The notes under the pieces: generated by a model | Databases searched by the model: none | What the model was told of the DNA's origin: nothing | What the model saw: only the letters and a program-made list of their open reading frames with translations | Made by a program: the position numbers and the translations under genes | Assembly (NCBI GenBank): GCA_020723485.1 | Contig: DYIU01000002.1 | Span: 591,543-655,542 of the forward strand | Direction: 5' to 3' | DNA from: Acidimicrobium ferrooxidans | GTDB lineage: Bacteria; Actinomycetota; Geothermincolia; Fen-727; Anoxymicrobiaceae | DNA length: 64,000 nt | In this document: positions 1 to 64,000 of the stretch, one piece after another | How positions within the stretch are numbered: position 1 is the first letter of the stretch | Layout of the letters: each line of letters opens with the position of its first letter

Positions 1-920
1 AGCCTCGCAAGGTAATTGCCCGGCCTCGCCACGAGGGGCCCAGTTATCGTGACCACCCTCTCGTAGAGTGGCTTGCCGGTAGCCGCAGCCTCGTATAGCG
101 CGACGGCCGTGCCCGCGTTCTGAACCAGGCAACCGACTTCGGACGGGAGCTTGCCTGGAGGAACGTCCCTCCCGGTGAGGACGTGTATCAGCTGCTTCTC
201 GGAGCCCTGCGGGAACTTAACATCGAGTGCTGCAGCATGGACCTCGGCACATGAAGAAGCCGCGGCCCTGACGCTCTCCACCGCGTCCATCTTGTCGGCC
301 TCGATGCCTATGATGCCCCGTCGGGCGTCCACAGCGCGCATGAACAACCTCAGGCCTCCGACCAGCTCCGGTGCGCGCTCCAGCATAAGGCGGTGGTCGC
401 ACGTCAGGTACGGCTCACATTCGCACCCGTTCACTATCACGGTATCGATCGCCTTGTCTGCAGGCGGTGTCAGCTTCACGTGCGTAGGGAACGCGGCTCC
501 CCCCATCCCGACCAGTCCTGCTTCCCGGGCCACCACGCGTACTCGCTCGGCGGTCAGCCCGCCGGGGCGTTCCCGTGGCGATGCTTCCCGTCCTGGCTGC
601 TCTGAGTCCACGGCTATCACGACGCACAGGGCAGACTTTCCCCTGAAGTCGGGCACGTCAGCCACGGCTTCAACCGTCCCCGCGGCAGGGGCATGAACCG
701 GGGCCGCTATGAATGCCCCGGAATCGCCTATGACCTGTCCTAGTTCCACGTGCTCGCCCGGGGTTACTACTGCTTCGTTTGGAGCGCCGATGTGCTGGGT
801 AAGCGGTACTGACAGGACCGGCGGCAGGGGCGCCCGGAGCACTGCCTTCGACGAGGTCTCAGCCTTGTTTCGTCCGGGATGTACCCCGCCCTTGAAAGTC
901 CTCGTGCGTCTGATGCTCAA
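1..920 (-). CDS. RnfC-like electron transport protein, 3' part cut by the window edge
   Basis: This frame stays open to the left edge, so the C-terminal part (where RnfC carries its two 4Fe-4S motifs) lies outside. The translation reads FKGGVHPGRNKAE near the start, then IGAPNEAVVTPGEHVELGQ, a CECEPYLTCDHRLM motif and PPGKLPSEVG, all matching the complete RnfC encoded at 9110-10423. RnfC is the cytoplasmic, NADH- and FMN-binding subunit of Rnf; related proteins such as PrdC feed selenoprotein reductases. I chose TTG at 920 because GAGGA lies 7 nt upstream. GTG at 980 is the alternative, and an in-frame TAA at 1011-1013 bounds the gene. It is divergent from the selenocysteine genes. No in-frame UGA is present in the visible part. 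Whether it is Rnf proper or a PrdC-like partner cannot be decided from this fragment. Confidence 0.85.
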   Translation of the reverse strand, partial: MSIRRTRTFKGGVHPGRNKAETSSKAVLRAPLPPVLSVPLTQHIGAPNEAVVTPGEHVELGQVIGDSGAFIAAPVHAPAAGTVEAVADVPDFRGKSALCVVIAVDSEQPGREASPRERPGGLTAERVRVVAREAGLVGMGGAAFPTHVKLTPPADKAIDTVIVNGCECEPYLTCDHRLMLERAPELVGGLRLFMRAVDARRGIIGIEADKMDAVESVRAAASSCAEVHAAALDVKFPQGSEKQLIHVLTGRDVPPGKLPSEVGCLVQNAGTAVALYEAAATGKPLYERVVTITGPLVARPGNYLAR

Positions 921-1151
921 ACCCGGTTCCTCGAAGTGTCTCTCATCGCTGATTGATTCCGGTTCCTCGTCCTCGCCCACTGCCGGTCCCGGTGCCAGGT
1001 GCTGCCCGGTTTATTCTAGGCACCGGTTGGGATTCCTCCGGGTTCACGGTGGGCGGCGTTTCGAAGCACTTTTCCAGGAAGACTGTTATAACATATAGCG
1101 ATGATATCTATTAGAATTACTGATACAGGTCAGGAATGCGAGGTTACTTTC

Positions 1152-1385
1152 ATGGGCCAACCTCAAGGACTCATCGTCTTCGACTCGACAAATACCGCCC
1201 TGAGGGTCGAGAAGGTCCTCAAGGACGCAGGGGTGCAATGCGCGGTGATACCCACTCCTCTCGAGATAACCGCCGACTGCGGCATTTCACTGCTGCTGAA
1301 GGAGCCGTGGGTCGAAAAAGCGAAAGAAGCTCTGGCGGCCGCTTCATGCGATGGATACAAGCTCGTCTTTCCGTTCGAGCGCTGA
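1152..1385 (+). CDS. DUF3343 family putative Se/S carrier protein
   Basis: A 77-residue protein reading GLIVFDSTNTALRVEKVLKDAG early and ITADCGISL later. The VFxST...ALxxEKxLK pattern and the DCG motif are those of DUF3343, small proteins found beside selD, yedF and selA and proposed to carry selenium or sulfur on the conserved Cys. I chose ATG 1152, which has GAGG 7 nt upstream and gives the usual family length. An in-frame ATG at 1101 adds 17 residues and sits 8 nt after TATAAC, so a leaderless longer form is possible. It is the first gene of the selenium cluster, 22 nt before selD. The carrier role is family-based inference. Confidence 0.85.
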   Translation: MGQPQGLIVFDSTNTALRVEKVLKDAGVQCAVIPTPLEITADCGISLLLKEPWVEKAKEALAAASCDGYKLVFPFER

Positions 1386-1407
1386 CGGGGCGTCAGGGGG
1401 TGAGAAG

Positions 1408-2463
1408 TTGACCGAGAAGGTGAGGCTGACCGCCTACTCGCGCAGGGCCGGGTGAGCGGCAAAGATAGGTCCGGGCGACCTGCAGCGGATATTGAACAGC
1501 CTGCCCGAGGAGACCGCGCCCGAGCTGCTGTCTTCGGCGCTGTCCGGGGAGGACGCCGGCGTCTACCTGCTCTCGGAGCGAACGGCGCTCGTGCAGACGG
1601 TCGACTTCTTTCCGCCCATCGTCGATGACCCGTACACGTTCGGCCAGATAACCGCGGCCAACGCGATGAGCGACATCTACGCAATGGGCGGCAAGCCTTT
1701 GACGGCGTTGAACATCCTGGCCTACCCCTGCGGGCTCGAGGTCAACGTCATCGAGAGGATACTGCTCGGAGGGCACGACAAGGTGCACGAGGCGGGCGCC
1801 GTGGTCGCGGGCGGGCACACGATCGAAGACGACGAGCTCAAGTACGGCCTATGTGTCACCGGCATCGTGGACCCCGCCGAGATGACGTCGATATCGGGTG
1901 CGCGCCCCGGTGACACCCTGTTGCTCACGAAACCGGTGGGCACCGGAATCCTGTCCACGGCCCTCAAGGCCGGCCTCATCGATGAGGACGGCATGCGCGA
2001 TGCCATCGACTCGATGGTTGAGCTGAACGCTCGCGCGGCCGGGGTCCTCTCCGGTTACGACCTCGGAGCGTGCACCGACGTCACGGGGTTCGGTCTGGCG
2101 GGACACCTGTACGAGGTCGCGTGCGCGAGCGAGATCGCCGCGGAGCTCTGGGCCGGTGAGGTCCCGCTGTTCGGGCGCGTCCTCGAAATGCTGTCTATGG
2201 GCATGGCGACGGAGGGTCAAGCGCGCAACAGGAGTTACACAGAGGATGCTGAGGTCGTCACCGCTGGTGGTGACGAAGAGAGGGTCGATTGCATGTACGA
2301 CCCCCAGACCTCAGGAGGGCTGCTCGCCTCGGTGGCAGCCCCGGACGCCGACCGGGCCCTCGCCGAACTGAGGGCCGGCCCGTGCCCATCCGCCGCGGCG
2401 GTGGGGGTCATTCGAGAGAGAGGACCGAGGCTGGTGATAAGGAGCGGGAGGGGCGACCGATGA
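1408..2463 (+). CDS. selD: Selenide, water dikinase (SelD), selenocysteine-containing
   Basis: SelD makes selenophosphate from selenide and ATP, the selenium donor for Sec-tRNA. The conserved N-terminus of the family is YSxxxG(C/U)AAKIGPGDL. Here the frame from TTG 1408 reads LTAYSRRAG, then TGA at 1453-1455, then AAKIGPGDLQ. The UGA thus stands exactly at the catalytic Cys/Sec position (residue 16), so the gene is a 351-residue selenoprotein and not a truncated ORF starting at 1492. A GGGGGTGAG ribosome site precedes TTG. Downstream, VQTVDFFPPIVDDPYTFGQI, NAMSDIYAMGG and GGHTIED are typical SelD motifs. Its stop overlaps the yedF start (ATGA). An ordinary ORF caller will miss the first 28 residues. 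Confidence 0.96.
1453..1481 (+). promoter_or_regulatory. UGA(Sec) codon and candidate SECIS hairpin of selD
   Basis: The Sec UGA is at 1453-1455. A hairpin AGGTC-CGGGC-GACCT (1467-1481) follows, a 5-bp perfect stem with a G in the second loop position. The loop starts 17 nt after the UGA, within the spacing known for bacterial SECIS elements, which bind SelB inside the coding region. The stem is short, so the structure is less certain than the recoding itself. Confidence 0.65.
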
Positions 2464-3059
2464 GCGAGACCTACGTAGACTGCACCGGGCTCAAGTGCCC
2501 GGAGCCGGTCATGAGGACCCGCCAGGCCCTGGCGGAAACAGAAGGCGTCGTCACGGTGCTCGTCGATAACGAGACGGCCCGCGACAACGTCGAGCGGTTC
2601 GCAACCACATCGGGCTGCGACGTCCAGGTCAGCAGGGCGCTGGGGGGCTTCCTTCTGAAGATAAAGCCCGGCGAGACTGAACCAGAAGCGACCCCGGTGG
2701 CAGGAGCGGCCTGTGAATCAGGCTCCCTCACCGCCGTGTTCATTTCGAGCGAGGCGATAGGCACCGGGGAGCCCGAGCTTGGCGCGGCCCTCATGAAGTC
2801 CTTCCTGTACGCGAGCGCGGAGGCCGATACCCCTCCGTCCACCCTGGTGTTCATGAACAGCGGCGTGAAGCTGGTAACGGTCAACGGCGAGACGGCCGAG
2901 TCGGTGAAGAAACTCGAGGACCGGGGAGCCGAGGTCCTGGTCTGCGGAACGTGCCTCGACTTTTACGGGCTGAAGGACCGGCTGCTCGCGGGCCGGGTCA
3001 GCAACATGTACGAGATCCAGACCGCCCTGGCCGCGGCCGACAGGACCATAAGCCTGTGA
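2460..3059 (+). CDS. yedF: Sulfurtransferase-like selenium metabolism protein YedF
   Basis: A 199-residue two-domain protein. Residues 1-70 are a TusA/SirA-like domain with CTGLKCPEPVMRTRQAL (the CPxP motif). Residues about 90-199 are the DsrE-like YedF domain (AVFISSEAIGTGEPELG and LVCGTCLDFYGLKDRL). YedF regularly accompanies selD and is thought to handle selenium or sulfur before selenophosphate synthesis; its exact reaction is not settled. ATG 2460 overlaps the selD stop by the ATGA arrangement, implying translational coupling. The frame is open upstream inside selD, but that part is a shadow. The selA gene follows after about 45 nt. Confidence 0.92.
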   Translation: MSETYVDCTGLKCPEPVMRTRQALAETEGVVTVLVDNETARDNVERFATTSGCDVQVSRALGGFLLKIKPGETEPEATPVAGAACESGSLTAVFISSEAIGTGEPELGAALMKSFLYASAEADTPPSTLVFMNSGVKLVTVNGETAESVKKLEDRGAEVLVCGTCLDFYGLKDRLLAGRVSNMYEIQTALAAADRTISL

Positions 3060-3091
3060 GTCCGGTCCCTGCATGAGCGCAATCCTTTGTT

Positions 3092-3104
3092 TATAATGGA
3101 CAGC
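3092..3104 (+). promoter_or_regulatory. Candidate -10 box giving a leaderless selA transcript
   Basis: TATAAT at 3092-3097 lies 7 nt before the ATG at 3105. That distance would put the transcription start at or next to the start codon. I see no good -35 element and no Shine-Dalgarno sequence before this ATG, which fits a leaderless message of the kind common in Actinomycetota. The sequence alone does not prove promoter activity. Confidence 0.45.
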
Positions 3105-4517
3105 ATGAACTCCCCTGACGAAAGCGCGCGAGAGCTCCTGCGGCTCATTCCGCAGGTTAACGAGCTGGCGGACCAAGTGATGTCCGGCGCCGGCGCCGGT
3201 CTGCCGCGGCGGGTGGTGATGGACGCTACGCGCCGCGTGGTCGACGGCGTGAGGGCTTCCATCCTCCAGGGCGGGGGCGCATCGACCGCTCCCGCCGAAC
3301 TGGATGTCGAGTCCCTCGCGGAATCGGTCGTGGCCGCCGCGCGGAAGACCCTTGAACCGGGCCTCCGTCGAGTGATAAACGCGACGGGGGTGGTGCTGCA
3401 CACCAACCTGGGACGCGCGCCGGTCTGGCGCGAAGCACTCGATGCGGCCGTTGAGGCCTCCTCGGGATACTGCAACCTGGAGTTCCGCCTCGAAGAGGGC
3501 GTCCGGGGCTCCCGCCAGGAGCACCTGGAACCTCTGCTCTGCTCGCTGACGGGGGCCGAAGCGGCGCTCGTGGTCAACAACAACGCGGCAGCGGTGCTGC
3601 TGGTCCTGGCCGCCCTCGCACGGGGCCGCGAGGTCGTGGTCTCCCGGGGACAGCTGGTCGAGATCGGTGACTCGTTCCGGCTCCCCGATATCATGGCCCA
3701 GAGCGGGGCAGTCATGGTGGAGGTGGGCACCACCAACCGCACCCGCCTCTCCGACTACAGCAACGCGGTGGGGCCCGACACCGCTCTCCTCATGAAGATA
3801 CACCAGAGCAACTTCCGCATCGTCGGCTACTCCGAGGACGTCCCGCTGCAGGAACTCGTCGAGCTCGGACGCCAGCATTTCGTCCCGGTCGTCGAGGACC
3901 TGGGCAGCGGTTCGCTCGTCGGGCTGGAGCCGCTCGGCCTCGCCGGCGAGCACACGGCGGCCCAGAGCGTCGCGCAGGGGGCAGACCTCGTGACATTCAG
4001 CGGCGACAAGCTGCTCGGAGGCCCCCAGGCCGGGATAATAGTCGGCGGACGCGAGTACGTTGACGAGGTCCGCGGCCACCCGCTGGCGCGCGCCGTCCGA
4101 ATCGACAAGATGACCGCCGCGGCCCTCGAGGTTACCCTCCGGGCCTACCTCGATCCCGACCAAGCGTGGTCGTCCATTCCGGGTCTACGGATGCTCTCCG
4201 AGGACCCCGGCGCGGTGCGCTCCCGGGCGAACAGACTCAAGCGCCTGCTCGAACGTGAAGGCCTTCAGCTCGAGTGCGCCGTGGTGCCCGAGATGTCCCG
4301 CGCGGGAGGCGGTTCGCTGCCCACCGCCGAGATACCCACATACTGCCTGAGCGTGTCACATGCCTCACTCTCCAATGCGGCCCTGGAGGAGAAGCTCCGA
4401 AAGGGAGAGCCGCCGGTCCTCGCGCGGATCAAGGACGAGCGTATCCTCTTCGACCTGAGAACAGTGTCCGACCAAGAGGTCTCGCTCCTGGCCGGGGCCA
4501 TTGCTTCGATCGCCTGA
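3105..4517 (+). CDS. selA: L-seryl-tRNA(Sec) selenium transferase (SelA)
   Basis: SelA is the PLP enzyme that converts seryl-tRNA(Sec) to selenocysteinyl-tRNA(Sec) with selenophosphate. The 470-residue length is normal. [18 protein letters not shown], [15 protein letters not shown] and the PLP-lysine motif [12 protein letters not shown] are all present. The N-terminus ([16 protein letters not shown]) matches the family helical domain. ATG 3105 is preferred because a TATAAT sits 7 nt upstream; ATG 3096 and TTG 3087 are in frame but have no ribosome site. Its last codons are followed 16 nt later by the selB start. It is part of the continuous selD-yedF-selA-selB-selC array. Confidence 0.96.
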
Positions 4518-4533
4518 AGAGACGGAGAGCCCT

Positions 4534-6444
4534 TTGACGCCGCGCCGCAACCTGATAATCGGAACTGCCGGACACATCGACCACGGTAAGACGGTCCTGG
4601 TCAAGGCGCTCACCGGGCGTGATACGGACCGCCTCGCCGAAGAGAAGGAACGCGGCATCTCCATCGACCTCGGATTCGCGCCGCTCACGTTCTCCGACGG
4701 CTCGGTGGCCGGCATAGTGGACGTCCCCGGGCATGAGAACTTCGTCAGGAACATGCTGGCCGGGGCCACCGGTGTGGACCTCGCGCTCCTCGTGGTCGCT
4801 GCCGACGATGGTGTCATGCCCCAGACGAGGGAGCACCTGGCCATCCTGGACCTGCTCGGCGTCACGCGCGCGGTCGTCGCGGTCACCAAGGCCGACCTCG
4901 TCGAAGAGGACATGCTGGAGCTCGTGGCCGACGAGGTAGGCGAGCTGCTAGAGGGGACCGCGCTGGAAGGCTCTCCGGTGATACCCGTTTCGGGCATCAC
5001 GGGGCAGGGTATTGACGAGCTCCGTGCCGAGCTGGAGCGGCAGGCCTCGGAAGTGCGGCTCAAGGACGAGGGGCTGCCTACGCGGCTTCCGATCGACCGG
5101 GTGTTCACGCTGCGCGGCATCGGCACCGTCGTGACCGGGACGCTGTGGAGCGGAACCATTGAGAACAACGGCCAGCTCGAGCTGCTCCCCTGGAGCAGGC
5201 CGGTGCGGGTTCGCGGCCTTCAGGTCCACGATTCCGACAGGGAGGCCGCCTACGCCGGCGAGAGAGTCGCCGTAAATCTCGCAGGCATATCACGGGAAGA
5301 GACCTCACGCGGTGACGTCCTGACAGTACCCGGCTACATGCGCCCGACCTACATGCTCGACGCACGAGTTACGCTCCTCCGGGATTGGGTCCGCCCCCTC
5401 AGGAGGGGGACCAGGCTCAGGCTCCATCACGGGACTCGAGAGGTCCTCGGGAGGGTCTATCCCCTCCAGACCGACAGGATCGAGCCCGGCGCCACGGCGG
5501 CTGCCCAGCTCAGGCTGGAGGCCGAGCTCGTGTGCGCTCCAGGCGACAGGTTCGTACTGCGGAGCTATTCGCCCGTCACCACGATAGGAGGGGGCATCGT
5601 GGTCGACGCCCACCCCCGCAAGCACCGTGTCCACGACCCGGAAGCGGTCCGGCAGTTCGAGGAGCTCGAGTCGGGCGACCTCGCGCGCGCCGTAGCGGTA
5701 TACCTGGAACGCTCCACCGCGCCGGTATCCGCCTCCGGCCTGGTCCTCGCCTCGGGGCTCGCTCCACAAGCGGTGGACGAGGGCCTGGAGCGCCTGCTGA
5801 AATCGGGGCTCGCGGTTTCCTCCGGCGGGGAAAAAGCGCGCGTGTATCTGCATAGAGACCACTATGAGAGCGCTACCGAGGAAATGCGCCGGGCGCTCGC
5901 CTCTTTCCACGAGTCAAGGCCGCTGGCGGACGGAATAGCCCGTGAGACGCTGAAGAAGAAGCTGCTCTCGGGCTGGGACCCCCGGTCCTCCGACGCACTG
6001 CTCGAGGGCATGGAAGCAGCGGGTGTCATCGAGACCGAGGGAAACGTGGTCAGGCTGGCCGGCTCATCCGTCTCGGTCACCGGTGACCAGGAGAGCCACC
6101 TCGAAGACATCTTGTCGAGGATTGCAGCGAGCCCCGTGTCTCCGCCGACCGTGAGCGAGCTCTCCGCCGAGCTCGGCCTGGACAGGGGTGCCGTCGCCGA
6201 GCTGCTCGGGCTCGCCGAGAGGGAAAAGAAGGTCATCAGGGTCTCACCCGAGCTGTACTTCTCCCCGGATACCGTGGCCGATGTGGAGGAAAGGCTCCGG
6301 TCCGCCGCCGGGCCGGAAGGCATAACTGTCAGTGACTTCCGGGAGGTCATCGGCACAAGCCGTAAGTACGCCCTCCCCCTGCTCGAATACTTCGACCGTA
6401 TGCGAGTGACGGTCCGCGTGGGCGACCTACGTAAGCTGCGCTAA
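4534..6444 (+). CDS. selB: Selenocysteine-specific elongation factor SelB
   Basis: SelB delivers Sec-tRNA to ribosomes stalled at UGA and binds the SECIS hairpin with its C-terminal winged helices. The 636-residue protein has the GTPase motifs GHIDHGKT (residues 13-20), DVPGHENF and TKAD. EF-Tu-like domains II and III follow ([11 protein letters not shown] and [11 protein letters not shown]). A C-terminal region of about 250 residues fits the four winged-helix repeats. I chose TTG 4534 because GGAG lies about 7 nt upstream and the P-loop then starts at the usual distance. The frame is open from 4501, but that part overlaps selA. tRNA-Sec follows 26 nt after the stop. Confidence 0.96.
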
Positions 6445-6470
6445 TCATGTATCATAGTCATGCTAATAGC

Positions 6471-6566
6471 GGAGGTGGATCCGTCCTGGTGGGCGGCGCG
6501 GTCTTCAAAACCGTTGTGGCGTCTTAACCGGCGCTGGGTAAGTTCGATTCTTATGCACCTCCGCCA
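6471..6566 (+). tRNA. selC: tRNA-Sec (anticodon UCA)
   Basis: A 96-nt tRNA including an encoded CCA (6564-6566) with discriminator G. The acceptor arms are GGAGGTG (6471-6477) and CACCTCC. The D arm has the six-base-pair stem and four-base loop typical of tRNA-Sec (CCGTCC-TGGT-GGGCGG). The anticodon loop CTTCAAA places UCA at 6505-6507. A long variable arm and a T arm (GTAAG-TTCGATT-CTTAT) follow. The eighth acceptor pair would be G-G, so the 8+5 geometry is imperfect by eye. Its position directly after selB completes the selenocysteine pathway in one locus. Confidence 0.95.
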
Positions 6567-6587
6567 GACCAGGGGCGGTCCTGAAAA

Positions 6588-7481
6588 TTGGGCCTTGACA
6601 TATCTGTACTCGAAACGTTCACGCTGGTAGCCGACCTCGGCTCGTTCAGCGCGGCCGCTCGCCGGCTCGGCATCACCCAGCCGGCCGTGTCCCTCCAGAT
6701 CAAATCGCTCGAGAAGGAACTCTCCGCGTCGCTCATCGACCGGTCGGGCGGGAAGGTCCTGCTGACGCCGGCTGGCCGGGCCGCCTACCAGCACGCGGTG
6801 AGGATACTCGCCTACCGCGACCAGATGATGGCGGACATCCCCCGCTCGACCGGTCAGGTGGCGGGCCGGCTTCTCATCGGCGCGAGCAACATCCCCGGGG
6901 AATACCTGCTGCCACCGATCCTGAGCGAGTTCAGCGTCCTTTATCCCGAAGTCTCCACGGTGCTCGAGATAGCGGACTCCGAAAGCGTTCTGGCAGGCTT
7001 GCGCGAGGAAGAGGTGGAGCTCGCGTTCGTGGGGACGCGTCCCGACACGGCCTCGGGTTGGAAGCGATTCGCTTCCGACCGCCTCGTGCTCGTAACGCCG
7101 CCCCACCACCCTCTGTCCGTCAAGAAGAAGATCCCACTGCAATCGGTAGCGGGCGAGCGCTTTGTGAGCAGGGCGGCCGGGAGCGGCACCAGGGCCCGGT
7201 TCGTGGCCGCGCTGGGCGAGCTGGGCTTGAGCGAGGACAGCCTGGACCTGGTCGCTGAGCTCGGCTCCAACCAGGCGGTGGTCTCAGCCGTCCAGGCCGG
7301 GATGGGCATCTCAGTCATAAGCCGCCTCGCCGCCGAGCAGCCGGCGCGTTCCGGCCTCATCAGGATGATGGAGATCTCAGGGGTGGACCTGTCCAGGGAT
7401 TTCTACGTTGTCTTCTCGCCGGACAGGCCGCTCTCCCTGGCGGCCGAGAGGTTCCTGGAGATGGTCTCGGGTGAGAAGTGA
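6588..7481 (+). CDS. LysR family regulator, selenium-metabolism associated type
   Basis: A 297-residue LysR-type regulator. The N-terminal winged helix-turn-helix (about residues 6-65) reads AAARRLGITQPAVSLQI. A CysB-like periplasmic-binding-fold effector domain follows (LLIGASNIPGEYLLPPIL, GSNQAVVSAVQAGMGISVIS). A distinct LysR group is known to travel with selD, selA and selB, and its place 21 nt after tRNA-Sec fits that group. TTG 6588 is the start, with no strong ribosome site, so the exact N-terminus is uncertain. It overlaps the next gene by 11 nt. The effector and targets are not visible; control of selenium or molybdenum genes is inference from context. Confidence 0.85.
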   Translation: MGLDISVLETFTLVADLGSFSAAARRLGITQPAVSLQIKSLEKELSASLIDRSGGKVLLTPAGRAAYQHAVRILAYRDQMMADIPRSTGQVAGRLLIGASNIPGEYLLPPILSEFSVLYPEVSTVLEIADSESVLAGLREEEVELAFVGTRPDTASGWKRFASDRLVLVTPPHHPLSVKKKIPLQSVAGERFVSRAAGSGTRARFVAALGELGLSEDSLDLVAELGSNQAVVSAVQAGMGISVISRLAAEQPARSGLIRMMEISGVDLSRDFYVVFSPDRPLSLAAERFLEMVSGEK

Positions 7482-8079
7482 CATCCCCGGGCGGCGCAGG
7501 GGCATCATCGTTGTCAGCGCGGCATCCAAGAAGGGCGGAAAGAGCACGGTCGCTGCGCACCTCGTCCGGGAGCTGCGTGCCGACTACGGCCTCAAGGTGA
7601 GCGCCGGCGGCACGCACGCGGAGGAGACTCTCACGACCGATCCCGGGGTGATCTCCACCCCCGGCACGGACACGGGCGCGCTGGTTGCGGCGGGCGCGCG
7701 CCGCGTGCTGTGGGTCAACGCCCCGCCCGAGCATCTGGGCGCAGAGCTCGACCGCGCCCTGTCTATGTTCGGCGAACCGGGGCTCCTGGTGGTGGAAGGA
7801 GGCAGCGCGCTTGCGCACCTCGACCCCGATTTCTCGGTATTCCTCATGGGCGTCCCGTTCACCGATTTCAAACCTTCCGCAGAGAGGGCTCTCGAAAAGG
7901 CCGACCTCGTCCTGGTAAACACCTCTGGCGCCCTTTCCGGCTCCGACGTGCGCGGGCTCGAGGCCGAGATACACGGGAGGGCGCCGGATGCCCGTGTTCT
8001 CTTGTATGACTCAGGGGGATTTACCGAAGCCCTCGCCGAGGCCGCCCGCCTCGCGCGCCAGAAGCTGAACCGGCATTAA
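7471..8079 (+). CDS. MobB-like P-loop nucleotide-binding protein
   Basis: A 202-residue protein with an N-terminal Walker A motif (SKKGGKSTVAAHLVREL) and later GLLVVEGGSAL, which resembles the acidic Walker B region of MobB/dethiobiotin-synthetase folds. GTG 7471 overlaps the lysR stop by 11 nt, so the two are co-translated. MobB assists molybdopterin guanine dinucleotide formation, the cofactor of the formate dehydrogenase encoded next door, so a role in cofactor supply is plausible. The match is only to the P-loop fold, and the classic MobB motif GYKNSGKTTL is absent, so the function stays open. A strong hairpin ends the transcript 2 nt after the stop. Confidence 0.6.
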   Translation: MRSDIPGRRRGIIVVSAASKKGGKSTVAAHLVRELRADYGLKVSAGGTHAEETLTTDPGVISTPGTDTGALVAAGARRVLWVNAPPEHLGAELDRALSMFGEPGLLVVEGGSALAHLDPDFSVFLMGVPFTDFKPSAERALEKADLVLVNTSGALSGSDVRGLEAEIHGRAPDARVLLYDSGGFTEALAEAARLARQKLNRH

Positions 8080-8080
8080 A

Positions 8081-8108
8081 GAAAGGGCCCCGTTTCCGGG
8101 GCCCTTTC
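8081..8108. terminator. Bidirectional hairpin terminator
   Basis: A perfect 12-bp stem (GAAAGGGCCCCG paired with CGGGGCCCTTTC) with the loop TTTC. It separates the plus-strand P-loop gene from the 3' end of the minus-strand rnfD. The A-rich and T-rich stem ends would give U runs in both directions. Confidence 0.85.
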
Positions 8109-8131
8109 GCTCGTCTGTTCTCTTTCTACTG

Positions 8132-9091
8132 CTACTCGCCTTCGACTGGCACCGTCTTTACCGCGCCGAACCTCTTGCGCACAACTACGCGGTTCAGCAG
8201 GGGCGTCAGGGCGTTGCCGATGAGTATCGAGTAGGCCACCGCGCCCGTAGGTGCGGCGTAGAGCCGTATCACCGTGACCAACACGCCGATTATCACACCG
8301 TAGATGATCTGGGCCAGCCTGTTGTCAGGGCTCGTTACCCAGTCGGTCGCCATGAAGACGGCGCCGAACACCAGGCCGCCGGCGAGGATCATGTAGAGCG
8401 GGTTCTCGCCGAGTATCGCGGTCAGGATGAACACGGTGCCGATTATCGAGACCGGGATGTGCCATGTGATGTGGCCCTTGTACATCAGGTAGGCCCCACC
8501 GATGAGCACCGCCAGTATCGATACCTCGGCCATCGCCCCTCCGGCGTGTCCCAGGAACAGCCACCAGTAGCCGGGGCGCAGACCGTTAAGCGCGCCGGCC
8601 TTGATGAAGGTCAGCGGCGTGGCGGACGTCACCCCGTCCAGGGCGCCCAGGTACAGCGTAGTGGCGGTCAATCCGAAGAGCTGGGAGATTATCAACAGTG
8701 ATACAAACCCGAACAACGCGGGGTTGAAGATGTTGTATCCGAGTCCTCCCATCAGCTCCTTTACCAGGGCCACCGCAATGAAGGTGCCGATCATCACGTA
8801 CCAGAACGGCACTCCGGGCGGAAGCAGAAGGGCAACGAACAGGCCCGTCACTATGGCGCTGAAATCGCCGATCGAGGGCTCCCTGCCCATTATCTTGCGC
8901 ATGACCCACTCGCAGGCGATTGCCGTGACGACGGCCGCGGCCAGGTTCACGATGGCGTAAAGCCTGAAGAACCCGATGGCCACCGCGATGACGGGAATGA
9001 GGGCGATCGCAACATCCCTCATGGCAGAACCCGTCAGGTCCTTGCTCTTGATGTGCGGCGGTGGCGAGTATGCGAACTCGTTGTTTGCCAT
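8132..9091 (-). CDS. rnfD: RnfD, membrane subunit of an Rnf-type complex
   Basis: A 319-residue polytopic membrane protein. It has the RnfD/NqrB landmarks: N-terminal SPPPHIKSKDLTGSAMRDV, IMGREPSIGDFSAIVTGLFVALLLPP, NIFNPALFGF, and the covalent-flavin motif DGVTSATPL at residues 152-160, where Thr carries FMN. The C-terminal half contains further helices and MATDWVTSP. ATG 9091 lies 18 nt after the rnfC stop. Rnf complexes normally need RnfG, E, A and B as well; none is encoded here, and the operon ends at the hairpin directly downstream. The identity is clear; the partner set is not. Confidence 0.93.
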   Translation of the reverse strand: MANNEFAYSPPPHIKSKDLTGSAMRDVAIALIPVIAVAIGFFRLYAIVNLAAAVVTAIACEWVMRKIMGREPSIGDFSAIVTGLFVALLLPPGVPFWYVMIGTFIAVALVKELMGGLGYNIFNPALFGFVSLLIISQLFGLTATTLYLGALDGVTSATPLTFIKAGALNGLRPGYWWLFLGHAGGAMAEVSILAVLIGGAYLMYKGHITWHIPVSIIGTVFILTAILGENPLYMILAGGLVFGAVFMATDWVTSPDNRLAQIIYGVIIGVLVTVIRLYAAPTGAVAYSILIGNALTPLLNRVVVRKRFGAVKTVPVEGE

Positions 9092-9109
9092 GTACGTCTC
9101 GCCCCCTTT

Positions 9110-10423
9110 CTATTTCTTGGCCGCGGCGGCCAGTTCCGCTTTGGCTTTTCTCACGTATCCGACATGTGGTATCCGGGCCGGGCAGACGTAGGAGCAGCAG
9201 CCGCACTCGAAGCAGTCGCGCGCCCCGTACTTGTCCGCCAGGTCCCACTTGCCCAGCCTCGCCTCTTTGGCGATCATGTTGGGCGTCAGGAACATCGGGC
9301 AGGCGTCCAGGCATTTGTCACAGCCCACGCAGCGCTGCTCGGCGTTGCTGTCTATGACCTCCTGCGTGAGCGCCAGTATGCCGCTCGTCCCCTTTACAAC
9401 GGAAGCGGACAGGTCTTTCTGCGCGAACCCGGTCATGGGCCCGCCCATGATGACCTTCGCCACCCCGCCGGTCATCCCGCCGCACTGCTCTATCACGTGC
9501 TCGATCGGGGTGCCGATCTTGACGAGCACGTTTGCGGGGTTCTTCATTCCGGGTCCGCTCACCGTTATCACCCGGTCGATGACGGGCTTGCCCGTCGAGG
9601 CTGCGTCGTAGAGGGCTATGGCCGTGCCGACGTTCTGCACCAGCACGCCCACCTCGCTCGGCAGCTTGCCCGGGGGCACCCTGCGCCCGGTAATCGCGTC
9701 GATGAGCATCTTCTCGGCGCCCTCGGGGTACTTGACCTCGAGGAGGACGACGTCGATCGCCGATTCGCCCGAGACCTTAGGCGTCAGGACATCGGCAGCA
9801 TCCATCTTGTTGGCCTCTACCCCGATGAATGCCTTGCTCGCGCCAACCGCCTTCATCATGAGCTTCAGGCCCGCGATGAGGTCGTCCGCCCGTTCCAGCA
9901 TGAGCCTGTGGTCACAGGTCAGGAAAGGCTCGCACTCGCACGCGTTTATTATCACGGTGTCAATCGCCTTGTCCTTGGGAGGCGTGAGCTTCACGAACGT
10001 CGGGAAAGCCGCGCCGCCGAGTCCGACAAGCCCGGCCTCCTTGGCGATGTTGCGTATCTCCTCAGCGGAGAGGTTCGATACGTCGCGCTTTTCCGTCCAC
10101 TTGGCGGGCTGGTTCGGGTCAACGGTGATTATCACCGAGTTCACCGGAGCCCCAGTGAAGTTCTTGCGCTCCTCGATCGCCTTGACCGTGCCGGAGACGC
10201 TGGAGTGCACGGGGGCGGAGATGAACGCGTCGGTGGCGCCTATCTTCTGCCCGGCCTCGACCCTGTCCCCGACACTGACCGTCGGCGCGTTCGGCGCGCC
10301 CACGTTCTGTGCCATCGGAATTACCACTTCAGCGGGGAGGGAGATCTCGACGGTCGCCTTCCCGGCGGTAGCCTCTTTCCGATACGGCGGATGGATTCCG
10401 CCACGGAATGTCTTGAGTTCCAT
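9110..10423 (-). CDS. rnfC: RnfC, NADH/FMN and Fe-S subunit of an Rnf-type complex
   Basis: A 437-residue RnfC. The N-terminal barrel-sandwich region (FRGGIHPPYRKEATAG) is followed by the flavin/NADH domain (GLVGLGGAAFPTFVKL, NACECEPFLTCDHRLM) and the SLBB-type region. Two ferredoxin-type motifs end the protein: C365-C368-C371-C375 and C404-C407-C410-C414. RnfC connects NADH chemistry to the membrane subunits. It lies 15 nt after fdhB on the same strand and before rnfD, so it is co-transcribed with formate dehydrogenase. The partial gene at the left edge of the window is a close relative. Confidence 0.94.
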   Translation of the reverse strand: MELKTFRGGIHPPYRKEATAGKATVEISLPAEVVIPMAQNVGAPNAPTVSVGDRVEAGQKIGATDAFISAPVHSSVSGTVKAIEERKNFTGAPVNSVIITVDPNQPAKWTEKRDVSNLSAEEIRNIAKEAGLVGLGGAAFPTFVKLTPPKDKAIDTVIINACECEPFLTCDHRLMLERADDLIAGLKLMMKAVGASKAFIGVEANKMDAADVLTPKVSGESAIDVVLLEVKYPEGAEKMLIDAITGRRVPPGKLPSEVGVLVQNVGTAIALYDAASTGKPVIDRVITVSGPGMKNPANVLVKIGTPIEHVIEQCGGMTGGVAKVIMGGPMTGFAQKDLSASVVKGTSGILALTQEVIDSNAEQRCVGCDKCLDACPMFLTPNMIAKEARLGKWDLADKYGARDCFECGCCSYVCPARIPHVGYVRKAKAELAAAAKK

Positions 10424-10438
10424 CTAATCCCTCCTCTC

Positions 10439-11269
10439 CTACTGTTCCAGCTTGTACTTGTCTTCGAGCCCGCGGTTACGCGCGTTGATCACCCCGTTGA
10501 CAACGAGGGCGATAACAAGCCCGGCCGTTGCCACCAGCCCGTAGGGCTTGGTGATCGCCTTCCAAACCGTCACGGAGACGGGCACGGAGGGGTCGTTCGG
10601 CAGGCCGTACTTGCTGGGCTCGTCTGTCAGGATATACATGTAGTTGAGCCCGTCCAGCTCGGTCTCGCCGTACAGGTGCGCCTTCGGGTAACCCGATGCC
10701 TTTAGTCGCGCCACCCGCAGCTTGGCCTTCGCGATGAGCTCGGCGCGGTCGCCGAAGGAGAGCGTCCCCGGTGCGCAGGACTTCACGCAGGCGGGGATGT
10801 CGTACTTGGCGACCCCGTTGGTGACCCTGTCGAAGCACATCGTGCAGCGGAAGATGCCCTTTTCCTTCTGGTTGTACCCGGGTACGTCGAAGGGACAGGC
10901 CACCCTGCAGTAGTTGCAGCCTATGCACTTGTTGGGATCTGTCTGCACGGTCTTGAGCACGGACCCGTCGGAGAGCTTGTAATCGATGTGGGTCGTCGCG
11001 TTCGGAGGGCAGACCTCCACGCAGGCCGCTTCGTCGCAGTGCATGCACTGGTGCTTGGTGAAGAGCCACGTCATCTTGTCGTCTTTGTAGTACTCGTTGA
11101 ACAGGATCCGCATCCAGGTGTAGGAACTCAAGGACGGAGGGTTCTCGTAGGAGCCCTTGTTCTCGGTCTTCTCACCCGGGTTCTGGTTCCACTGCTTGCA
11201 GGCGACCTGGCAGGCGCGGCAAGCTGTGCACCTCGTCGTATCGACTAGGATTGCCTTCTGATTAGCCAT
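10439..11269 (-). CDS. fdhB: Formate dehydrogenase iron-sulfur (beta) subunit
   Basis: A 276-residue ferredoxin-type protein of the FdnH/FdoH group. It has four cysteine clusters: CTACRACQVACKQW, CMHCDEAACVEVCP, CIGCNYCRVACPFD and CTMCFDRV...CVKSC. A C-terminal hydrophobic helix (about residues 240-260, LVATAGLVIALVVNGVI) anchors it in the membrane, as in FdnH. It passes electrons from the molybdenum centre of FdhA to a membrane partner. No cytochrome b gamma subunit (FdnI) is encoded nearby; rnfC follows instead. The start at 11269 lies 13 nt after the fdhA stop. Confidence 0.94.
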   Translation of the reverse strand: MANQKAILVDTTRCTACRACQVACKQWNQNPGEKTENKGSYENPPSLSSYTWMRILFNEYYKDDKMTWLFTKHQCMHCDEAACVEVCPPNATTHIDYKLSDGSVLKTVQTDPNKCIGCNYCRVACPFDVPGYNQKEKGIFRCTMCFDRVTNGVAKYDIPACVKSCAPGTLSFGDRAELIAKAKLRVARLKASGYPKAHLYGETELDGLNYMYILTDEPSKYGLPNDPSVPVSVTVWKAITKPYGLVATAGLVIALVVNGVINARNRGLEDKYKLEQ

Positions 11270-11282
11270 ACCACATCACCTC

Positions 11283-14200
11283 CTAAGCTTTCTCGATGTT
11301 GACCAGGAACGCTTTGTACTCCGGCGTCGTGGTGTTACAGTCACCGATGTGCGGAGTCGTCTGGTTCCCGGCGTAGTTGCTTCCGTCCGGACCGCCGGTG
11401 CACAAGCCTGTGAACCCGTAGTGGTACGGCATGTTCACCACGTCGGTGGACTTGCCATCGACCTTGATCACCTGGATGCGGTCTGTCACGAGAGCGACGC
11501 ACTTGACCTCGCCCCGGATGCTCTTGACCACCACCCAGTCACCGTTGCTTATGCCCTTGCGCTTGGCCAGGTCCTTGGACATCTCCACGAACATGTTGGG
11601 CTGCATCTCGATGAGCCACGGCATGTTGCGCGTCATCGTCCCGGACTGGAAGTGCTCGGTGACCCTCGAGACACCGCATATTATCGGGTACTTCGGGTCG
11701 CCGACGGGTGCCAGCTTGTCCATCGCGGAGTCCCATATCTTTACGACGGGACTATGCTGGCTGCCGTTCATCATGTTCTTGAATTTGGTCTCGACTGGCT
11801 CGTAGTGCTCCGGGAACGGGCCGTCCACGTTGGCGCCCGCGGCCGCGAAGAACGCTCCCATGCCGAGGTTTATCATGATGAACGGGTTGGCCGCCGAGAC
11901 GTTGGGCGCAACGGGCGGATTGCCCGGCAGCGCGGCGTCCGTGGCCTTGAAGTCCGGCACGTCGACGTTCACCCACTTCGTGCCGTCCCACTTGACGAGC
12001 GTCTTGTCCGCCGTCCACGGCTGGCCGTTCACGTCCGCCGAGCAGCGGTTGTAGACGATGCGCCTGTTCACCGGCCAGCACCATGCCCAGCCGGGGTAGA
12101 TGGCGACGTTGCCCTTGTCCTCGTTGTTGGTGCGCTTGGCAAGGTTGCCCTTGGTCTTGGCGAAGCTGGCCTGCGCGGCCGCGAGGGTCTCGGGCTTGTC
12201 CATGCCGGGGTAATCGGCCTCCTCGGGGTAGACCCCGCTGTAGACCCAGTTACCGCAGGCAGTGGAGCCGTCGCTCTTGAGCGCGGTGAAGTTCTTCACG
12301 CGCTTCTTGGTGGCCGTGTTGTAGCCGTTCATCTCGGCCAGCACCTCTTCGCTGTCCGCGACTTCCCCGTAGGGCCAGTTGAGGTTCAATATGCCCTCGC
12401 GGTTCGGTGCCTTCTCATCGGCCTTGTACAGCTCGACCAGCCTCCTCCAGATGGCGCCGAGGGTGTCTATGTCCTTGCGACTTTCTCCCTTGGGTGAACC
12501 ATACTGGTAGAACCACTGGACCACGCGGCCGGTGTTGGAGAACGTCCCCTGGTACTCGCCGTTCTGGGTCGCCGGGAGCAGGAAGACCTCGGTCTTTATC
12601 GAGCCGGGGTCGGCGCCCGGGCGCTTCCAGAAGTTGGGAGTCTCGGTGTTGAATATCTCCGAGACGACCAGCCAGTCGAGGTTGTCCATGGCGTCCGACT
12701 CCATGTTGGAGTTCGGTCCGCCGACAACCGGGTTCTGCCCGATGACGAACAGGCCCTTCACGGTCTTGTTGTACATCGCCTCGAAGAGGGCGATGTGCGT
12801 GTAGTTGGTGCCGTCCTTGACCCTGGGGAACCAGATGTACCCGAACTGGTTGTCGGGCTTCGCGTTGTCCCCGTACATCGCTTTAAGGAAGCTGTTGAAG
12901 AACTTGTCGTAGTTCTGCGCTACGAAGGCGGTGCCCACCATCTTCTTGGAGAGGTAGGCCGCCAGGTCGGGGTCCTTCGCGCTGTTCGGCATTCCCAGGT
13001 AGCCCGGGACTATGTGCGAGAGCAGCGCCTGGTCGGTCGAGCCCTGCACGTTGGCGCAGCCCCTGAGGGCGGCGATGCCGCCGCCGGGGACTCCGACGTT
13101 GCCGAGGATGAGCTGCAGCATCGCGAAGCAGCGGATGTTCTGCGTCCCGTAGCTGTGCTGGGTCAGGCCCATAGCGTACAGGAGGACACCGCTCTTTCCC
13201 CGCTCGTATGTGGAGCAGTAGGCCTTGGCGACTTCCTCGAACTTGGCCTTGGGGATGCCACAGACCTGCTCGACCTTGTCCGCCGTGTAACGGCTGTAAT
13301 GCTTTATCAGCTGCTGCCACACGCACTGCGGGTTCTGAAGGGTCGGGTCCTTGAGCGGCTTCCCGTCCGGGCCCATCTGGAACGACCACGTCGCGAAGTC
13401 GTAGCTCTTCTTCTTCTTGCCCGTCTTCGGGTCCTCGGTCTCCTTGAAGCCGGAGAAAAGCCCGGTGTCGGGGTTGAAGGTGAAGCCGGGATTGACCAGG
13501 AACGACGCGTTCGTGTAGTTGTTCACGAAGTCCCAGTTGACCATGTTGTTATCTATCGCGTACTTGATCAGGGCGCCGAAGAAGACGATGTCCGTCCCGG
13601 GCCTTGTCTGCGCGAAGATGTTCGCCTTAGACGCGGTGCGGGTGAACCTGGGGTCGACGACTATAAGGGTCGCCGGGTCCTTCTCGCGGTTCATCGCCTC
13701 TTCCACCCACTTGAAGGTGATGGGGTGGTTCTCGGCGGCGTTGGATCCACAGACCATGAAGGCGTTGCTCATCTTCATGTCCTGGACCTGGTTGGTCATG
13801 ACGCCTCGTCCGTACGTGGCCCCCAAACTGGAGACCGATGGAGCGTGTCACAACCTGGCGTGGTGCTCTATGTACACCACGCCTAGCGAGCGCGCGAACT
13901 TCTGGTAGAGGTAAGCGCCCTCGTTGGAGAGCTCGGCGCTGCCGAGTGTTCCGATGGCCTCGGTGCGGTTCGCCGGGACCTTCTTCCCGGTGGGCTTGCC
14001 GTCGGGGCCGATTATTTCGTCTTCCTTGATCCAGTTGGCGTCCCGGGTCTCCTTCACCAGCTTGGCTATCTTGTCGATAGCCTCTTTCCAGGAGATCTCG
14101 GTCCAGTCGGATGCGCCCTTGGCGCGGTACAATGGTTTTGTGAGCCTCTCCGGGTTGATCTCACCGTCGATGTAGGACTTCTGGATGACGGCAGAACCCT

Positions 14201-14468
14201 TGCTGCAGAGCGTCCCGAAGTTGATCGCGTTGTCCGGGTTGCCCTCGGAGTTCACGATCTTGAGGTGGTCGCCTTCTTTCTCGCTTGCCAGCAAGGTGCC
14301 GCAACCAACGGCGCAGAACGAGCAGACGCCGGTAGTCTCTACGGCCTTGACGATTCGAAGAGGTTCTGTAGCTGCACGCGCAGGCAGTTTAAAGCCTAGG
14401 TTTACCAGAGCCGCCGCCCCCAGCCCGGAGCCGGACAGCTTGATAAAATCTCTACGCGTAAGTTCCAT
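11283..14468 (-). CDS. fdhA: Formate dehydrogenase catalytic (alpha) subunit, selenocysteine-containing
   Basis: The gene is one 1061-residue selenoprotein read through an in-frame TGA at 13848-13850. It is not two genes. The N-terminus (MELTRRDFIKLSGSGLGAAA) is a Tat signal, so the enzyme is exported. A 4Fe-4S site C49-C52-C56-C88 follows. The active site reads HHARL-U-HAPSVSSLGATYGRG with Sec at residue 207, matching the ARLUHGPSV motif of formate dehydrogenases; His follows Sec as required. The remaining molybdopterin domains are intact (GSNAAENHP, VVDPRFTRTA, and the C-terminal MNMPYHYGF-like region). ATG 14468 has GAGGGGGG about 3 nt upstream; GTG 14480 is a weaker choice. It oxidises formate, or reduces CO2, with bis-MGD. 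Confidence 0.97.
13818..13850 (-). promoter_or_regulatory. UGA(Sec) codon and SECIS hairpin of fdhA
   Basis: On the minus strand the UGA at 13850-13848 is followed after 11 nt by a hairpin with stem GGTCTCCA/TGGGGGCC (13836-13829 with 13825-13818, eight pairs including G-U pairs) and loop GTT. The loop starts 20 nt after the UGA with G in its first position, both as expected for a bacterial SECIS read by SelB. Confidence 0.85.
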
Positions 14469-14588
14469 ATCCCCCCTCACTTTCCTAGATTCTTTTAAGG
14501 CGCTATTCGAACCCTACAGTTCCCCGGAGAAAACCAAATCCACCCCCCCTAAGGTCAATTGCTCCGGAGCCTTGTTTCCTCACGGACT

Positions 14589-15458
14589 TTATTGTCTACC
14601 GGCCGGCTTGAGGCCTTCCTCGGAAGCGGCCAGGTCGAGCTCCGCGGTTACTATATCCTCCAGCGGAAGCAGCACGTCCTTGTCAGTTCCACGCAAGTTT
14701 ACAGTCTTTATGTATACCTTACAACTACTACAGTACTGGACTCTCTTGCCGGGTTCGTCCTCGATGTACAGGAACTCGAGTGAACCCAATGATTCGCTGC
14801 AGAAAGGACAGCTCGCGCGTTGCAGGTTCCAGAGCGTGTGGCACAAAGAACACTCCACCAGCCACAAGCCGTCTTCGTTTCTAAAAAACCCCATCAGCGG
14901 TGCGCTCCCGCAAACAGGGCAATGGCCTCTTTGCCATATGGACTGGTCCATTCCGGACGCAAGAATACTACCACACTTGCGGTAGAACGGCGCAAGGGAT
15001 TCCCACAATATGTTCGAGGCAAGAATCTTGTCCGAATCGTCCTCCCATCCCGACGTCAGGGGAAGCTCCTCGCCGGCGAGCACCCGTGCCATGGTGGAAC
15101 GCAGGTTCTCGTCGCTCAGGCCATCCCAGGAGTAGAGCTCCTTCGAGTGCTCGAAACCTCCCGGGCGCCTCTCCTCCATCACCGTGCAGATGTCCTTCAC
15201 CAGGCTCCTGTACCTGACCGGGTCCACCTCGAGCTCGGGGGCGTCGACCATGGTGACAAGCGTACCCAGGCGGGCGTCCCTCTCTTCCACGTCCATCTCG
15301 ACGCTGCATCCGACCTCTTCCAGCGCCTTCTGCTGCAGCTCCATCACGGCCCCGTAGAGGCGAAGGGCCCCCTCGTAGTCGGGGTATCTCTCCACGTAGC
15401 GCTCCACCGCCTCGCGGACTCCCTGCACACCGGGGTCGACTGTCTCGACTACTGCCAA
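14589..15458 (-). CDS. fdhE: Formate dehydrogenase accessory protein FdhE
   Basis: A 289-residue protein. Its C-terminal half carries the FdhE rubredoxin-like metal sites: CPVCGSAPLMG, CSLCHTLW, CPFCSESLG and YCSSCKVYIKT. FdhE is a cytoplasmic factor needed for assembly of exported formate dehydrogenases. The N-terminal half is helical and less conserved. TTG 15458 follows AAAGGAG with a 6-nt spacer. It sits between tatC and fdhA on the same strand, which fits maturation before Tat export. Confidence 0.92.
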   Translation of the reverse strand: MAVVETVDPGVQGVREAVERYVERYPDYEGALRLYGAVMELQQKALEEVGCSVEMDVEERDARLGTLVTMVDAPELEVDPVRYRSLVKDICTVMEERRPGGFEHSKELYSWDGLSDENLRSTMARVLAGEELPLTSGWEDDSDKILASNILWESLAPFYRKCGSILASGMDQSIWQRGHCPVCGSAPLMGFFRNEDGLWLVECSLCHTLWNLQRASCPFCSESLGSLEFLYIEDEPGKRVQYCSSCKVYIKTVNLRGTDKDVLLPLEDIVTAELDLAASEEGLKPAGRQ

Positions 15459-15484
15459 TAGAAACTCCTTTGCTTAATGAGATA

Positions 15485-16222
15485 TCAGGTGTCTGCCAGC
15501 TTCGCTTCCTTCGCCCTGCGCCTGCTCGCCGTCATCCAGGCCAGGGCGAGGCTAAGCAGGTACAGCACGACCATCGGTATCGCGACCAGCACCATGGTCA
15601 CCGGGCTCCAGTCGGGGGTGATGATGGAGGCCGTGAGAAGTATTATCAGGAGGGCATAGCGCCACTGCTTCTGCAGCTGCTCCGGGGTGATGACGTTCAG
15701 AAGGACAAGCATCCAGATGAAGATGGGGGTCAGGAACGATACCCCGAGCCCCAGGAGGAACCATCCCGCGAAGTTCACATACTGCCCGGCAGAGAGAACC
15801 GGCCGCATCTGGCCACCCGCCACGTTCAGGAGCCAGTTGATGCCCGCCGGCATGATGAACCTGTAGCCGAATACCACGCCCGCCGCGAAGAAGAGCACGA
15901 TCATGGACATTATGAGTATCGTATAGCTTTTTTCCCTGGCCTTGAGCGCGGGAGAGGCGAACGCCATCGTCTCGAAGAGTATCACCGGGAGCGCCAGGAT
16001 GATGCCGCCGAACAGTGCGAGCTTGAACCTCACCAGGAACGGTTCCATCGGGGTCATGTAATAGAGGTTTATCGAGCCCGCCGGCTCCTTGATTATCGCC
16101 AGGATGTCCCACGCGAAGAGCCATGCGACCGCCATCGCGACGACTAGCGCCAGAACGCTCACGATTATCCTGCGTCTCAACTCCTCCAGGTGCTGGAGGT
16201 AGGTCATGCGGCCGGCTGCCAA
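15485..16222 (-). CDS. tatC: Sec-independent protein translocase subunit TatC
   Basis: A 245-residue protein with six membrane helices. The N-terminal motif MTYLQHLEELRRRIIVSV is the TatC signature, and the family motifs FETMAFASPALKAREK and a PDWSP region near helix 5 are present. TatC binds twin-arginine signal peptides such as that of FdhA in this operon. TTG 16222 lies 6 nt after GGAGTGAGA; ATG 16207 is a possible shorter start. The gene is 18 nt downstream of tatA. Confidence 0.95.
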   Translation of the reverse strand: MAAGRMTYLQHLEELRRRIIVSVLALVVAMAVAWLFAWDILAIIKEPAGSINLYYMTPMEPFLVRFKLALFGGIILALPVILFETMAFASPALKAREKSYTILIMSMIVLFFAAGVVFGYRFIMPAGINWLLNVAGGQMRPVLSAGQYVNFAGWFLLGLGVSFLTPIFIWMLVLLNVITPEQLQKQWRYALLIILLTASIITPDWSPVTMVLVAIPMVVLYLLSLALAWMTASRRRAKEAKLADT

Positions 16223-16240
16223 ATCTCACTCCGTCGAGAG

Positions 16241-16441
16241 CTATTCCTTGCTCTCTTCCTTAGGCTCGGTGGACTCCTCGAGGCCCTTGGTGACTTCCTG
16301 CTGAACCTTGTCCGTCGAGTCCCTGAACGCGCGTAGAGCCTGGCCGACCGATTGCCCGACCTTGGGCAGGCGGGAGGGTCCGAAGATCACCAGCGCGATA
16401 ACAAGTATTATTATGAGTTCCGTTGGTCCAAGTCCGAACAT
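16241..16441 (-). CDS. tatA: Sec-independent protein translocase subunit TatA
   Basis: A 66-residue TatA. It starts MFGLGPTELIIILVIALVIFG, one membrane helix, followed by the amphipathic helix PSRLPKVGQSVGQALRAF and an acidic tail. ATG 16441 has AGGAGG about 10 nt upstream; the open frame further upstream is not needed. TatA forms the export pore with TatC. It is the first gene of the seven-gene minus-strand operon that ends with rnfD. Confidence 0.94.
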   Translation of the reverse strand: MFGLGPTELIIILVIALVIFGPSRLPKVGQSVGQALRAFRDSTDKVQQEVTKGLEESTEPKEESKE

Positions 16442-16659
16442 CTGGAAAATCCCTCCTGTATTGGGATGAACCCGCGTCCCTACTGTTTTGATGTTAAAGG
16501 TGGCGGTGCCCGGTGTCAATTCGGCCCCCGAATCCCCCGGACAGCGCTCCCCGCTGCACTTAGATTGCCGCGGTGGGCTCTGCTAGAATTGGTGCGGCTT
16601 GCCGGGCCCGGGGACCGTTTTCGCGGCGACAGCCGGGCTCTCGGAGAAGGGAGGACGAG

Positions 16660-17877
16660 GTGAAGGTCGATGTGGTGACGGGAGCATGCGGTTTCTCGGG
16701 GAATTACCTGGTCAAGCATTTGCTGGAGAAGGGACGGAAGGTGCGGGCTACCGACCTCCCCGGGTCGCTCGACACCCAGCAGGCGGAAGAGTTCCGCCGC
16801 CTGCTCGACGTCGACTACGCCAGGGACGGGGTCGAATGGGTGCCGTCGGACGTGACTCAACCGGAGACCCTGGCTACCCTTTTCGGGAACGGCGACGTCG
16901 CCTGCCTCTTCCACACGGCCTCTCTATACGACTACTCCGCTCCCTGGGAAGCGCTTGAGAAAGTCAATATCTCCGGCGTGAGAAACCTGCTCGACGCGGC
17001 CATCGAGGGGGGCATCGAGCGCATGCTCCACTGGTCGACGTGCGGGGTATACGGGCACTCGAACTTCCCTGGGGCCTACCTTGAGTGCAGGCCCTGGCGC
17101 CCCACCGTGGAGTTCCTCTGGAACGTGCTGGTGAGGCCCTGGCAGTCCGACGGCAGCTTCAAGCGGCCGCACAGGCATCCCACCAACCAGCCTATGACCG
17201 AGGACCGCTCGAATCCGAAGAATACCGACGGGCTCACGCCGGCGGGCACCGACTTCAGCAATGAGTACGGCCGCTCCAAGTGGATACAGGAGCAGGTAGT
17301 CTGGAAGTACCACCGCGAGAAGGGACTCCCCGTCACGGTCATCAGGCCCGCCCCGATATACGGCCCCGGCTCGTACTACGGGGCCACGGGCCTCATAATC
17401 GCGATATCCGAGGGCCTGCTTCCGCTCTACCCCGCGGCGAGCAAGTTCCTGCTCTTCGGCGGGAACGTCCATGCCCGCGACCTCGCTCGCGCCGCCGTGT
17501 TCCTTTCCGAGCGCCCGGAGACCATAGGCGAGGACTACAACGTCGCCGACAGCTACCTCCTGACCCACAGGGAGGCGATAGAATCCGCCGTGAGGCTGGT
17601 CGGAAGGCGCGTGCATTTCCTGCCGGTGCCGATGCCCCTGTGGCAGAAGTTCGTGATAGCCGCCGGCAAGTCCGCGCTCTGGCTGGAGCAGAAGTTCCCC
17701 GAATCGTACACCCGCAGCCGCGTCCTGGACCTCGGACAGCTCAATTACCTCACTATGGGCATCTGGGTCAGCAACAGGAAGATCCGCGACCTGGGGTTCG
17801 AGTTCGAGTACGCCGACTTCAAGGAAGGCATGGCGGATACCGTTGCCTGGCTGATACTGAACGGCATCATCCAGTAG
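16660..17877 (+). CDS. NAD-dependent epimerase/3-beta-HSD-like extended SDR
   Basis: A 405-residue extended short-chain dehydrogenase. The Rossmann motif VTGACGFSGNYLVKHL opens the protein, the acid D33-type residue follows (RATDLPGS), and the catalytic YGRSKW (YxxxK) is present. SLYDYSAPWEALEKVNISGVRNL resembles the 3-beta-hydroxysteroid dehydrogenase/isomerase and sterol-dehydrogenase group. The substrate cannot be read from the sequence. GTG 16660 follows GGAGGACGA. It is divergent from tatA and convergent with the VWA gene. A repeat pair lies 8 nt after its stop. Confidence 0.85.
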   Translation: MKVDVVTGACGFSGNYLVKHLLEKGRKVRATDLPGSLDTQQAEEFRRLLDVDYARDGVEWVPSDVTQPETLATLFGNGDVACLFHTASLYDYSAPWEALEKVNISGVRNLLDAAIEGGIERMLHWSTCGVYGHSNFPGAYLECRPWRPTVEFLWNVLVRPWQSDGSFKRPHRHPTNQPMTEDRSNPKNTDGLTPAGTDFSNEYGRSKWIQEQVVWKYHREKGLPVTVIRPAPIYGPGSYYGATGLIIAISEGLLPLYPAASKFLLFGGNVHARDLARAAVFLSERPETIGEDYNVADSYLLTHREAIESAVRLVGRRVHFLPVPMPLWQKFVIAAGKSALWLEQKFPESYTRSRVLDLGQLNYLTMGIWVSNRKIRDLGFEFEYADFKEGMADTVAWLILNGIIQ

Positions 17878-17884
17878 CGCAAAT

Positions 17885-17960
17885 CGGGGTCAGGTCGTTT
17901 GTTGCGTTTCCGGGAAGACGACCGGCAACGGATGAAAACGCAACAAACGACCTGACCCCG
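17885..17960. repeat. REP-like inverted pair between convergent genes
   Basis: Two perfect 25-nt arms, 17885-17909 and 17936-17960, each with the core CGGGGTCAGGTCGTTTGTTG, are inverted about a 26-nt spacer. Each arm points away from the stop codon of the nearest gene, in the sense direction of that gene. The pair could fold into a long hairpin and end both transcripts. Confidence 0.85.
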
Positions 17961-17967
17961 TTGTGCA

Positions 17968-19377
17968 TCAGGCGCGGCGGTAGACGAAGTCCGCGAGCTG
18001 CTTCAGGTTGCGGACCTCCTGCACGGCGTGGCAGTGCTCCTCGTAGATACCGATTATCGAGTCGCCGGTGTCCCAGCGCTCGGCAGGCTCCGGGTCCAGC
18101 CAGTACACCCTGCGGGACCTGCGGGCGATCCGGCCCAGCGCCTCGGACCTGGGGTCGCGCGCGTTGTTCCGGCCGTCGGAGAGTATGAGGACCGTGGAAC
18201 GGGGCGTCAGCTCTCCCGAGAACTCCTTCTCGAACAGGTCCAGCGCCCTTCCGACGTCGCTGTGGCCGTCCCCGTCGACCAGGACGCCCTCTCGGTATAC
18301 GCGCTCTATCGCCTCGTCAACATCGCAGTACTTGAAGAGCTCCGTCACCTCGTCCACCCTGTCAATGAAAGCGAAGCTGCGGACGGCCTTGAACTGCTGG
18401 TGCAGGCTGAAGACCAGCTGCAGGGTGAAGGTGCTGAAGGTCCTGACCGAGCCGGAGACGTCGCACAGGATGAACAGCTCGGGTTTCGCGGGAACCCGCT
18501 TCTTGTACTTGACGTCGATGGGGACTCCGCCGCTCGAGATGCTGTGGCGCAGGGTATTTCGGATATCGAGCCTCCCCCGCCTTCCTTCGCTCTGCCTCCT
18601 CGCGATCCTGGCGGCGAGCTTGCGCGCCAGCGACGGCAATATCCTCCTCATGTCGTCGACCTGGCGGACAGACGCGTTGATGAACTCTATCTCCTCGGGC
18701 CTGACCGGCAGCTTACGGGTCCTGCTCACAGCTTCCTCGCCGCGCTCCAGGGCGAGCTGGCGTTGAATCTCCCGCTCGAGCGCCCTGCGGAAGAACTCGA
18801 TGCGTTCCCGGAGCTCTTCGGCTGCCAGCACTGGCGGCAACTCCGGCATTATCTCTCCGTCCGCCGCCATCTCCTGCAGCTCAGCGGAAAGACGGGCGTA
18901 CTTGAGCATCTCCATGCCGCGGAACATGTAGTACCCCGACCCGGCCATGAACGCCAGGGGCCGCGAGCCCCTTCCGAAGCCGCCTTCCATCTGCCCGATC
19001 GTGGCCGCTGCCATCCGTGCCAGCGCGGCCAGCTCATCCATGCTCCCGTGCTCGAGCGCGTCCCTGAGCATCTCGGTCAACTCGGCCGGGGTCATGGAGC
19101 CGGTCCCCTCTGAGTCCTCCCCGCCCGGCTCATCCTCGGGCGGCGCCGCCAGGGCTTCCGCGCCCAGGAAGTAATCCTCGAACACGGCGTCGAAGATGGG
19201 GTAGTCCATTTCGTTCTTGACCACCGTGGCCCTGAGTGCGGACCTGAATATGTCCATCTTCTCCAGCGGGGCCACCCTGACCGCTTCGCAGGCGTCGATG
19301 CTCTCAGCGAGGGAAACGTGCATGCCCGCCGCCCTGAGCTTCCCTATGAAATCGAGCAGTCTCTCGTCTATCTCCAT
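17968..19377 (-). CDS. CoxE-like von Willebrand factor A domain protein
   Basis: A 469-residue protein. The N-terminal 150 residues are CoxE-like (LLDFIGKLRAAGMHVSLAES). A charged linker follows, then a VWA domain with a complete MIDAS start DVSGSVRTFS, a GHSDVGRAL loop and ILSDGRNNARD. Such proteins pair with MoxR ATPases to insert metals or remodel partner enzymes; CoxE/CoxD act on CO dehydrogenase. Its MoxR partner lies 10 nt upstream in the same direction. No obvious client enzyme is adjacent. The domain assignment is firm; the client is unknown. Confidence 0.88.
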   Translation of the reverse strand: MEIDERLLDFIGKLRAAGMHVSLAESIDACEAVRVAPLEKMDIFRSALRATVVKNEMDYPIFDAVFEDYFLGAEALAAPPEDEPGGEDSEGTGSMTPAELTEMLRDALEHGSMDELAALARMAAATIGQMEGGFGRGSRPLAFMAGSGYYMFRGMEMLKYARLSAELQEMAADGEIMPELPPVLAAEELRERIEFFRRALEREIQRQLALERGEEAVSRTRKLPVRPEEIEFINASVRQVDDMRRILPSLARKLAARIARRQSEGRRGRLDIRNTLRHSISSGGVPIDVKYKKRVPAKPELFILCDVSGSVRTFSTFTLQLVFSLHQQFKAVRSFAFIDRVDEVTELFKYCDVDEAIERVYREGVLVDGDGHSDVGRALDLFEKEFSGELTPRSTVLILSDGRNNARDPRSEALGRIARRSRRVYWLDPEPAERWDTGDSIIGIYEEHCHAVQEVRNLKQLADFVYRRA

Positions 19378-19387
19378 CGGGCTCGTC

Positions 19388-20314
19388 CTACTCCAGGGCC
19401 TGGCGCGCCAGCGACTTGAGGCTTGCCTGTACTTTCTCCAGGTCCTTCTGCTCCTTGACCAGCAGGCTGAGGGTGCTGGAGATCAGCTCCTCGTCGATGA
19501 CGTCGCGCCCCAACACCTTGACCGCGGTAGCCCAGTCCAGCGTCTCCGAGATACTGGGGACCTTCTTCAAGTCCATCTGCCGTATGTAACGCACGACCGC
19601 TATCACTCGCCGCGCGAGGTCCTCTGCTATGCCGGGCACCCTCAACCTCACGATCTCGAGCTCCCTCGACACCTCGGGGAAATCGATGTAGAGGTACAGG
19701 CACCTGCGCCTGAGGGCCTCGGACAGGTCCCTGGTGCGGTTGGAGGTGAGCACCACGAACGGCATCTGCCGGGCGTCGACGGTTCCGAGCTCCGGGATAG
19801 AGACCTGGAAATCAGACAGGACCTCGAGCAGGAAAGCCTCGAATTCCACGTCCGCCTTGTCCACTTCGTCCACCAGCAGGACCACCCGGCCCTCGTTCGT
19901 GATGGCGCGCAGAAGCGGCCTGGGCAGGAGGAACTCCTCGCTGAAGAGGTCGTCCTCGAGGTCTTCCCACGACGTCCCCTCGGTGCGGTCGGCCTGGATG
20001 CGCAGGAGCTGTTTCTTGTAATTCCACTCGTAGAGCGCCTTCGCCTCGTCGAGCCCCTCGTAGCACTGGAGCCTGATAAGCGGGAGGCCCGTGTAGCGGC
20101 TGTAGGCTTTGGCCAGGTCGGTCTTGCCCACTCCCGCCGGACCCTCCGCGAGGATCGGCTTGTTTAGCTCATCCGCGAGGTACAGCGCCGTCGCGATCCC
20201 GTCGTCGCAGAGGTACTCCGCGCCCTTCATGCCCTGCTTTATCTCGTCTATCAGCGCGCCGTTGTTCTTTTCCACCTTTTCTTTCTCCTTGCTAGCCTTC
20301 TTCTGACCTCTCAC
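19388..20314 (-). CDS. MoxR/CoxD-type AAA+ ATPase
   Basis: A 308-residue AAA+ protein with Walker A GPAGVGKTDLAKAY, Walker B VVLLVDEVDKAD, sensor 1 VLTSNRTRDLS and an arginine-finger region ALRRRCLYLYIDFP. This is the MoxR arrangement. MoxR ATPases act with VWA proteins as chaperones for metal-enzyme maturation. Its start overlaps the end of the flavodoxin-like gene by 23 nt, and its stop lies 10 nt before the VWA gene. The lysine-rich first 16 residues may not all be translated, as a later start is possible. Confidence 0.92.
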   Translation of the reverse strand: MRGQKKASKEKEKVEKNNGALIDEIKQGMKGAEYLCDDGIATALYLADELNKPILAEGPAGVGKTDLAKAYSRYTGLPLIRLQCYEGLDEAKALYEWNYKKQLLRIQADRTEGTSWEDLEDDLFSEEFLLPRPLLRAITNEGRVVLLVDEVDKADVEFEAFLLEVLSDFQVSIPELGTVDARQMPFVVLTSNRTRDLSEALRRRCLYLYIDFPEVSRELEIVRLRVPGIAEDLARRVIAVVRYIRQMDLKKVPSISETLDWATAVKVLGRDVIDEELISSTLSLLVKEQKDLEKVQASLKSLARQALE

Positions 20315-20948
20315 GGCCGGCCTCCAGCAGCGATGCCAGCTCGCCGACCCGGTAAGCCAGTGACCGGGCGGATGCCATGCCGATCTCGTCTCGTTTCACC
20401 AGCAGCCTGTCGCGTCCGTCCCTGGCCCCGGTGCCGTCGAGGCTCGAGAAAGCGCCGGCGCCGTGAACGCCAAGGTCGGGAGTCGCCACGACCATCCCCA
20501 GCACGTGGAACGCCGTGTTTATAGAAATGAGCGCCTGCTCGATGCCCGCGTTCCTGAACCAGGCGACGGCCAGGGAGCCGCCCACCTTGTTGCGCATCGC
20601 GCCCCTGGTTATGTTCCCGTGCACGAACACCCTGAACCTGTCCAGGAAGTCAGCCGTGGTCCCGGACAGGCGCCCGATGTGTACCGGCGTGGCGACGATA
20701 AGGCCGGACGCGTCGAGCAGTTCCGGGTAGACGTCGGTCATGCCGTCGTCCTGGCTGCAGTACCTTCCGGGCTCCTGCTTCCTGAGGCACCAGTTGCACT
20801 GACGGCAGGGGTTTATCTCCAGGCCGGCGAGGGCGAAGCGCCTCACCTCGAACCGCGGATCACCGTCGTACTCGCCGAGGCCGTGCTCGAGAAGGGCGTC
20901 GACGTTTCCGCCCGGCACCAGGCTCCCGTTGACCGCGATTATCTTCAA
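20292..20948 (-). CDS. Flavodoxin-fold NAD(P)H-dependent FMN reductase family protein
   Basis: A 218-residue flavodoxin-like protein. It starts MKIIAVNGSLVPGGNVDALL, the FMN phosphate-binding loop, and has ATPVHIGRLSGTTADFLDR around the isoalloxazine site. A cysteine motif CRQCNWCLRK at about residues 48-57 is typical of the iron-sulfur flavoprotein-like subgroup. It probably moves electrons between a reduced cofactor and FMN; the substrate is unknown. It overlaps moxR by 23 nt and forms a likely three-gene unit with moxR and the VWA gene. Confidence 0.8.
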   Translation of the reverse strand: MKIIAVNGSLVPGGNVDALLEHGLGEYDGDPRFEVRRFALAGLEINPCRQCNWCLRKQEPGRYCSQDDGMTDVYPELLDASGLIVATPVHIGRLSGTTADFLDRFRVFVHGNITRGAMRNKVGGSLAVAWFRNAGIEQALISINTAFHVLGMVVATPDLGVHGAGAFSSLDGTGARDGRDRLLVKRDEIGMASARSLAYRVGELASLLEAGRERSEEG

Positions 20949-20971
20949 ACCACCCTCTCTTCCATCCGAAC

Positions 20972-21024
20972 CCTGTTGAAGATGTTAACTGCTGTTGCTA
21001 ACGCAACGAAAATGGTCTGACCCT
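20972..21024 (-). repeat. REP-like element with GTTGC/GCAAC hairpin (copy 1 of long form)
   Basis: On the minus strand this reads GGGTCAGACC, then a small hairpin GTTGC-GTTA-GCAAC, then a tail that includes AACATCTTCAACAGG. The same layout recurs at 63193-63244. It abuts the stop codon (TAG, 21023-21025) of the zincin gene, and its first bases overlap that stop. Confidence 0.8.
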
Positions 21025-21406
21025 AGTATCCCAGCTCTCTGAGCCGCGCGTCCGGGATCCCGAAGTGGTGGGCAATCTCGTGAAGGACTACTCGCCGGAC
21101 CGTCTCGGATACGTCGGCCCCGCTCTCTTCGCAGAACCTCTCGATTGGTTCCTTGTATATAGATATGTTATCAGGAAGCACCAGGGAATAGTGTATTCCC
21201 CTGTGAGCGGGCGGCACTCCCTGGTAGAGCCCGAGCAGGGTGGTGCCCGGACCAGCCCCCGCGGATTCCAGCTCCTCCCGCGTCGGGGCGCTCCTCACCA
21301 CGACGCCTACGTTCCCTTCCTCGAGCTTGGCGGCAAAGTCGTCCGGGAGGCCGTCTAGGACCCCCGCCACCATCCTCTCGAACTCCCGGCGCGTCATCGC
21401 GGACAT
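21023..21406 (-). CDS. Small zincin-type metallopeptidase family protein
   Basis: A 127-residue protein of the short zincin family (PF06262 type). The motif VLHEIAHHFGIPD gives HExxH at H109, E110 and H113 and an Asp at 119. LGLYQGVPPAHRG is the conserved upstream segment. The family is widespread, and its substrate is unknown. The start ATG 21406 overlaps the stop of the VOC gene (TGATG), so the two are translationally coupled. The frame is open farther upstream but that part lies inside the VOC gene and is a shadow. Confidence 0.88.
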   Translation of the reverse strand: MSAMTRREFERMVAGVLDGLPDDFAAKLEEGNVGVVVRSAPTREELESAGAGPGTTLLGLYQGVPPAHRGIHYSLVLPDNISIYKEPIERFCEESGADVSETVRRVVLHEIAHHFGIPDARLRELGY

Positions 21407-21945
21407 CAGACCGGCAGTATCTCTCCGAGCTTCGCCCCCAGGCGTAAGAGCGGTGACCGCATCGGAAATGGCAGTCCCAGGAACCTGGGTTCGATGAACT
21501 CGATGATGACACCGCCGACCGAGGTGGTATCGAGATAGGCGTACTCGATCGTGAGACCGAGCTGCTTGAGCATGCCGTGCTGCAGCACCTCGATGCCGGC
21601 CTCCCGGGCCGCCCGCAGACGTTCGGCCAGGTCGCGGACGAAGAACCCGACGTGGTGCAGACCCTCCTCGCGCCCGCCGAGGGTGTCGGCGTAGAACGTG
21701 CTCCCCCCGGTTATCTGTATCAGCTCGAGCTGGACCGGCCCGGCCTGCGCCATCGCTATCCTGCCTGTCGGGATGACGTTCTCGCCGCCCTGGAGGCACC
21801 ATTCCGGCTCTCCCTCGAAGACCGCCCAGGGGCCTATACCGAAGGCATCGCTGTAACGCTTTATCGTATCTTCGATGTCGCTTACCACTATGCCCAGCTG
21901 CCCGAGCCTGGGCACCTTGAGTCCCCTGTCTCTCCCGCGGCCCAT
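21406..21945 (-). CDS. VOC (glyoxalase/methylmalonyl-CoA epimerase-like) family protein
   Basis: A 179-residue protein with one vicinal-oxygen-chelate module. The first half-site is LGQLGIVVSDIEDTIKRYSD, then VQLELIQI, and the second half-site LHHVGFFVRDLAERL gives the metal-ligand His. IIEFIEP carries the final Glu. This matches methylmalonyl-CoA epimerase-like VOC proteins, but the true substrate is undetermined. ATG 21945 with AGGGGGTGG upstream is preferred to GTG 21954. It is coupled to the small zincin gene by a TGATG overlap. Confidence 0.8.
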   Translation of the reverse strand: MGRGRDRGLKVPRLGQLGIVVSDIEDTIKRYSDAFGIGPWAVFEGEPEWCLQGGENVIPTGRIAMAQAGPVQLELIQITGGSTFYADTLGGREEGLHHVGFFVRDLAERLRAAREAGIEVLQHGMLKQLGLTIEYAYLDTTSVGGVIIEFIEPRFLGLPFPMRSPLLRLGAKLGEILPV

Positions 21946-21981
21946 GTACGCCACCCCCTGCGTCGTTCCCGGGTGGGCCTC

Positions 21982-22629
21982 CTAGAGCCCCATCAGGAAT
22001 GGATTGGTGCGCTTCTCCCAGCCGACCGTCGTAGAGCCCATGTGGCCGGGGAACACCCTGGTCTCGGGGTCAAGGACGAACACCTTCTCCTTCACGGAGC
22101 GCATAAGGGTGTCGAAGTCGCCGCCCGGGAAGTCGGTCCGGCCTATCGAGCCCCGGAACACCAGGTCTCCGTCGAAGAGGCTGTCGCCTATCAGGAAGCT
22201 CACGCTTCCAGGGGAATGTCCGGGTGTGTGCAGCACCTCGATATTGAGCCCCGCCAGCTCGAGCACCTGCCCGTCCTCGAGGCTCTTGAACTCGGAGGGC
22301 AGCTTGAGCTCGTCGACGCCTAGCATGGCCAGCAGCATCTGCGGCATGCCCTGGGCGACCTGCACCTCTATCGCATGCAGGTAGACATCGGTGTCGGCAG
22401 CCTCCGCGACTTCCGCCGCCCCTGCGAGGTGGTCGGGGTGGGCGTGCGTCAGCAGGACCGCTTCCAGCTCGAGGCCCTCGCGCTCGAGGAAGTCGAGGAT
22501 GAGATGCGTGGAAAGACCCGCGTCTATGAGCACGGCCGATTCGGAGCCGTCGCCCCAGACGAGGTAGCTGTTGGTACCGAAGGAGAGGTCCGTAAAGGTC
22601 TCGACGTTCAGCGAATCGCTCTGCTCCAT
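21982..22629 (-). CDS. MBL-fold metal-dependent hydrolase (glyoxalase II-like)
   Basis: A 215-residue metallo-beta-lactamase-fold protein. It has THAHPDHLAG (H62, H64, D66, H67), TPGHSPGSVSF, FDGDLVFRGSIGRTDFPGGD and FPGHMG, the full set of metal ligands. The GRTDFPGGD stretch is characteristic of glyoxalase II-like thioesterases. It probably hydrolyses a thioester or small ester in the cytoplasm. ATG 22629 follows AAGGAG. It lies 36 nt upstream of the VOC gene and may share its transcript. Confidence 0.88.
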   Translation of the reverse strand: MEQSDSLNVETFTDLSFGTNSYLVWGDGSESAVLIDAGLSTHLILDFLEREGLELEAVLLTHAHPDHLAGAAEVAEAADTDVYLHAIEVQVAQGMPQMLLAMLGVDELKLPSEFKSLEDGQVLELAGLNIEVLHTPGHSPGSVSFLIGDSLFDGDLVFRGSIGRTDFPGGDFDTLMRSVKEKVFVLDPETRVFPGHMGSTTVGWEKRTNPFLMGL

Positions 22630-22736
22630 GATCTGCTGCTCCTTGGTGCTTTACCGTGACTGCCCGAATTCACAGGCCGCGCCCAGGAGGCGCTTCCCGG
22701 TCTTGAAGTATAGCAGAAGGGGTCGCGCGCTCCGGC

Positions 22737-24878
22737 TCAAGCCGAGCCAAGGTCGACCACGTTCACCCCGGATGCGGCGAACCGGTCGTACCGGTCGGTG
22801 CAGGTGAGGACGATGACCTGCTGGTCCCTCGAGACGTCGACCAGCACATCCCAGAGGAGCTCGAGCCTCTCGTCGTCGAAGTAGGAGAAGGAATCGTCGA
22901 ATATCAGCGGGGGCTTCCTGCCCTCCGAAAGGAGCTCGACGAGCTCGAGCCTGGCAGCGAGGTAGAGCTGGCTCGCCGTCCCCTTGCTCAGTGACGCGAG
23001 CAGTTCGTCGGCGGGGATGAAGTCGCCCCTGTCACGGGAATAGACAGACAGCGCCAGGTCGCTCTCGCTCACCTCGACGGTATCGTACCGGCCGCCGCTG
23101 AGCGCGGAGAACGTGCGTCCTACACTCTCGGAGAGAACCGGGACCGCCGAAGAGAGTAGCGAACGTGCTGTCTCCTGCATGGCGTCACGCGCCATTGTAT
23201 ATACGCGCAGCCTGCGCCTGGCCGCCTGCTCGGCCTCCCACAGCCAGGAGACCTCTTCCTCGATGCGTGCCGCTTCTTCGGGGTCGGTGCCGGAGTGGAC
23301 CAGGTGGAACGCCAGGCCGTCACGCTCTTTCCTCAGCTCCGCCACCGTCTGGGCGAGGCCGTCGCGCTCCCTGGTCAGGACCCCCAGGCGCTCGGGCTCG
23401 ATGAGGAAAGGCTTGAGCCCGTTCAGCTTCTCTTCGCAGGCGGCGGCCTCGATGGAAGCCTGGCGCCGGTCCTCTTCGATGTCTTCGATCGTGCGCCCGC
23501 CGAGCAAGGCCCTGTATCCGGCCGACTGCTCGTCCCTCTCGTCCAGGAGCTCGCGGTAAACCCTGAACGCGCTCAAGAACTCTTCGCTGTCATCGCACCC
23601 TACCGATCTCAGGAACTCGCGCTCGTCGGTCTCGAGCCTGGCGATCTGGGCGTCGGTGCGCTTTATCCGGTCGTCGAACAGGCCGGGGATGTCCACCTCG
23701 GGAGCGGGGGCTGCCCTTCTCAGCGAGAACACCGCGGCTATCATGACAGCCAGGCCTACGGCGATTATCGAGAAGAGCACCGGTTGGATGACCCCGAGGA
23801 TGATGCCCGCTATCATGATCAGGGCTCCGGCGCCCATGGCTATCCACCAGGCGGCGGGCCGCCCTCTAGCTGGACGGGAAGCCCCGCGCTGCGATTCCGG
23901 GGGCCTTGCGGTGAGCTCTTCGCGCAGGGCGAGCAGCGACCTCCGGAGCTCCATGGCGCTTTTCACGTCGTTCTCCACGTCGGGGCTGAGCTCGTTGAAC
24001 TCAGCAAATCCCTTTGAGATCTTGGTCTCGGTCCGCTGGAGCTCCCGCCTGGCTTCGAGAACGCGGTCCGAGGACTCGAACCTGGCGTGGGCGAGCCTCG
24101 TCCTTCGCTCGAGGTCGTCGGCGTTCATGTTTCGCGAGAGCAGGTCGTCGAGCTCCTCGAGCCTGGCCTCCTTGCCCGCGAGCTGGCCCTCCACTTCTTT
24201 GAGCCTGGCCCTCTGGGACTCGACGTCCGTCATGCCCTGGGTCAGCTCCCTCTGTCTCGCGATCAGAGTCTCACGCTCGTCGAGGAGCCTCCGTATTGTG
24301 CCGGGATTCCCGGTTGGCCGCTCGAGGCCCCTCTTGAGCTCGTCGACTGTAGCGGAGAGCTTGCGGACCGCCTGTTCCATGTTGGTGCTCTCGCGCCCGC
24401 CGACGACCACCTCCCGGAGCATGCCCGCGAGCTTCCTGGCGCCGGAGGCATCCTCAGCCAGGCTGACCATCTGGTCGTGGGTCACGCACGCTGTCCGCAG
24501 GTAGCGGGCGGGGTCGCTGAAGCCAATCAGCTCGGAGACCATCGCGTTAACAGCCTTGATGGAGCGCAGCGGGGCCCCGCCGTCCTCCTCGAGTGAGACC
24601 GTGCGCCCGGCGAAGTCCTTGACCAGGTGGTAGCTCCTGCCGTTCTGCGAGAAGTCGAGCTCGATCACGGGAGCGTCCTCGGTGCCCCAGCGCATGTAGG
24701 ACCTGCCCAGCGCCGTTGTCGTCTGCGGCCTCGCGAACAGGCCTGCCATCACCGCCATCACTAGGGTGGACTTGCCGGATTCATTGGGCCCGCGGACCAG
24801 GTTTATCCCCTCGGTAAAGGATATGTCCAGGTCTCTGAAGCGCCTGAAGTTGACTGCCCGCAGCCTGTTTATGCGCAC
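22737..24878 (-). CDS. Membrane-inserted SbcC/Rad50-like ATPase (YhaN-type)
   Basis: A 713-residue SMC-like ATPase. Walker A is GPNESGKSTLVMAVMAG at residues 30-46. Coiled-coil arms occupy about 160-330 and 430-560. Two hydrophobic helices interrupt the coil at about 345-395 (AWWIAMGAGALIMIAGIILG and VLFSIIAVGLAVMIAAVFSL). The signature region SLSKGTASQLYLAARLELV and Walker B PLIFDDSFSYFDDERL close the head. This is the AAA_27/YhaN layout, in which the hinge region is in the membrane. It overlaps the nuclease gene upstream by 1 nt (TAGTG), as sbcD and sbcC do. It probably processes DNA ends; the membrane link sets it apart from SbcC. Confidence 0.86.
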   Translation of the reverse strand: MRINRLRAVNFRRFRDLDISFTEGINLVRGPNESGKSTLVMAVMAGLFARPQTTTALGRSYMRWGTEDAPVIELDFSQNGRSYHLVKDFAGRTVSLEEDGGAPLRSIKAVNAMVSELIGFSDPARYLRTACVTHDQMVSLAEDASGARKLAGMLREVVVGGRESTNMEQAVRKLSATVDELKRGLERPTGNPGTIRRLLDERETLIARQRELTQGMTDVESQRARLKEVEGQLAGKEARLEELDDLLSRNMNADDLERRTRLAHARFESSDRVLEARRELQRTETKISKGFAEFNELSPDVENDVKSAMELRRSLLALREELTARPPESQRGASRPARGRPAAWWIAMGAGALIMIAGIILGVIQPVLFSIIAVGLAVMIAAVFSLRRAAPAPEVDIPGLFDDRIKRTDAQIARLETDEREFLRSVGCDDSEEFLSAFRVYRELLDERDEQSAGYRALLGGRTIEDIEEDRRQASIEAAACEEKLNGLKPFLIEPERLGVLTRERDGLAQTVAELRKERDGLAFHLVHSGTDPEEAARIEEEVSWLWEAEQAARRRLRVYTMARDAMQETARSLLSSAVPVLSESVGRTFSALSGGRYDTVEVSESDLALSVYSRDRGDFIPADELLASLSKGTASQLYLAARLELVELLSEGRKPPLIFDDSFSYFDDERLELLWDVLVDVSRDQQVIVLTCTDRYDRFAASGVNVVDLGSA

Positions 24879-25990
24879 TAGGAGCCTTCCTCGAGCAGGA
24901 GCGACAGCCCCACCATCATGGCCTCCTGGATCTCGTCGGTCTCAGAGGCGGAAGCGCCGTCGAGCCCGGCGCTGAGAAGCTTCAAGTACTCGGAAGCCGG
25001 TGACCCCGCCGGGTATGCTTCCGGATCGAGCGTCGAGGGCGCGGGCACGGACCTGTCCGCGGCCCTCACGAAGAAGAACAGGTCGGAGAGCTGTTCGATG
25101 ACAGGCGCGGGGTCGATATATCCGGGCGGGCGGAGACCGTCTATGTTGACCTGGAGCACCTTGTCGGGGTCGGCCCTGCTCTCGAGCATCGATACCAGGG
25201 TCACCGGGGCGGCTTCCTCTGCCAGGATGGTGAGCTCTTCGTACGTCAGCGAGCCGGTGCGGAACGGGCGCACCCATGTCTCTTCTTCGCCGAACTCCAC
25301 CACCAGGACGTTGCCGGTGTCGCCCTTCTGCATGCGTACCATCTCGGGGCTGCCCGGATAGAAGGCGGTGACCTCTCCGCTCGAGCGGTCTGAGAACGAG
25401 TGGATGTGGCCGAGCGCCAGGTAGTCGAGCCCGCTCGCGGCGACCTCGGGAGGGGTCACGACATATGTGTCCTCGGCAAGGTCGGGTATCTCGAAGCTGG
25501 CGTGGACCATCCCCAGCCTGTATCGCACGTGCTCGTCCACCTCGAGCGACTCGAGAGGCCGCCGGTTGGCGAAGGGCTTCATGTTGGCGTTGCCGTAGAC
25601 CACGCAGTCGAGCTCGGGGAAGTAAGCGGGCGTCATCGTCTCGCGTGTGAAGACGGTGAGGCCGCCTATGTCGGCAAGCTCGGGGGCCCTGTAGACGGAA
25701 TCGTCGCCGTACGGGTCGTGGGTGCCGGGCGTGATGCAGACGGGGATGCCGGTGGCCGAGAGGTCCTGAAGCCGGTACGCGACCTGTGCGAGGAGCGTCT
25801 TGGAGACGTCGGGTGAGTCGAACAGGTCACCCGCTATGAGGAGCAGGTCGACCTTCTCACGGATCGCCAGGTTGACCGTGTCGTCGAAGGCCTGCAGGAG
25901 GCGCGAACGCAGAACCTGGCCCTTCCTTCCGAGGCCCAGGAATTTCGCCCCCAGGTGAACGTCAGCGGTATGAAGAATCTTCAGCGGCAT
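24878..25990 (-). CDS. SbcD/Mre11-like metallophosphatase nuclease (YhaO-type)
   Basis: A 370-residue calcineurin-like phosphoesterase. The motifs are TADVHLGAKF (D9, H11), LIAGDLFDSPD, PGTHDPYGDD (the usual GNHD has Thr here) and ALGHIHSF. It has the capping domain length of SbcD/Mre11 nucleases. The partner ATPase follows directly with a 1-nt overlap, so the two are made together. The Asn-to-Thr change in the GNHD motif is unusual because the Asn normally binds metal; activity could be altered. Confidence 0.87.
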   Translation of the reverse strand: MPLKILHTADVHLGAKFLGLGRKGQVLRSRLLQAFDDTVNLAIREKVDLLLIAGDLFDSPDVSKTLLAQVAYRLQDLSATGIPVCITPGTHDPYGDDSVYRAPELADIGGLTVFTRETMTPAYFPELDCVVYGNANMKPFANRRPLESLEVDEHVRYRLGMVHASFEIPDLAEDTYVVTPPEVAASGLDYLALGHIHSFSDRSSGEVTAFYPGSPEMVRMQKGDTGNVLVVEFGEEETWVRPFRTGSLTYEELTILAEEAAPVTLVSMLESRADPDKVLQVNIDGLRPPGYIDPAPVIEQLSDLFFFVRAADRSVPAPSTLDPEAYPAGSPASEYLKLLSAGLDGASASETDEIQEAMMVGLSLLLEEGS

Positions 25991-26062
25991 GTGTACGTCC
26001 GTTCGCGCGAGCAGTCACCGGGCACGATTATACCAAAGGAGGCGGACAGCCCGGGGAGGGGG

Positions 26063-26410
26063 TCAGCGTCTCCTCCCGCCGTGGAGCGGCGCGTTGCAGA
26101 ACTGGCAGTTGTCGAACGACCTGGGCACCGACTCCCCGCACTTGGGGCACTTGACTATCTCGGGCATGTCGTACTGGTGGCCCTCACCGTAGCGGGTCCT
26201 CCTGTAGCGCTCCCCGCTGACGCGGAGGTGTATGTACACGACTGCGAGTCCTATCGGCCCGGTCAAAAGGCCGATGAACATCCACAAGTTGTAGCTCATC
26301 CCGTTCGAGCGGGCCAGCGACGCCGCCGTGAAGGCGCAGAACAGCCAGGCGAGAGCGCCGATGGAAACCAGGCCGATAATCATAAGGGTGTTCTCAGCGG
26401 CAAAAGGCAT
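26063..26410 (-). CDS. Small membrane protein with C-terminal zinc ribbon
   Basis: A 115-residue protein. Two hydrophobic helices (about residues 8-29 and 42-61) are followed by a linker and a zinc ribbon, CPKCGESVPRSFDNCQFCNAP (two CxxC knuckles). I do not recognise a named family. ATG 26410 is preferred (AAGGGGG upstream). It is the last gene of a four-gene minus-strand unit with a CoA transferase, a ferredoxin and a repeat protein. A protein of the same layout, with a similar ribbon, is encoded at 62708-63040. Confidence 0.75.
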   Translation of the reverse strand: MPFAAENTLMIIGLVSIGALAWLFCAFTAASLARSNGMSYNLWMFIGLLTGPIGLAVVYIHLRVSGERYRRTRYGEGHQYDMPEIVKCPKCGESVPRSFDNCQFCNAPLHGGRRR

Positions 26411-26430
26411 CCGGCCCAACCCCCTTCATG

Positions 26431-27288
26431 TCAGGTGCTCTCGAACCGGGCCCCCTTGAGCCGCACGCTGCAGTTCTCGAAAGATCCGAGGCCTGGTATC
26501 TCTATGTCCATCGTGGTAACTATTCCTTCGAAAGCCCCGGCCTCAAATCCTTTCTGGATGAGGTCGGCGATGAGCTTACGGTCCAGGCGGTTCATCACGC
26601 CCAGGTGGAATTCCGGATACCTGTTGAACATCTCGGCGATGACCCCGGGGTCCAGCGCCTTCAGCAGCTCCACTATCCAGTCGAGGTTGGAGTTGGTTAT
26701 TTCGGCTATCGCCCCGGGCTCATAGCGGGGGAGCAGCTCCGCTATCCACGCGGAGTTCTCGTTGACCATCGACGCCACCACGGCGGGGTCTATGAACGGC
26801 AACAGCCTGGAAGCGAACTCGAGAGTGCTGTCCGCGACCGCCGCGAAGGCCTCGGGGTTCAGGCCGGCTGTCACCTGGACCATGAACCCGGGCATGCTGT
26901 TGGCGACCTCCGATATGGTCGACGGGTCGATGCACTCCATGAGCTTGAGCATGAATTCCGGGTTGTTGTTGTACGCGCTGGCGATTATCGCGGGGTCTAT
27001 CTGCCTGAGCATCTCCTCGAAGAACTGCGGGTTCTCGTTCACGGTCTTGCCGATGACTTCGGTGGACAGCTCGCCCAGGAGTCTGGCGTAGAACTCCGGG
27101 TTCTCGTTGAACGCCTCCGCCATGACCCTGGGGTCGAGGGTGGAGAGCGTCCCCACCAGCATCTCCTCAACCGACATCATCTTCCCCGCTGCAGCGCCCA
27201 CGGCCTTGAGCACCCGGCCTCCCGGCCTGCCGGCGCGCTGCCTCTGGTCGCACTTCTCCTCGTCGACGTGCTCGTCGTTGTCAGGCAT
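26431..27288 (-). CDS. Unrecognised protein made of 23-residue tandem repeats
   Basis: A 285-residue protein without a family I recognise. Residues 51-257 are nine consecutive repeats of exactly 23 residues, the last one degenerate. The consensus is L/I-D-P-x-x-I-A-x-x-x-N-x-N-P-E-F-x-x-x-L-L-x-x. Repeat starts are at 51, 74, 97, 120, 143, 166, 189, 212 and 235. The pattern of two short amphipathic helices per unit suggests an alpha-solenoid. The N-terminus (1-50) is charged, and the C-terminus (258-285) contains IEIPGLGSFENCSVRLKG, probably a strand-rich cap. ATG 27288 follows GGAGG. It sits 16 nt after a Cys-rich ferredoxin gene, so a scaffold role for that protein is a guess. Confidence 0.85.
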   Translation of the reverse strand: MPDNDEHVDEEKCDQRQRAGRPGGRVLKAVGAAAGKMMSVEEMLVGTLSTLDPRVMAEAFNENPEFYARLLGELSTEVIGKTVNENPQFFEEMLRQIDPAIIASAYNNNPEFMLKLMECIDPSTISEVANSMPGFMVQVTAGLNPEAFAAVADSTLEFASRLLPFIDPAVVASMVNENSAWIAELLPRYEPGAIAEITNSNLDWIVELLKALDPGVIAEMFNRYPEFHLGVMNRLDRKLIADLIQKGFEAGAFEGIVTTMDIEIPGLGSFENCSVRLKGARFEST

Positions 27289-27304
27289 GATACCTCCACT
27301 TGGC

Positions 27305-28216
27305 TTAACTGCCGCCGTACTCCGCGATCAGCCTCTTGATGTCGAGCGGGGCGCTCCTGGTCGGGTCGAGCTCGAGCGCTATCGCGCCGTACTCGCATGC
27401 TCCCTCGCACACACCGCAGCCCATGCATTTGGCGCGGTCGACGACTGCGACCTCCTCCACCGCCACCGCGTCGAACGGGCATATCTCGGCGCAGTCGCCG
27501 CAGGCGGTGCATTCCTCGTTTACCACCGCGACGTAGCCGCTCGAGGCCAGCATCGGTGACCCGAACTTATTCCAGGCCTTCATCCCGATGCAGCAGCACG
27601 GGCAGCAGTTGCATATCGCAAAGAACCGGCCGTCGACCACGTCCTTGAAGAACGCGTTGTGGACGTGGCCGCGCTTGCGCTCCGCCCTGAGTATCTCGAC
27701 CGCCTCCTCGGCGCTCGCCTGGCGGGCCCTGAATCCCTCGTTGTCCAGGACGAAGGAGGCGACCGGGTCGCCGACCGCCATGCACACGTCGGTCGGCTCG
27801 CAGTGGTTCTCCTGCAGCAGCCGGCAGGGGCAGTCGAACACCGCTATCTTCTGCGGGTTCTTGAGCACGATGTCGTGGGCAATCTTGTAGGGGACGACGT
27901 GCTCCATCCCACGGAGCTCCACGTCCTCCTGGACCATCACAAGGTCCTCCGCCAGCCCGAGGGGCATGACCTTTCCGTGGTAGCTCGACGTCTCGGCCGA
28001 GAGCCCGTCTCTCAACACCTTGCGCGCATAGAGCTCGATGACCTCTTCCACGTCCGGCGGGATGTCCTGGAGTGGGGGTTTGCTCACCAGCCCCAGCGGG
28101 CCTCCGACCTTTGTCAGGTAGTGGTCGATGTACTTGATATAGAGGTAGAGGTGCGCGGTGTTCTCCGCGTTCTCGAGCCCCAGTTCCTTGGACAGATTCT
28201 TGGTCGTGTCTTTCAA
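27305..28216 (-). CDS. Cys-rich ferredoxin-domain protein with CPCR and CxCCPCCC motifs
   Basis: A 303-residue protein. An N-terminal domain of about 225 residues carries DCPCR (129-132) and the dense motif CNCCPCCC (202-209). A two-cluster ferredoxin domain follows (C236-C239-C242-C246 and C264-C267-C270-C274). A second protein of the same layout is encoded at 33408-34211. I do not know a named function; a role in electron transfer to or from a CoA-thioester enzyme is possible because a CoA transferase lies 25 nt upstream in the same unit. TTG 28216 with AAAGGTCGG upstream is the start. The cysteine motifs are certain, the function is not. Confidence 0.78.
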   Translation of the reverse strand: MKDTTKNLSKELGLENAENTAHLYLYIKYIDHYLTKVGGPLGLVSKPPLQDIPPDVEEVIELYARKVLRDGLSAETSSYHGKVMPLGLAEDLVMVQEDVELRGMEHVVPYKIAHDIVLKNPQKIAVFDCPCRLLQENHCEPTDVCMAVGDPVASFVLDNEGFRARQASAEEAVEILRAERKRGHVHNAFFKDVVDGRFFAICNCCPCCCIGMKAWNKFGSPMLASSGYVAVVNEECTACGDCAEICPFDAVAVEEVAVVDRAKCMGCGVCEGACEYGAIALELDPTRSAPLDIKRLIAEYGGS

Positions 28217-28241
28217 ATCAATCCGACCTTTCCGGCCGCCG

Positions 28242-29420
28242 CTACGCGACGGCGCCTCCTTCCTTCAACCTTCCTATCTCCTCCGCGGAGCATCCCAGCA
28301 TCGCCAGGACCTCATCGGTGTGCTCGCCGAGCGAAGGGGCGGACCTGCGTATCTCGCCAGGGGTGGCCGAGAACTTGAACGGAATGCCGAGGGTCCGCAT
28401 CGGCCCGACCTTCTCGTCGTCGACCTCTATCACCATGCGCCGGTGGAGGACCTGGGGGTCCTCGGCCATCTCAGCCATGTCCAGGACAGGGCTCACGCAA
28501 GTGTCCTCACCGGCGAAGATCTCCATCCACTCGGCCCTGGTCTTCTCCTTGAAGGTCGCGCGGAAATAATCGAATATCTCTTTGTACCTGTCGAACGAGA
28601 ACTGCATGTCCGCGTACTCCGGCCTGCCCAGGAGCTCGCACGTCCGCTTCCAGAACTTGCCCTCGATCGCCCCCACCGCCATGTACCCGTCCGCTGCCTC
28701 GTAGACGTTGTAGAAGGGGGTCGCGCCCCACAGGAAGTGCTCTCCGCGCTCGAGCGCGCGTCCCGAGATGAACAGGTCGCCCGTGACCGCTGCGAGCCAC
28801 GAGATGACCCCGTCCATCATGGAGACGTCGAGGTGCTGACCCTCACCGGTCTTCTTCATGTGGATGTAAGCCATGAGAATGGACATCGCGCTGAACATCC
28901 CGCCCCCCGCGAGGTCCGCGATCTGGACCCCGCATATCACCGGGAGCCCCCCGGGGTGACCAGTGGCGTCCAGTATCCCCGCATAGCCCAGGTAGTTCAT
29001 GTCGTGGCCGGCCACGTCGCGGTAAGGGCCGTCCTGGCCGTACCCGGTGACCGAGCAGTAGACTATCGCCGGGTTCACCTCCCGGAGCGTCTCGTAGTCG
29101 AGCCCGAGCCGTTCCATCACCCCCGGCCGGAACTGCTCGACCAGGACCTCCGCCCATCCGGCGAGCTCGAGGAGAAGCTCCCTGCCCTCCTTCTGCTTCA
29201 GGTTTATCGCGATACTGCGCTTGTTGCGGTTGACGATGTGGTGGAGCACGCTCATCCCGGAACCGGTGTAAGGGGGAGCGGTCCGCGCGTAGTCACCCCC
29301 GCTGACGTCCTCCACCTTTATCACGTCTGCGCCCATGTCGGCCAACAGCATGGTCCCGAAGGGTCCGGGGAGTAGCCTGGTCAGGTCAAGGACTCTCATG
29401 CCCTCTAGCGGCAGCGTCAT
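28242..29420 (-). CDS. Family III CoA transferase (CaiB/BaiF type)
   Basis: A 392-residue family III CoA transferase or racemase. Family motifs are LEGMRVLDLTRLLPGPFGTMLLADMGADVIKVE, NRNKRSIAINLKQKEGRELL, and GHDMNYLGYAGILDATG with the catalytic Asp of the family in that segment. DVSMMDGVISWLA follows. Relatives move CoA between carboxylic acids or epimerise 2-methylacyl-CoA. The substrate is not evident. ATG 29420 follows GGAGG. It heads a four-gene minus-strand unit with 16 to 25 nt gaps. Confidence 0.9.
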   Translation of the reverse strand: MTLPLEGMRVLDLTRLLPGPFGTMLLADMGADVIKVEDVSGGDYARTAPPYTGSGMSVLHHIVNRNKRSIAINLKQKEGRELLLELAGWAEVLVEQFRPGVMERLGLDYETLREVNPAIVYCSVTGYGQDGPYRDVAGHDMNYLGYAGILDATGHPGGLPVICGVQIADLAGGGMFSAMSILMAYIHMKKTGEGQHLDVSMMDGVISWLAAVTGDLFISGRALERGEHFLWGATPFYNVYEAADGYMAVGAIEGKFWKRTCELLGRPEYADMQFSFDRYKEIFDYFRATFKEKTRAEWMEIFAGEDTCVSPVLDMAEMAEDPQVLHRRMVIEVDDEKVGPMRTLGIPFKFSATPGEIRRSAPSLGEHTDEVLAMLGCSAEEIGRLKEGGAVA

Positions 29421-29524
29421 AGGAATCAACCTCCCGGAGGCGGCTCAAAAATCCAGTACAGTATCACAGAAACGATATGGCCGTTCAACATGACGGCGGC
29501 TCGCGGACGCGTGCGGGCCGCGGC

Positions 29525-30445
29525 TCAGGTCGCCAGCTCGTAGATGCTCAGGACGAAGTAGAAGAGCAGAAGCAGGGCAAGAGGATAGATTATGAGGTTT
29601 GTGTTGAGCTCAATGTGTGGCGGGTGATACAGAGCGAACATCAGCACGGTGAAGCCGATGGCCCCGAATATGCCCAACCCGTTGAAAAGCCGGTACTGCC
29701 AGTTGAGAGAGGGTGAGAGGACCGCCCAGATTCCTGCGGCGGCGCAAAGGACTGTCGTCGGTATCATCGCGTTGATGAGCCGCTTCTGCCCGAACACCAC
29801 TCCGGACGTCCGGTAACCCGCCACCTCGTCGAAGGGAGCGTCGTTTGCCACGCTGGGCATGTACATGTTGGCGGCGAACAGCCAGCCGAACACGACGGGC
29901 TGGATAGGCGGAAGGTCGGAAGACACTATCGCCATACCGGCGCACAGGATCAACACCGCACCGGTTGCGTTGGTCACGATGTCCAGAACCGGCTTGCTCT
30001 TGAAACTGAACCAGGGGTGGGAGTAAAGGACCCCCAGAAGGAGCACCGCTCCGATCATGAAGGCGGCGAAGCGAAAGTTGACCAGTAGGGAGAACACCAC
30101 GCAACCCACACCGGTTATCGTGAATAGCAGTACGGTCTCTATCTTGCCCATCTCACCGGTCACGAAAGGCTGCTGGGAGATATCCTTGTCCGCTTTATAT
30201 AGTCCGTCATGGACCTTGTCCGCCTGAACGTCCACGTAGCAGTTGAGAGAGCTCGAGAAGAAAGACCCCATGAAGAAGGCGATGTAGGCGAAAAGGACCG
30301 TGACCCACGAATGCTCGACCGCCTTGGCCGTGCCGTCCTGTATCATGTCCAGCCCGGCGGAGAGCGCGAGCACCAGGGGAAAGAGATAGATCAGCATGGT
30401 CTTGAGGCGGAAGAGCCTCGCGTACTTGCTCAGGTACTTGCGCAC
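29525..30445 (-). CDS. UbiA-like prenyltransferase family membrane protein
   Basis: A 306-residue protein with about eight to nine membrane helices. The first Asp-rich site reads NCYVDVQADKVHD, close to NDxxDxxxD but with Cys in place of the first Asp. The second reads ANDAPFDEVAGYRTSG. These are the positions that bind prenyl diphosphate and Mg2+ in UbiA. It may attach a prenyl chain to an aromatic or other acceptor. GTG 30445 is preferred because the hydrophobic part starts soon after; an ATG at 30526 would add 27 Gly/Ala/Ser-rich residues. The altered first motif leaves the activity unsure. Confidence 0.75.
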   Translation of the reverse strand: MRKYLSKYARLFRLKTMLIYLFPLVLALSAGLDMIQDGTAKAVEHSWVTVLFAYIAFFMGSFFSSSLNCYVDVQADKVHDGLYKADKDISQQPFVTGEMGKIETVLLFTITGVGCVVFSLLVNFRFAAFMIGAVLLLGVLYSHPWFSFKSKPVLDIVTNATGAVLILCAGMAIVSSDLPPIQPVVFGWLFAANMYMPSVANDAPFDEVAGYRTSGVVFGQKRLINAMIPTTVLCAAAGIWAVLSPSLNWQYRLFNGLGIFGAIGFTVLMFALYHPPHIELNTNLIIYPLALLLLFYFVLSIYELAT

Positions 30446-30588
30446 AGTGCCCCCGTCCCTCCTTGATGCTGCCGTGCTGCTCGACGCGCCGCCAATACAT
30501 ACGGGCGCACCGCCGCCGCCCTTCATTCAGCAGGATTCTAGCACAGCGGACCTGTCTTTAGCTCCCGGAATAAAGTATCTTTGATGGC

Positions 30589-31464
30589 ATGGGATTCCAG
30601 ATTGAGATAACCGGTGATTCCTCGTTCTGTCCGGGGGTAGAACGGGCATTCCGCATAACCGAGGAGACGATGTCGGGGCAGGCGAACGTCACGTATTCGC
30701 TCGGGCCGCTGATCCATAACCCGGCGGTGGTCTCGCGCCTGGCCGCCCTTGGGCTGAAGACCATCGACCTCGACAGCGCGGAGCTGCCCGACCTGGAAGG
30801 CGCGCAGGTGCTGATCCGCTCCCACGGGATAGATACCGAGAGCGAGCGTAGGCTTCAGGAACTCGGGGCGGTGCTGGTCGACGCTACCTGCCCCACCGTC
30901 AAGCGCGCCCAGCGGGCCGCCGCCAGGTTCGTGGAGGAGGGCCGTACGGTGCTGGTCCTCGGGTCCGCCTCCCACCCCGAGGTCCGCTCAATAGTAGGCA
31001 GGGCGCCCGGACCGGTCACGGTGCTCGAAAGCCCCGGGGACGCGAGCCGCTGGGTCGAGGAGAAGGGGGCCTCGGCGGGGCGCGTGGGTGTTGTGTGCCA
31101 GACGACTATCGCCCGGGACCTGAGGGACTCGGTGCTCGCGGTGCTGGAGGGGTCGGTCCGGGACCTGGAGGTGGGGGACACGATCTGCGAGGCGGTGCTC
31201 AAGCGCAGGGAAGAGGCAACCGAGCTGGCGGGGCGGGTGGACGTGATGATAGTCGTAGGCGGGCGCAACTCAAGCAACACGACCCGGCTCGCGGAGATCT
31301 GCCACGAGACCGGTGTGCCCACCCACCTCATCGAGAATCCCTCCGAGCTCGACCCTGGGTGGTTCGAGTCGGCCCGCCTCGTCGGAGTCACGGGCGGGGC
31401 TTCCACGCCGGCCTGGCTCATCAAGGAGACGGTCGGGCGCCTCGAGGAGATATCGGCCGCCTGA
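30589..31464 (+). CDS. ispH: 4-hydroxy-3-methylbut-2-enyl diphosphate reductase (IspH/LytB)
   Basis: A 291-residue IspH, the last enzyme of the MEP isoprenoid pathway, making IPP and DMAPP with a 4Fe-4S cluster. Cluster ligands are C14 (FCPGVERAF), C101 (ATCPTVKRAQ) and C200 (TICEAVLKRREEA). Substrate residues H43, H79 and H129 and E131 (SHPEV) are present. ATG 30589 gives the normal N-terminus. It is divergent from the UbiA-like gene. Its stop TGA lies in a small palindrome, TGACCCC and GGGGTCA around 31462-31483, that leads into a REP-like element. Confidence 0.95.
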   Translation: MGFQIEITGDSSFCPGVERAFRITEETMSGQANVTYSLGPLIHNPAVVSRLAALGLKTIDLDSAELPDLEGAQVLIRSHGIDTESERRLQELGAVLVDATCPTVKRAQRAAARFVEEGRTVLVLGSASHPEVRSIVGRAPGPVTVLESPGDASRWVEEKGASAGRVGVVCQTTIARDLRDSVLAVLEGSVRDLEVGDTICEAVLKRREEATELAGRVDVMIVVGGRNSSNTTRLAEICHETGVPTHLIENPSELDPGWFESARLVGVTGGASTPAWLIKETVGRLEEISAA

Positions 31465-31473
31465 CCCCGCACA

Positions 31474-31503
31474 ATCGGGGTCAGGTCACTTTGTTGCGTT
31501 TTT
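31474..31503 (+). repeat. REP-like element, left arm of a 30-bp inverted pair
   Basis: The sequence begins ATCGGGGTCAGGTCACTTTG and ends in GTTGCGTTTTT. It is repeated perfectly, inverted, at 33372-33401. It starts 10 nt after the ispH stop and points in the sense direction of ispH. Confidence 0.85.
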
Positions 31504-31561
31504 TCATGTCCATGATCGGCACGCCGGGTGAGGTCCCGTCCTGCAACGCGGTGGTATTCAC

Positions 31562-32473
31562 ATGTCCATATTCGAAGGCAGAGGCAGCAGGTTCTACTAT
31601 GTTGCGGCATTCCTGACGCTTGCGGCTTGGGGCTCGTACGGCGTGTTCGTCCGGTGGACTGGACTCGAGGGGCAGGAGCAGTACCTGGTGCTCTGGAGGA
31701 CGCTCATCGGGCTCGTGCCCATTGTCCTCGCCATCATTCTTTCCGGCAGGCTCCACGAGCTGAAGGTGCGCGGTCACTACCTCCTGCTGGCCATCAGCGG
31801 GCTCACCGTCGGCGTGCAATCGTACAGCAGCACAAAGGCTATCAACCTCCTGCCGGTCAGCGACGCGCTCTTCATAATCTACCTGGCGCCGGTCCTCGTC
31901 GCGGTGTTTGCGCCCGTCGTGCTAAAGGAGAAGCTGGAGAGGAGCACCATCGTGGCGCTCTCCATAGCTCTGGGAGGACTGGCGGTCATCTCTTTCGCCG
32001 GCCGGGGCGACTCCGGGAACGCGTTGAACCTCGCGGGCGTAGGCTTCGCGGTGCTCTCCGCCTTCAGCTATGCGGCACTCATACTGGTGGTTAAGATACT
32101 CCGGAACAGCCTGCCGCCGATGGCCGTTTATTTCTACCAGTCGGTCGTTGTGGTAGCCATCATGCTCCCGTTCACCGGGTTCAAAGTCCCGCATTTGACC
32201 GGCAGGGAATGGGTGTCGCTTCTGCTGCTCGGGCTGTTCTTCACCGCGTTCCTGGGCATCGTCTACGTCACAATCGTGAAACGGGTGAAGGCCCAGCACA
32301 TGGGAGTTCTCTCCTATATAGACCCCGTGTCCGCCACCCTGTTCGCATGGGCACTTCTGGGAGAGACGCCGGGCTGGCAGAACTTCGTGGGCGGAGCGCT
32401 CATAATCGCGGCAGGGATGATTGTGCTGTTCATCGGGGCGGAACCAGAAGTACCGGACGAACCGCACGCCTGA
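31562..32473 (+). CDS. EamA/DMT family transporter
   Basis: A 303-residue protein with ten predicted membrane helices arranged as two EamA halves. The first ends near VISFAGRGDSG and the second begins ALNLAGVGFAVLSAFSYAAL. VYVTIVKRVKAQHMGVLSYIDPVSATLFAW is the typical last-helices motif. DMT exporters move metabolites or amino acids out of the cell; the substrate cannot be told. The start at ATG 31562 has only a weak ribosome site. The gene lies inside the segment bounded by the 30-bp inverted REP-like pair and is convergent with the SDR gene. Confidence 0.9.
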   Translation: MSIFEGRGSRFYYVAAFLTLAAWGSYGVFVRWTGLEGQEQYLVLWRTLIGLVPIVLAIILSGRLHELKVRGHYLLLAISGLTVGVQSYSSTKAINLLPVSDALFIIYLAPVLVAVFAPVVLKEKLERSTIVALSIALGGLAVISFAGRGDSGNALNLAGVGFAVLSAFSYAALILVVKILRNSLPPMAVYFYQSVVVVAIMLPFTGFKVPHLTGREWVSLLLLGLFFTAFLGIVYVTIVKRVKAQHMGVLSYIDPVSATLFAWALLGETPGWQNFVGGALIIAAGMIVLFIGAEPEVPDEPHA

Positions 32474-32488
32474 GCAGGGCGTCGACCG

Positions 32489-33340
32489 CTAGAGCAGCTT
32501 CATCAGTGAGAGCACTTTCATTACCGGCCTCTCCAGCCCGAGCCTGTTCAGGAGCGCCAGAAACCAGTACCAGGGACCGGGCGCCGCCCTCTGCACCGCC
32601 CAGAGCACCTTGGCCGCCGCCTGGGGAAACACGTAGAGCCGGTTCCTTTCGACCGCGGCTATGAGCTTTTCCGCTACTCGGGCGGGGTCCATCCGCCCTT
32701 TGTCGAGTGCGGTCGCAAAGTAGTCGTGCTCCCAGCTGTCGATGTTCCGCATAGTGTCGGCGAGGTGCGAGCGGAAGTAGATGGGACAGGCGACGGTAAC
32801 GCCGATGCGGCTCTTCGCGAGCTCCGATTTCAGGGTCTCCGAGATCGAGACGATGGCCGACTTGGTGGAGTTGTACGGCGCGAGCTCCGCGAGGGAGACG
32901 ATGCCCGCAATGGACGCGATGTTGAGTATGTGGCCACCGCCCTGAGCCTTCATCCTGGGGACGAACTCGGTACAGGTGTGGATGACACCCCAGAGGTTCG
33001 TGTCGATGATGTATCGCCAGTCCTCGAGCGGTATCTCGCCCGTCCATCCCAGCACGGCGACTCCGGCGTTGTTCACCAGCAGGTCGACTCCGCCCCACTC
33101 GGCGAAGAAGTGCTGCGTCATCTCGGCCACGTCGCCCGCCACCCCTACGTCAGCATGGAAGACGGCGCCCGAGCCCCCCGCGCGCTCTACGAGCCCGAGG
33201 GTCTCCTCCGCCCCGGCGTCGTTGATGTCGACGATGCCAACACGCCATCCCACGCACGCCAGCTCGAGTGAAAGGGCTCTTCCCAGCCCGGAGCCGGCGC
33301 CGGTTACCACCGCCGTCTTTCGAGAAAACCTGCTGGACAA
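32489..33340 (-). CDS. Classical short-chain dehydrogenase/reductase
   Basis: A 283-residue classical SDR. It has the cofactor motif TGAGSGLGRAL, D-I-N after strand 2 (VGIVDINDAG, favouring NAD), NNAGVAVLG, the catalytic Ser in NIASIAGIV and YNSTK (YxxxK). The C-terminal extension (WYWFLALLNRLGLERPVMKVL) is hydrophobic and may touch the membrane. The substrate is unknown. TTG 33340 follows GGGAGG. It ends 15 nt from the EamA stop (convergent) and lies within the inverted-repeat-bounded segment. Confidence 0.9.
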   Translation of the reverse strand: MSSRFSRKTAVVTGAGSGLGRALSLELACVGWRVGIVDINDAGAEETLGLVERAGGSGAVFHADVGVAGDVAEMTQHFFAEWGGVDLLVNNAGVAVLGWTGEIPLEDWRYIIDTNLWGVIHTCTEFVPRMKAQGGGHILNIASIAGIVSLAELAPYNSTKSAIVSISETLKSELAKSRIGVTVACPIYFRSHLADTMRNIDSWEHDYFATALDKGRMDPARVAEKLIAAVERNRLYVFPQAAAKVLWAVQRAAPGPWYWFLALLNRLGLERPVMKVLSLMKLL

Positions 33341-33371
33341 TCGGGACCTCCCGTTTGTGATTCACCCCGTC

Positions 33372-33401
33372 AAAAACGCAACAAAGTGACCTGACCCCGA
33401 T
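33372..33401 (-). repeat. REP-like element, right arm of a 30-bp inverted pair
   Basis: A perfect inverted copy of 31474-31503. It lies 6 nt after the stop codon of the minus-strand ferredoxin gene (33408-34211) and points in that gene's sense direction. Confidence 0.85.
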
Positions 33402-33407
33402 GTTGCG

Positions 33408-34211
33408 TTATTCGATGTCGACGCCGGCTTCCACCCTGCGCTTGAGGCTTTCGATCAGCTCGGCGCCAGGGTCGATTCGCACCTTGATGAAATCCCGCGA
33501 GCAGGCGGCCGCGCATCCCCCGCAGCCGAGGCACATGTCGCCGATGACGGCGACCCCGTCTGCGAGGGTGATGTTCTCAACCGGGCAGACCGGGACGCAT
33601 TCGCCGCACCCGACGCAGCCGTCCTCCACCTCCACGTTGACGCCCTCGAGCTTTACCAGGCTCCGGGGGTACGCGCCGACCAGCCCCTTCATCTCCGAGC
33701 GCACGATGCAGCAGCAGGGGCAGCAGAAGCACAGGGTCACGAAGCGGTCAAACGGGCGGGCGCCAAAGACGTACTCGTCCACCTTCATGTGGCCGATCAT
33801 GGGGAGCAGTCCGCGCGACAAGGCGTTCTCCATGTGCTCGAGGCCCTCCTCGACAGTGGCGTGATAGCCGACCTCCGGGTTCACGGCCGCCGCGGCGTCC
33901 CCCAGCAGCATGCAGCCGAGCTCCCGCGGGTGCGCCTCGCAGCCCTCTCCAGCGCGGCAGGGGCACTTGTAGGCTATCGTCCTGTGGCTCGCCCTCCTCA
34001 CGTAGTCGCGGACCACGTCCGCCGGGGCCACCACGCCGGGCGGGACCTCTATGTCCTCGCTGACCGGGATGAAGGAGCCGCGGAACGACTTCTCAGAGGC
34101 GATCGGCGCGGCCATCTGCCTGAAGGGAGAAAAGCGCCCGAGCCGCTTCGCCCAGTGCGTCAGGCGCCAGAACCTGAGCGCGAGCTCTATGTGGTAACGC
34201 TTCCTCTTCAC
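33408..34211 (-). CDS. Cys-rich ferredoxin-domain protein, second paralog
   Basis: A 267-residue protein sharing the whole layout of the one at 27305-28216: KCPCR at 82-86, CFCCPCCC at 161-168, then two ferredoxin motifs (C199-C202-C205-C209 and C227-C230-C233-C237). A segment GCMLLGDAA matches VCMAVGDPV of the paralog. The N-terminus is basic and shorter. Two such genes 5 kb apart in different operons suggest a real family. No function is known to me; it is likely an electron carrier with an extra metal site. GTG 34211 has GGAGAAG upstream. Confidence 0.78.
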   Translation of the reverse strand: MKRKRYHIELALRFWRLTHWAKRLGRFSPFRQMAAPIASEKSFRGSFIPVSEDIEVPPGVVAPADVVRDYVRRASHRTIAYKCPCRAGEGCEAHPRELGCMLLGDAAAAVNPEVGYHATVEEGLEHMENALSRGLLPMIGHMKVDEYVFGARPFDRFVTLCFCCPCCCIVRSEMKGLVGAYPRSLVKLEGVNVEVEDGCVGCGECVPVCPVENITLADGVAVIGDMCLGCGGCAAACSRDFIKVRIDPGAELIESLKRRVEAGVDIE

Positions 34212-34350
34212 CGCTTCTCCAGGTTGCTTTCAGGAGTCAGACCTCTCACCGGGGCACCCTCCAGTAAGACTCCAGCTCGATAACGCGCAGCTATAATAAC
34301 TCAATTCGATTCCGCGCGACCTTGATGAAGACCGCCAAGCGCGGCCATTC

Positions 34351-35988
34351 TCACGGCGCGGAGAGCGTCTCATGGAGGTCCGCGAGCGAGCGCCCGTCGA
34401 ACCGACTGAGCGCCTCCATGGCCTCGGCTGCACGGCCGGCCCCGAGGAAACCCGAAGCCTCCCGCGTGAACTTCTCCCTGGGGACCGCAAGCCGGCCAGG
34501 GTCTCCGGGCGCGCCCCTCGGGATGAGCTTCTCGGCCTCGAGCTCAGAGCCGTCCTTCAGCCTGACCTTGACGTGCGCCCCGAAAGGCATCAGCAGCTCC
34601 TCCAGCCGGCTCGAGCCCAGGTCATACGCGGGCGCCCTGCCGAGCAGCCCTCCCAGCGAGACAAGCCCCCTGAGAAACGACCTGTCTTCCCTACTTAGGC
34701 TCCTCCAGGCGGAAATCGCTTCCGCGCGGCCCATCGTGGCGACCCCGGAGAGGTGCGCTCCGAGCCTGCGCCTCGCCCCCACCAGCGCTTTGAAGTCGAG
34801 CTGGGCGAGCATCGCCTTGAGGTCCACCGCCTCGTCGAACGACCTCATGAACCGGACCGAGAGCCCCGCGTCGTGCCTGAGCTCGACACGTGAGGCGAGC
34901 CCAAGTATCTCTTCCCTGTTCCGGTCAAGGTACGCCTCTGTCAGCTGGGCACCGGAGAGCTCGCCCGAGAGCAGGCCTATGGCTACACTCACCGACAGGC
35001 TGAAGTTGATGTTGGTGGGCGAGAGCTTCACCGGGTCCATGTACGCGCGGGACATACCGTCCATCGCCACTGTCAGAAGGCTCGCTTCGACTTCCACGGA
35101 GCGGACCTCGCCGGACTCGATGTCTCTACCCCTGGCCTGCCGGAACTCCCCCATCATCTCGAAGAGGGCGTCCATCGCGGTGTCTATGTACGCGCAACCC
35201 GGGTAAGGCTTGAACGCGATCGTGTCCGTCACCCAGGCGCTCCCCAATCCGGTCATCATGAACGGAAGCGGTATGAATGAGAAGTGAGCCCAGAATCCCT
35301 GCGGGTCCTCGATTATGGAGCGTGAGCCCGTCATCCCCTCGGAGGCGAGCAGCGCCGCGGCGGTGCCTGTGACAGCCGGAGTGGCGGCCGTCAGAAGCTT
35401 GGACTGGGGCCCCATGAAACCGGGGAACAGCGCGTACACGGGCTGCGACATCGCTATGCCCATCGCGTTCGCGGTCCGCTCGGAGTCGAGGCCGAGCACG
35501 CGCGATGCCGCCGCGGCCGAGCCGAGCAGATGGATGTGCGACCACATCTGCCCGTTGTGGGGGCCGAGGACCACGCTGGCTCCGAGGCGCCCCTCCAGCT
35601 CGTTCGCGGCCACCTGCGCCACGAGCGCTGTCCGGGTGTCGCTTCCAGACATCTCGCAGACAGCCAGCGGGACACAGACCGCGCTGTGCCCTGAGTGTCC
35701 CAGGAAGAGGTAGTCGTCATAGTCGAGCGCCATCGAGAGGGAGCAGTTTTGCAGGAGCGACGAGTGCCACGACCCCTTTACGGCTCCCGGGTAGCGGGCG
35801 CACGGCCCGCCGGAGTCCCAGGACTCGACCGCGGAGGTCACCGCCTTTCCTCCGGCGCACCCGGCCCCCGCGTGGATGGCCCCGATGACGGAAGCGAGCT
35901 GGTTCCTCGCGACCTCGCGGACCCTCTCGGGGATGTCCTCGTACTCGAGCGAGCTGACCCACTCGGCCAACCTGTCTATGACACTCAA
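34351..35988 (-). CDS. MmgE/PrpD family protein
   Basis: A 545-residue protein of the 2-methylcitrate dehydratase/cis-aconitate decarboxylase/immune-responsive family. The all-helical domain starts LAEWVSSLEYEDIPERVREVARNQLASVIGA. The pocket segments ALDYDDYLFLGHSGHS, GPHNGQMWSH and FKPYPGCAYIDTAMDAL are conserved. The length is somewhat above the usual 450 residues. TTG 35988 follows GGAGGTAAGCG. It stands alone on the minus strand between the ferredoxin and a lipoprotein gene. The substrate is not inferable; members dehydrate or decarboxylate small acids. Confidence 0.88.
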   Translation of the reverse strand: MSVIDRLAEWVSSLEYEDIPERVREVARNQLASVIGAIHAGAGCAGGKAVTSAVESWDSGGPCARYPGAVKGSWHSSLLQNCSLSMALDYDDYLFLGHSGHSAVCVPLAVCEMSGSDTRTALVAQVAANELEGRLGASVVLGPHNGQMWSHIHLLGSAAAASRVLGLDSERTANAMGIAMSQPVYALFPGFMGPQSKLLTAATPAVTGTAAALLASEGMTGSRSIIEDPQGFWAHFSFIPLPFMMTGLGSAWVTDTIAFKPYPGCAYIDTAMDALFEMMGEFRQARGRDIESGEVRSVEVEASLLTVAMDGMSRAYMDPVKLSPTNINFSLSVSVAIGLLSGELSGAQLTEAYLDRNREEILGLASRVELRHDAGLSVRFMRSFDEAVDLKAMLAQLDFKALVGARRRLGAHLSGVATMGRAEAISAWRSLSREDRSFLRGLVSLGGLLGRAPAYDLGSSRLEELLMPFGAHVKVRLKDGSELEAEKLIPRGAPGDPGRLAVPREKFTREASGFLGAGRAAEAMEALSRFDGRSLADLHETLSAP

Positions 35989-36098
35989 CGCTTACCTCCA
36001 TCTGGTGTGTGCCTGCGCGGCGGCAAGTGCTTATCGGGCGAAAGGTGGTTGAGGCTGCAGCTGCCGGGAGCGTTCATCTCCCCCGGCATTTCCATCCC

Positions 36099-37043
36099 TC
36101 ATTTGTACTTCTTCTTGAGCTGCTCTACCTGGGCCCATGCCTGGCCGACGTAGTTTTCCACCTCTGCGTTCTTGGCCTTGACACCGGACACCTCGAGCGC
36201 GACGTCCATCAGCGCCACAAACTCCGCGCTGAAATCCGCCCATTCGTCGGGCACGTCTTCCAGCAGGGGTTCGACCCTGCTGTTACGTGACCCCTGCTGT
36301 GAATCGGAGGCCTCTTCCCCTTCATCCTCGTTGGGCGAGGTTTCCTGGTAGGGGTAGGCGTCGGCGCCGGTGCCAAGTTCCTTCGAGGCTTTCTGGAAGG
36401 AGCCAACCAGCGAGGCCGTGAACTCGCGGAGCTCATCGTTCATACCCTGAAACAGAAGCGGCGGCACCATGGCGGCCAGGTCGGCGTTTGCGCCCTCGAT
36501 CTTCTCTGTGAGCGCGGCCAGTCCTGACGGGATGTCGTTGTCCTTCTGGAGCGTCTCGAGTGACGCTACTACCTCGCCTATCCTGGCCGCGACGGGACCC
36601 ACACGCTTGGTATAGTCCGCGAACGGGCTGGTGAGGTCGGCGAGCTCCCGCCCGTTGCTCACGGTCTTTCTCAGCAGGGTCTCGAGCTCGAGGCACTGCT
36701 CTGGAGGGTCGGCCGAGTCTATGATCTCCTGGGCCTCGGCGAGCGCCTTGCGGTAGTCAGCGAGGACCTCCTGCATCCCCGCCTGGTCGCTGATGGGGAC
36801 CAGCCAGAGCTTCTTCAGCTCCGTGGACTTGGCGTTCAGGTTCGAGACCGTCTCGTTGACTCGCTCGGCATAATCAGTGATGGCCTTGTTGCCGCCGCAT
36901 CCAGAGAAGAGGGCAGCGAGGAGGAGCACTGAAGCGAGGATGAACGAAGCAGCGACTCGTGCGGGGCGGCCTTCGCGGCGCCCCCGGGGCGCAGCCCGCC
37001 GGCCTGTTCCAACCTTACCGCTCTGGGTGGCTCCCCGATGCAT
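36099..37043 (-). CDS. Predicted lipoprotein of unknown function
   Basis: A 314-residue protein with a lipoprotein signal: a basic N-region, the hydrophobic ARVAASFILASVLLLAALFSG and a lipobox cysteine (LFSGCGGNK). The mature part is mostly helical and acidic, with residues spaced as in coiled coils (AERVNETVSNLNAKSTELKK, VVASLETLQKDNDIPSGLAAL). No enzyme motif is visible. I take ATG 37043, which leaves a long basic n-region; a shorter start is possible. It is probably anchored to the outer face of the membrane. It is divergent from the metallopeptidase gene across 170 nt. Confidence 0.8.
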   Translation of the reverse strand: MHRGATQSGKVGTGRRAAPRGRREGRPARVAASFILASVLLLAALFSGCGGNKAITDYAERVNETVSNLNAKSTELKKLWLVPISDQAGMQEVLADYRKALAEAQEIIDSADPPEQCLELETLLRKTVSNGRELADLTSPFADYTKRVGPVAARIGEVVASLETLQKDNDIPSGLAALTEKIEGANADLAAMVPPLLFQGMNDELREFTASLVGSFQKASKELGTGADAYPYQETSPNEDEGEEASDSQQGSRNSRVEPLLEDVPDEWADFSAEFVALMDVALEVSGVKAKNAEVENYVGQAWAQVEQLKKKYK

Positions 37044-37212
37044 CAAACTGCCTATTCCAGACCCCCGGTTGAAATCGATCAATACCAGTACGCTGTCGCG
37101 CTGATATTATATATCAAGCATCCGGCGGCCCGCGACGCCCGGGGAACGCCCCCGGAGCCCGGCTCGTCTAAACGGCGCATGGGAGCGCGCGTGCGCTTCA
37201 GCGGAGGTACTG

Positions 37213-38610
37213 TTGTTCAGAAAAGGCGTCTTCATAGCCCTTGTGGCCGCTTCGCTGCTGGTTGTGGCCGGAGTGGTGGCTTTCGGCGCCGTGGCCATCG
37301 AGCGGGGCCGCATGTACCTGCCCCCAGAGAACTATCTCTCCTTCAAGGAGTTCACAACCGGCGAGCTGCTGCACTTCGACCTCGAGGTGGACATCGCCAC
37401 CTGCGGCGAGAAGGTGGAGTCCGCCGAGCTCGACCTGATAGAGCAGCAGACCTCCCAGCTGCGGGGCCTCCCCCTCAAGAAGGACGTCCCGTTCCTCGAA
37501 ATGCCCGAGGAGGCGGTCAGGTTCCAGCTCATGCAGGAGTTCGGCGAGGAGATGCCCGCCGAGGAGATGGAGGCAGACGAGAAGCTGCTCGTCGCGCTCG
37601 GGCTGTTCCCGGAGGACAAGAGCCTCGAGAAGGTGATGACCGACGTCTACACCGAGCAGATAGCGGGTACCTACGACTCCGAGCTCGAGCAGATAACGAT
37701 AGTCGCCGGCAAGGACGGCACCGGGGCGGCGATGGACAAGCTCACCACGTCACACGAGGTCACCCACGCCCTGCAGGACCAGAACTTCGACCTCGACAAG
37801 GCCCCCCTCGACAACGAGGACTACAACGGCGACAACGACCTGGCCGTGACCTCGCTCGTTGAGGGCGACGCGATGCTCTCGATGTACCTCTACGCCCAGG
37901 AGTACGTGACCGCAACCGAGCTGCGGGAGATGATGAATGAAGAGGTCGAATCCGAGCAGCTGGACAGCGCCCCGCTCTACTTACGACGCAGCATCCTCTT
38001 CCCGTACGACGAGGGCTTCTCTTTCGTGCAGGAGCTGGCTGGCGGCGGGCTCGAGTTCGTCAACTTCGCGCTCTCCGATCCACCGCTCTCCACCGAGCAG
38101 ATAATCCACCCCGAGAAATACATGGAGACCCGCGACAACCCCCGCGCTGTGCCGGTTCCCGACATCTCCGCCTCCCTCGGCGAGGGGTGGAAGAAGATAA
38201 ACGAGGACTGCATGGGCGAGTTCGACGTGGACGTCTGGTTCGAACAGTTCTTCGGCGAGGACGGCCGACCGGAGGTCGGCGAGGGTTGGGGCGGCAACAC
38301 CATCCAGTACTACCAGGGACCGAAGGAAAAGTACGTCATGGTCAACGACTTCGCCTGGGACTCCCCCGAGGAAGCGAGCGAGTTCTTCGAGGCCTACGAG
38401 GACCTGCTGAAGGCCCGGTTCAAAGGTGACATCAAGAGCGCGGGTCTCAGCATGCCCGACGCCTTCATATACGAGGCGGACGGCGTCCTCTACTACTGCG
38501 GCATCAGCGGCGACAGGGTCCTCTGCCTCGACGCCCCCGACCGCGACACTCTCAACAAGGCCCTCTCAAACTTCCCCGGCCTCCCGGCCGCCCCACTCCC
38601 AGGAATCTAG
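37213..38610 (+). CDS. Secreted or membrane-anchored zinc metallopeptidase-like protein
   Basis: A 465-residue protein. One N-terminal hydrophobic helix (residues 6-29, GVFIALVAASLLVVAGVVAF) serves as signal or anchor. The zinc motif is SHEVTHALQDQ (H181, E182, H185), and VEGDA at 217-221 supplies the likely third ligand E218, a gluzincin-like layout. The C-terminal part (WGGNTIQYYQGPKEKYVMVNDFAWDS) is unassigned. I do not know a named family. TTG 37213 follows GGAGG with a 6-nt spacer. It probably acts outside the membrane on peptides or cell wall proteins. Confidence 0.8.
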   Translation: MFRKGVFIALVAASLLVVAGVVAFGAVAIERGRMYLPPENYLSFKEFTTGELLHFDLEVDIATCGEKVESAELDLIEQQTSQLRGLPLKKDVPFLEMPEEAVRFQLMQEFGEEMPAEEMEADEKLLVALGLFPEDKSLEKVMTDVYTEQIAGTYDSELEQITIVAGKDGTGAAMDKLTTSHEVTHALQDQNFDLDKAPLDNEDYNGDNDLAVTSLVEGDAMLSMYLYAQEYVTATELREMMNEEVESEQLDSAPLYLRRSILFPYDEGFSFVQELAGGGLEFVNFALSDPPLSTEQIIHPEKYMETRDNPRAVPVPDISASLGEGWKKINEDCMGEFDVDVWFEQFFGEDGRPEVGEGWGGNTIQYYQGPKEKYVMVNDFAWDSPEEASEFFEAYEDLLKARFKGDIKSAGLSMPDAFIYEADGVLYYCGISGDRVLCLDAPDRDTLNKALSNFPGLPAAPLPGI

Positions 38611-38879
38611 GTTCTATACGCCTCTCCCCTGTGCTTTACTGCCTGAATGAAGATGACTTTCGCATCATCGTCGACATCGTACCTGATTCGATAACTTCGG
38701 ACCCTGACCCTATATTCTCCCAGGTCCCTCACTTTTAGCTTCGCGTGACCCGGAGGCCTCGGGTTTAGTTCAAGCGCCTTCATTGCCTTGAGTAAAGCTT
38801 TTCTGTCTCCAGGGGGTGCCTTCTTAATCTCCTTTGCGACATCCCTTGCGACCCTTAACTCGTAGGCGTGTTCACTCAA
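38607..38879 (-). CDS. RelE/ParE-type toxin
   Basis: A 90-residue protein. The sequence YELRVARDVAKEIKKAPPGDR, KLKVRDLGEYRVRVRSYRIRYDVDDDAKVIFIQAVKHRGEAY is the RelE/ParE fold with its basic beta-sheet face and C-terminal KHRGEAYR. RelE toxins cut mRNA on the ribosome; ParE poisons gyrase. This one looks closer to RelE. It starts at TTG 38879 inside the end of the antitoxin gene (8-nt overlap), the standard antitoxin-first coupling. Confidence 0.9.
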   Translation of the reverse strand: MSEHAYELRVARDVAKEIKKAPPGDRKALLKAMKALELNPRPPGHAKLKVRDLGEYRVRVRSYRIRYDVDDDAKVIFIQAVKHRGEAYRT

Positions 38880-39165
38880 GTCTGAGGAACTCCTCCAGCT
38901 CGTCCAGGGTCATGTAGTCCCCAGTTTCAAAAGCTCTTCGTGAACGGGCGACCATCAGCAGGACGTTCTTGTCATGGACGTCCTCAAGGTACTCCATCAG
39001 CGCCTCGTACTCCTCTATCGGCAAGCACACCGCATCAGGCTGCCCTCTGTCAGTCACGATGATCTTTGACTGTTTCTGCCTTGCTTTCTTGATCAAAGCG
39101 GTCATGCCCTCTCGGAATTTGCGACGTCCGACGAAGATGTCCGAGGATTCAATCGAGTATCCCAT
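38872..39165 (-). CDS. Phd/YefM-type antitoxin
   Basis: A 97-residue protein. REGMTALIKKARQKQSKIIVTDRGQPDAVCLPIEEYEALMEYLED is the Phd/YefM DNA-binding domain, and the acidic C-terminus (TGDYMTLDELEEFLRLE) binds and neutralises the toxin. ATG 39165 has GGAGGTGAGAGC upstream. It precedes and overlaps the RelE-like toxin gene by 8 nt. Such pairs autoregulate through the antitoxin. Confidence 0.9.
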   Translation of the reverse strand: MGYSIESSDIFVGRRKFREGMTALIKKARQKQSKIIVTDRGQPDAVCLPIEEYEALMEYLEDVHDKNVLLMVARSRRAFETGDYMTLDELEEFLRLE

Positions 39166-39246
39166 GCTCTCACCTCCGTTTCCTATGATAACACATAACG
39201 GAAACATCGGTGAATCAATAGATTCTCTTGTAGTTCGCGATTGCCC

Positions 39247-42200
39247 TTAGTCGACGCCGTAACCGTTGACGTCGTGGCCCCCCGTGATCGATTCGTTGTA
39301 CTGGAAGTACATCGGCCGCTCGATGACTATGGGGAACGAGGCAGTGATGGACCCACTGACGTTCGCTTCTCTCTGGATCGCCTCCCTGACGTTTATCGTT
39401 ATCCGGGAGTGCGGCTCGATGAAGTAGTGCGAGTCATGCGTCGAGCCGTCTCCGAAGATGTACTGTACGGTCACGTCACAGCCTGTTTCCCTCGGATTGG
39501 CTAGCGAATAAAAGGTGTCAAAGCGACTGATTGTTGTGCCTTCTGCGAGAAAATAGGTCGAACTTGGGGACGGATTGCCGACCGCTGACTCACCGCCGTT
39601 CCAGTATTTCCCTGAGTCCATTCCATAAATGAAATACATCGGTCTCTCTGCTATCACCGGCACGTCCGAAGTCACCGTCGCGGAGACGTCCTGGTTGTCG
39701 CCCACCTCAGAAAGCACGTCGACTGTGGCCCGGCTGCGAGGATTCACTCTCTTCACAACCCTGGTCGTCTTCCCCTGGCCCGTCATGTAATTGAGGGTAC
39801 AGGTGGCCGCTACGTCATTTGGATTCTGAATGGTTATCCACTCCTGGAAGCCCGGCCTCGTGCATCCTTCCGCGAACGACCAGGACTTCGATGGCCCACT
39901 CGCCCCAACAACGTTTGAGCCGTCGATCGCGAACCCGTGATAGTTGAAATAGATGGGACGCTCGGCTGCGATAGGGATATCGGAGACAACCTTGGCTGAC
40001 ACGTCCTGGTTCAATCCGATATCACGCGCGACTTCGACCGTGTAACGTGAATGGGGAGCGACCTGGTACACCTTGTCGACATTCTGACCCGTTCCGAGCA
40101 TATAAGTCACAACCACAGTCGCAGTCTGTGAATCCGAAGGATTCTGCAGGCAGATCCATTCCTCGAATGCTCCGTCGACGCTGTTGTTGCGGGTCGTCCC
40201 CTCCGCGAAGTACCACTCGCGCTGCAGCGTATTGATACCCATGACGTCATGGCCGCCCTTCCAGTAGTAATTTGGCACGCCGTACTTGTAGACGAAGTAC
40301 ATGGGCCGCTCGGCGACTATAGCCTGGCTGTCGGAATGGATCTTTGTGGAGACTCCGGAGTGCGGCTCCCCGACGTAATCTTTTACCCTTACTGTGTCGC
40401 GCTGATGAGGCATCATCGAGCGCTCGAACGTTCTCACCTCGCCTGTCTCGAGCATGAATGAGACCTGGTAACGCGCTGGATTGTCACCGGGATTGAGAAC
40501 GCAGAGCCACTCGTCGAACTCCGGCAGGGTGCTCCCCTCAGGAAAGTACCAGTCGCGCGCTACGTTCCCAAGAAACACGTTCTTTGAGCCCGTACCCATG
40601 TTTCCCGCGCGGTCCTTGGCCTTAACCGTAATCCTGTGCGTGCCCTCCGGCACACCGCCCAGAGGCCATACGTAGGCCATGTTGAAGCTTGATGTCGTCT
40701 CATACTTTCTCTCACCATCGACATAAATCGCCGCCCACGACAAGCCGTTCGCGTCTGTCGCGGTGCCCGTGATCCTGAAGGACTCGTTGTTGTAGTACCC
40801 GGTCTGGATCGTGTCCTTCGAGGGCCTTGTGACGGAAGGCACGGGGGAAGTCTTGTCGACAAAGACGTCTGCGGTACGTGTTTCTTCGATGTTGCCCGCC
40901 CTGTCCTCCGAATAGAAGTGGACCTTCCACTTACCCTCGGCTAGTTCGAACGGGGTGGAAAAAAGCGTCCAGTTCGAATCAATCTGTCCATTCCCCAGGT
41001 TCTCGACCTTGTAGAAGGTGTCGCAGGGAGAGAAATCGCTGACGGTGAACGAGGTGCTCACATTGGAGCGGTAATAGCCGCCGGTGCCCTCGGTCCCGAC
41101 CGCCTTGAGCGAGCTCAACGGGGGGTTTTTATCGATATATATCCAGGGCGAAATCCACTCGGCCGTGTTTCCGGCAGTATCTGTAGTAGTCGTCTTTATC
41201 TTTATGGTCCGCTGGTTGAGCTCGTCCGTGTTACACACCTTTGCGAAGGGCGCAGTCGTCGCGATATTGTTGACACCACCTGCACAAGGAAGTGCTTGCC
41301 AAGTAACTTCGTCTTCCGAGAAGCTATAAATCAATTCCTTAAAACCTCTGGAATACATTTGCGGTCCAACTAGGTCCGAGCCGGTCACATTGAAATCGTC
41401 CGTCGCATCACCACACTCGACTGTGAAGTTCGCATTTAAAAAGACTGGATCGCTCCCATTGAAAGTGGGTGAGGTAAGCACTGCTTCTGTACCGCTCAAA
41501 TCCACTCGCCTGACGAAAATCTCTCCATCTGTGGTCAATGCTGATGCATAGTGAATGGCATAGTCATTCGTATGGTCAATCGAACAGAGAGAGATTGATC
41601 GGTTGTTCGCGGCGACGGTCTTGGCACCAAAGAACTGCGTAGTAGTATCCCATTCGGTTAACATGTTGCTTGTGTTTTTGAAGAAGCAATCGCCGGCGGC
41701 AAAGCCGACAGTTTCCGGACACGTCGGCACAGTACTAGTGCTTGCTCGTTCGCTCTGGGCAACTGTACTCGGCATCCAGGAAGCCCCGACCGGGTTAAAG
41801 TAGAACCTGCCGAAGAAGTAATGGCTGTCGGTAACGCTCTGTCCCTGGTAGGCAACGACCGGATGGTGGCTTTCCCAGAATATGGACGGGTATCCCTGGC
41901 GGTAGTTGCTGTCGTAGGGCAGCGGGCCGGAGCCTGGGGCGCCCCATGTCTCGCCGGAATCGACCGTCCTGTTGGCAACAAGGTGTCTCCGTGTGTACGG
42001 ACCACCGGCTTCGTCGGTCCACAGCACCATCGCATCGGCATTCCCGTTGCACGCAATAACCGGATTGTGGCTGACGATGGAGTCGTTTGCGCTGATTGCA
42101 TTTCCTGATGAGACAGTTCCGTCAACTTGGATCTTTCCCCACCTGATTTCGCCGGTACCGCTCTCGTCGCTGCAGAACGCATAGGCGATTACGTTGTTCG

Positions 42201-42684
42201 TGTCCCACCTGCAGGCGTCATGGTCCGTTCGGTTGAAGTTGCCTGTCGAATGCCAGCGGCTCTCAGCCGGAAATGTAGCCCCCCAATCGTTGCTCCTTGC
42301 CACCCACGTCTGGTAATAACCGTTGCCGTTGCGCTTGCCGGCCCATACGACATAGACGGCATCGTAGGTGGCGGAGCCGACACATACGATAGCGGGACCG
42401 TTGTTATAAGCGCTGTTCTCAATTATGACGTAGGGCGCCCACGTCGCTCCCGCGTCAGTTGAGCGCCTGAAGCAGATAGCACCGTCGTCCCTCTGCCAGA
42501 CGGCGAACACGTAGTTCTGAAACGCGTCGATATCGCATGTCACGGCATGCGAACCGGTTATCTGCTGCTGCAATGTCCAACCGCTCGGATACGCAAGCGC
42601 CGCTTTCGATGGCAGAAACATGAACAGCAGGAGCCCCAAGAGTGTGAGCAAGATCGCCAACACAAGGACGCGCTTCGACATCAT
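39247..42684 (-). CDS. Large secreted protein with sialidase-like propeller and four C-terminal repeats
   Basis: An 1145-residue secreted protein. A signal peptide (VLVLAILLTLLGLLLFMFL) is followed by a sialidase-like/BNR propeller with Asp-box motifs (STDAGATWAP, SNDWGATF, TVDSGETWG). Two Ig-like or OmpL47-like modules (about residues 430-710, YIDKNPPLSSLKA, HFYSEDRAGNIEETRTADV) come next. Four repeats of about 110 residues (roughly 713-1145) share W-x-F-x-E-G-x-T, EW-x-x-x-x-N-P and A-E-R-P-M-Y-F. No catalytic sialidase residues are obvious, so binding or adhesion is likely. It begins 14 nt after the receiver/PKD gene. By eye its codon use is less GC-rich than the surrounding genes. Confidence 0.82.
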   Translation of the reverse strand: MMSKRVLVLAILLTLLGLLLFMFLPSKAALAYPSGWTLQQQITGSHAVTCDIDAFQNYVFAVWQRDDGAICFRRSTDAGATWAPYVIIENSAYNNGPAIVCVGSATYDAVYVVWAGKRNGNGYYQTWVARSNDWGATFPAESRWHSTGNFNRTDHDACRWDTNNVIAYAFCSDESGTGEIRWGKIQVDGTVSSGNAISANDSIVSHNPVIACNGNADAMVLWTDEAGGPYTRRHLVANRTVDSGETWGAPGSGPLPYDSNYRQGYPSIFWESHHPVVAYQGQSVTDSHYFFGRFYFNPVGASWMPSTVAQSERASTSTVPTCPETVGFAAGDCFFKNTSNMLTEWDTTTQFFGAKTVAANNRSISLCSIDHTNDYAIHYASALTTDGEIFVRRVDLSGTEAVLTSPTFNGSDPVFLNANFTVECGDATDDFNVTGSDLVGPQMYSRGFKELIYSFSEDEVTWQALPCAGGVNNIATTAPFAKVCNTDELNQRTIKIKTTTTDTAGNTAEWISPWIYIDKNPPLSSLKAVGTEGTGGYYRSNVSTSFTVSDFSPCDTFYKVENLGNGQIDSNWTLFSTPFELAEGKWKVHFYSEDRAGNIEETRTADVFVDKTSPVPSVTRPSKDTIQTGYYNNESFRITGTATDANGLSWAAIYVDGERKYETTSSFNMAYVWPLGGVPEGTHRITVKAKDRAGNMGTGSKNVFLGNVARDWYFPEGSTLPEFDEWLCVLNPGDNPARYQVSFMLETGEVRTFERSMMPHQRDTVRVKDYVGEPHSGVSTKIHSDSQAIVAERPMYFVYKYGVPNYYWKGGHDVMGINTLQREWYFAEGTTRNNSVDGAFEEWICLQNPSDSQTATVVVTYMLGTGQNVDKVYQVAPHSRYTVEVARDIGLNQDVSAKVVSDIPIAAERPIYFNYHGFAIDGSNVVGASGPSKSWSFAEGCTRPGFQEWITIQNPNDVAATCTLNYMTGQGKTTRVVKRVNPRSRATVDVLSEVGDNQDVSATVTSDVPVIAERPMYFIYGMDSGKYWNGGESAVGNPSPSSTYFLAEGTTISRFDTFYSLANPRETGCDVTVQYIFGDGSTHDSHYFIEPHSRITINVREAIQREANVSGSITASFPIVIERPMYFQYNESITGGHDVNGYGVD

Positions 42685-42698
42685 TACCCTCCCACCCC

Positions 42699-43847
42699 TT
42701 AAATCACCCTTACACTCATCGACGCCGTTGACGAAGCCCCCCTACTGTCCGTGACGGTCACGCTGACGGAGTAGAGCCCGGGAGTGCTCCAGCACCGGGT
42801 CACAGTTGAGCCGCCCCAGCTGAACGAGATGCTATCCCCATCCGGATCGGAGCCCGATGCCGAGAACGTGGCTGACTGCCTCGCCATGACCTGCGTTGGC
42901 CCGTTGACGCTCGCGCTGGGCGGACGATTCGCCTGAGGTGTCGGCGGCACGGCCACGCCCGTGCTGCTCTCTTCACCAGACCATGTAGAACCACTGGAGG
43001 GGACCGGGGAGACTGCTGCTATTGTTGACGCCGGACTGCCGGGGGTCTGCGGTGGCTGCTCTTGATCTACCTCGGTCAAGCTGTATGGAGACGTCCCCTC
43101 GCCCAGTGGTGAAACATGCTTCGGCTCATTCTTAACAGACTCGGCAGCTACGCGGCGTTCATTGATTCTGACCGGCTCAGCCTTACGGGCTGTGAAAGGC
43201 CCCCATGCGAACAGCCACCAGGTAACAGCGGCGAACAGCACGAACAAGGCTCCTGCTTTGAATCTGCCAGAAGTTGTCAGAGCGGATTTCCCGTGGTCAT
43301 GAGATGAGAAAGCCTTATCCCCTGAGAGGCGTCCGGCGAATCCGTCAGGAGGCGCGACCTCTTCCTCAGCTGGTGCCCCAGGTTCCGAATGCGAGCCCCT
43401 CCCGAGTGTCTTCCACGCGGTTTTCGCCTGCTGCTCAATCTGCCGGAGATTTTCATCGCCCGTCATTGTCGGGGTAATGCTTAGTACATTCTCTGGAGCA
43501 GTCGGCTCACGCCGCAGGTGAGAAAAGACAAAAGGAATATCATCCTTGATCCTGCTGCGGGTGATGAAAGTGTCAACACTCCATGCAGTGCAGTCCTCTT
43601 CGAGATTATCTGTCAGAAGCACGACACCACTCGGCGGTGGCAGTTGAGGGTCGTGCCCGAGGTGTTTCAGGAAAGCCTGAGCTTGCGGTGTATCAGCGCA
43701 CACGAAATAGTAATCGAAATCATTTTCGGCTATGAGGTAGAGCGCCTGGTTAATGTCTGGTGCAACTGAGACCTCGCCAAACCTGCGAAGTGCTCTGACA
43801 ATAGCACCCGACTTATGAGAGTCGAGATAAAGGATTTGAATTTTCAC
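42699..43847 (-). CDS. Receiver-like domain, one membrane helix and extracytoplasmic PKD domain
   Basis: A 382-residue protein of unusual layout. Residues 1-112 resemble a response-regulator receiver fold (MKIQILYLDSHKSGAIVRAL, ALYLIAENDFDYYFVCAD, SGVVLLTDN), but the acidic pocket is degenerate. A linker follows to one membrane helix at 197-217 (FKAGALFVLFAAVTWWLFAW). A Pro/Ser-rich stretch leads to a PKD domain at about 308-382 (ATFSASGSDPDGDSISFSW, YSVSVTVTDSRGASS). The receiver would lie inside and the PKD outside. The large secreted protein gene follows after 14 nt, so the two probably work together. I know no named family with this order. Confidence 0.78.
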   Translation of the reverse strand: MKIQILYLDSHKSGAIVRALRRFGEVSVAPDINQALYLIAENDFDYYFVCADTPQAQAFLKHLGHDPQLPPPSGVVLLTDNLEEDCTAWSVDTFITRSRIKDDIPFVFSHLRREPTAPENVLSITPTMTGDENLRQIEQQAKTAWKTLGRGSHSEPGAPAEEEVAPPDGFAGRLSGDKAFSSHDHGKSALTTSGRFKAGALFVLFAAVTWWLFAWGPFTARKAEPVRINERRVAAESVKNEPKHVSPLGEGTSPYSLTEVDQEQPPQTPGSPASTIAAVSPVPSSGSTWSGEESSTGVAVPPTPQANRPPSASVNGPTQVMARQSATFSASGSDPDGDSISFSWGGSTVTRCWSTPGLYSVSVTVTDSRGASSTASMSVRVI

Positions 43848-44110
43848 AGTGGTAACCCCGCCGCCCCCACAATTCGAGATAACGTATACCTTATTTTTTT
43901 CGTACTGTCAATTGCTCTTATTGCTGAACGCCCGTCCGGCCTTCTCAATATCCATATATATCTCCCAATAATATCTATTTATAGCTAATATTATTGTCCA
44001 CAGTATAGCGTCATCCCAAGTTCTTGTCAAAGGGCTGGCGTGCGCCAGATTCGACCTTGAGCCTGGACACGAATATCATTGTCGCAAGAGCCATCCGAGG
44101 GGAGGTCGTC
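43848..44110. other. AT-rich intergenic region with divergent promoters
   Basis: This 263-nt spacer separates two divergent genes. It contains strongly AT-rich blocks (for example around 43870-43895 and 43955-43995, including TATATATC and ATAATATCTATTTATAGC) that contrast with the GC-rich window. I see several possible -10 boxes but no gene or clear operator. It may mark the edge of an acquired segment. Confidence 0.5.
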
Positions 44111-45697
44111 GTGGGTACTGATGACGCGGAAAGCGGCGTGAAGGGCAGGCGGGTCAGGAAAGCTCTTATGTGGGGGGCTGCGGCAGGAGGGGCCGCGGGG
44201 GCGGCGGGCGCGGCGTTGACCGCGGCGAAGGCACGGACGGTGCGTGCGGGGCTCTCGCGTCCGCGTGAGCCGTTCCAGTGGATGCCCCCGGCGGGGAGCT
44301 CCGTCCTGCTGAAGGGCGTCGAGGTCGTGGACGTCAGGGCGGGGAAGGTCCTGCACGAGCGGGGCCTCCTCTACGAGGACGGATGGATAACCGGTGTTGT
44401 GGCGACGCGCGACCTGGACAAAGTCGAGGCCGGGAAGGTCTTCGACTGCGGCGGTCTCTTCGCGATACCCGGTCTCGTCAACTGCCACTGCCATTCGCTG
44501 ATGCCGGGGGCTCTCGGGGTCGGGCTCGACCTGGGGGTCTCGCTCAAGCGGCAGGCGCTGCGCAACCTCGAGGAGTGCGCCGTGCGGGGAGTCACGACTG
44601 TAAGGGACACGAGCTCGCTTCCCCTGGTGTTCGCGCAGGTGGCGGAGAAGGTAGAGGCGTGCGAGCTTCTGGGGCCCCGGATGATAGGCTGCGCGTCCGG
44701 CATCAAGCAGAAAGGCGGGTACCCAGACTTCTCATATCCCCTGCCGGCGGGGCTCGCCCGCAAGTGGGGGCAGTTCGCCCACGAGGTGAGCAACGCGGAG
44801 TCCGGTCGCGAGGCGGTCCGGACCGTCGTCGAGCAGGGGGCGCGGTTCGTCAAGATATTCTTCGCCGACGAGTCCCTCTTCTTCAGCCGGAAACCGCTCG
44901 AGACCTACGACGGCGAGACCCTGCGCGCCATCGTCGACGAGGCGCACGGCCTGGGGCGCAAGGTCGCGGTTCACCACGTTACCGTTGGCGGTTTCCGCAG
45001 GGCGCTCGATTTCGGCGTGGACGACCTGGAGCACATGCCCGTTGACGAGCTGTTGACCGACCGCGACGCCGCCGCTTTCATGAAAGGCGACCACTGCATA
45101 ACCCCCACCATCACCGTGGGGATGTGCCTCGGGGTGGCGCGGAAGGGCCACCCGGCGCTCGCGGTGCCCACCAACGCGGCACTGCAGGAAACGCGCAGGC
45201 ACGTGCAGTCAACGATCGCGCCGACCGCGGCCGAGGCGGCGGTCAACCGGGCCAACAACAGGATGGTGGCGATGCTCGAGTCGCTCGGCGAGGGCGAGAA
45301 GCCACGTGCCCCGATGATGTCCTACCCCGAGCCGTTCCTGACCGGCATCGGCGAGGCCAACATCCTGAAGATGTACGAGGCCGGGGCCACGCTCTGCTGC
45401 GGGAACGACGGCGGGATACCGCTGACCTGGCCGGGCACCATTTCCGTCGAGATGCAGATGCTCAACGAGATAGGCGTTTCAACGGCGGACGTCCTGCGGT
45501 CGGCGACCCTCAACGCGGCGAAGCTCCTGGGGATGGAGGGCGAGCTGGGCTCGCTCGGCGAAGGGAAGCTGGCCGATATCGTACTGCTCTCGGCCAATCC
45601 CCTGCAGGACATCAGGGCTGTCGAGCGGGTAGAGGCGGTGTTCCGCTCGGGCGTCCTCCTGCACCAGGGCCCCAGGTTCGCCCTCGGGGGCAGGTAG
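44111..45697 (+). CDS. Amidohydrolase family protein with N-terminal Ala/Gly-rich segment
   Basis: A 528-residue amidohydrolase-superfamily protein. Metal motifs are VNCHCHSLMPG (HxH), VKIFFADES (possible Lys ligand), VAVHHVTVGG, LEHMPVDEL and CGNDGGIPL (Asp). This is the layout of imidazolonepropionase/prolidase-like hydrolases. Residues 16-40 form a basic then Ala/Gly-rich helix (ALMWGAAAGGAAGAAGAALTA) that may be a weak Tat-like or membrane segment. GTG 44111 follows GGGGAGG with a 6-nt spacer; the upstream open frame is not supported. The substrate is unknown. Confidence 0.85.
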   Translation: MGTDDAESGVKGRRVRKALMWGAAAGGAAGAAGAALTAAKARTVRAGLSRPREPFQWMPPAGSSVLLKGVEVVDVRAGKVLHERGLLYEDGWITGVVATRDLDKVEAGKVFDCGGLFAIPGLVNCHCHSLMPGALGVGLDLGVSLKRQALRNLEECAVRGVTTVRDTSSLPLVFAQVAEKVEACELLGPRMIGCASGIKQKGGYPDFSYPLPAGLARKWGQFAHEVSNAESGREAVRTVVEQGARFVKIFFADESLFFSRKPLETYDGETLRAIVDEAHGLGRKVAVHHVTVGGFRRALDFGVDDLEHMPVDELLTDRDAAAFMKGDHCITPTITVGMCLGVARKGHPALAVPTNAALQETRRHVQSTIAPTAAEAAVNRANNRMVAMLESLGEGEKPRAPMMSYPEPFLTGIGEANILKMYEAGATLCCGNDGGIPLTWPGTISVEMQMLNEIGVSTADVLRSATLNAAKLLGMEGELGSLGEGKLADIVLLSANPLQDIRAVERVEAVFRSGVLLHQGPRFALGGR

Positions 45698-45817
45698 GGC
45701 CAGGTCTTCGTGGAATAGGAACGTTAGCCTGACCACGGCGGTTCGCGCACGAGCCTTGTGCGTCCAGGGGGTACTTCGGTTTGCTCAAGCAGAGGACTCA
45801 CAGCCCGATATTAATGA

Positions 45818-48457
45818 ATGACAGCGTTTCCGGATGAGAAGCCAGGTCGTGAGATGCGTATCCTGATAGTCGAGGACGAGAGCAGCACGGCGTCCGTCTT
45901 GCAGATGCTGCTTCAGAACTCCATGGACGCGGCGGTGGACGTGGCGTTCGACTGCTCCACGGCACGCCAACTCCTGGCCTCCGGGGTCTACGACCTGGTG
46001 ACCCTCGACTTCCAGCTCCCCGACTGCGACGGTCTCACGCTTCTCGAAGAGATCAACGCCCGCGAGGACGCGCCTCCCGTGGTCATGGTCACCGGGCACG
46101 GCGACGAGCGCACTGCGATTTCCGCCTTCAAGAAGGGGGCGTCCGGGTACGTCGTGAAGGACATGCGGCTCTCCACGATGCTGGTGGAGCAGGCGCGCTC
46201 GGCCCTGGCTAGGGCGGAGGTGGAGAAGGCGAAGGAGGGCCTGGAGTTCGAGCGCCAGCAGCTACTGTCCATATTCGACAGCATCGACGAGATAGTCTAC
46301 GTGAGCGACCCCGAGACCTACGAGGTACTCTACGCGAACAAGGCTTCGCAGGAGATATTCGGCGATATGATCGGCAGCAAGTGCTATGAAGCCCTGCAGG
46401 GCTTTAAGAAACCTTGTTCTTTTTGCACGAACAAACACATCTTCGGCGAGCACGAGGGCGAGGCCTATATCTGGGAGTTCCAGAACACGCTTGACGGCCG
46501 CTGGTACCGGTGCATCGACCGGGCCATCCGCTGGCCTGACGGACGGGCCGTCCGCTACGAGATGGCGGTGGACATCAACGACGTCAAGGTCGCGGCCGAG
46601 GCTCGGGAGGCCGGCGAGAACCAGTTCGAGGTACTCGCAAACACCTTGCCCCAGGTCGTATACGAATACGCCCCTGACGGGCTTATCACTTACGTCAACG
46701 ATGTGGCCTTCGACATGTTCGGATACACGCGCGAGGACATGGAAAAAGGCGTGTACGTGCTCGATATCATCGACCTTACAGACCAGGAGCGCGTCTCGGG
46801 GGCCATCGAGAAGATGATGGACGGTCGCTCGACCGGCGCCATCAGGGAGTACCTGGCTAAGAGGAAGGACGGCTCGACGTTTCCTATCCGTGCTTACACC
46901 ACGCTCATCACAGATAGCGAGGGCAGGCCTGCGGGCGTAAGGGGACTGGCCACCGACATAACCGAAGAGAAGGAAGCGGAAAGAGAGCTCAAGGAGAGAG
47001 AGGCGAGGCTCAGCGCGCTCTTCGACACCATGGCCGAGGGCCTCATGTTCATCGAGCCTTCAGGGAACATTACATACGCCAATCCCGCTTCCGAGGAGTT
47101 GCTGAGACTCGACCGCGCCACAATGGAGCAGAGGAAGTACAACGACACGGAGTGGGAGGTCCTTAAGGAAGACCTCACTCCGATGCCCCGCAGCGAATGG
47201 GCCGCAAGCCGCGCTCTCGCCGAGAAGACCAAGGTGACCGGGCAGGTGATGGGAGTAAAGCGGCCAGACGGCTCGGTACTCTGGATGAACCTCAGCGCCT
47301 CTCCGATATTCCTGGAATCGGGCGAGCTCGCCGGCGTGGTCGCTACTTTCACGGATATCACCGAGCGCAGGGAAGCCAGACTCGCGCTCGAGACCGAGCA
47401 GGCGTTCACCGAGAAGCTCCTCAACTCACTCGACGATATCTTTTATGTCCTGAGCATTGAACTCGGGGGCCGGCTGGTGCGGTGGAACAGGGCGTTCAGC
47501 AGGATATCCGGCTTTTCAGACGACGAGCTTTCCAGGATGACGGTCTTCGACTTCTTCGACGAAGCGGGCAAGAAGGCGCAGGAGGAGTTCCTCGGGGAGC
47601 TGATGGCTTCCGGTTCGGCCGTCATTGAGATGGATACGATACTCAAAGATGGAAGGAAAGTCCCTTACCAGTTCCGGTCGACGCTGGTGAAAGACGAGGA
47701 AGGAAATCCTATCTATGTCACCGGTGTGGGCAGGGACATCTCCGACATCAAGGAGGCGGAGGAACAGCTCCTGCTCGCCAATCAGGAGCTCGAGGGATAT
47801 GCGAGAACGGTGTCACATGACCTCAAGGCCCCTCTCACGGTCGTCTCGACCGCCGCGGACTTTCTAGAGAGGGCGCTGAACTGCGGGGAACTGAAGTCGA
47901 GCGACCCGCAGACCTGTGAGACCGTGCAGCTCATAGCAGAGACCGCCAGGAAGGCCGCGCGCATGACCGACGACCTGCTGGAGCTCGCGCGGGCGGGAGA
48001 GGCCCCGGCCGCCAGCGAGCCTGTCAACATCTCGGACCTGGTGAGGACTATCAGCGAGGAAAAGAAGGCCCAGATAGAGGAACGCGGGGTCACGGTGTAT
48101 GTCGATGATGACATCGGCGCGGCAGCGATGGACCCGACACACGCCTACCAGCTCTTCTCGAACCTCATCGACAACGCCATCAGGTACAACGACAGCAAAG
48201 ACCCCGTGATACGTATCTCGCGCCGGGCCGGAGCTGAGCCCGGATACACCGGGTATGAGATATGCGACAACGGTCCCGGTCTTCCCCGGGGGTTGGAAGA
48301 GGACATCTTCCTGCCCTTCCACAAGGGCTCAATGTCCAACGGTTCCGGGGTCGGGCTCTCGATAGTGAGCAAGATAGTGCGACTGTACGGCGGCCGCATC
48401 AGCGCTAGGAACGATGAGGGTGCCTGCTTCGAGTTCACGCTGCCGGCTTCACTCTAG
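45818..48457 (+). CDS. Hybrid sensor: receiver, four PAS domains and histidine kinase
   Basis: An 879-residue cytoplasmic sensor with no membrane helix. A receiver domain (ILIVEDES, phospho-acceptor D64 in TLDFQLPD, VVKD) is followed by PAS domains at about 140-260, 265-385, 390-520 and 520-640. The first PAS contains KCYEALQGFKKPCSFC, a Cys-rich version common in kinases. HisKA (TVSHDLKAPLTVV, phospho-His) and HATPase_c (SNLIDNAIRYND, DNGPGLPRG, GVGLSIV) complete it. ATG 45818 or 45854 can start the protein. It faces a paralog with 60 nt between the stops. The signal it senses is unknown. Confidence 0.92.
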   Translation: MTAFPDEKPGREMRILIVEDESSTASVLQMLLQNSMDAAVDVAFDCSTARQLLASGVYDLVTLDFQLPDCDGLTLLEEINAREDAPPVVMVTGHGDERTAISAFKKGASGYVVKDMRLSTMLVEQARSALARAEVEKAKEGLEFERQQLLSIFDSIDEIVYVSDPETYEVLYANKASQEIFGDMIGSKCYEALQGFKKPCSFCTNKHIFGEHEGEAYIWEFQNTLDGRWYRCIDRAIRWPDGRAVRYEMAVDINDVKVAAEAREAGENQFEVLANTLPQVVYEYAPDGLITYVNDVAFDMFGYTREDMEKGVYVLDIIDLTDQERVSGAIEKMMDGRSTGAIREYLAKRKDGSTFPIRAYTTLITDSEGRPAGVRGLATDITEEKEAERELKEREARLSALFDTMAEGLMFIEPSGNITYANPASEELLRLDRATMEQRKYNDTEWEVLKEDLTPMPRSEWAASRALAEKTKVTGQVMGVKRPDGSVLWMNLSASPIFLESGELAGVVATFTDITERREARLALETEQAFTEKLLNSLDDIFYVLSIELGGRLVRWNRAFSRISGFSDDELSRMTVFDFFDEAGKKAQEEFLGELMASGSAVIEMDTILKDGRKVPYQFRSTLVKDEEGNPIYVTGVGRDISDIKEAEEQLLLANQELEGYARTVSHDLKAPLTVVSTAADFLERALNCGELKSSDPQTCETVQLIAETARKAARMTDDLLELARAGEAPAASEPVNISDLVRTISEEKKAQIEERGVTVYVDDDIGAAAMDPTHAYQLFSNLIDNAIRYNDSKDPVIRISRRAGAEPGYTGYEICDNGPGLPRGLEEDIFLPFHKGSMSNGSGVGLSIVSKIVRLYGGRISARNDEGACFEFTLPASL

Positions 48458-48489
48458 CGGGCGCGGCTCCAGGCCTGGTTGTCTTCAAA

Positions 48490-48513
48490 GGATTTAAATC
48501 GCGGCCTGACCCC
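48490..48513 (-). repeat. REP-like element between convergent kinases (short form)
   Basis: On the minus strand it reads GGGGTCAGGCCGCGATTTAA, starting 4 nt after the stop of the 48518-51223 kinase gene and in that gene's sense direction. The same core with GGCCGCG occurs at 59372-59399. Confidence 0.7.
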
Positions 48514-48517
48514 GGAA

Positions 48518-51223
48518 TCAGAGGGCGTCGTGGAGGGTGAACTCGAAGCAGGCTCCGCCGTCGTTGTAGACCGTTAGCTCCCCGTCGTAGGCCCTGACAA
48601 TCCGCTCGGCGATCGATAGCCCTATGCCGGTCCCCTCGGTGTTTCCGCCCTTGTAGAACGGCTTGAATATGTCCTTTATCTCGCTGGGCGGTATCCCGGG
48701 GCCGTTGTCGCAGACCTGGTACCGGTGCGCGCCGGCGTCGTCCTCTCCCAGGTAGCGCACCTCGACGGTCGGACGGTCCGAATCGTTGTGGGCGAGGGCG
48801 TTCGATATCAGGTTGGAAAAGACCTGGTAAACCTGGGTCCAGTTGGCCCTCAGCCGGCCCAGGTCGTCATCAATGAACACCTTGGCGCATGTCTCGGTTA
48901 TCATGACCGACATGTCCGCAAGCACGTCCTTCACCACGGCGCCCGCATCCACATCCTCCACGGCCACCGGGGCCTGGCCGGCCTCGGCAAGCCTCAGGAG
49001 GTCTTCTATTCTCTTCGATGCCCTGTCCGAGTTGTGGCGGATGACGTCCAGGACCTCGGCCAGCTCCTCGGAGCTTGAGCCCGCCCTGGCGGCGTTTATG
49101 AAGGTCTCGGCCGCCACCTGCATCGCGGCAATCGGGCCCTTCAGGTCGTGGGAGACCGTCTGCGCGTAGCCGCGCAGCTCCTCGTTCGCCCTCAGGAGCT
49201 CGTCCTCGGCCTTCTTGCGCTCGGTTATGTCCTCGACCGCTCCTATCCCGCCGACCACGACACCTTGCGCGTCCCGCAAAGGGCTTATTTCAGCGGATAT
49301 CCAGAGCGACATTCCGGTCGGTTCGTCGTGGAACGGACCCTCGTAATGAGCCACCCGCCCCTCTAGCGCCTCCCTTAGAAAGGGGATTATCGCGTGTTCG
49401 CCTATGTCCGCGAGCTCCCTGCCCATCATCCGCTCGCGGGCGGTCTCGAACATCTCGATGAATCGGTCGTTGCACTCGGTGACCACAAGGTCGTCGTTGA
49501 AGATAAGCACCCCGATGGGAGACTGGTCGAAGAGGGCCCGGTACCTCTCCTCCGCCTGGCGGTGCTGCTCTTCGGACCTCTTCAACGCATCCTGCGCCGC
49601 TTTCTTCTCGGTGATGTCTATGACCACGTTGGTGACGCCGATTATCTTCCCTACTTCGCTGCGGAGGGCGGCGCCCGTAACGTCTCCCAACTTCTGGGAG
49701 CCGTCCTTCAGAATGAACCTGTACTCATCGTGCACCACCTCCTCCTCCCCGGTGAAGAGCATCTGTATGTCCCGCCCGGCTGCTTCCATGTCGTCCGGGT
49801 GCAGGATGCCCAGGGCGAGCACGTTCCTGCCCATGAGCTCCTCGCGCTCGTACCCGATGAGCTCGCACGCCCTCCTGTTTATTCCTATCAGGTTCAGCTC
49901 GAGGTCGTAGGTGTAAGTCGGCTCCCCCATCTCCTCGTAGAGCATCCTGTAGCGCTCTTCGCTCTCCCGGAGGGCTCCGAGGAGCCGCGAACGTCCGACC
50001 GCCTGGCCGACGAGGTTCGCGATCGATTCCACGGTGTCGCGCATCGCGGGCGTGAACGCTTCAAGATTGTGGGAGGCAACGTTGAGGCTGCCGACGACCT
50101 CACCCTCGAAACGCAGGGGCACCACCGCGAAGGAGCGGATGCCCTCATTCTCGAGTGCGGCGGACCTGTCGGAGACAACCTCCTGGTAGTCATGGAACAC
50201 CGGTTCGCCCGCCGTCACCATCTTCGCGAGGAGGTCGGTGCGTTCGTTGTGCGTCACGGCCCCGACGAACTTCTCCGAGAGGCCGGTATGGTATGCGATG
50301 TCGAGCTCCCCCGTCGGCCTGTCCAGGATGTGGACGCTTCCGGCGTCGAGCCCGGTGAGCTCGAGTATGTTCTCGAGTGCAAGCTCGTAGACCCTGTCGG
50401 GTTCGCTTTCCTCGCTCAGCGCTAGGGCGATGTCGCGCTGGGCGCGGATCAGCTCCTCGACCCTCTTCCTCTCGGTGACGTCGCGGGAGCCGAAGATGGC
50501 ACCGGCGTGACGCCCCTCGTCGTCGTACAGCAGCCGGGTGTTCGACTCGACCCAGATATACTCGCCGTCCTTCCGCTTGTAGCGGTACTCCAGGCGGACC
50601 AGCTGCTCCCTGTTCCGGACGGCCTGCCTGAACTGCTCCGCTATCCTCTTCCGGTCGTCTGGGTGCATGAGCTCCGTGGAGGTGCGACCGGTCATCTCCT
50701 CGCTGGTATAACCCAGGGGGACCTCCCTGGAAGGCTTGTGGTAGATGAACTGCCCGGTCCTGTCGCTCTGTGTTACAGAGTCGCCCATGTTCTCTGTGAT
50801 GAGCTTGAGCTGTGCCTCGCTCCTCTTGAGGGCTTCTATGGCCCTCCTGAACTGGATGGCCCGCTCGGACTCCTCGACCAGGAGCGTGGTAAGCCTCCTG
50901 TCCTTCACCACGTATCCCGAGGCCCCTTCCTTGAACGACTCGACCGCGGTCTGTTCGTCCCCGTAGCCGGTGACCATGATGACAGGAGGGTGTTCCTCGC
51001 TCGAGGTTATCTCTTTCAGGAGCTCGAGCCCGCTCTCGTCTGGCATCTGGTAATCGAGGGTCACCAGGTCGAAATCGACCGACTTCATCGCCTCGCGGGC
51101 GGCCGCGCAGGTGTAGGCGACGGTGACCTCTGCTGAGAGTTCCTGCTCCAGCAGGAGCTTTATCATCGCCACAACGGACTCGTCGTCATCAACGACGAGT
51201 ATTCTGGGGTTGACCTGCTGCAA
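48518..51223 (-). CDS. Hybrid sensor: receiver, PAS, GAF, PAS, PAS and histidine kinase
   Basis: A 901-residue soluble sensor kinase. Receiver (ILVVDDDES, D57 in TLDYQMPD, VVKD), PAS (about 140-260), GAF (about 275-430, GLDAGSVHIL, FAVVPLRFEGEVVGSLNVAS), two more PAS units (about 435-680), HisKA (TVSHDLKGPIAAM) and HATPase_c (SNLISNALAHNDS, DNGPGIPPSEIKDIF, GTGIGLSIAERI). TTG 51223 follows AGGAAGGG. The receiver and kinase ends match those of the convergent 45818-48457 gene, so they look like paralogs with different sensory middles. The N-terminal receiver suggests control by another kinase or by cross-phosphorylation. Confidence 0.92.
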   Translation of the reverse strand: MQQVNPRILVVDDDESVVAMIKLLLEQELSAEVTVAYTCAAAREAMKSVDFDLVTLDYQMPDESGLELLKEITSSEEHPPVIMVTGYGDEQTAVESFKEGASGYVVKDRRLTTLLVEESERAIQFRRAIEALKRSEAQLKLITENMGDSVTQSDRTGQFIYHKPSREVPLGYTSEEMTGRTSTELMHPDDRKRIAEQFRQAVRNREQLVRLEYRYKRKDGEYIWVESNTRLLYDDEGRHAGAIFGSRDVTERKRVEELIRAQRDIALALSEESEPDRVYELALENILELTGLDAGSVHILDRPTGELDIAYHTGLSEKFVGAVTHNERTDLLAKMVTAGEPVFHDYQEVVSDRSAALENEGIRSFAVVPLRFEGEVVGSLNVASHNLEAFTPAMRDTVESIANLVGQAVGRSRLLGALRESEERYRMLYEEMGEPTYTYDLELNLIGINRRACELIGYEREELMGRNVLALGILHPDDMEAAGRDIQMLFTGEEEVVHDEYRFILKDGSQKLGDVTGAALRSEVGKIIGVTNVVIDITEKKAAQDALKRSEEQHRQAEERYRALFDQSPIGVLIFNDDLVVTECNDRFIEMFETARERMMGRELADIGEHAIIPFLREALEGRVAHYEGPFHDEPTGMSLWISAEISPLRDAQGVVVGGIGAVEDITERKKAEDELLRANEELRGYAQTVSHDLKGPIAAMQVAAETFINAARAGSSSEELAEVLDVIRHNSDRASKRIEDLLRLAEAGQAPVAVEDVDAGAVVKDVLADMSVMITETCAKVFIDDDLGRLRANWTQVYQVFSNLISNALAHNDSDRPTVEVRYLGEDDAGAHRYQVCDNGPGIPPSEIKDIFKPFYKGGNTEGTGIGLSIAERIVRAYDGELTVYNDGGACFEFTLHDAL

Positions 51224-51356
51224 GTCGGACCCTTCCTGACGCGGATTGCCGTTGCCGCGTCACGCAAATACATCGCGTGCCCAGGTGATTGTATGGTACC
51301 ACTGCGCGCCCGAACCCGCTAACCGCCTGGCAGCCGTCCGGGCCCCGCCGCGAGGG

Positions 51357-53075
51357 TCAGCGCGTCAGGAGCCGCCCGGCGAGCGCGCCCGCGTCGAACG
51401 TCCCTTCCGAGACCACCCGCCTCCCGTTCACGAGCACGTGTTCGACCCCGTCCGGGTACCGCACGGGGTCATCCCAGGTCGAGTTGTCGTGTATTCGCTC
51501 GAGGTCGAAAACGACCAGGTCGGCGGCCGCCCCTTCTTTCACCACTCCCCTGTCATCGAGCCCGTAACGCGAGGCGGCCAGGCCGGTGCACCTGAATATC
51601 GCGTTCTCGAGGGAGTACATCCCGAGCTCCTTGACGTAGTGTTCTATCACCCGGACGAAGCACCCGAACGCCGAGAGCACCGGGGCTCCCTTCTCCGGGA
51701 AGAGGGTGTCCGCGCCCACCGACAGCTGGGGATGGGTCTGGACCCGCGTGAAGACCTTCTCGGTCCATGGTTTCGGGGGCATTCCCATGAGGAACATCAC
51801 GCTGCCCCCCTCCTCGACCGTCAGGTCCGCAAGGAAGTCGAACGGGTCCTTGCCCTGCTCGTCGGCGAGGTCCACCACCCTGAGGCCCTCCATATACTGG
51901 TTCTTCTCGCTGCCGACGGAAAGGATGCGGAACATCTTCCAGCACAGCGACCTCACGTAGTTGTCGGACCAGGTCCCTTCCACCCAGTTGGGCCAGGTCG
52001 GCTTCAGGTTCTCGACGTCGTGCCTTATGCGGGCGCGGGTGGCCGGGTCCCTCAGCCGCTCGACCAGCGCGTCCGTGCCTCCCATGTTCGCCCAGGGAGG
52101 GTAGCACTGTGTCACCGTCGTGTTCCCGAGCGCGTAGGGTATGAAATCCATTCCCACGTCCAGCCCCTCGTCGATGGCGTCGTCCACCAGCTTCATGGCC
52201 TTCTTGAGCGCGGCGTTCGGGATGCCTGGCAGGGGCACCACCCGGTTAACGGCCTCGATCACCTTAACCGTCTCGTAGATGACGTCGCCCATCCAGCCGA
52301 GCTCCGGCGCGGCCATCATGTGAGATATCTGGAGCGGGCAGCCGCTCCTCTTCGCGATGTCTATCGCTTCGGCCACGGCCTGGTCGAAGTTCTGTGACAG
52401 CCCTCTCGTGTGGGTCACGTACCTGCCGCCGTACTCGGAAGCCACCCTGGCGAGCTCCACTATCTCGTCCGTATGAGCGTACATGCCCGGGAAGTAAGTG
52501 AGCCCCGTGGAGAAGCCGCGGCAGCCGGCTTCCATGCCCGTCCTGACCATTTTCTTCATGGCCTCGAGCTCGTCCGGGGTGCAGAACCGCGCCTCACCCC
52601 CCACGACCGCGATCCTTATCGGGACCTGGGCCGCGAGCGGCACGAAGTTCATGTGCATGCCGCGGCTCTTCATCTCCGAGTGGTACTCCTCCTGGGTCTC
52701 CCACGAAGGCTTGAAGTCCTTGGATACGCTCATGCTGCTCAGCGTGGTGAGCAGGAGATCCGAGTGCTCGGGCAGCCACGGCGCGGGGGACCAGCCGCAG
52801 TTGTTCGCCACGCAGGTGGTTATCCCCTGTCTCAGGTACGGCTCGAAGACCGGGACTATGTCCTCTCGCAGGGACCAGATGTCGTTGTGGCTGTGGATGT
52901 CGATGAAACCGGGGCACACTATCTTGCCGGCGGCGCTGATGACCTGGCCGGCGTCCTGTTCCGAGAGCCTCCCCACCCCGGCAATCCTGCCGTCCCGGAT
53001 CCCGACGTCCGCCTCGGACCCTGCGGTCCCGGTGCCGTCGACTACAGTCCCGCCCTTTATCAGCAGGTCGAGCAT
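51357..53075 (-). CDS. D-aminoacylase/N-acyl-D-amino-acid deacylase family amidohydrolase
   Basis: A 572-residue amidohydrolase of the D-aminoacylase group. It has GGTVVDGTGTAGSEADVGIRDGRI at the start, metal motif PGFIDIHSHND, GFSTGLTYFPG, THTRG, and the C-terminal GVVKEGAAADLVVFD. The CGWSPAPW segment and EGTWSDNYVRSLC are in the typical pocket loops. Relatives remove acyl groups from D-amino acids, though many have unknown substrates. ATG 53075 follows GGAGGCATC. It is divergent from the acyltransferase gene across 115 nt. Confidence 0.85.
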   Translation of the reverse strand: MLDLLIKGGTVVDGTGTAGSEADVGIRDGRIAGVGRLSEQDAGQVISAAGKIVCPGFIDIHSHNDIWSLREDIVPVFEPYLRQGITTCVANNCGWSPAPWLPEHSDLLLTTLSSMSVSKDFKPSWETQEEYHSEMKSRGMHMNFVPLAAQVPIRIAVVGGEARFCTPDELEAMKKMVRTGMEAGCRGFSTGLTYFPGMYAHTDEIVELARVASEYGGRYVTHTRGLSQNFDQAVAEAIDIAKRSGCPLQISHMMAAPELGWMGDVIYETVKVIEAVNRVVPLPGIPNAALKKAMKLVDDAIDEGLDVGMDFIPYALGNTTVTQCYPPWANMGGTDALVERLRDPATRARIRHDVENLKPTWPNWVEGTWSDNYVRSLCWKMFRILSVGSEKNQYMEGLRVVDLADEQGKDPFDFLADLTVEEGGSVMFLMGMPPKPWTEKVFTRVQTHPQLSVGADTLFPEKGAPVLSAFGCFVRVIEHYVKELGMYSLENAIFRCTGLAASRYGLDDRGVVKEGAAADLVVFDLERIHDNSTWDDPVRYPDGVEHVLVNGRRVVSEGTFDAGALAGRLLTR

Positions 53076-53190
53076 GATGCCTCCTCCGCGCGTCGGCTCC
53101 CTTTCACGACGCTATCATACCTCCACGGGCGCGTTGCTGTATCATGTTCTCACCCGGAATGCCGGTCGGCCCGCTGGGAGTGGTGCTTCG

Positions 53191-53973
53191 ATGGACGCGA
53201 ACCAGATGCTTTTCTACGAGACCCTGCGATTCTTTCTCGGGCCGCTCATCAAGCTCAACTTCCGGCTCAAGATCGAGGGCCAGGAGAACATCCCCGACAA
53301 CGGGGCCGCCGTCATCGTCTGCAACCACCGCTCCGCCGCCGACCCGGCGATTCTGGCTTACTCTGTGCGCAACCGGTACATTAACTTCGGAGCGGCCTCC
53401 TGGTCGTGGAAGATACCGGGCTACCGGGAGCTCCACCAGTGGTCGGGGGCGTTCCCGCTCTCCCTGAAAGGGGGCAAGGGCGATTCCGAGCTCGAAAAGG
53501 GCCTGGAACTGCTCGAGGAAGGTGAGCTGGTGGGCATCTTCCCCGAGGGAGGCGAAGCGATCCTCGACCCGGGCAAGGTGGAGAAGATAAAGAAGTTCAA
53601 GACCGGGTTCGCCCGCCTGGCCCTCCAGGGGAGGGTACCGGTGATACCCTGCGCGGTCATTGGGCTCTCCGAGCGCCGCATGCCGGCGGTGCCGAGCCCC
53701 TACGTCGAGAAGATCACCGGCGGGCAGGCGGACAAAGACTACTCGTCGGTGATATACCGCAGGGCCGCGTGCCGCATCGGGCGGCCGCTCGACCTGGGCA
53801 CCTTCTACGACGAGCCGCTCGGCAAGGAACTGCTCGACGAGGTCACCGGAAAGGTCCGCCAGATAGTGATGAAGCTGTACAACGGCGACGACCTGGACCG
53901 CTTCCTGACCGGAGAGACGCCGTTCGACTTCGTTTACGAGCGGGTCGGCGGCGCGGACGGCAAGCTGCTCTGA
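53191..53973 (+). CDS. 1-acyl-sn-glycerol-3-phosphate acyltransferase-like (PlsC) protein
   Basis: A 260-residue PlsC-family acyltransferase. It has the catalytic NHRSAADP (HX4D), a FPEGGEAILDPGKV motif, and RLALQGRVPVIPCAVIG. It probably moves an acyl chain onto a glycerol phosphate or similar acceptor at the inner membrane. GGGAG lies about 9 nt before ATG 53191. The frame is open back to 52498, but that part lies inside the divergent amidohydrolase gene and is a shadow. The exact acceptor is not readable. Confidence 0.88.
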   Translation: MDANQMLFYETLRFFLGPLIKLNFRLKIEGQENIPDNGAAVIVCNHRSAADPAILAYSVRNRYINFGAASWSWKIPGYRELHQWSGAFPLSLKGGKGDSELEKGLELLEEGELVGIFPEGGEAILDPGKVEKIKKFKTGFARLALQGRVPVIPCAVIGLSERRMPAVPSPYVEKITGGQADKDYSSVIYRRAACRIGRPLDLGTFYDEPLGKELLDEVTGKVRQIVMKLYNGDDLDRFLTGETPFDFVYERVGGADGKLL

Positions 53974-54315
53974 AGCTCCGCCACTTGAAAGCGGGCGTCT
54001 CAAGCAACCCAACCAATGGAGTGATTGACTGCATCAGCCAAATGTACTAGTTTGTCAGTCAAGCGGCACGCGGCAGGCATGCGGCCTCGCTCATTGGTGC
54101 AGATTGGGGTCTGAAGCGAGGTTGCTCCGCGAACCGCGGTTCTAGGGGGCGAAGACTGATGAACGCTGGGCATAATCGTATTACTCCTGTCATCATTTCC
54201 ATTCTTGCCCTTTCCCTGGCCACGGTCGCCACATACCCCGTTCGCGTACTCGTTGAGTGGGCGTCGTCGGGGTGGAAGTGCCTGGGGCAACCGGACTGGG
54301 AACGGGAGGGGCAGA
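53974..54315 (+). other. 342-nt leader region upstream of the secreted hydrolase
   Basis: No gene is well supported here. It holds a candidate sigma-70-like promoter, TTGACT (54025-54030), a 17-nt spacer and TAGTTT (54048-54053), and a perfect 12-nt palindrome GAACCGCGGTTC at 54131-54142 that could bind a regulator. A 62-codon open frame at 54159-54347 with one hydrophobic stretch (PVIISILALSLATVATYPV) overlaps the next start and is doubtful. I looked for a GEMM riboswitch and did not find one. Confidence 0.4.
54025..54053 (+). promoter_or_regulatory. Candidate promoter for the secreted hydrolase gene
   Basis: TTGACT and TAGTTT are separated by exactly 17 nt, and the -35 is close to consensus. 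It lies about 260 nt before the start codon, leaving a long leader. An inverted repeat TTGACTG/CAGTCAA (54025-54031 and 54055-54061) overlaps it. Confidence 0.35.
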
Positions 54316-57300
54316 ATGAAAGGGAGCAATCACTCATCACCTGCTAAGGCGGCGCGGGTTCTTTCGCTGTTGTGCCTTTGCTTGCTCGCACTGGCTCTGC
54401 TCGCTTCGAATGCATCCGCCGTCGCGGACGCCAATCCGCCCATTCAGTACGACACGGTCATGACGCGCTACTATACCTCGAGCGTGGACGGGGCGACCCT
54501 CCCCTGCTCTGTTTACGTGCCTCAGACCGCGGTGATGATGCCCGTGTGGGTGGACCTGCACGCCTTCGGCGGGCACGGAGGAATCTCCGAGGAGATGGCG
54601 GACGCGGCGAGGGCGTACGGGTGCATAGTCGTCTCTCCATGGGGGCGCAACTACCACAGCTTCTTCATGGACGGCAAGGATAAGGCCGGGGCCCCGGAAC
54701 CGCGCCTTGTCGACGATTTCACGGCCGGCAGCGCCGCGGGCTGGAGCGCGCTCATCGGAGACCGGTGGACAGCGCAGTCGGACAGCTACCAGCAGCTCGA
54801 CCCGTCCGACGCCTGGAAGCTCGCGGGGCGTGCCGGGTCCTCAGGGTCTTACTGCAGCGCCAGCGTCGACATGACGGCCTTCGAGCCGTCGACCGCCGAC
54901 GGCTACGGGGAGTACGCCGGGGGCCTGATGGTGAGGAGGCAGCCTAACGGAGACGGTTACCTGGTCGACCTCGACTGCGACCCGGCGGGCAAGAAATGGG
55001 TCCGCATCTTCAAACGCGGCGGCTCGCAGTGGACGACCCTCAGCCGGACCAGCCTTCCGGACGCCGTTGACCTGCAGGCGACCCACAACCTCAAGGTCGT
55101 TCTCTACGAAGACACCATTGAGGTGCACGGCGACCACTACGTCATGGCTTCGGCACAGGACGCTTCGTTTGCGTCGGGCGAGGTGGCGCTCGCCAGTTTC
55201 GGCGCGAAACACCGGTTCGACGACTTCCGTCTTCAGAACGAGACACTGTACGGCGAGCGGGACGTGATGGATACAGTCGACCAGTGCCTCGAGGAGTTGG
55301 GTGGGACGCTCGCGCTGGCCGACAGTTCCAGGATGTTCATCGCCGGGCAGTCGATGGGAGGGCTCGGCGCGTTGAACCTCGGACTCCACTATCCCGACCT
55401 CTTCGCCTACATCCACCCCGCGTGGGGCCCGAGCGACCTCTCGGAGGGATACGACTGGATCAAGGCCCAGTACCCGGACCAGGACCCATCAACCCCGGTC
55501 GGCGGCCGGTACTACGCGCGGGAGCAGGACGGCAACATAGGCGAGGCGATAAGGGCTTTGCACGGAGGCGTGGAGCCCGGTGCCGGCGGCGCCCCGGTAG
55601 CGAGTAACCTGCACGAGAACAGCGCCAGGTACATCCTGGAGAACGCGCTGAACACGCCGGTGAGGTTCGAGCACCCGGAGTATGATTCACTGGTCCCGAA
55701 CACCACGAGCCCGATGACCATAAAATGGCTCAACACCGGCGGCGATTGGATCAAGGTGAAGGACGGTGACCAGCGCCCCAGTGCCCCGTATGCCAGCGGG
55801 AAGGGGCTCTGGCAAACCTGGGCGGGAACCTCGGGCCTGTACAACTGCGCACCGGAGACAAGCCTCTACGACCCGTCGACCGGGGCCCCGGGGCCAAGCG
55901 TTCCTACGCTCGGCATATGGGATAACACGGACTACAGCGCGATGCTCGACTACGGCTACGGCTCCCACTGCGGGGTAGTCGGAGATTCGAGCCTTGCCGC
56001 TCCTGTTCTGCTGTCTTTCCTCAGGCTCAACAGCCAGTACGGTACCCTTCACGCCGACCCGGACGACGTGGCATACCGCACGTTCGACAGCAAGCATGGG
56101 CGGGCATGGTGGCTGACGCTGGAGCCTGCTTATCCCGACCAGGACAAGCCCGGACTCGCGAGGGCTCACAGGGATATCGCCGCCAACCGCATAAACCTGC
56201 ACGTGAAGAACGGAAAGACGACCACGCTCGACCTGGTCCGCATGAGGATGAACACGACGTCCGGGGTCCTAACCGTGACCGTCGACTCCAACACCTCTCC
56301 TGAATCGGAGTTCAAGGTCTCCGACGAGTACCGAAAGACAGACCTGAGGCTCACGGGCGCGTGGTTCCCGGCAAGGAAAGGGGATTACCAGGTAAGGCTG
56401 GACGGCAGCGCCGTCGGCTTCGAGATGACAGGGACTACCCTGACAGTGCCCGGCATCGATACTGCTTCGGGTACCAGGACATTCACCGTGACTATGCCCT
56501 CAGGACTCGATGGCCTCAACCTCCTGGCGGCCAGGAATCCCGGGTTCGAATCAGGCACAGGAGGGTGGAGCCCGGCCATGGACGGCGGTCTGAACGGCGT
56601 GTTCGAGCTTAACCAGCAGCCCTTCCTTTCTCACTCGGGCAGCAATTCCATAGTGATAAAGAACCCGGTCGCAGGCGCGGCTCCGTACACAGGGTACTGG
56701 CAGTCCGGGACGATTCCGGTCCAGCCTTTGAAAGTCTATGACTTGAGCGCATTCGCGAAGACCCGGGCTTTCAACAGCGTCGAGAGGTCCTACCTGGACG
56801 GCATATACGCCCCCGGCACCGGTTCGTGGGCCGCGGTGGGCCTCATGTGGCAGAGGGCCGATGGGACGCTGGCCGGCTGGGACAACTCCGCTGGAATCAA
56901 CGACAGCACGGGCTGGACACCCATCGAGGTCAGCGCGCCGGCGCCGGCGGATGCGGCAATGGTGAGAGCGGTGCTGTTCACAGTCTGCCCGAACAGCGGG
57001 GGAATAAGTGGAAGCGCGTGGTTCGACGATGTATCGCTGACCACCGAGTCCGCGATGGCTGTCACCTCCGTCTCACCCGCGTCCGCAGCCAACACGGCGG
57101 CTGTCGACCTCAGCGTGGGCGGCACCGGCTTCAAGTCCGGAGCGGCAGTCAGGCTCGAGCGCGGTGCGACGATAATAGGCGCCACCGCCGTGACTGTCAC
57201 GTCGAGCACGACTATAACCTGTCAGGTCAACATTTCGGGCCAGCCTCTCGGAAAGTACGACGTGGTCGTGACAAACCCCGACGGCCAGGAGGCCCGGCTC

Positions 57301-57429
57301 GTCGGTGGTTTCTCAGTGACCGACGCCTGCGGCCAGGGCGCGGCGGCAAGCATCTCTGTCTTCGCGGGCGTCCTGGGGCTGCTGTCTCTCGCGGGTTCGA
57401 CCAGACTGCTCAGGCGAAAGAACCTTTGA
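54316..57429 (+). CDS. Secreted alpha/beta-hydrolase (esterase-like) with inserted domain and anchored C-terminus
   Basis: A 1037-residue exported protein. Signal peptide residues 11-35 (RVLSLLCLCLLALALLASNA). An alpha/beta-hydrolase fold starts at about 65 (MMPVWVDLHAFGGHGG) and continues at about 309 (LYGERDVMDTVDQCLEEL, GQSMGGLGALN with nucleophile S346). Between them, residues about 131-308 form a jelly-roll-like insert (LVDDFTAGSAAGWSALI ... RFDDFRLQNET). A carbohydrate-binding-like module (NPGFESGTGGW, about 730-900) and an IPT/TIG domain follow. The end reads DACGQGAAASISVFAGVLG, a hydrophobic helix and RLLRRKNL, a candidate sorting signal. ATG 54316 follows GGGAGGGG. It may attack polysaccharide esters or polyesters; the substrate is inference. 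Confidence 0.82.
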   Translation: MKGSNHSSPAKAARVLSLLCLCLLALALLASNASAVADANPPIQYDTVMTRYYTSSVDGATLPCSVYVPQTAVMMPVWVDLHAFGGHGGISEEMADAARAYGCIVVSPWGRNYHSFFMDGKDKAGAPEPRLVDDFTAGSAAGWSALIGDRWTAQSDSYQQLDPSDAWKLAGRAGSSGSYCSASVDMTAFEPSTADGYGEYAGGLMVRRQPNGDGYLVDLDCDPAGKKWVRIFKRGGSQWTTLSRTSLPDAVDLQATHNLKVVLYEDTIEVHGDHYVMASAQDASFASGEVALASFGAKHRFDDFRLQNETLYGERDVMDTVDQCLEELGGTLALADSSRMFIAGQSMGGLGALNLGLHYPDLFAYIHPAWGPSDLSEGYDWIKAQYPDQDPSTPVGGRYYAREQDGNIGEAIRALHGGVEPGAGGAPVASNLHENSARYILENALNTPVRFEHPEYDSLVPNTTSPMTIKWLNTGGDWIKVKDGDQRPSAPYASGKGLWQTWAGTSGLYNCAPETSLYDPSTGAPGPSVPTLGIWDNTDYSAMLDYGYGSHCGVVGDSSLAAPVLLSFLRLNSQYGTLHADPDDVAYRTFDSKHGRAWWLTLEPAYPDQDKPGLARAHRDIAANRINLHVKNGKTTTLDLVRMRMNTTSGVLTVTVDSNTSPESEFKVSDEYRKTDLRLTGAWFPARKGDYQVRLDGSAVGFEMTGTTLTVPGIDTASGTRTFTVTMPSGLDGLNLLAARNPGFESGTGGWSPAMDGGLNGVFELNQQPFLSHSGSNSIVIKNPVAGAAPYTGYWQSGTIPVQPLKVYDLSAFAKTRAFNSVERSYLDGIYAPGTGSWAAVGLMWQRADGTLAGWDNSAGINDSTGWTPIEVSAPAPADAAMVRAVLFTVCPNSGGISGSAWFDDVSLTTESAMAVTSVSPASAANTAAVDLSVGGTGFKSGAAVRLERGATIIGATAVTVTSSTTITCQVNISGQPLGKYDVVVTNPDGQEARLVGGFSVTDACGQGAAASISVFAGVLGLLSLAGSTRLLRRKNL
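57229..57343 (+). repeat. Direct repeat, copy 1: conserved IPT/C-terminal anchor DNA
   Basis: About 115 nt match 59105-59219 with five mismatches by my count. The copy covers the end of the IPT domain and the start of the CGQG C-terminal signal in the first of two neighbouring genes. The rest of the two genes is not alike at this level. Confidence 0.85.
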
Positions 57430-57445
57430 TAGGGGGGAATGGGGG

Positions 57446-59305
57446 ATGGCAATCACAAGGCGGGCCCTGAGAAAGCAGACAGATGCAGTCCTTCTCTGCG
57501 TGCTGGTGCTGACGTTCCTTCTGTTCGCGGCACCTGCTTCTCAGGCAGTGCCATTGTGGACGTCCGGGGGCATCGAGATCTACGGGACAGGGCAAACGTA
57601 TGGCGCCGAGGTTGTGAGCATCATCCCCGATGGCTCCGGTGGCTCGATAGTCGTTTGGGTCGATATGCGCAACAGCAGATACGATGTATTCGCTCAGAAA
57701 GTCGATCAGGATGGCGTGTGCCAGTGGGCTGAGAATGGTGTGGACGTCCGAGGCCCGGGAATGACAAGCGGCGCCGTCTCGGCTGAGCACGCCGTAGTCT
57801 CAGACGGAGCGGGCGGAGCGATAATCGCATGGATCGACAGGCGTTCTGGGGGGCCTACTGTATATGTCCAGAGATTGAACCAACACGGAGAGCTCCAATG
57901 GACTACAAATGGCGTGGAAGTTCATGCTCCGGTGGATTGGTATTCCTCGCGCCAGCCGGTTATCGCGTCAGATGGCGCCGGTGGAGCAATCGTCGCATGG
58001 TACGAGTATGACAACCTGGAATGGCACGCTGAATACGCCATCTTCGCTCAAAGGGTAAACTCGTCCGGGGAGCGCCTTTGGAGCGCGAACGGAGTGCAGG
58101 TGAGGGGATTAGGTCCCTTCGGCTCTGCGACTCTGAGCAAGCTGAGCATCGTAGCTGATGGCGATGGTGGGGTCATCATTGCATGGGATGATTTCGGGGC
58201 CGGACGAGATATCTATGCGCAGAGGTTTAATGCGGGAGGAACCGCCCTCTGGAAAGCGGGCGGTCTCGAGGTCTGCGCAGTCGATGTCGCGTGTATTTCT
58301 CCGCTTGCCGCATCGGACGGCGCGGGAGGCGCCATAATCACCTGGTGGGAGCGCTATCCGGACGGTTATGAGGTCTTTGCTCAGAGGGTCACATCAGGCG
58401 GACAATGCCTCTGGACCTCAAGTGGAGTGAACGTAAGGGGGATGTCCTATCCCGGTGGCGCAGGATCTCCGAGTATCACAACCGATGGCCGCGGTGGCGC
58501 CATCATTGCCTGGGCCGATGCTCGGAATACAACCGGCGCATCCGTTGAATGTGAAATTTATGTTCAGAGGCTTGATGCCGCGGGGACGGCACTATGGACT
58601 CCTGGCGGAGTCCTGTTGACACCCGAAGGTCCCGATCTCTACGGACGCCCGAGAATAACCTCCGATGGTCTCTGTGGCGCCATCATCGCGTGGCAAGGAC
58701 CTATGGAAACGTACGCCTATCCAAGTCAGATCATTCGCGCGCAAAAGGTAAGCCCATCAGGTTCCCCGGAGTGGGTCGCGAACGGCGACATAGTCAGAGG
58801 CAAGGAATTCGCCGGCTACGCTACGGATGAGGTCATTGCATCGGATGAACATGGTGGAGCGATCCTTGCCTGGCGGGACAGCCGCTCCGGAAAGGTCGAT
58901 GTCTACGCTCAGAGGGTTGTTAATCCGACGCCCTCGGTCACGTCGATAGCTCCCGCAGCAGCATCAAACCTATGGGCAGTTGATACGAGTATTGTTGGGA
59001 ATAACTTCTCAGAGGGCGCATCGGTAAGGATTATGCGCGGGAGCACGGTAATCGAGGCTACCGGCGTCACGGTGGTATCGGCAACATCCATCAGCTGTAA
59101 TATCAACATATCGGGCCAGCCTCTCGGCAAGTACGACGTGGTCGTGACAAATCCCGACGGCCAGGAGGCCCGGCTCGTCGGCGGTTTCTCGGTGACCGAC
59201 GCCTGCGGCCAGGGCGCGGTGGCTTCGGTATCTGTTTTTGCGGCAACCCTGGGACTCATGTCTGTGATGGGGATAGGGTTGAGGCGGCGGCGGAAGGGCA
59301 CCTAG
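57446..59305 (+). CDS. Secreted beta-propeller-like protein with IPT domain and CGQG C-terminal signal
   Basis: A 619-residue exported protein. Signal peptide (AVLLCVLVLTFLLFAAPASQA) leads to about eight repeats of 55-60 residues with the pattern SDGAGGAIIAW-x-D-x-R ... YAQRV ... LW, which should build a beta-propeller (about 35-490). An IPT/TIG domain (about 500-585, SVTSIAPAAASNLWAVD) follows. The end, DACGQGAVASVSVFAATLG plus a hydrophobic helix and RRRRKGT, matches that of the upstream hydrolase. ATG 57446 follows GGGGGGAATGGGGG and lies 16 nt after the previous stop, so they are co-transcribed. It has no enzyme motif, so it probably binds a surface ligand or a partner. Confidence 0.83.
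   Translation: MAITRRALRKQTDAVLLCVLVLTFLLFAAPASQAVPLWTSGGIEIYGTGQTYGAEVVSIIPDGSGGSIVVWVDMRNSRYDVFAQKVDQDGVCQWAENGVDVRGPGMTSGAVSAEHAVVSDGAGGAIIAWIDRRSGGPTVYVQRLNQHGELQWTTNGVEVHAPVDWYSSRQPVIASDGAGGAIVAWYEYDNLEWHAEYAIFAQRVNSSGERLWSANGVQVRGLGPFGSATLSKLSIVADGDGGVIIAWDDFGAGRDIYAQRFNAGGTALWKAGGLEVCAVDVACISPLAASDGAGGAIITWWERYPDGYEVFAQRVTSGGQCLWTSSGVNVRGMSYPGGAGSPSITTDGRGGAIIAWADARNTTGASVECEIYVQRLDAAGTALWTPGGVLLTPEGPDLYGRPRITSDGLCGAIIAWQGPMETYAYPSQIIRAQKVSPSGSPEWVANGDIVRGKEFAGYATDEVIASDEHGGAILAWRDSRSGKVDVYAQRVVNPTPSVTSIAPAAASNLWAVDTSIVGNNFSEGASVRIMRGSTVIEATGVTVVSATSISCNINISGQPLGKYDVVVTNPDGQEARLVGGFSVTDACGQGAVASVSVFAATLGLMSVMGIGLRRRRKGT
59105..59219 (+). repeat. Direct repeat, copy 2: conserved IPT/C-terminal anchor DNA
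   Basis: The partner of 57229-57343, in the same reading frame, covering the end of the IPT domain and the CGQG signal. High nucleotide identity in this part only suggests recent copying or gene conversion. Confidence 0.85.
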
Positions 59306-59329
59306 CCCGAGATGGCGTGGGGGAAAGAT

Positions 59330-59355
59330 GAGCCGGGGCTCTCGAGCCCCGGCTC
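59330..59355. terminator. Hairpin terminator between convergent genes
   Basis: A perfect 11-bp stem GAGCCGGGGCT/AGCCCCGGCTC with loop CTCG, followed by AATCTTGTCATCTT on the plus strand. It lies 24 nt after the stop of the propeller gene and can end that transcript. Confidence 0.75.
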
Positions 59356-59371
59356 AATCTTGTCATCTTCA

Positions 59372-59399
59372 GTTGCTGCTTACAACGCGGCCTGACCCC
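59372..59399 (-). repeat. REP-like element after the thiolase gene (short form)
   Basis: On the minus strand it reads GGGGTCAGGCCGCGTTGTAA then GCAGCAAC, starting 4 nt after the thiolase stop (59404) in the sense direction. GTTG and CAAC can pair around a 7-nt loop. Confidence 0.7.
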
Positions 59400-59403
59400 A
59401 GGA

Positions 59404-60606
59404 TTAAAGGCCGACTATGGCGATGCTGCAGACGTTCTGGTTCGGGACGCCGCCCAGGTTGTGGGTGAGCCCGAACTTCGGGTCCTTCACCAGGCGCTCC
59501 TCGGGCCAGCGGCGCAGCAGCTGGTTGTACATCTCGAAGAGCATCCGCAGGCCGGAGGCCGCGATGGGGTGCCCGAAGCACTTGAGCCCGCCGTCCGGCT
59601 GGCACGGTATCTGACCCGTAAGGTCGTAGAACCCGTCGAGGATATCGTCGCACGCCTTTCCCGGCTCGGAGATGTGCAGGTCCTCCATCGTCGCGAGTTC
59701 GGTGATGGAGAAACAGTCGTGCACCTCCATCATGCTTATCTCCTCGCGGGGGTTCTTGATGCCCGCTTCCTTGTACGCCTCGGAAGAAGCCCGGCGCGTG
59801 GTGAGCATGCCGGAGCCGTCCCAGTCGGTATACATCGCTTCCTCACCGGAGCTGACCGAGACCTGCAGGGCCTTTACCTTGACCAGCTCCTCGTTGGCCT
59901 TCACCTTCTTCGCTATCTCCGGCGTTGTCACGATGGCGCACGCTGAGCCGTCGCTCACCCCACAGCAGTCGAAAAGACCCAGCGGGTAGGCGATCATAGG
60001 CGCGGCGAGTATCTGCTCGACCGGGATGGCCTTGCGAAGGTGCGCGCGCGGGTTGTTCGCGCCGTTCTGGTGGCTCTTCCAGGAGATGTGGGCCATGGCT
60101 TCCTTGACCTTCTCCATGGGAACGTTATACGCCGCGGAGTACGCGGTGCCGAGCTGGGCGAACATGCCCGGCGCGGTTGCATTCGGCCCGATCATCGCCT
60201 GCTGCTGTCCGAAAGCGGGCGAGTCGGGAAGGCCGCCGTAGCCGGTGTCCTTCAGCTTCTCCACGCCCAGTGCGAGCGCTATGTCGTAGGCGCCGCTCGC
60301 GACGCCGTAGCACGCGCCCCTGAACGCCTCGGTCCCGGAAGCGCAGAAGTTCTCCACGCGGGTCACGGGCACCAGCGGGAGCTTCAGGGCGGCGCCCAGG
60401 AAGTTACCGCCCTTCCCGATGTTTATCTCGTCGAAGTGGCTCCCCAGCCACGCGGCCTGTATCTCCTTCTTCTCGATACCTGCGTCCTCGATGCATTCGG
60501 TGAAAGCCTCGACGGCCAGGTCCTCAGGGGCGGACTCCCAGCGCTCTCCGAACTTGGTGCAGCCCATCCCGAGGATTACTACCTTGTCTCTAATACCTTT
60601 TGCCAT
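59404..60606 (-). CDS. Thiolase family protein (acetyl-CoA acetyltransferase-like)
   Basis: A 400-residue thiolase. The nucleophile region is ENFCASGTEAF, with HDCFSITE and GGLKCFGHPIAASG supplying the His and second Cys. It resembles the SCP2/archaeal-type thiolases that act with a DUF35 partner. It starts at ATG 60606, directly abutting the stop of the HMG-CoA-synthase-like/DUF35 fusion gene, so the two are tightly coupled. It could make or cleave beta-ketoacyl-CoA; direction and substrate are unknown. A REP-like element follows its stop. Confidence 0.88.
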   Translation of the reverse strand: MAKGIRDKVVILGMGCTKFGERWESAPEDLAVEAFTECIEDAGIEKKEIQAAWLGSHFDEINIGKGGNFLGAALKLPLVPVTRVENFCASGTEAFRGACYGVASGAYDIALALGVEKLKDTGYGGLPDSPAFGQQQAMIGPNATAPGMFAQLGTAYSAAYNVPMEKVKEAMAHISWKSHQNGANNPRAHLRKAIPVEQILAAPMIAYPLGLFDCCGVSDGSACAIVTTPEIAKKVKANEELVKVKALQVSVSSGEEAMYTDWDGSGMLTTRRASSEAYKEAGIKNPREEISMMEVHDCFSITELATMEDLHISEPGKACDDILDGFYDLTGQIPCQPDGGLKCFGHPIAASGLRMLFEMYNQLLRRWPEERLVKDPKFGLTHNLGGVPNQNVCSIAIVGL

Positions 60607-62067
60607 TTATTCCGCCCCCTCTGCTGCTGGTACGGCCTTCCAGAAGTAATCCGTGATGTCTCTCATCGCGTCGTAGTACTTTATCCGGAAGCTGAAATCG
60701 ACCGGTCCTCCGACCGCGAGGTCGTCCACCGTGCAATCCGTGAAGTCGAAGATGTACCGGCCGCCTCCGTTGAAGTTGACCGAACCGTAAACCGCCGGTG
60801 GGTTGATCGACGCTGCAAGCATGTCAGAGGTAAAGCTCGCTATCTTGCCGCCGACGTCCGAGAGAACGACCGGCTCCGTCTGGTCTACGGCCCCGCACTC
60901 GGGATTGACGCACACCTTCTGAGGCGGGAACTGGACCGTGCCGCACACGGTGCACTTGTTCCCCTCGAGGCTGAGCATCGCCCTGTGGGAACGCCACATG
61001 AGTGACCAGCGGGTCCACTTCTGCTCCTCGCCCCTCAGGCCCGTGTCGACCTTGACCATGCGGCGCCAGGTGAGGTACTTGGCGTAGTTGTCCAGGTCCG
61101 CGCGGCGGTTCAGGCTGCCCATCACCCCGCGTCGGGGCTTTAGCTCGTGGAGCTTGTCGGTCACCTCGAAGTAGAGGGCGTCGCAGCCGCTGCCGTAGCT
61201 TATCAGAAGTATCTTGTCGCCCGGCTTTGCCTCCTCGAGCGCCTTGACCATCATCAACAGGGGCTGGGCGGTCCCGGTGTCGCCGACCACCGCCTGGAGG
61301 TTGTCGACGACCTGGTCGGCCTCGAGGCCGAGCTTCTTGTTCAAGGACTTGCGGGCGCCGCCGAAGTAGCAGGGGTAGATTATCTTCGCGAAATCGCCGG
61401 GGGCCACGCCGTATTTCTCACACAGACCGTTGACCACCTCGGGGATGAACTGGCCGAACCCGACGTCACGTATCCAGCGCTCCTCCCACTGCCGGTCGTA
61501 CTTGGCCTCTGAGCCGCGGAAGTGGTCAACGAAGTCGTGCCCTGTGGAGAACGAGCCCTTGAACTCGGCTATTACGTCGGTATCGCCGACCATCAGGGCC
61601 GCGGCGCCGTCGCCGAACATGAGCTCCTGCACGCTTCCCATCGTCCCCAGCCTGCTGTCCGCGGCGGAGACCAGCACGTTCTCGGCCGTTCCCGCCGAAA
61701 CCGCGTCGAGCGCCGCTATGAGCGCGCTTGTGCCCGCCTTGAGCCCGCCGCCGAAGTCGGCGGTCCTGACGTCCTCCCTCGCCGCCAGCGCGCCGGCGAC
61801 CAGGTTCGCGCAGAGGCGCTCCTTGTACGGGGCGGTCGTCGATGCGAAGTAGACGCCGCCGACAAGGTCCCGGTTGAACCCGGCAGCGCAGTCGGATGCG
61901 GCGGCGGCGGCCATCGTGACCGAGTCCTCGTCGAAGTTGGCCACCGCTTTTTCCCCTTGCGCGTTCAGCATGTTGGCGGGGTTGATCCAGCCCATCGAAC
62001 CGAAGACAATCATCCGGTTCAATCTGTAGCGGGGAATGTACCCTCCGTATGAGCGGATCCCAACCAT
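60607..62067 (-). CDS. HMG-CoA-synthase-like domain fused to DUF35 OB-fold, catalytic Cys missing
   Basis: A 486-residue fusion. Residues 1-350 have the HMG-CoA synthase/KAS III fold (MVGIRSYGGYIPRYRLNR, ELMFGDGAAALMVGD, YPCYFGGARKSLNKKLGL). Residues about 375-486 are a DUF35 domain with zinc ribbon (CTVCGTVQFPPQKVCVNPEC) and OB fold. The nucleophile segment, ACKAGT in archaeal HMG-CoA synthases, reads GGLKAGTSAL here, so the Cys is Leu. The domain therefore probably does not carry out the normal condensation and may act as a partner of the thiolase encoded next. ATG 62067 follows GGGAGTGATCAA; the upstream extension is unsupported. Confidence 0.85.
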   Translation of the reverse strand: MVGIRSYGGYIPRYRLNRMIVFGSMGWINPANMLNAQGEKAVANFDEDSVTMAAAAASDCAAGFNRDLVGGVYFASTTAPYKERLCANLVAGALAAREDVRTADFGGGLKAGTSALIAALDAVSAGTAENVLVSAADSRLGTMGSVQELMFGDGAAALMVGDTDVIAEFKGSFSTGHDFVDHFRGSEAKYDRQWEERWIRDVGFGQFIPEVVNGLCEKYGVAPGDFAKIIYPCYFGGARKSLNKKLGLEADQVVDNLQAVVGDTGTAQPLLMMVKALEEAKPGDKILLISYGSGCDALYFEVTDKLHELKPRRGVMGSLNRRADLDNYAKYLTWRRMVKVDTGLRGEEQKWTRWSLMWRSHRAMLSLEGNKCTVCGTVQFPPQKVCVNPECGAVDQTEPVVLSDVGGKIASFTSDMLAASINPPAVYGSVNFNGGGRYIFDFTDCTVDDLAVGGPVDFSFRIKYYDAMRDITDYFWKAVPAAEGAE

Positions 62068-62189
62068 TTGATCACTCCCTTTCTGCGAAATCTCCTGCCG
62101 AAACCGTAATCTATCGTCCGATTCGTACTTGGTCCCATGTCCCGTTTCCGGCCACCCGCGCCGGAGCCGCCTAAAGTCTTTATGAACCA

Positions 62190-62519
62190 CTAGTCGAAGT
62201 CAAATACTTCAATATAGGGGAACATCTGCTTGAGGAGCGCCTTGATGCGCTTCCTTTCTTCGGTGTTGGTGACGTGCTTGACCTCTGTTACCGGGCGGCC
62301 TTCCTCGTTCTTGGAGGACTTCCAGGAGGTGACGTACCCCGCGATCGCGACCATCCCCACGCCGCGGACGGTGCAGCAGGACGTATCGAAGTGCGCTCCC
62401 TTCAGCGCGTACAGGACCTTCTTGCCCTCGAAGTCGACCACGCCCTCGTCGAGCACCTTGTAATACCCACCGATTCCCCTTATCTCCTCGTTGAGAGGGT
62501 AGTGGGTGTAACTGGGCAT
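62190..62519 (-). CDS. Small conserved-looking protein of unknown function
   Basis: A 109-residue soluble protein. It begins MPSYTHYPLNEEIRGIGGYYK and contains FDTSCCTVRGVGMVAIAGYV, a Cys-Cys pair before a glycine-rich turn, and a charged C-terminal helix (EERKRIKALLKQMFPYIEV). I do not recognise a family. ATG 62519 follows GGGAGTG. It is the first gene of a three-gene minus-strand unit, 122 nt before the HMG-CoA-synthase-like/DUF35 gene, so it may serve the same acyl-CoA reaction. Confidence 0.7.
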   Translation of the reverse strand: MPSYTHYPLNEEIRGIGGYYKVLDEGVVDFEGKKVLYALKGAHFDTSCCTVRGVGMVAIAGYVTSWKSSKNEEGRPVTEVKHVTNTEERKRIKALLKQMFPYIEVFDFD

Positions 62520-62707
62520 TCACACACTCCCGTTGGCTCTCGCCCGACACTTTTCCGGCGCAATTATAACCCCCACGGGCGCCCGACTACCATCGTGTCA
62601 AGTGGAGTTCGACCGCCGGTAGAAAACCGGTGCCGCGGGCGGGGCCTCGAGAGGCGGCGGGGAGGAGAAGCCTTCAGAAACCCAGGCCGGAGGTCGTCAG
62701 TCCGGGT

Positions 62708-63040
62708 TTACGAATGTCCCATGGAGACCGGGTTATCCCACCATGCGCTCTCGAGGCTGGCCCGACAGTAAGGGCAGCTTGTAGCCCTTGCGCCTACTTC
62801 CCGCCGGCATTCGGGGCAAGGCTGCCCCTTGACGAACCTGATGGGCTTGTTCGCCACTTCGGACTTCCTGTCGAAGCCGCCGGGGAGCGGCGTGAGGATC
62901 ATGAGAATGGCCAACGGCCCGAGGATGAGCCCGGTGACCAGGTAGAAGTATTCATCCCTGCCACGCTTCTTCGCGAGCTCGCGGCAGAGCACGGAGCTTG
63001 ATATGAAAACCACTGCTGTTGCGCACCAACTTGTTATCAC
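62708..63040 (-). CDS. Small membrane protein with C-terminal zinc ribbon, second paralog
   Basis: A 110-residue protein. Two hydrophobic helices (about 4-20 and 32-51, YLVTGLILGPLAILMIL) precede a zinc ribbon CPECRREVGARATSCPYCRA. The layout is that of the protein at 26063-26410. GTG 63040 follows GGGAGG with a 7-nt spacer; the frame upstream of it is less likely used. I know no function. It stands alone between the unit ending at 62190 and the dehydrogenase gene. Confidence 0.75.
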   Translation of the reverse strand: MITSWCATAVVFISSSVLCRELAKKRGRDEYFYLVTGLILGPLAILMILTPLPGGFDRKSEVANKPIRFVKGQPCPECRREVGARATSCPYCRASLESAWWDNPVSMGHS

Positions 63041-63192
63041 GAATCGACCTCCCTTGGCACTGGTTGAATCGACCCGCCTCACTATTAAGTTAAGATTGAA
63101 TTATTAAGTGGGTAGAACAGGTGAGCGCGCCCCCGCGAATAGTATGGCTTGTGCCGGGCATGAGGGTGAGAAAGCAATCGTGCCTTTCGCGT

Positions 63193-63244
63193 CCTGTTGA
63201 AGATGTTGAATATGTTGCTCACGCAACGAAAGTGGTCTGACCCC
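63193..63244 (-). repeat. REP-like element with GTTGC/GCAAC hairpin (copy 2 of long form)
   Basis: The partner of 20972-21024, with the same hairpin layout (GTTGC-GTGA-GCAAC) and tail. Here it overlaps the end of the 3-hydroxyacyl-CoA dehydrogenase gene and encodes its last residues and stop. Confidence 0.8.
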
Positions 63245-64000
63245 GATTGACCATGTCGCGGAGGAGGCCGGGGGCGAAGAAGTTGTGGTTGCCGGTCCGG
63301 GCGAACAGCTCATCGGCCGATTCGAGCACCGAGCCGAGCCCCATGCTGCACGCGAGCTCCAGCGGCCCCATCGGGAAGTTGAAGCCGAGCCGCGCGGCCT
63401 TGTCGATATCGGCCGGCTGCGCCACCCCGGACTCCACGAGCCGGACGGACTCGAGCATCATCGGCAGCATCACCCTTCTCATGATGACGCCGGACCTCTC
63501 GTCCGTACGCTCTTCGGCCGCATCCGTCCCGCCTGCTCCGGCGACGTCGTAAGGGGCCCTCTTGCCCGTCGAGTAATCGTAGAAGCCTCGGCCCGATTTT
63601 CTCCCCAGCAGGTTCGCGGAGATGAGTCGTCGCATGATGGGTGGCGGAAAGAACCTCGGCTCCCCGGTGTCCTCGTATATGGCCATGGAAGCGCTGTATG
63701 AGACTTCGATCCCTGCGTTGTCTATTATCTGCAGCGGCCCGGGGACCCCCTGGACGCCGAATGTCGCGGCCCGGTCGATCTCTTCAGGGGAAGCGAATCC
63801 CTGGTCTACCATCCGGACCGCTTCGAGCGACCCCGGGATGGTGACGCGGTTCGCGATGAAACCGGCGATGTCCCTTCTGACCGGGACGGTCTCCTTGCCG
63901 ATGCCCCGCGCCCATTCGTCGGTCGCACGGAACGTCTCTTCCGAGGTCAGCACGCCCCTGATTATCTCGCAGAGCCTCATCAGGGGGACCGGGCCGAAGA
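63219..64000 (-). CDS. 3-hydroxyacyl-CoA dehydrogenase, 5' part cut by the window edge
   Basis: The frame runs to the right edge, so the NAD-binding Rossmann part is outside. The visible 260 residues cover FFGPVPLMRLCEIIRG (the FFNPV motif region), GFIANRVTIPGSLEAVRM, the GVPGPLQIIDNAGIEVSYS segment and the C-terminal helical domain. It oxidises 3-hydroxyacyl-CoA in beta-oxidation-like routes. Two C-terminal domains occur in tandem, as in long members of the family. The last residues (RGQTTFVA) come from the repeat element at 63193-63244, so the original C-terminus was replaced. Confidence 0.9.
   Translation of the reverse strand, partial: FGPVPLMRLCEIIRGVLTSEETFRATDEWARGIGKETVPVRRDIAGFIANRVTIPGSLEAVRMVDQGFASPEEIDRAATFGVQGVPGPLQIIDNAGIEVSYSASMAIYEDTGEPRFFPPPIMRRLISANLLGRKSGRGFYDYSTGKRAPYDVAGAGGTDAAEERTDERSGVIMRRVMLPMMLESVRLVESGVAQPADIDKAARLGFNFPMGPLELACSMGLGSVLESADELFARTGNHNFFAPGLLRDMVNRGQTTFVA

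Follow-up and report, generated by a model that had tools for sequence, protein, structure and literature searches.

Through which membrane partner does an exported formate dehydrogenase exchange electrons when its operon holds no cytochrome b gene and ends in rnfC and rnfD instead? The usual view is that hydrogenases and formate dehydrogenases on the outside of the membrane feed cytochrome b and quinone, or cytochrome c. The operon considered here lies in a 64,000-nucleotide stretch of contig DYIU01000002.1 (hereafter the window), and we judge that its probable product is FdhAB-RnfCD, a formate:NAD(H) oxidoreductase bound to the membrane; the complex, its activity, its electron path and its direction are inferred, and there are no biochemical data.

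Organization of the operon

Seven genes occupy positions 8132-16519 of the minus strand in the order tatA-tatC-fdhE-fdhA-fdhB-rnfC-rnfD, separated by gaps of 18, 26, 108, 13, 15 and 18 bases, the 108-base gap falling between fdhE and fdhA. Pfam assigned TatA, TatC, FdhE, a molybdenum oxidoreductase, a Fer4 subunit, RnfC and RnfD to the seven. The first three are a tatA/E-like gene (16241..16519; PF02416, E 3.1e-17; ATG start likely at 16441), tatC (15485..16222; PF00902, E 2.4e-56) and fdhE for a formate dehydrogenase maturation protein (14589..15458; PF24859, E 5.5e-9). Downstream of rnfD, on the same strand, is an intrinsic terminator (8078..8107) comprising a perfect 10-bp hairpin and a T-run, AAAGGGCCCCGGAAACGGGGCCCTTTCTTT; it was recognised by eye and was not among the results of a consensus terminator scan. 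The coordinates, the Pfam assignments and the hairpin thus bear out the initial annotation, which had described this gene order on a single strand with small gaps and a terminator at the end. Its statement that the operon lacks a cytochrome b gamma subunit gene and rnfG, E, A and B was also correct, and could be extended, in that no PF01292 cytochrome b was found anywhere in the source genome (95% complete) when it was checked for fdnI. A cytochrome b hidden elsewhere in the genome was rejected on this result.

The catalytic subunit gene fdhA (11283..14480; Molybdop_Fe4S4, Molybdopterin and Molydop_binding domains) is a single frame of 1065 codons with an in-frame TGA (13848-13850, codon 211) read as selenocysteine in the context ARL-U-H, and its product carries the twin-arginine motif TRRDFIK, a Tat export signal. 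Both the Tat motif and the ARx-U-H context were found again in most FdhA proteins of relatives and of other loci. On the plus strand lie selB, for the selenocysteine-specific elongation factor (4501..6444; SelB wing and beta-barrel domains), and tRNA-Sec (6471..6566; ARAGORN). That fdhA might be a pseudogene was rejected in view of the selenocysteine context, the adjoining selB and tRNA-Sec, and the relatives whose fdhA has TGA at this motif as well. Synthesis of FdhA requires selB.

The product of fdhB (10439..11269) is a subunit with four [4Fe-4S] clusters, and among solved structures it is closest to FdnH (1kqf_B), from formate dehydrogenase-N of E. coli. All 16 of its cysteines were invariant in an alignment of 20 sequences. 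The predicted structure places a C-terminal membrane helix at residues 244-275, in agreement with hydropathy, and by hydropathy this hydrophobic helix is kept in every FdhB measured. The enzyme therefore resembles FdnGHI in its Tat-exported selenoprotein alpha subunit and in the four [4Fe-4S] clusters and C-terminal membrane helix of its beta subunit. Unlike FdnGHI, it has no diheme cytochrome b gamma subunit (FdnI, PF01292) in either operon or genome, RnfC and RnfD being present instead, and the proposed acceptor is NAD(H) and not quinone.

RnfC and RnfD in the source genome

One alternative is that RnfC and RnfD are spare subunits of a normal Rnf, co-transcribed with fdh for regulatory reasons only and swapped into Rnf during formate use. 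The source genome contains three RnfD genes. One belongs to a complete rnfCDGEAB (C5, about 546,900-552,100), some 50 kb from the operon and adjoined by the sole apbE of the genome; the second, just outside the left edge of the window, is in a lone pair with an rnfC and diverges from a selD-like gene; the third is the copy in the fdh operon. The initial annotation had named an rnfGEAB set without its own C and D as the finding that would refute a partnership with FdhAB, and no such set was met. Because the rnfGEAB of this genome has its own C and D, the RnfCD of the window is an extra pair, which counts against the spare-subunit explanation, and the complete rnfCDGEAB likewise rules out that the pair completes a scattered Rnf.

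Cofactor sites and lineage of RnfCD

Both proteins match the corresponding subunits of a solved Rnf. RnfC (9110..10423; PF01512, RnfC_N, SLBB and Fer4 domains) aligned with 7zc6_C at E 4e-130 and carries the NAD(H)/FMN site and two [4Fe-4S] clusters, and RnfD, the membrane subunit (8132..9091; PF03116, E 1.2e-90), aligned with 7zc6_D. RnfD has 319 residues and no domain other than PF03116, the NAD site residing in the separate RnfC. The alignment to 7zc6_D identified T158 as the covalent-FMN residue and N123 and D250 as riboflavin ligands, and these three positions were invariant in all 83 sequences compared, as were the eight cluster cysteines of RnfC in 83 sequences. Since the flavin ligands of RnfD and the cluster cysteines of RnfC are invariant, RnfCD is, as far as conservation of residues can tell, a complete wire linking the periplasmic side to NAD(H).

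That fold and cofactor sites are unchanged would also be expected of spare Rnf subunits. A tree of RnfC alone gave a support of only 29 at the deep branch, leaving it unresolved, and RnfC and RnfD were therefore joined. The joined tree gathers the normal Rnf sequences in a single clade (support 100) apart from the extra pairs, and the 48 extra pairs cluster together with weaker support (89). Two RnfD residues also separate the groups, D26 and E112 each occurring in 44/44 fdh-type sequences vs 1/15 from Rnf. The window pair, lying outside the normal Rnf clade, beside an exported dehydrogenase and without rnfGEAB, is a member of the extra group. Both the separate clade and the differing signature residues speak against the spare-subunit explanation. 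Compared with Rnf (RnfCDGEAB, ferredoxin:NAD+ oxidoreductase), the system shares RnfC and RnfD with all flavin and Fe-S sites; it differs in that the operon lacks RnfB, RnfG, RnfA and RnfE, that is, the ion-pumping and ferredoxin parts, and in that its RnfC and RnfD are of a separate lineage, the A/E pair of the genome belonging to the other, complete rnfCDGEAB.

It could also be supposed that formate electrons pass through RnfCD to quinone or ferredoxin and not to NAD(H), since quinone is bound in Na+-NQR by the RnfD homologue NqrB (PMC12174285). Against this, the extra RnfC has lost neither the FMN domain nor the Gly/Glu positions that are conserved in Rnf-type RnfC, and the quinone-site feature of NqrB is absent from RnfD according to a review of RNF (PMC12174285). 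In addition, neither the futalosine menaquinone pathway nor a menD above cut-off was found in the source genome (95% complete), and a quinone route was rejected on these two negative biosynthesis markers, with the reservation that only two marker families were searched in a genome of that completeness. We regard an acceptor other than NAD(H) as very unlikely.

Distribution of the FdhAB-RnfCD gene order

The order tatC-fdhE-fdhA-fdhB-rnfC-rnfD is conserved within the class of the source organism, which we take to be Geothermincolia-type Actinomycetota (Ca. Geothermincola, Ca. Solincola). Across 59 related genomes, RnfC proteins fell into classes with 59-80% identity to the window copy, 43-49% for the Rnf type and 53% for the lone-pair copy, so that relatives, too, possess a second, Rnf-type RnfC, a further point against spare subunits. 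GTDB genomes were then scanned with an alignment of the extra RnfC, the 80 nearest loci were taken and their neighbours were annotated by tblastn. FdhA/FdhB-type genes adjoin rnfC at 38 of these loci and a NiFe hydrogenase at 14, the remainder being normal Rnf operons (19) and other or cut-off contexts (9). The Fdh-linked loci span Actinomycetota, Bacillota, Chloroflexota and Bradymonadales, with Dethiobacter, Symbiobacterium and Dehalococcoidia among them, and occur as fdhA-fdhB-rnfC-rnfD, rnfC-rnfD-fdhA-fdhB, fdhA-rnfC-rnfD-fdhB, fdhB-rnfD-rnfC and other orders. The check for recurrence of the FdhAB-RnfCD gene order was thus strongly positive, in several phyla and for a further enzyme, the hydrogenase. 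Chance does not account for the arrangement of the operon, which is found again in relatives at 49-80% identity and in further phyla, and a partnership that lasts while gene order varies indicates a joint function of Fdh and RnfCD.

Presence of RnfA/E (PF02508) somewhere in 46/51 carrier genomes searched speaks for a loan of subunits to Rnf. The other five (G015, 99% complete; G018, 91%; G003; G005; G083) have no RnfA/E, and the linkage to an exported dehydrogenase endures over phyla and gene orders; both argue the other way. In G015, apbE lies about 290 bases 3' of rnfD in the fdh operon, and this position directly behind rnfD suggests that RnfD is the flavinylation target of that ApbE. Most carriers also own a normal Rnf, hence subunit exchange is not strictly excluded there, yet we consider it most improbable that RnfCD are merely spare parts of Rnf. 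A PF01292 cytochrome b was above cut-off in only 2 of the 37 carriers searched, so most (35/37) are without an FdnI/HyaC-type subunit and RnfCD stands at its place; carriers are nearly all metagenome-assembled genomes.

Hydrogenase version and other settings

The hydrogenase-linked set combines hydS (with a Tat signal), hydL (NiFe), a gene for a four-helix protein (A2), rnfC, rnfD and a maturation-protease-like gene; a Desulfovibrio locus (L096) reads rnfC-rnfD-FeS-hydS-hydL. Pfam gave no match above cut-off for the four-helix protein. Its predicted fold (pLDDT 82) most resembled FdnI and the hydrogenase-1 cytochrome b of E. coli (Foldseek best E 0.0087, TM ~0.6), a likeness between a model and known structures that is no more than a suggestion. 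The protein has a single invariant histidine, which makes bis-histidine hemes unlikely, and we infer that it looks like a cytochrome b whose hemes were lost once RnfCD took over the electron path.

RnfCD was also found behind cytochrome b561 at three loci (L094, L115, L117) and with another molybdenum enzyme (L101). Such company, together with the NiFe hydrogenases, is what might be expected if RnfCD were a separate NADH-driven module delivering electrons to a carrier in the periplasm, flavin or cytochrome, with FdhAB sharing that soluble carrier and the two not binding each other. No recurring carrier gene was seen between RnfCD and FdhAB, however, and the C-terminal hydrophobic helix of all FdhB measured points to docking at the membrane; we accordingly give this possibility little weight. 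In a broader form of the FdhAB-RnfCD proposal, RnfCD would be an old branch, separated from Rnf, that serves as a general NAD(H) adaptor across the membrane and replaces cytochrome b and quinone for several exported Mo/W and NiFe enzymes, the hydrogenase version keeping the former cytochrome b as a probably heme-less scaffold. For this extension we see the case as evenly balanced.

Proposed electron path

In the FdhAB-RnfCD complex as we envisage it, Tat-exported FdhA would interconvert formate and CO2 on the outer face, and FdhB, its C-terminal helix anchoring the enzyme in the membrane, would carry electrons through its four [4Fe-4S] clusters. FdhB would then exchange them with the FMN that RnfD binds covalently on its periplasmic side and not with a cytochrome b (FdnI) and quinone, the outer-side, membrane-anchored FdhB taking the place of RnfG. 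From the FMN of RnfD they would pass to its riboflavin, enter RnfC by way of its two [4Fe-4S] clusters and its FMN, and finally reach cytoplasmic NAD(H). The complex would amount to the return arm of Rnf without the ion-pumping RnfB-RnfAE-RnfG arm, and the system is assembled from known kinds, the catalytic part of formate dehydrogenase-N and that return arm. Because electrons would cross the membrane, the reaction is expected to run reversibly, as a half-loop coupled to the membrane potential: oxidation of formate would build up this potential, and NADH oxidation, pulled outward by it, would yield formate outside the cell. The potentials of formate (about -430 mV) and NAD (about -320 mV) place the reaction near equilibrium. 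No FocA formate channel was found in the source genome, and an acetyl-CoA synthase (CdhC/AcsB family) is present. The proposal that RnfCD serves as the membrane electron partner of FdhAB, already put forward in the initial annotation, is supported by the kept flavin ligands and cluster cysteines, the FdhB anchor and the carriers without RnfA/E; complex, activity and direction remain inferences.

Relation to described systems

The initial annotation knew of no described complex of this make-up. This stands for the family and its mechanism, of which no description was found, and fails for the adjacency itself, which has been seen once. Frank 2016 (PMC5080403) reported that a reactor bacterium and syntroph, unFirm_1, has only RnfC and RnfD, adjoining a formate dehydrogenase, with RnfC and Fdh both in the reactor metaproteome, and interpreted the pair as a truncated cation-pumping Rnf. 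That report, unlike the present analysis, concerned one incomplete genome and described neither an electron path nor a family, a hydrogenase version or a distribution. A further, partial sighting was also read as Rnf: Ca. S. acetioxidans, with only RnfC, D and G, was counted as Rnf-containing by Timmers 2018 (PMC6295475). RnfD/NqrB-type proteins outside Rnf and Nqr are also known from the Nqr/Rnf-like systems (Meheust 2021, PMC8238504; 2024 follow-up, PMC10979944), which are described as performing one-way transmembrane electron transfer; their two-subunit variant has the RnfD-like part fused to an NqrF-type NAD domain (PF00175), an FMN-bind partner and no flavinylated Thr. In the window, by contrast with the systems of Meheust 2021, RnfC is separate with no PF00175 fusion, the flavinylated Thr is retained and Fdh, or elsewhere hydrogenase, is the partner. 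A literature search that missed most subscription journals and bioRxiv returned no description of the RnfCD family, its spread, its hydrogenase version or its mechanism, and the first three appear undescribed in the searchable literature.

The finding carries a warning for annotation, in that RnfC and RnfD alone do not mean that an organism has Rnf. The pairing of RnfCD with FdhAB or hydrogenase over several phyla suggests a little-studied device that exchanges electrons between formate or H2 outside the cell and NADH inside it, and a flavin/Fe-S wire directly to NAD(H) would count as a respiratory half-loop in its own right. Such a wire gives a testable explanation of how anaerobes that lack formate channels or quinones, syntrophs included, could shed the electrons of NADH by making formate or H2 outside the cell, or alternatively gain energy from formate. 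If the adaptor reading is true, quinone-poor anaerobes, again including syntrophs, would exchange NADH electrons with extracellular formate or H2 in a potential-coupled manner.

Conserved residues of RnfD and genes flanking the fdh operon

The acidic residues D26 and E112 of the RnfD encoded in the window (8132-9091) are fixed across the extra RnfD group (from RnfC-RnfD pairs outside the normal Rnf clade) but not in normal Rnf, where position 112 is mostly Gln; the aligned NqrB sequence also carries Glu at this position.

Near the fdh operon lies a pair of genes for a VWA CoxE-like protein and an AAA ATPase (window 17968-20314), which resembles the maturation pairs of Mo enzymes. The interval from tRNA-Sec to the operon (window 6588-8079) holds a gene for a LysR regulator and one for a protein with a P-loop (GGKST) but no Pfam match. 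LysR genes were also found upstream of rnfC in two Bacillota loci (L093 and L102).

RnfCD in other settings

A lone rnfC-rnfD pair was located immediately left of the window (L005:9990-12523, or about 590,000-592,520 in contig coordinates, C5), with a selD-like gene divergent from it. In the joined RnfC and RnfD tree this pair clusters with hydrogenase-type RnfCD (support 100), and no hydrogenase of the hyd-rnfCD type adjoins it at the locus; it is perhaps the relic of a lost hyd-rnfCD operon.

In the hydrogenase version, a four-helix protein is encoded between hydL and rnfC (L078:8478-8960 and 12 relatives, alignment A2). No Pfam family was found for these proteins; the predicted fold is cytochrome-b-like, the alignment contains a single invariant His, and the protein is possibly a former cytochrome b that is now heme-less.

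In Dethiobacter sp. (L101:8983-15179), rnfC-rnfD occurs with a NarJ-type chaperone, a four-cluster subunit and a Tat-signal Mo oxidoreductase that differs from FdhA (25% identical). At three further loci (L094:1652-4807, L115:1743-4855 and L117:79-3232), with no dehydrogenase nearby, rnfC-rnfD directly follows a PF01292 cytochrome b561 gene, a further RnfCD setting in which electrons perhaps pass from NADH to heme or quinone.

Follow-up and report, generated by a model that had tools for sequence, protein, structure and literature searches.

A pseudo-receiver joined through a membrane helix to a PKD domain, and its secreted partner, in uncultured Actinomycetota

Two adjacent genes from an order of uncultured Actinomycetota look like an inside-to-outside link at the cell surface that is so far undescribed. 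The first encodes a receiver-like domain, a membrane helix and a PKD domain that is predicted to lie outside the cell, and the second encodes a large secreted protein. The combination of these three parts in one protein, put forward in the original prediction, is borne out by Pfam, by hydropathy and by a profile built from 11 orthologues. The window, meaning the whole stretch of 64,000 nucleotides that was analysed, belongs to a genome of 3.36 Mb (G000), whose relatives include the Actinomycetota MAGs KR13_S3 and KR13_N2.

Organization of the membrane protein

The open reading frame (42699-43847, minus strand) begins with GTG and encodes 382 amino acids. A chance open reading frame is ruled out by its conservation in 11 genomes and by a low dN/dS. 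The protein is divided as follows:

43512..43847 (-), pseudo-receiver domain, residues 1-112; profile matches to response regulators only, hhalign, and 50-67% identity between genera
43512..43847 (-), strands of this domain: b1 IQILYLD, b2 VSVA, b3 YYFVCAD, b4 GVVLLTDN, b5 TFITR
43698..43700 (-), codon 50, Cys at the phospho-acceptor column; alignment, Asp in the other 10 orthologues
43263..43511 (-), cytoplasmic linker, residues 113-195, charged and unconserved; alignment and hydropathy
43206..43262 (-), single transmembrane helix, residues ~196-214; hydropathy
42939..43205 (-), outer linker, residues 215-303, Pro/Ser/Thr-rich and unconserved; alignment and hydropathy
42702..42938 (-), PKD domain, residues 304-382; Pfam PKD_4 5.5e-10, PDB collagenase PKD domains E 1.8e-5

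When the 382-residue protein is compared with Pfam, the PKD domain is the one region recognized (residues 307-381; PKD_4 E 5.5e-10, PKD E 4.2e-7), and both models score over their curated cut-offs (PF18911, 39.6 bits vs 27; PF00801, 30.3 vs 23.5). The hydrophobic segment at residues 196-214 is the sole one in the protein, with a mean Kyte-Doolittle value of 1.75, and hydropathy places one such segment in each of 12 of 12 homologues, in which the linkers on either side of the helix span 70-180 residues and show no conservation. Because the helix has positive charges on either side, the topology that we infer from the sequence, with the N-terminal domain in the cytosol and the PKD domain outside, draws mainly on the soluble N-terminal domain, which carries no signal peptide, and on the extracellular nature of PKD domains.

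The N-terminal domain as a degenerate receiver

Searches of Pfam, NCBIfam and the PDB with the single window sequence detect no receiver. The receiver profile comes from an alignment of 11 orthologous N-terminal domains (A1). At E<1 it retrieves 12 PDB sequences, each a response regulator or a CheY-like protein, with 6xvu on top (E 4e-4). Comparison of this profile with six true receivers by hhalign gives 95% and E 3e-8, and in both the PDB matches and hhalign column 50 aligns to the phospho-accepting Asp. In a search of 296 genomes of the phylum, four weak matches (E 4.6e-6 to 8.8e-4) fall outside the order. Three of them belong to proteins recognizable as response regulators (a receiver-histidine kinase, a CheA-CheY hybrid and a LytTR-type regulator). 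Five strand-helix units are visible in the alignment. The span from the β4 Thr to the β5 Lys/Arg covers 18 residues, vs ~22 in usual receivers, so that helix α4 looks shortened. The 11-orthologue profile and hhalign thus bear out, at the level of sequence, a degenerate receiver at residues 1-112, and support the view that the domain is a pseudo-receiver of receiver ancestry.

A pseudo-receiver is defined, in a 2025 review (PMC12632262), as a receiver in which at least one of the five residues D, DD, T, K is missing. The alignment contains no complete site in any of the 11 orthologues, nor in a diverged paralogue from the window genome (12 of 12 incomplete). The N-terminal domain falls within this definition, since every orthologue and the paralogue miss at least one active-site residue; a canonical response regulator is ruled out by the same incomplete D, DD, T, K site. 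Two positions, DD1 (D9) and T79, are invariant among the 11 orthologues, as is an extra Asp two residues after the acceptor (D52). DD2 is acidic only in the congeneric G007 and G008 and non-acidic in the other nine, and 10 of 11 have Arg or His in place of the catalytic Lys. The phospho-acceptor position holds Asp in 10 of the 11; the window copy has Cys there and by definition is an Asp-less receiver with Cys (Cys-ALR; PMC4395418). This Cys is known from one genome only and should not be over-read.

Since the site is incomplete in all 12 sequences and the paralogue keeps the Thr alone, phosphorylation would be an unlikely function for the family as a whole. On the other hand, an acceptor Asp in 10 and a Thr in 11 of the 11 orthologues leave room for residual phosphate chemistry or metal binding. 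Most orthologues could then be phosphorylated or metal-bound and switch a surface complex, and the Cys of the window copy would be either a loss confined to it or a redox variant (Cys-ALR). The kept Asp and Thr, the first acidic residue in 11 of 11 and the invariant Asp at D+2 are compatible with such a switch, and a Cys at the acceptor site is a known class of pseudo-receiver with a redox example (PMC4395418, PMC5965902). With the second acidic residue gone in nine orthologues, the Lys exchanged for Arg or His in 10 and no site complete, this explanation is improbable.

Distribution and pairing of the genes

The N-terminal domain occurs once per genome in 11 of the 13 genomes of the order, and was not found in the 18 other genomes of the class that were searched. 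The order pseudo-receiver, helix, PKD domain is kept in 11 of 11 orthologues. In the window, the partner gene follows on the same strand after 14 nt and encodes 1145 amino acids, as originally predicted, and the pairing proves strict: the next same-strand gene encodes a partner-type secreted protein in 11 of 11 loci, and the spacing ranges from an overlap of 4 nt to a gap of 67 nt, the partner being cut by a contig end in several of them. The same domain order beside a secreted WxFxEGxT protein, which the prediction suggested looking for, is kept in 11 of the 13 genomes of the order. Domain order and gene pair kept in this proportion indicate more than chance.

Variants of the partner gene are also present. 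In G007, two tandem duplicated partners lie behind one PKD protein (L032 8926-13458 and 13476-16964). In G006 and G009 the partner reading frame is apparently interrupted (L031 ~8600-8931; L034 ~766-836), which may reflect assembly error, decay or switching.

The surroundings of the pair contain further genes. A gene at 37213-38610 (+) encodes a protein with an HExxH motif that resembles surface proteins of the Hvo_1808 family (NCBIfam E 1.3e-43, under the cut-off of that model). In G001, G006 and G011 the pair likewise has homologues of it in its vicinity, together with a putative lipoprotein (window 36099-37082). A Phd/YefM-like antitoxin and a ParE-like toxin (38607-39207, minus strand) are located between this gene and the partner. 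Two receiver-PAS-histidine kinases are encoded near the pair, at 45818-48457 (+) and 48518-51223 (-), and a similar one within 6 kb of it in G005 (L029 5199-8297).

The secreted partner

The partner is composed of four regions:

42592..42684 (-), signal peptide, residues 1-31, ending ...ALA-YPSGW, with cleavage before YPSGW; sequence
41431..42591 (-), BNR/sialidase-like propeller region, residues 32-418; PDB sialidases E 2e-6 (profile A3), BNR_2
40570..41430 (-), Ig-like region, residues 419-705; Pfam Big_13 and Big_7, conserved in paired loci
39250..40569 (-), four WxFxEGxT repeats, DUF5719-like, residues 706-1145; conserved clade of paired loci

The AYPxGW motif around the cleavage site is conserved in the alignment of partners. 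BNR_2 is matched in 10 of 12 partner members at E<=1, which identifies the region as an Asp-box propeller; a FRIP-like motif was not seen by eye in partner alignment A3. Propellers similar to that of the window partner are confined to genomes that also possess the PKD protein, and G003 and G004 lack both.

The repeats are far more widespread. The window genome contains 175 WxFxEGxT stretches, dozens of proteins carry them without a PKD partner, and matches are found in 31 of the 31 genomes of the class searched. This very large DUF5719-like expansion in G000 points to a possible surface module of the whole class. Because the repeats are generic, the partner might stay at the surface without the PKD protein. 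A role of the PKD protein as anchor for all WxFxEGxT proteins is rejected, given 175 stretches vs two PKD-receiver loci in the genome.

The C-terminus of the partner is nevertheless distinct from these generic repeats. When its last 440 residues are compared with the 31 genomes, the 13 best matches are paired loci or contigs apparently completing them, with 49-74% identity besides the query itself, vs 42% for the first unpaired match. A tree was built from the C-termini of 14 paired and 16 unpaired proteins, the latter a sample of controls, and it groups the paired ones in one clade (support 0.958).

The strict adjacency and tight spacing of the genes, and the absence of both from G003 and G004, would also suit a PKD protein that acts solely as an assembly or export helper for its neighbour, either as a membrane chaperone or as a marker of the secretion site. 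Such a helper would leave the receiver fold as the most conserved part unexplained, and dozens of other WxFxEGxT proteins are made without one; its likelihood is very low, a shade below that of the phosphate or metal switch.

Constrained and variable parts

Between genera, identity is 50-67% for the receiver and 41-76% for the PKD domain; propellers of paired loci share 16-46%. In the congeneric G007 and G008, dN/dS is ~0.11 for the receiver, 0.14 for the PKD domain, and 0.46 and 0.65 for the two linkers. The receiver is the part under strongest constraint, with the PKD domain and the partner's C-terminal repeats next in order, and the propeller and both linkers are the variable parts.

This distribution of constraint can be read in two directions. 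The chief rival of a tether is outside-in signalling via clustering, in which binding of a ligand to the propeller would alter how the PKD protein clusters, and the pseudo-receivers would then bind and tune a histidine kinase or response regulator, as a two-component co-receptor. A variable outer and a conserved inner part would be expected of such a receptor, the N-terminal domain descends from receivers, and the window genome encodes 41 canonical receivers. Receiver-histidine kinases are also encoded nearby, 2-7 kb upstream in the case of the window and no more than 6 kb away in G005, but a kinase gene beside the pair is not kept across genera. The 70-180 unconserved residues on both sides of the helix speak against it as well: long flexible linkers of this kind favour tethering over rigid signal transmission. 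Outside-in signalling is therefore unlikely, although it deserves more weight than the switch or the helper.

A second locus and an exchange of modules

The window genome contains the diverged paralogue at a second locus (G000:C3, L039 12402-13646), again with N-terminal domain, helix and PKD domain. Its N-terminal domain shares only 16-21% identity with the others, and its five active-site columns read Ser, Ser, His, Thr and Glu. Two secreted partners follow in tandem (L039 5514-12405), the first of which has a 4-nt overlap with the paralogue gene.

G005 combines elements of both loci. Its receiver is orthologous to that of the window (65% identity, vs 19% to the paralogue), its PKD domain is closer to that of the paralogue (65%, vs 47% to the window), and its partner shares 55% identity with the first partner of the paralogue, vs 23% with that of the window. 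This pattern fits a joint change of PKD domain and partner under a constant receiver, as would be expected if the two form a functional unit; it could equally be the result of a single recombination tract across adjacent DNA. A mirror-tree comparison of PKD and partner distances, with receiver distances removed, gives a partial r of 0.27 (p 0.07), which is not significant. The link between PKD protein and partner thus receives indirect support, from the clade of paired C-termini and from the joint switch in G005.

Proposed arrangement

The preferred reading, tentative and with somewhat less than an even chance of being right, is a two-gene complex spanning the membrane, with the pseudo-receiver docking inside, the PKD domain and the partner C-terminus associated outside, and the variable propeller displayed. 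The PKD protein would span the membrane, and its pseudo-receiver, facing the cytoplasm, may offer a docking surface for a cytosolic protein rather than a phospho-switch. A flexible Pro/Ser/Thr-rich stalk would carry the PKD domain outside the cell. There the PKD domain, or the whole membrane protein, may act with the partner via the conserved WxFxEGxT C-terminus, and the variable propeller would be shown as a receptor or adhesin at sites chosen from the cell interior. Such a complex is supported by the gene pair kept in 11 orthologous loci together with the diverged second locus, and by the restriction of window-type propellers to genomes having the PKD protein; it is weakened by the dozens of WxFxEGxT proteins that occur without a PKD partner. 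The original prediction is partly supported: its domains and the gene pairing are borne out, and sensing of the cytoplasmic state by the receiver and retention of the secreted protein by the PKD domain are putative roles.

The further claim, that this is a transmembrane connector of a new kind, in which a receiver fold provides the cytosolic grip of a surface display and an exchangeable propeller is locked on via the PKD domain and a dedicated WxFxEGxT end, is doubtful, with a standing well below that of the complex itself and barely above that of outside-in signalling.

Comparison with known systems

The prediction of an undescribed surface system is in line with the literature searched, which covers part of the whole and contains no counterpart: nothing was found for receiver plus PKD, for a membrane-bound response regulator or for DUF5719, which is weak evidence of novelty, and a pseudo-receiver with a membrane-PKD output appears neither there nor in the available parts of PMC12632262 and PMC4395418. 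The family belongs to the pseudo-receivers, and for its membrane-PKD output and fixed secreted partner no described counterpart was found.

Like other pseudo-receivers and atypical response regulators (PMC12632262, PMC4395418), the N-terminal domain combines receiver ancestry with the absence of at least one active-site residue. The Cys in place of the acceptor Asp in the window copy recalls the Cys-ALR forms (PMC4395418), and DD2 is the acidic residue lost most often in this family, as in pseudo-receivers generally (PMC12632262). It differs from them in its output, for which it has a membrane helix followed by an extracellular PKD domain in place of DNA binding or an enzyme. How bacterial pseudo-receivers act at the molecular level is termed a mystery in the 2025 review (PMC12632262). 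In the natural family described here, a domain descended from receivers has lost the chemistry of phosphorylation and is paired with a constant extracellular partner; its hosts are uncultured bacteria of one order, whose genomes each encode dozens of surface proteins with WxFxEGxT repeats. The family offers a testable case of a receiver fold joining the cytoplasm to the cell surface.

In layout only, the membrane protein resembles the RsgI-type anti-sigma factors of Clostridium thermocellum (PMC12203970, PMC4711584), with a cytosolic N-terminal regulatory domain, one helix and an extracellular binding domain. No anti-sigma domain is found by Pfam or NCBIfam, and no sigma gene is recognized among the neighbouring open reading frames. 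The membrane protein departs from RsgI in having a pseudo-receiver on the cytosolic side and a PKD domain as ectodomain, with a separate secreted protein as the candidate for ligand binding. The partner, for its part, is similar to sialidase/BNR surface proteins with DUF5719-like repeats, with which it shares the signature of an Asp-box propeller as well as the WxFxEGxT repeats that are frequent in the class. It differs from other such propeller proteins in that the paired partners have their own clade of C-terminal repeats and are always preceded by a gene for a pseudo-receiver, a transmembrane helix and a PKD domain.

Follow-up and report, generated by a model that had tools for sequence, protein, structure and literature searches.

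The locus studied here raises the question of whether two neighbouring exported proteins end in a so far uncatalogued sorting tag and, if so, which enzymes might act on it. Both genes lie within the window, i.e., the whole stretch of 64,000 nucleotides that was analysed. Our main new result is that a second clade of prolipoprotein diacylglyceryl transferases (Lgt2) tracks this tag across the class Candidatus Geothermincolia.

A common C-terminus on unrelated bodies

The C-termini of the two proteins read ...TDACGQGAAASISVFAGVLGLLSLAGSTRLLRRKNL (protein 1, CDS 54316-57429) and ...TDACGQGAVASVSVFAATLGLMSVMGIGLRRRRKGT (protein 2, CDS 57446-59305); their features are collected in Table 1. For protein 1, the start codon at 54316 is our choice, while the open reading frame itself opens at 54205. 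Both proteins have an N-terminal signal peptide and bodies without relationship to each other (best BLASTP E = 0.08), that of protein 2 showing a weak match to the TIGR04275 beta-propeller repeat. This bears out the original prediction that neighbouring exported proteins with unrelated bodies carry the same C-terminal tag. The likeness goes beyond the tag alone, i.e., the whole TIG domain of about 90 residues in front of it is common to both proteins. A class-wide TIG profile (A4), which was built with the same sequences included, matches the domain of protein 1 with E = 8.2e-38 and that of protein 2 with E = 6.9e-38.

Table 1. Positions of the tag-related features in the window and of the Lgt2 gene elsewhere in the same genome.
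Feature	Position	Strand	Description and basis
Tagged protein 1	54316..57429	+	signal peptide, esterase/prolyl-oligopeptidase-like, CBM_4_9-like, TIG, CGQG tag; Pfam PF00756, PF00326, PF02018
Tagged protein 2	57446..59305	+	signal peptide, repeat body (propeller-like), TIG, CGQG tag; ORF
TIG domain of protein 1, abuts tag	57058..57327	+	NF058597 CoaZ_rpt 30.7 bits; TIG 12.3 bits
TIG domain of protein 2, abuts tag	58934..59203	+	NF058597 23.4 bits (whole protein scored)
CGQG signature, tag 1	57328..57339	+	conservation across 59 class tags
CGQG signature, tag 2	59204..59215	+	conservation across 59 class tags
Hydrophobic helix, tag 1	57340..57402	+	17-residue Kyte-Doolittle mean 2.05
Hydrophobic helix, tag 2	59216..59281	+	17-residue Kyte-Doolittle mean 1.94
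Basic tail RLLRRKNL, tag 1	57403..57426	+	sequence
Basic tail RRRRKGT, tag 2	59282..59302	+	sequence
High-identity tract in protein 1 gene	57227..57343	+	117 bp, 95.7% to 59103-59219
Partner tract in protein 2 gene	59103..59219	+	pairs with 57227-57343
Own-genome Lgt2	G000:C3:513495-514172	minus	PF01790 E 9.4e-45, positions 1-231 of 240

A stretch of about 95% DNA identity amid low-identity surroundings had also been reported, and it is real: the paired tracts differ by 5 mismatches, while their flanks are 55% and 53% identical. The tract runs from the final TIG strands through CGQGA and ends before the helix and the basic tail (53% identity there). Since helix and tail are not part of it, the accompanying claim of the tag being copied as one unit does not hold in detail; what the two genes have in common is the TIG end plus CGQG. 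The tract is probably a product of gene conversion or recombination.

Distribution of the tag across the class

Tag counts rest on profile searches in a sample of 31 Candidatus Geothermincolia genomes. The window's own genome holds four tags, i.e., the window pair and two further proteins, and about 60 tagged proteins are found in 21/31 genomes of the class, a single genome yielding as many as seven tags on varied bodies. Restriction of the tag to the window pair had been named as fatal to the idea, and this is clearly not what is seen; given homologous tags in two more proteins of the same genome and in 21/31 genomes, the likeness is therefore far above chance.

Cysteine and first glycine of the motif are kept in 59/59 class tags and the second glycine in 58/59, whereas the letters of the helix vary. 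The last 12 residues contain on average 5.6 basic and 0.25 acidic residues. The tag is always C-terminal, and an N-terminus resembling a signal peptide is present wherever the protein start is. Tag-bearing bodies comprise subtilase, hydrolase/InlB-repeat, propeller, YCF48-like, and TIG-array proteins. The proposed CTERM-like architecture (motif, helix, and basic end at the extreme C-terminus, a signal peptide at the other end) is thus supported, and those hallmarks of CTERM systems that can be read from sequence, i.e., a tripartite C-terminus, a signal peptide, and several unrelated carriers per genome, are observed.

With regard to the preceding domain, most tags come after a TIG domain, but at least three come after non-TIG ends (L160, L166, L172). 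TIG domains, in turn, mostly occur without tag, and the motif persists even where TIG sequences have drifted apart. Among those of the 20 untagged TIG matches from tag-bearing genomes whose ends are readable, none shows a helix-basic tail without CGxG; in this sample, such a tail therefore follows a TIG domain only together with CGxG. Intact genes with a lost tag cysteine were not seen.

The tag was not found in about 265 other Actinomycetota genomes. Near matches there (E from 7e-4 to 0.01) begin no earlier than profile position 4 and thus miss the motif start. Viral contigs that encode this TIG domain have no tag either. NCBIfam provides no model for the CGxG motif (only weak matches below cut-off were obtained), and we found no literature on Geothermincolia surface proteins.

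A second Lgt clade that co-occurs with the tag

The Lgt2 clade (support 98/88) is present in 20/21 tag-bearing genomes versus 0/10 tagless ones (Fisher 2.5e-7), the latter having exactly one Lgt each. This corresponds to 3-4 phylogenetically independent contrasts, none of which runs against the association, but which are too few for a formal test to reach 0.05. The remaining tag-bearing genome, G012 (86% complete, 280 contigs), has two tags and no detected Lgt2. In two genomes from different families, a tag gene is directly followed by Lgt2, whose ATG lies about 10 bp (G005) and about 340 bp (G015) past the tag stop. No tag gene is found near any copy of the canonical Lgt.

Membership of Lgt2 in the Lgt family is given by a full-length PF01790 match above cut-off. 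Equivalents of R143, R239, G154, E243, and R246 are retained, as is Y26 by alignment. The H103 position is Tyr in Lgt2, as in Firmicutes Lgt, and at the N146 position, Lgt1 and Lgt2 of these genomes alike have Cys, as in L. interrogans (PMC13251419). Position 188 distinguishes the two, with Trp in 20/20 Lgt2 versus Gly in 30/30 canonical copies. Second Lgts are known elsewhere, e.g., in M. smegmatis (PMC13251419). The Lgt paralogs of Myxococcota (at least two Lgt genes in 8/8 genomes) do not cluster with Lgt2 and were discarded as its relatives.

Lgt2 could instead serve ordinary N-terminal lipoproteins. The tag itself does not follow the N-terminal lipobox pattern L-[AS]-[GA]-C, i.e., its cysteine is C-terminal and the preceding residues are variable. 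The original prediction of a dedicated membrane protease together with a lipid holds in part: a lipid attached via the cysteine is the likely chemistry, but it is Lgt2, and not a protease, whose distribution tracks that of the tag.

Proposed mechanism

Judged from the sequences, the CGxG-helix-Arg tail is best read as a C-terminal lipidation and sorting signal that a dedicated Lgt paralog would modify and a CPBP protease might cut afterwards. This reading rests on the observed tag family, its modularity and distribution, the absence of other known sorting proteases, and the co-occurrence and adjacency of Lgt2; from these we infer lipidation, cleavage, and localisation of the tagged proteins. 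Here, the protein would be exported through its N-terminal signal peptide until the C-terminal helix halts in the membrane with the basic end inside, which would place the cysteine of CGxG on the outer side of the membrane. Lgt2 would then attach diacylglyceryl to this cysteine, as suggested by co-occurrence, neighbouring genes, and the conservation of catalytic residues. In the weakest step, which follows the analogy to myxosortases, the helix after the lipidated cysteine would be removed, most likely by CPBP. The protein would end up outside the cell, retained via its C-terminal lipid.

We consider it fairly probable that the tail is a surface-anchoring signal of the class, with Lgt2 lipidating the cysteine, CPBP probably cutting, and a C-terminal lipid remaining. 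That a cysteine in front of a C-terminal helix is lipidated by an Lgt paralog dedicated to this task, i.e., in inverted topology compared to ordinary lipoproteins, which thereby creates a C-terminal lipid anchor is a part towards which we lean slightly. Diacylglyceryl transfer in this inverted topology is counted against the proposal.

Alternative explanations

Handling of the signal by a sortase, rhombosortase, or exosortase, to all of which the tripartite architecture is common, is largely refuted and deserves hardly any credence. Exosortases occur in 0/30 genomes of the class and rhomboids in 0/13 genomes of the window's order (including its own genome; five of the 13 carry tags), such that the anticipated co-occurrence with exosortase or rhombosortase is not supported. 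Sortases were not found in the tag-bearing genomes G004, G011, and G012, and the tag contains no LPXTG, GlyGly, or PEP motif. Together with PrsW, these families were rejected as processing enzymes, being missing from some or all tag-bearing genomes. CPBP is the only tested sorting-protease family found in every tag-bearing genome. A myxosortase-like system, in which a CPBP protease cuts, an ordinary Lgt or other general enzyme lipidates, and Lgt2 is unrelated to the tag, is nevertheless rather unlikely. It is favoured by G004, G005, G011, and G012 having a single CPBP each, all of one orthologous type, and by MYXO-CTERM, whose invariant cysteine motif is cut by a CPBP enzyme; this cleavage also works in E. 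coli (PMC11980579), and a general lipidating enzyme may therefore suffice. On the other hand, CPBP proteases are present in 31/31 genomes, tagged or tagless, the same type at a locus common across the class also occurs in tagless genomes, and no clade tracks the tag, which disqualifies CPBP as tag-specific enzyme; the Rv0804 type shows no correlation either. The CPBP of the window's own genome, encoded at G000:C3:594712-594975, scores far below the NCBIfam myxosortase cut-offs (score/cut-off: MrtJ 40.5/75, Mrt_core 27.5/100, MrtC 22.8/195), and both pattern and adjacency of Lgt2 are left unexplained. A CPBP protease of myxosortase type may still act on the tag, although the distribution of CPBP genes does not speak for the cleavage step.

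Helix and basic end would also be enough for anchoring, i.e., the architecture fits a plain, unprocessed membrane anchor with CGxG as structural cap or disulfide cysteine. This is distinctly improbable given a near-invariant CGxG next to a variable helix, the missing CGxG-free tails among readable untagged TIG ends, and the Lgt2 correlation, which it does not explain. Shared ancestry only, i.e., duplication and gene conversion having spread a module of TIG domain and tail whose motif is not functionally recognised, would agree with the predominance of tags after TIG domains and with the conversion-like tract of the window genes. We regard it as very unlikely, as tags also follow non-TIG ends, most TIG domains lack a tag, and the motif outlasts the divergence of the TIG sequence.

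Significance and comparison with known systems

If the proposed lipidation by Lgt2 is true, Lgt2 would be the first enzyme identified that lipidates cysteine-containing sorting tags at the C-terminus, and further Lgt paralogs, e.g., of Myxococcota, might lipidate MYXO-CTERM likewise. Lgt2 is thus a candidate for the enzyme missing from cysteine-tag pathways and suggests how tagged proteins attach to the surface. Since the extra Lgt is present or absent together with the tag and adjoins tag genes, the lipidation question is directly testable. Furthermore, an uncatalogued sorting tag is added for a little-known class of uncultured Actinomycetota, which aids surface-protein annotation.

Compared to Lgt itself (PF01790; E. 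coli Lgt 5AZB), Lgt2 is full-length with most essential residues, but forms a separate clade found only in tag-bearing genomes. Among the tested tags, MYXO-CTERM (TIGR03901, myxosortase MrtX) is the closest, with a C-terminal cysteine motif, helix, and Arg-rich end on varied exported substrates. Lipidation of its cysteine has been proposed, with Lgt, as of 2025, only as the leading guess for the enzyme (PMC11980579). TIGR03901 scores 15.3 bits (cut-off 20) for the first tag member, aligned over helix and tail only. In contrast to MYXO-CTERM, the Geothermincolia motif is CGxG rather than GCxC, belongs to a different phylum, and is tracked by a second Lgt, with no CPBP reaching myxosortase cut-offs. 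CPBP proteases also belong to two more CTERM systems, Synerg-CTERM/MrtS and JDVT-CTERM/MrtJ (NCBIfam). When Geothermincolia CPBPs are scored against myxosortase-type models, MrtJ and MrtS rank among the better hits (all below cut-off), but the tag models of these systems are matched by 0/24 tags. Finally, the choice-of-anchor Z repeating domain (NF058597) matches the TIG-like domain ahead of the tag; it describes the domain before the anchor and not the CGxG tag. Proteins of Myxococcota have this TIG domain too, and at the position of the tag they carry cysteine-containing MYXO-CTERM-like tails; in our reading, the name of NF058597 suits one domain with alternative anchors.

The tag and its carriers

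Two neighbouring proteins of the window, both with an N-terminal signal peptide, end in the tag, i.e., a CGxG motif (here CGQG) followed by a hydrophobic helix and a basic tail, and the original prediction had read both C-termini exactly. A TIG domain (~90 residues) stands ahead of the tag in each, while sequence comparison finds no match between their bodies (see Table).

The high DNA identity claimed for this part (about 95%) was recovered, i.e., 57227-57343 and 59103-59219 agree over 117 bp with 5 mismatches (95.7%), flanked by 55% (left) and 53% (right) identity. However, this tract spans the last TIG strands and CGQGA and ends where the helix starts, such that it is no evidence for the tag moving as a unit, as had been proposed. 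Since 33/39 codons are identical in a span of 39 codons around it, the tract is recent; the plain reading of its origin is gene conversion between the neighbours. Outside the tract, the TIG domains share about 50-55% amino-acid identity.

The tag is modular. It also ends a subtilase (L167), hydrolase and InlB-repeat proteins (L172, L160), a protein without Pfam match (L166), propellers (L131), a YCF48-like protein (L146) and an eleven-TIG protein (L163). No TIG domain precedes it in at least three proteins (L160, L166, L172).

Table. Coordinates of the main features (G000, source genome of the window; other genomes as named).
Feature	Location	Strand	Remark
Protein 1	window 54316-57429	+	esterase/oligopeptidase-like body and CBM-like domain, TIG, tag
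Protein 2	window 57446-59305	+	repeat body with weak beta-propeller matches, TIG, tag
Thiolase-like and HMG-CoA-synthase-like proteins	window 59404-62190	-	beside the tag genes; families judged from sequence
Third tag	G000, C1:4657-4752
Fourth tag	G000, C11:373300-373398
CPBP protease (L065)	G000, C3:594712-594975		orthologues across the class
Lgt2	G000, C3:513495-514172	-	adjoins the thiolase-like gene that also flanks Lgt2 in G005, no tag gene between
Tag remnant (L171)	G017, C24:15712-15792		frame-broken sequence ahead

Distribution and conservation

A BLAST search identified four tags in the window's own genome. Using a profile of the tag alone (first position Cys), tags were found in 21 of the 31 genomes of the class Candidatus Geothermincolia, all drafts in which absences may be assembly gaps. 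The class was recognised from loci that lie in named genomes. The search for further such proteins suggested in the original prediction is thereby answered for genome and relatives alike. Among 296 genomes across the phylum, all strong matches lie within the class; the few outside it (E 7e-4 to 0.01) start at or after profile position 4. No NCBIfam model (June 2026) matches the tag over its own cut-off.

From 61 extracted tagged proteins, 59 could be tabulated. Cys and the next Gly are present in 59/59 and the second Gly in 58/59, where this conservation is inflated by the selection of tags with a pattern starting with Cys; the third motif position and the helix are variable. We therefore used an independent route, i.e., a TIG profile that stops ahead of the tag, searched in tag-bearing and tagless genomes. 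Among 20 untagged TIG matches from four tag-bearing genomes and the own genome, none that is readable to its end (a few run off the sequence) shows a helix and basic tail. Most run into long repeat regions of WYFAEG type or end within a few residues.

Numerous TIG proteins of the class run into such repeats and lack a membrane tail at their end (L283-L304, L308-L327); alongside 63 TIG matches, one genome (G001) shows no CGxG tag. Locus L171 combines the tag's helix and basic tail with a missing CGxG and is probably a decayed tag gene.

Candidate proteases

The proteases originally suggested as partners were not found, with exosortase in 0/30 genomes and rhomboid in 0/13 genomes of the window's order (control genomes 14/14 positive). 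Sortase was not found in three tag-bearing genomes (G004, G011, G012), and no PrsW was found. CPBP proteins, members of the intramembrane protease family that includes the myxosortases, occur in 31/31 genomes. Because these include the tagless ones and the scores are far below the cut-offs of the NCBIfam myxosortase models, CPBP may be the enzyme that cleaves the tag but is not a specific candidate.

The main CPBP type has an N-terminal zinc-finger-like Cys region and, in the loci read, adjoins aspartokinase and aspartate-semialdehyde dehydrogenase (asd) genes, as named from sequence. It is doubled in tandem in most genomes of the largest family, Geothermincolaceae. In G005, HlyD, ABC ATPase and MacB-like genes follow it.

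A second Lgt follows the tag

Prolipoprotein diacylglyceryl transferase (Lgt) is present in 31/31 genomes, with exactly one copy in each of the ten tagless ones. In a tree of 51 Lgt proteins, a second clade (Lgt2; support 98/88) holds 20 proteins, which stem from 20/21 tag-bearing and 0 tagless genomes; the sole tag-bearing genome without a member is 86% complete (G012). In G004 and G027, the only Lgt seen belongs to Lgt2. The co-occurrence yields a one-sided Fisher p-value of 2.5e-7, for which the relatedness of the genomes matters. On a two-gene genome tree, the tag changes about four times, which leaves 3-4 independent contrasts, and every one agrees with Lgt2 or shows no difference. By the same contrasts, the tag is not tracked by rhomboid, sortase or Rv0804-type CPBP.

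Two genomes from different families encode Lgt2 immediately after a tag gene and in the same orientation, with ~10 bp (G005) and ~340 bp (G015) from tag stop to Lgt2 ATG. No tag is near any copy of the canonical Lgt. The thiolase-like gene flanking Lgt2 in G000 and G005 differs from the one in the window.

With residue roles taken from PMC13251419, equivalents of R143, G154, R239, E243 and R246 are kept in Lgt2, while Tyr stands for H103 and Cys for N146, as in the canonical copy of these genomes. At position 188, 20/20 Lgt2 have Trp and 30/30 canonical proteins have Gly.

Downstream of Lgt2, either immediately or up to ~1.8 kb away, at least seven Geothermincolaceae genomes encode a small membrane-like protein (FREEQRFHQWW...; L339, L341, L346, L349, L353, L357, L359).

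Proposed mechanism and relation to known systems

We consider it fairly probable that the tag serves as a signal for C-terminal lipidation and that Lgt2 is the modifying enzyme. Its architecture supports well that the tagged protein would be exported and halted in the membrane. Judging from the comparative evidence, Lgt2 would then lipidate the tag Cys. By analogy, CPBP might cleave after this Cys, a step to which we give about even chances.

Reportedly, several CTERM signals with a Cys were delineated in one in silico study. The nearest TIG relatives from Myxococcota carry, at the corresponding place, C-terminal tails made of a GCSC- or GCGC-type motif, a helix and a basic end, i.e., the MYXO-CTERM pattern. 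Thus, the Cys tag behind this TIG domain differs between phyla, which agrees with the domain's NCBIfam name, choice-of-anchor Z. The Geothermincolia tag itself falls outside MYXO-CTERM on model score as well as on the myxosortase test, and the link is one of functional resemblance. The enzyme lipidating MYXO-CTERM proteins is unidentified, with Lgt as the leading guess (PMC11980579). In a small sample of Myxococcota genomes (G302-G309), 8/8 have between two and four copies of Lgt, a number of which fall in a divergent clade (Lgt loci L234, L235, L244, L245, L249, L267, L268, L270); in these eight genomes, the paralogs are not relatives of Lgt2. Divergent Lgts have already been recorded in that order (PMC13251419), and a connection of these paralogs to MYXO-CTERM is a possible lead.
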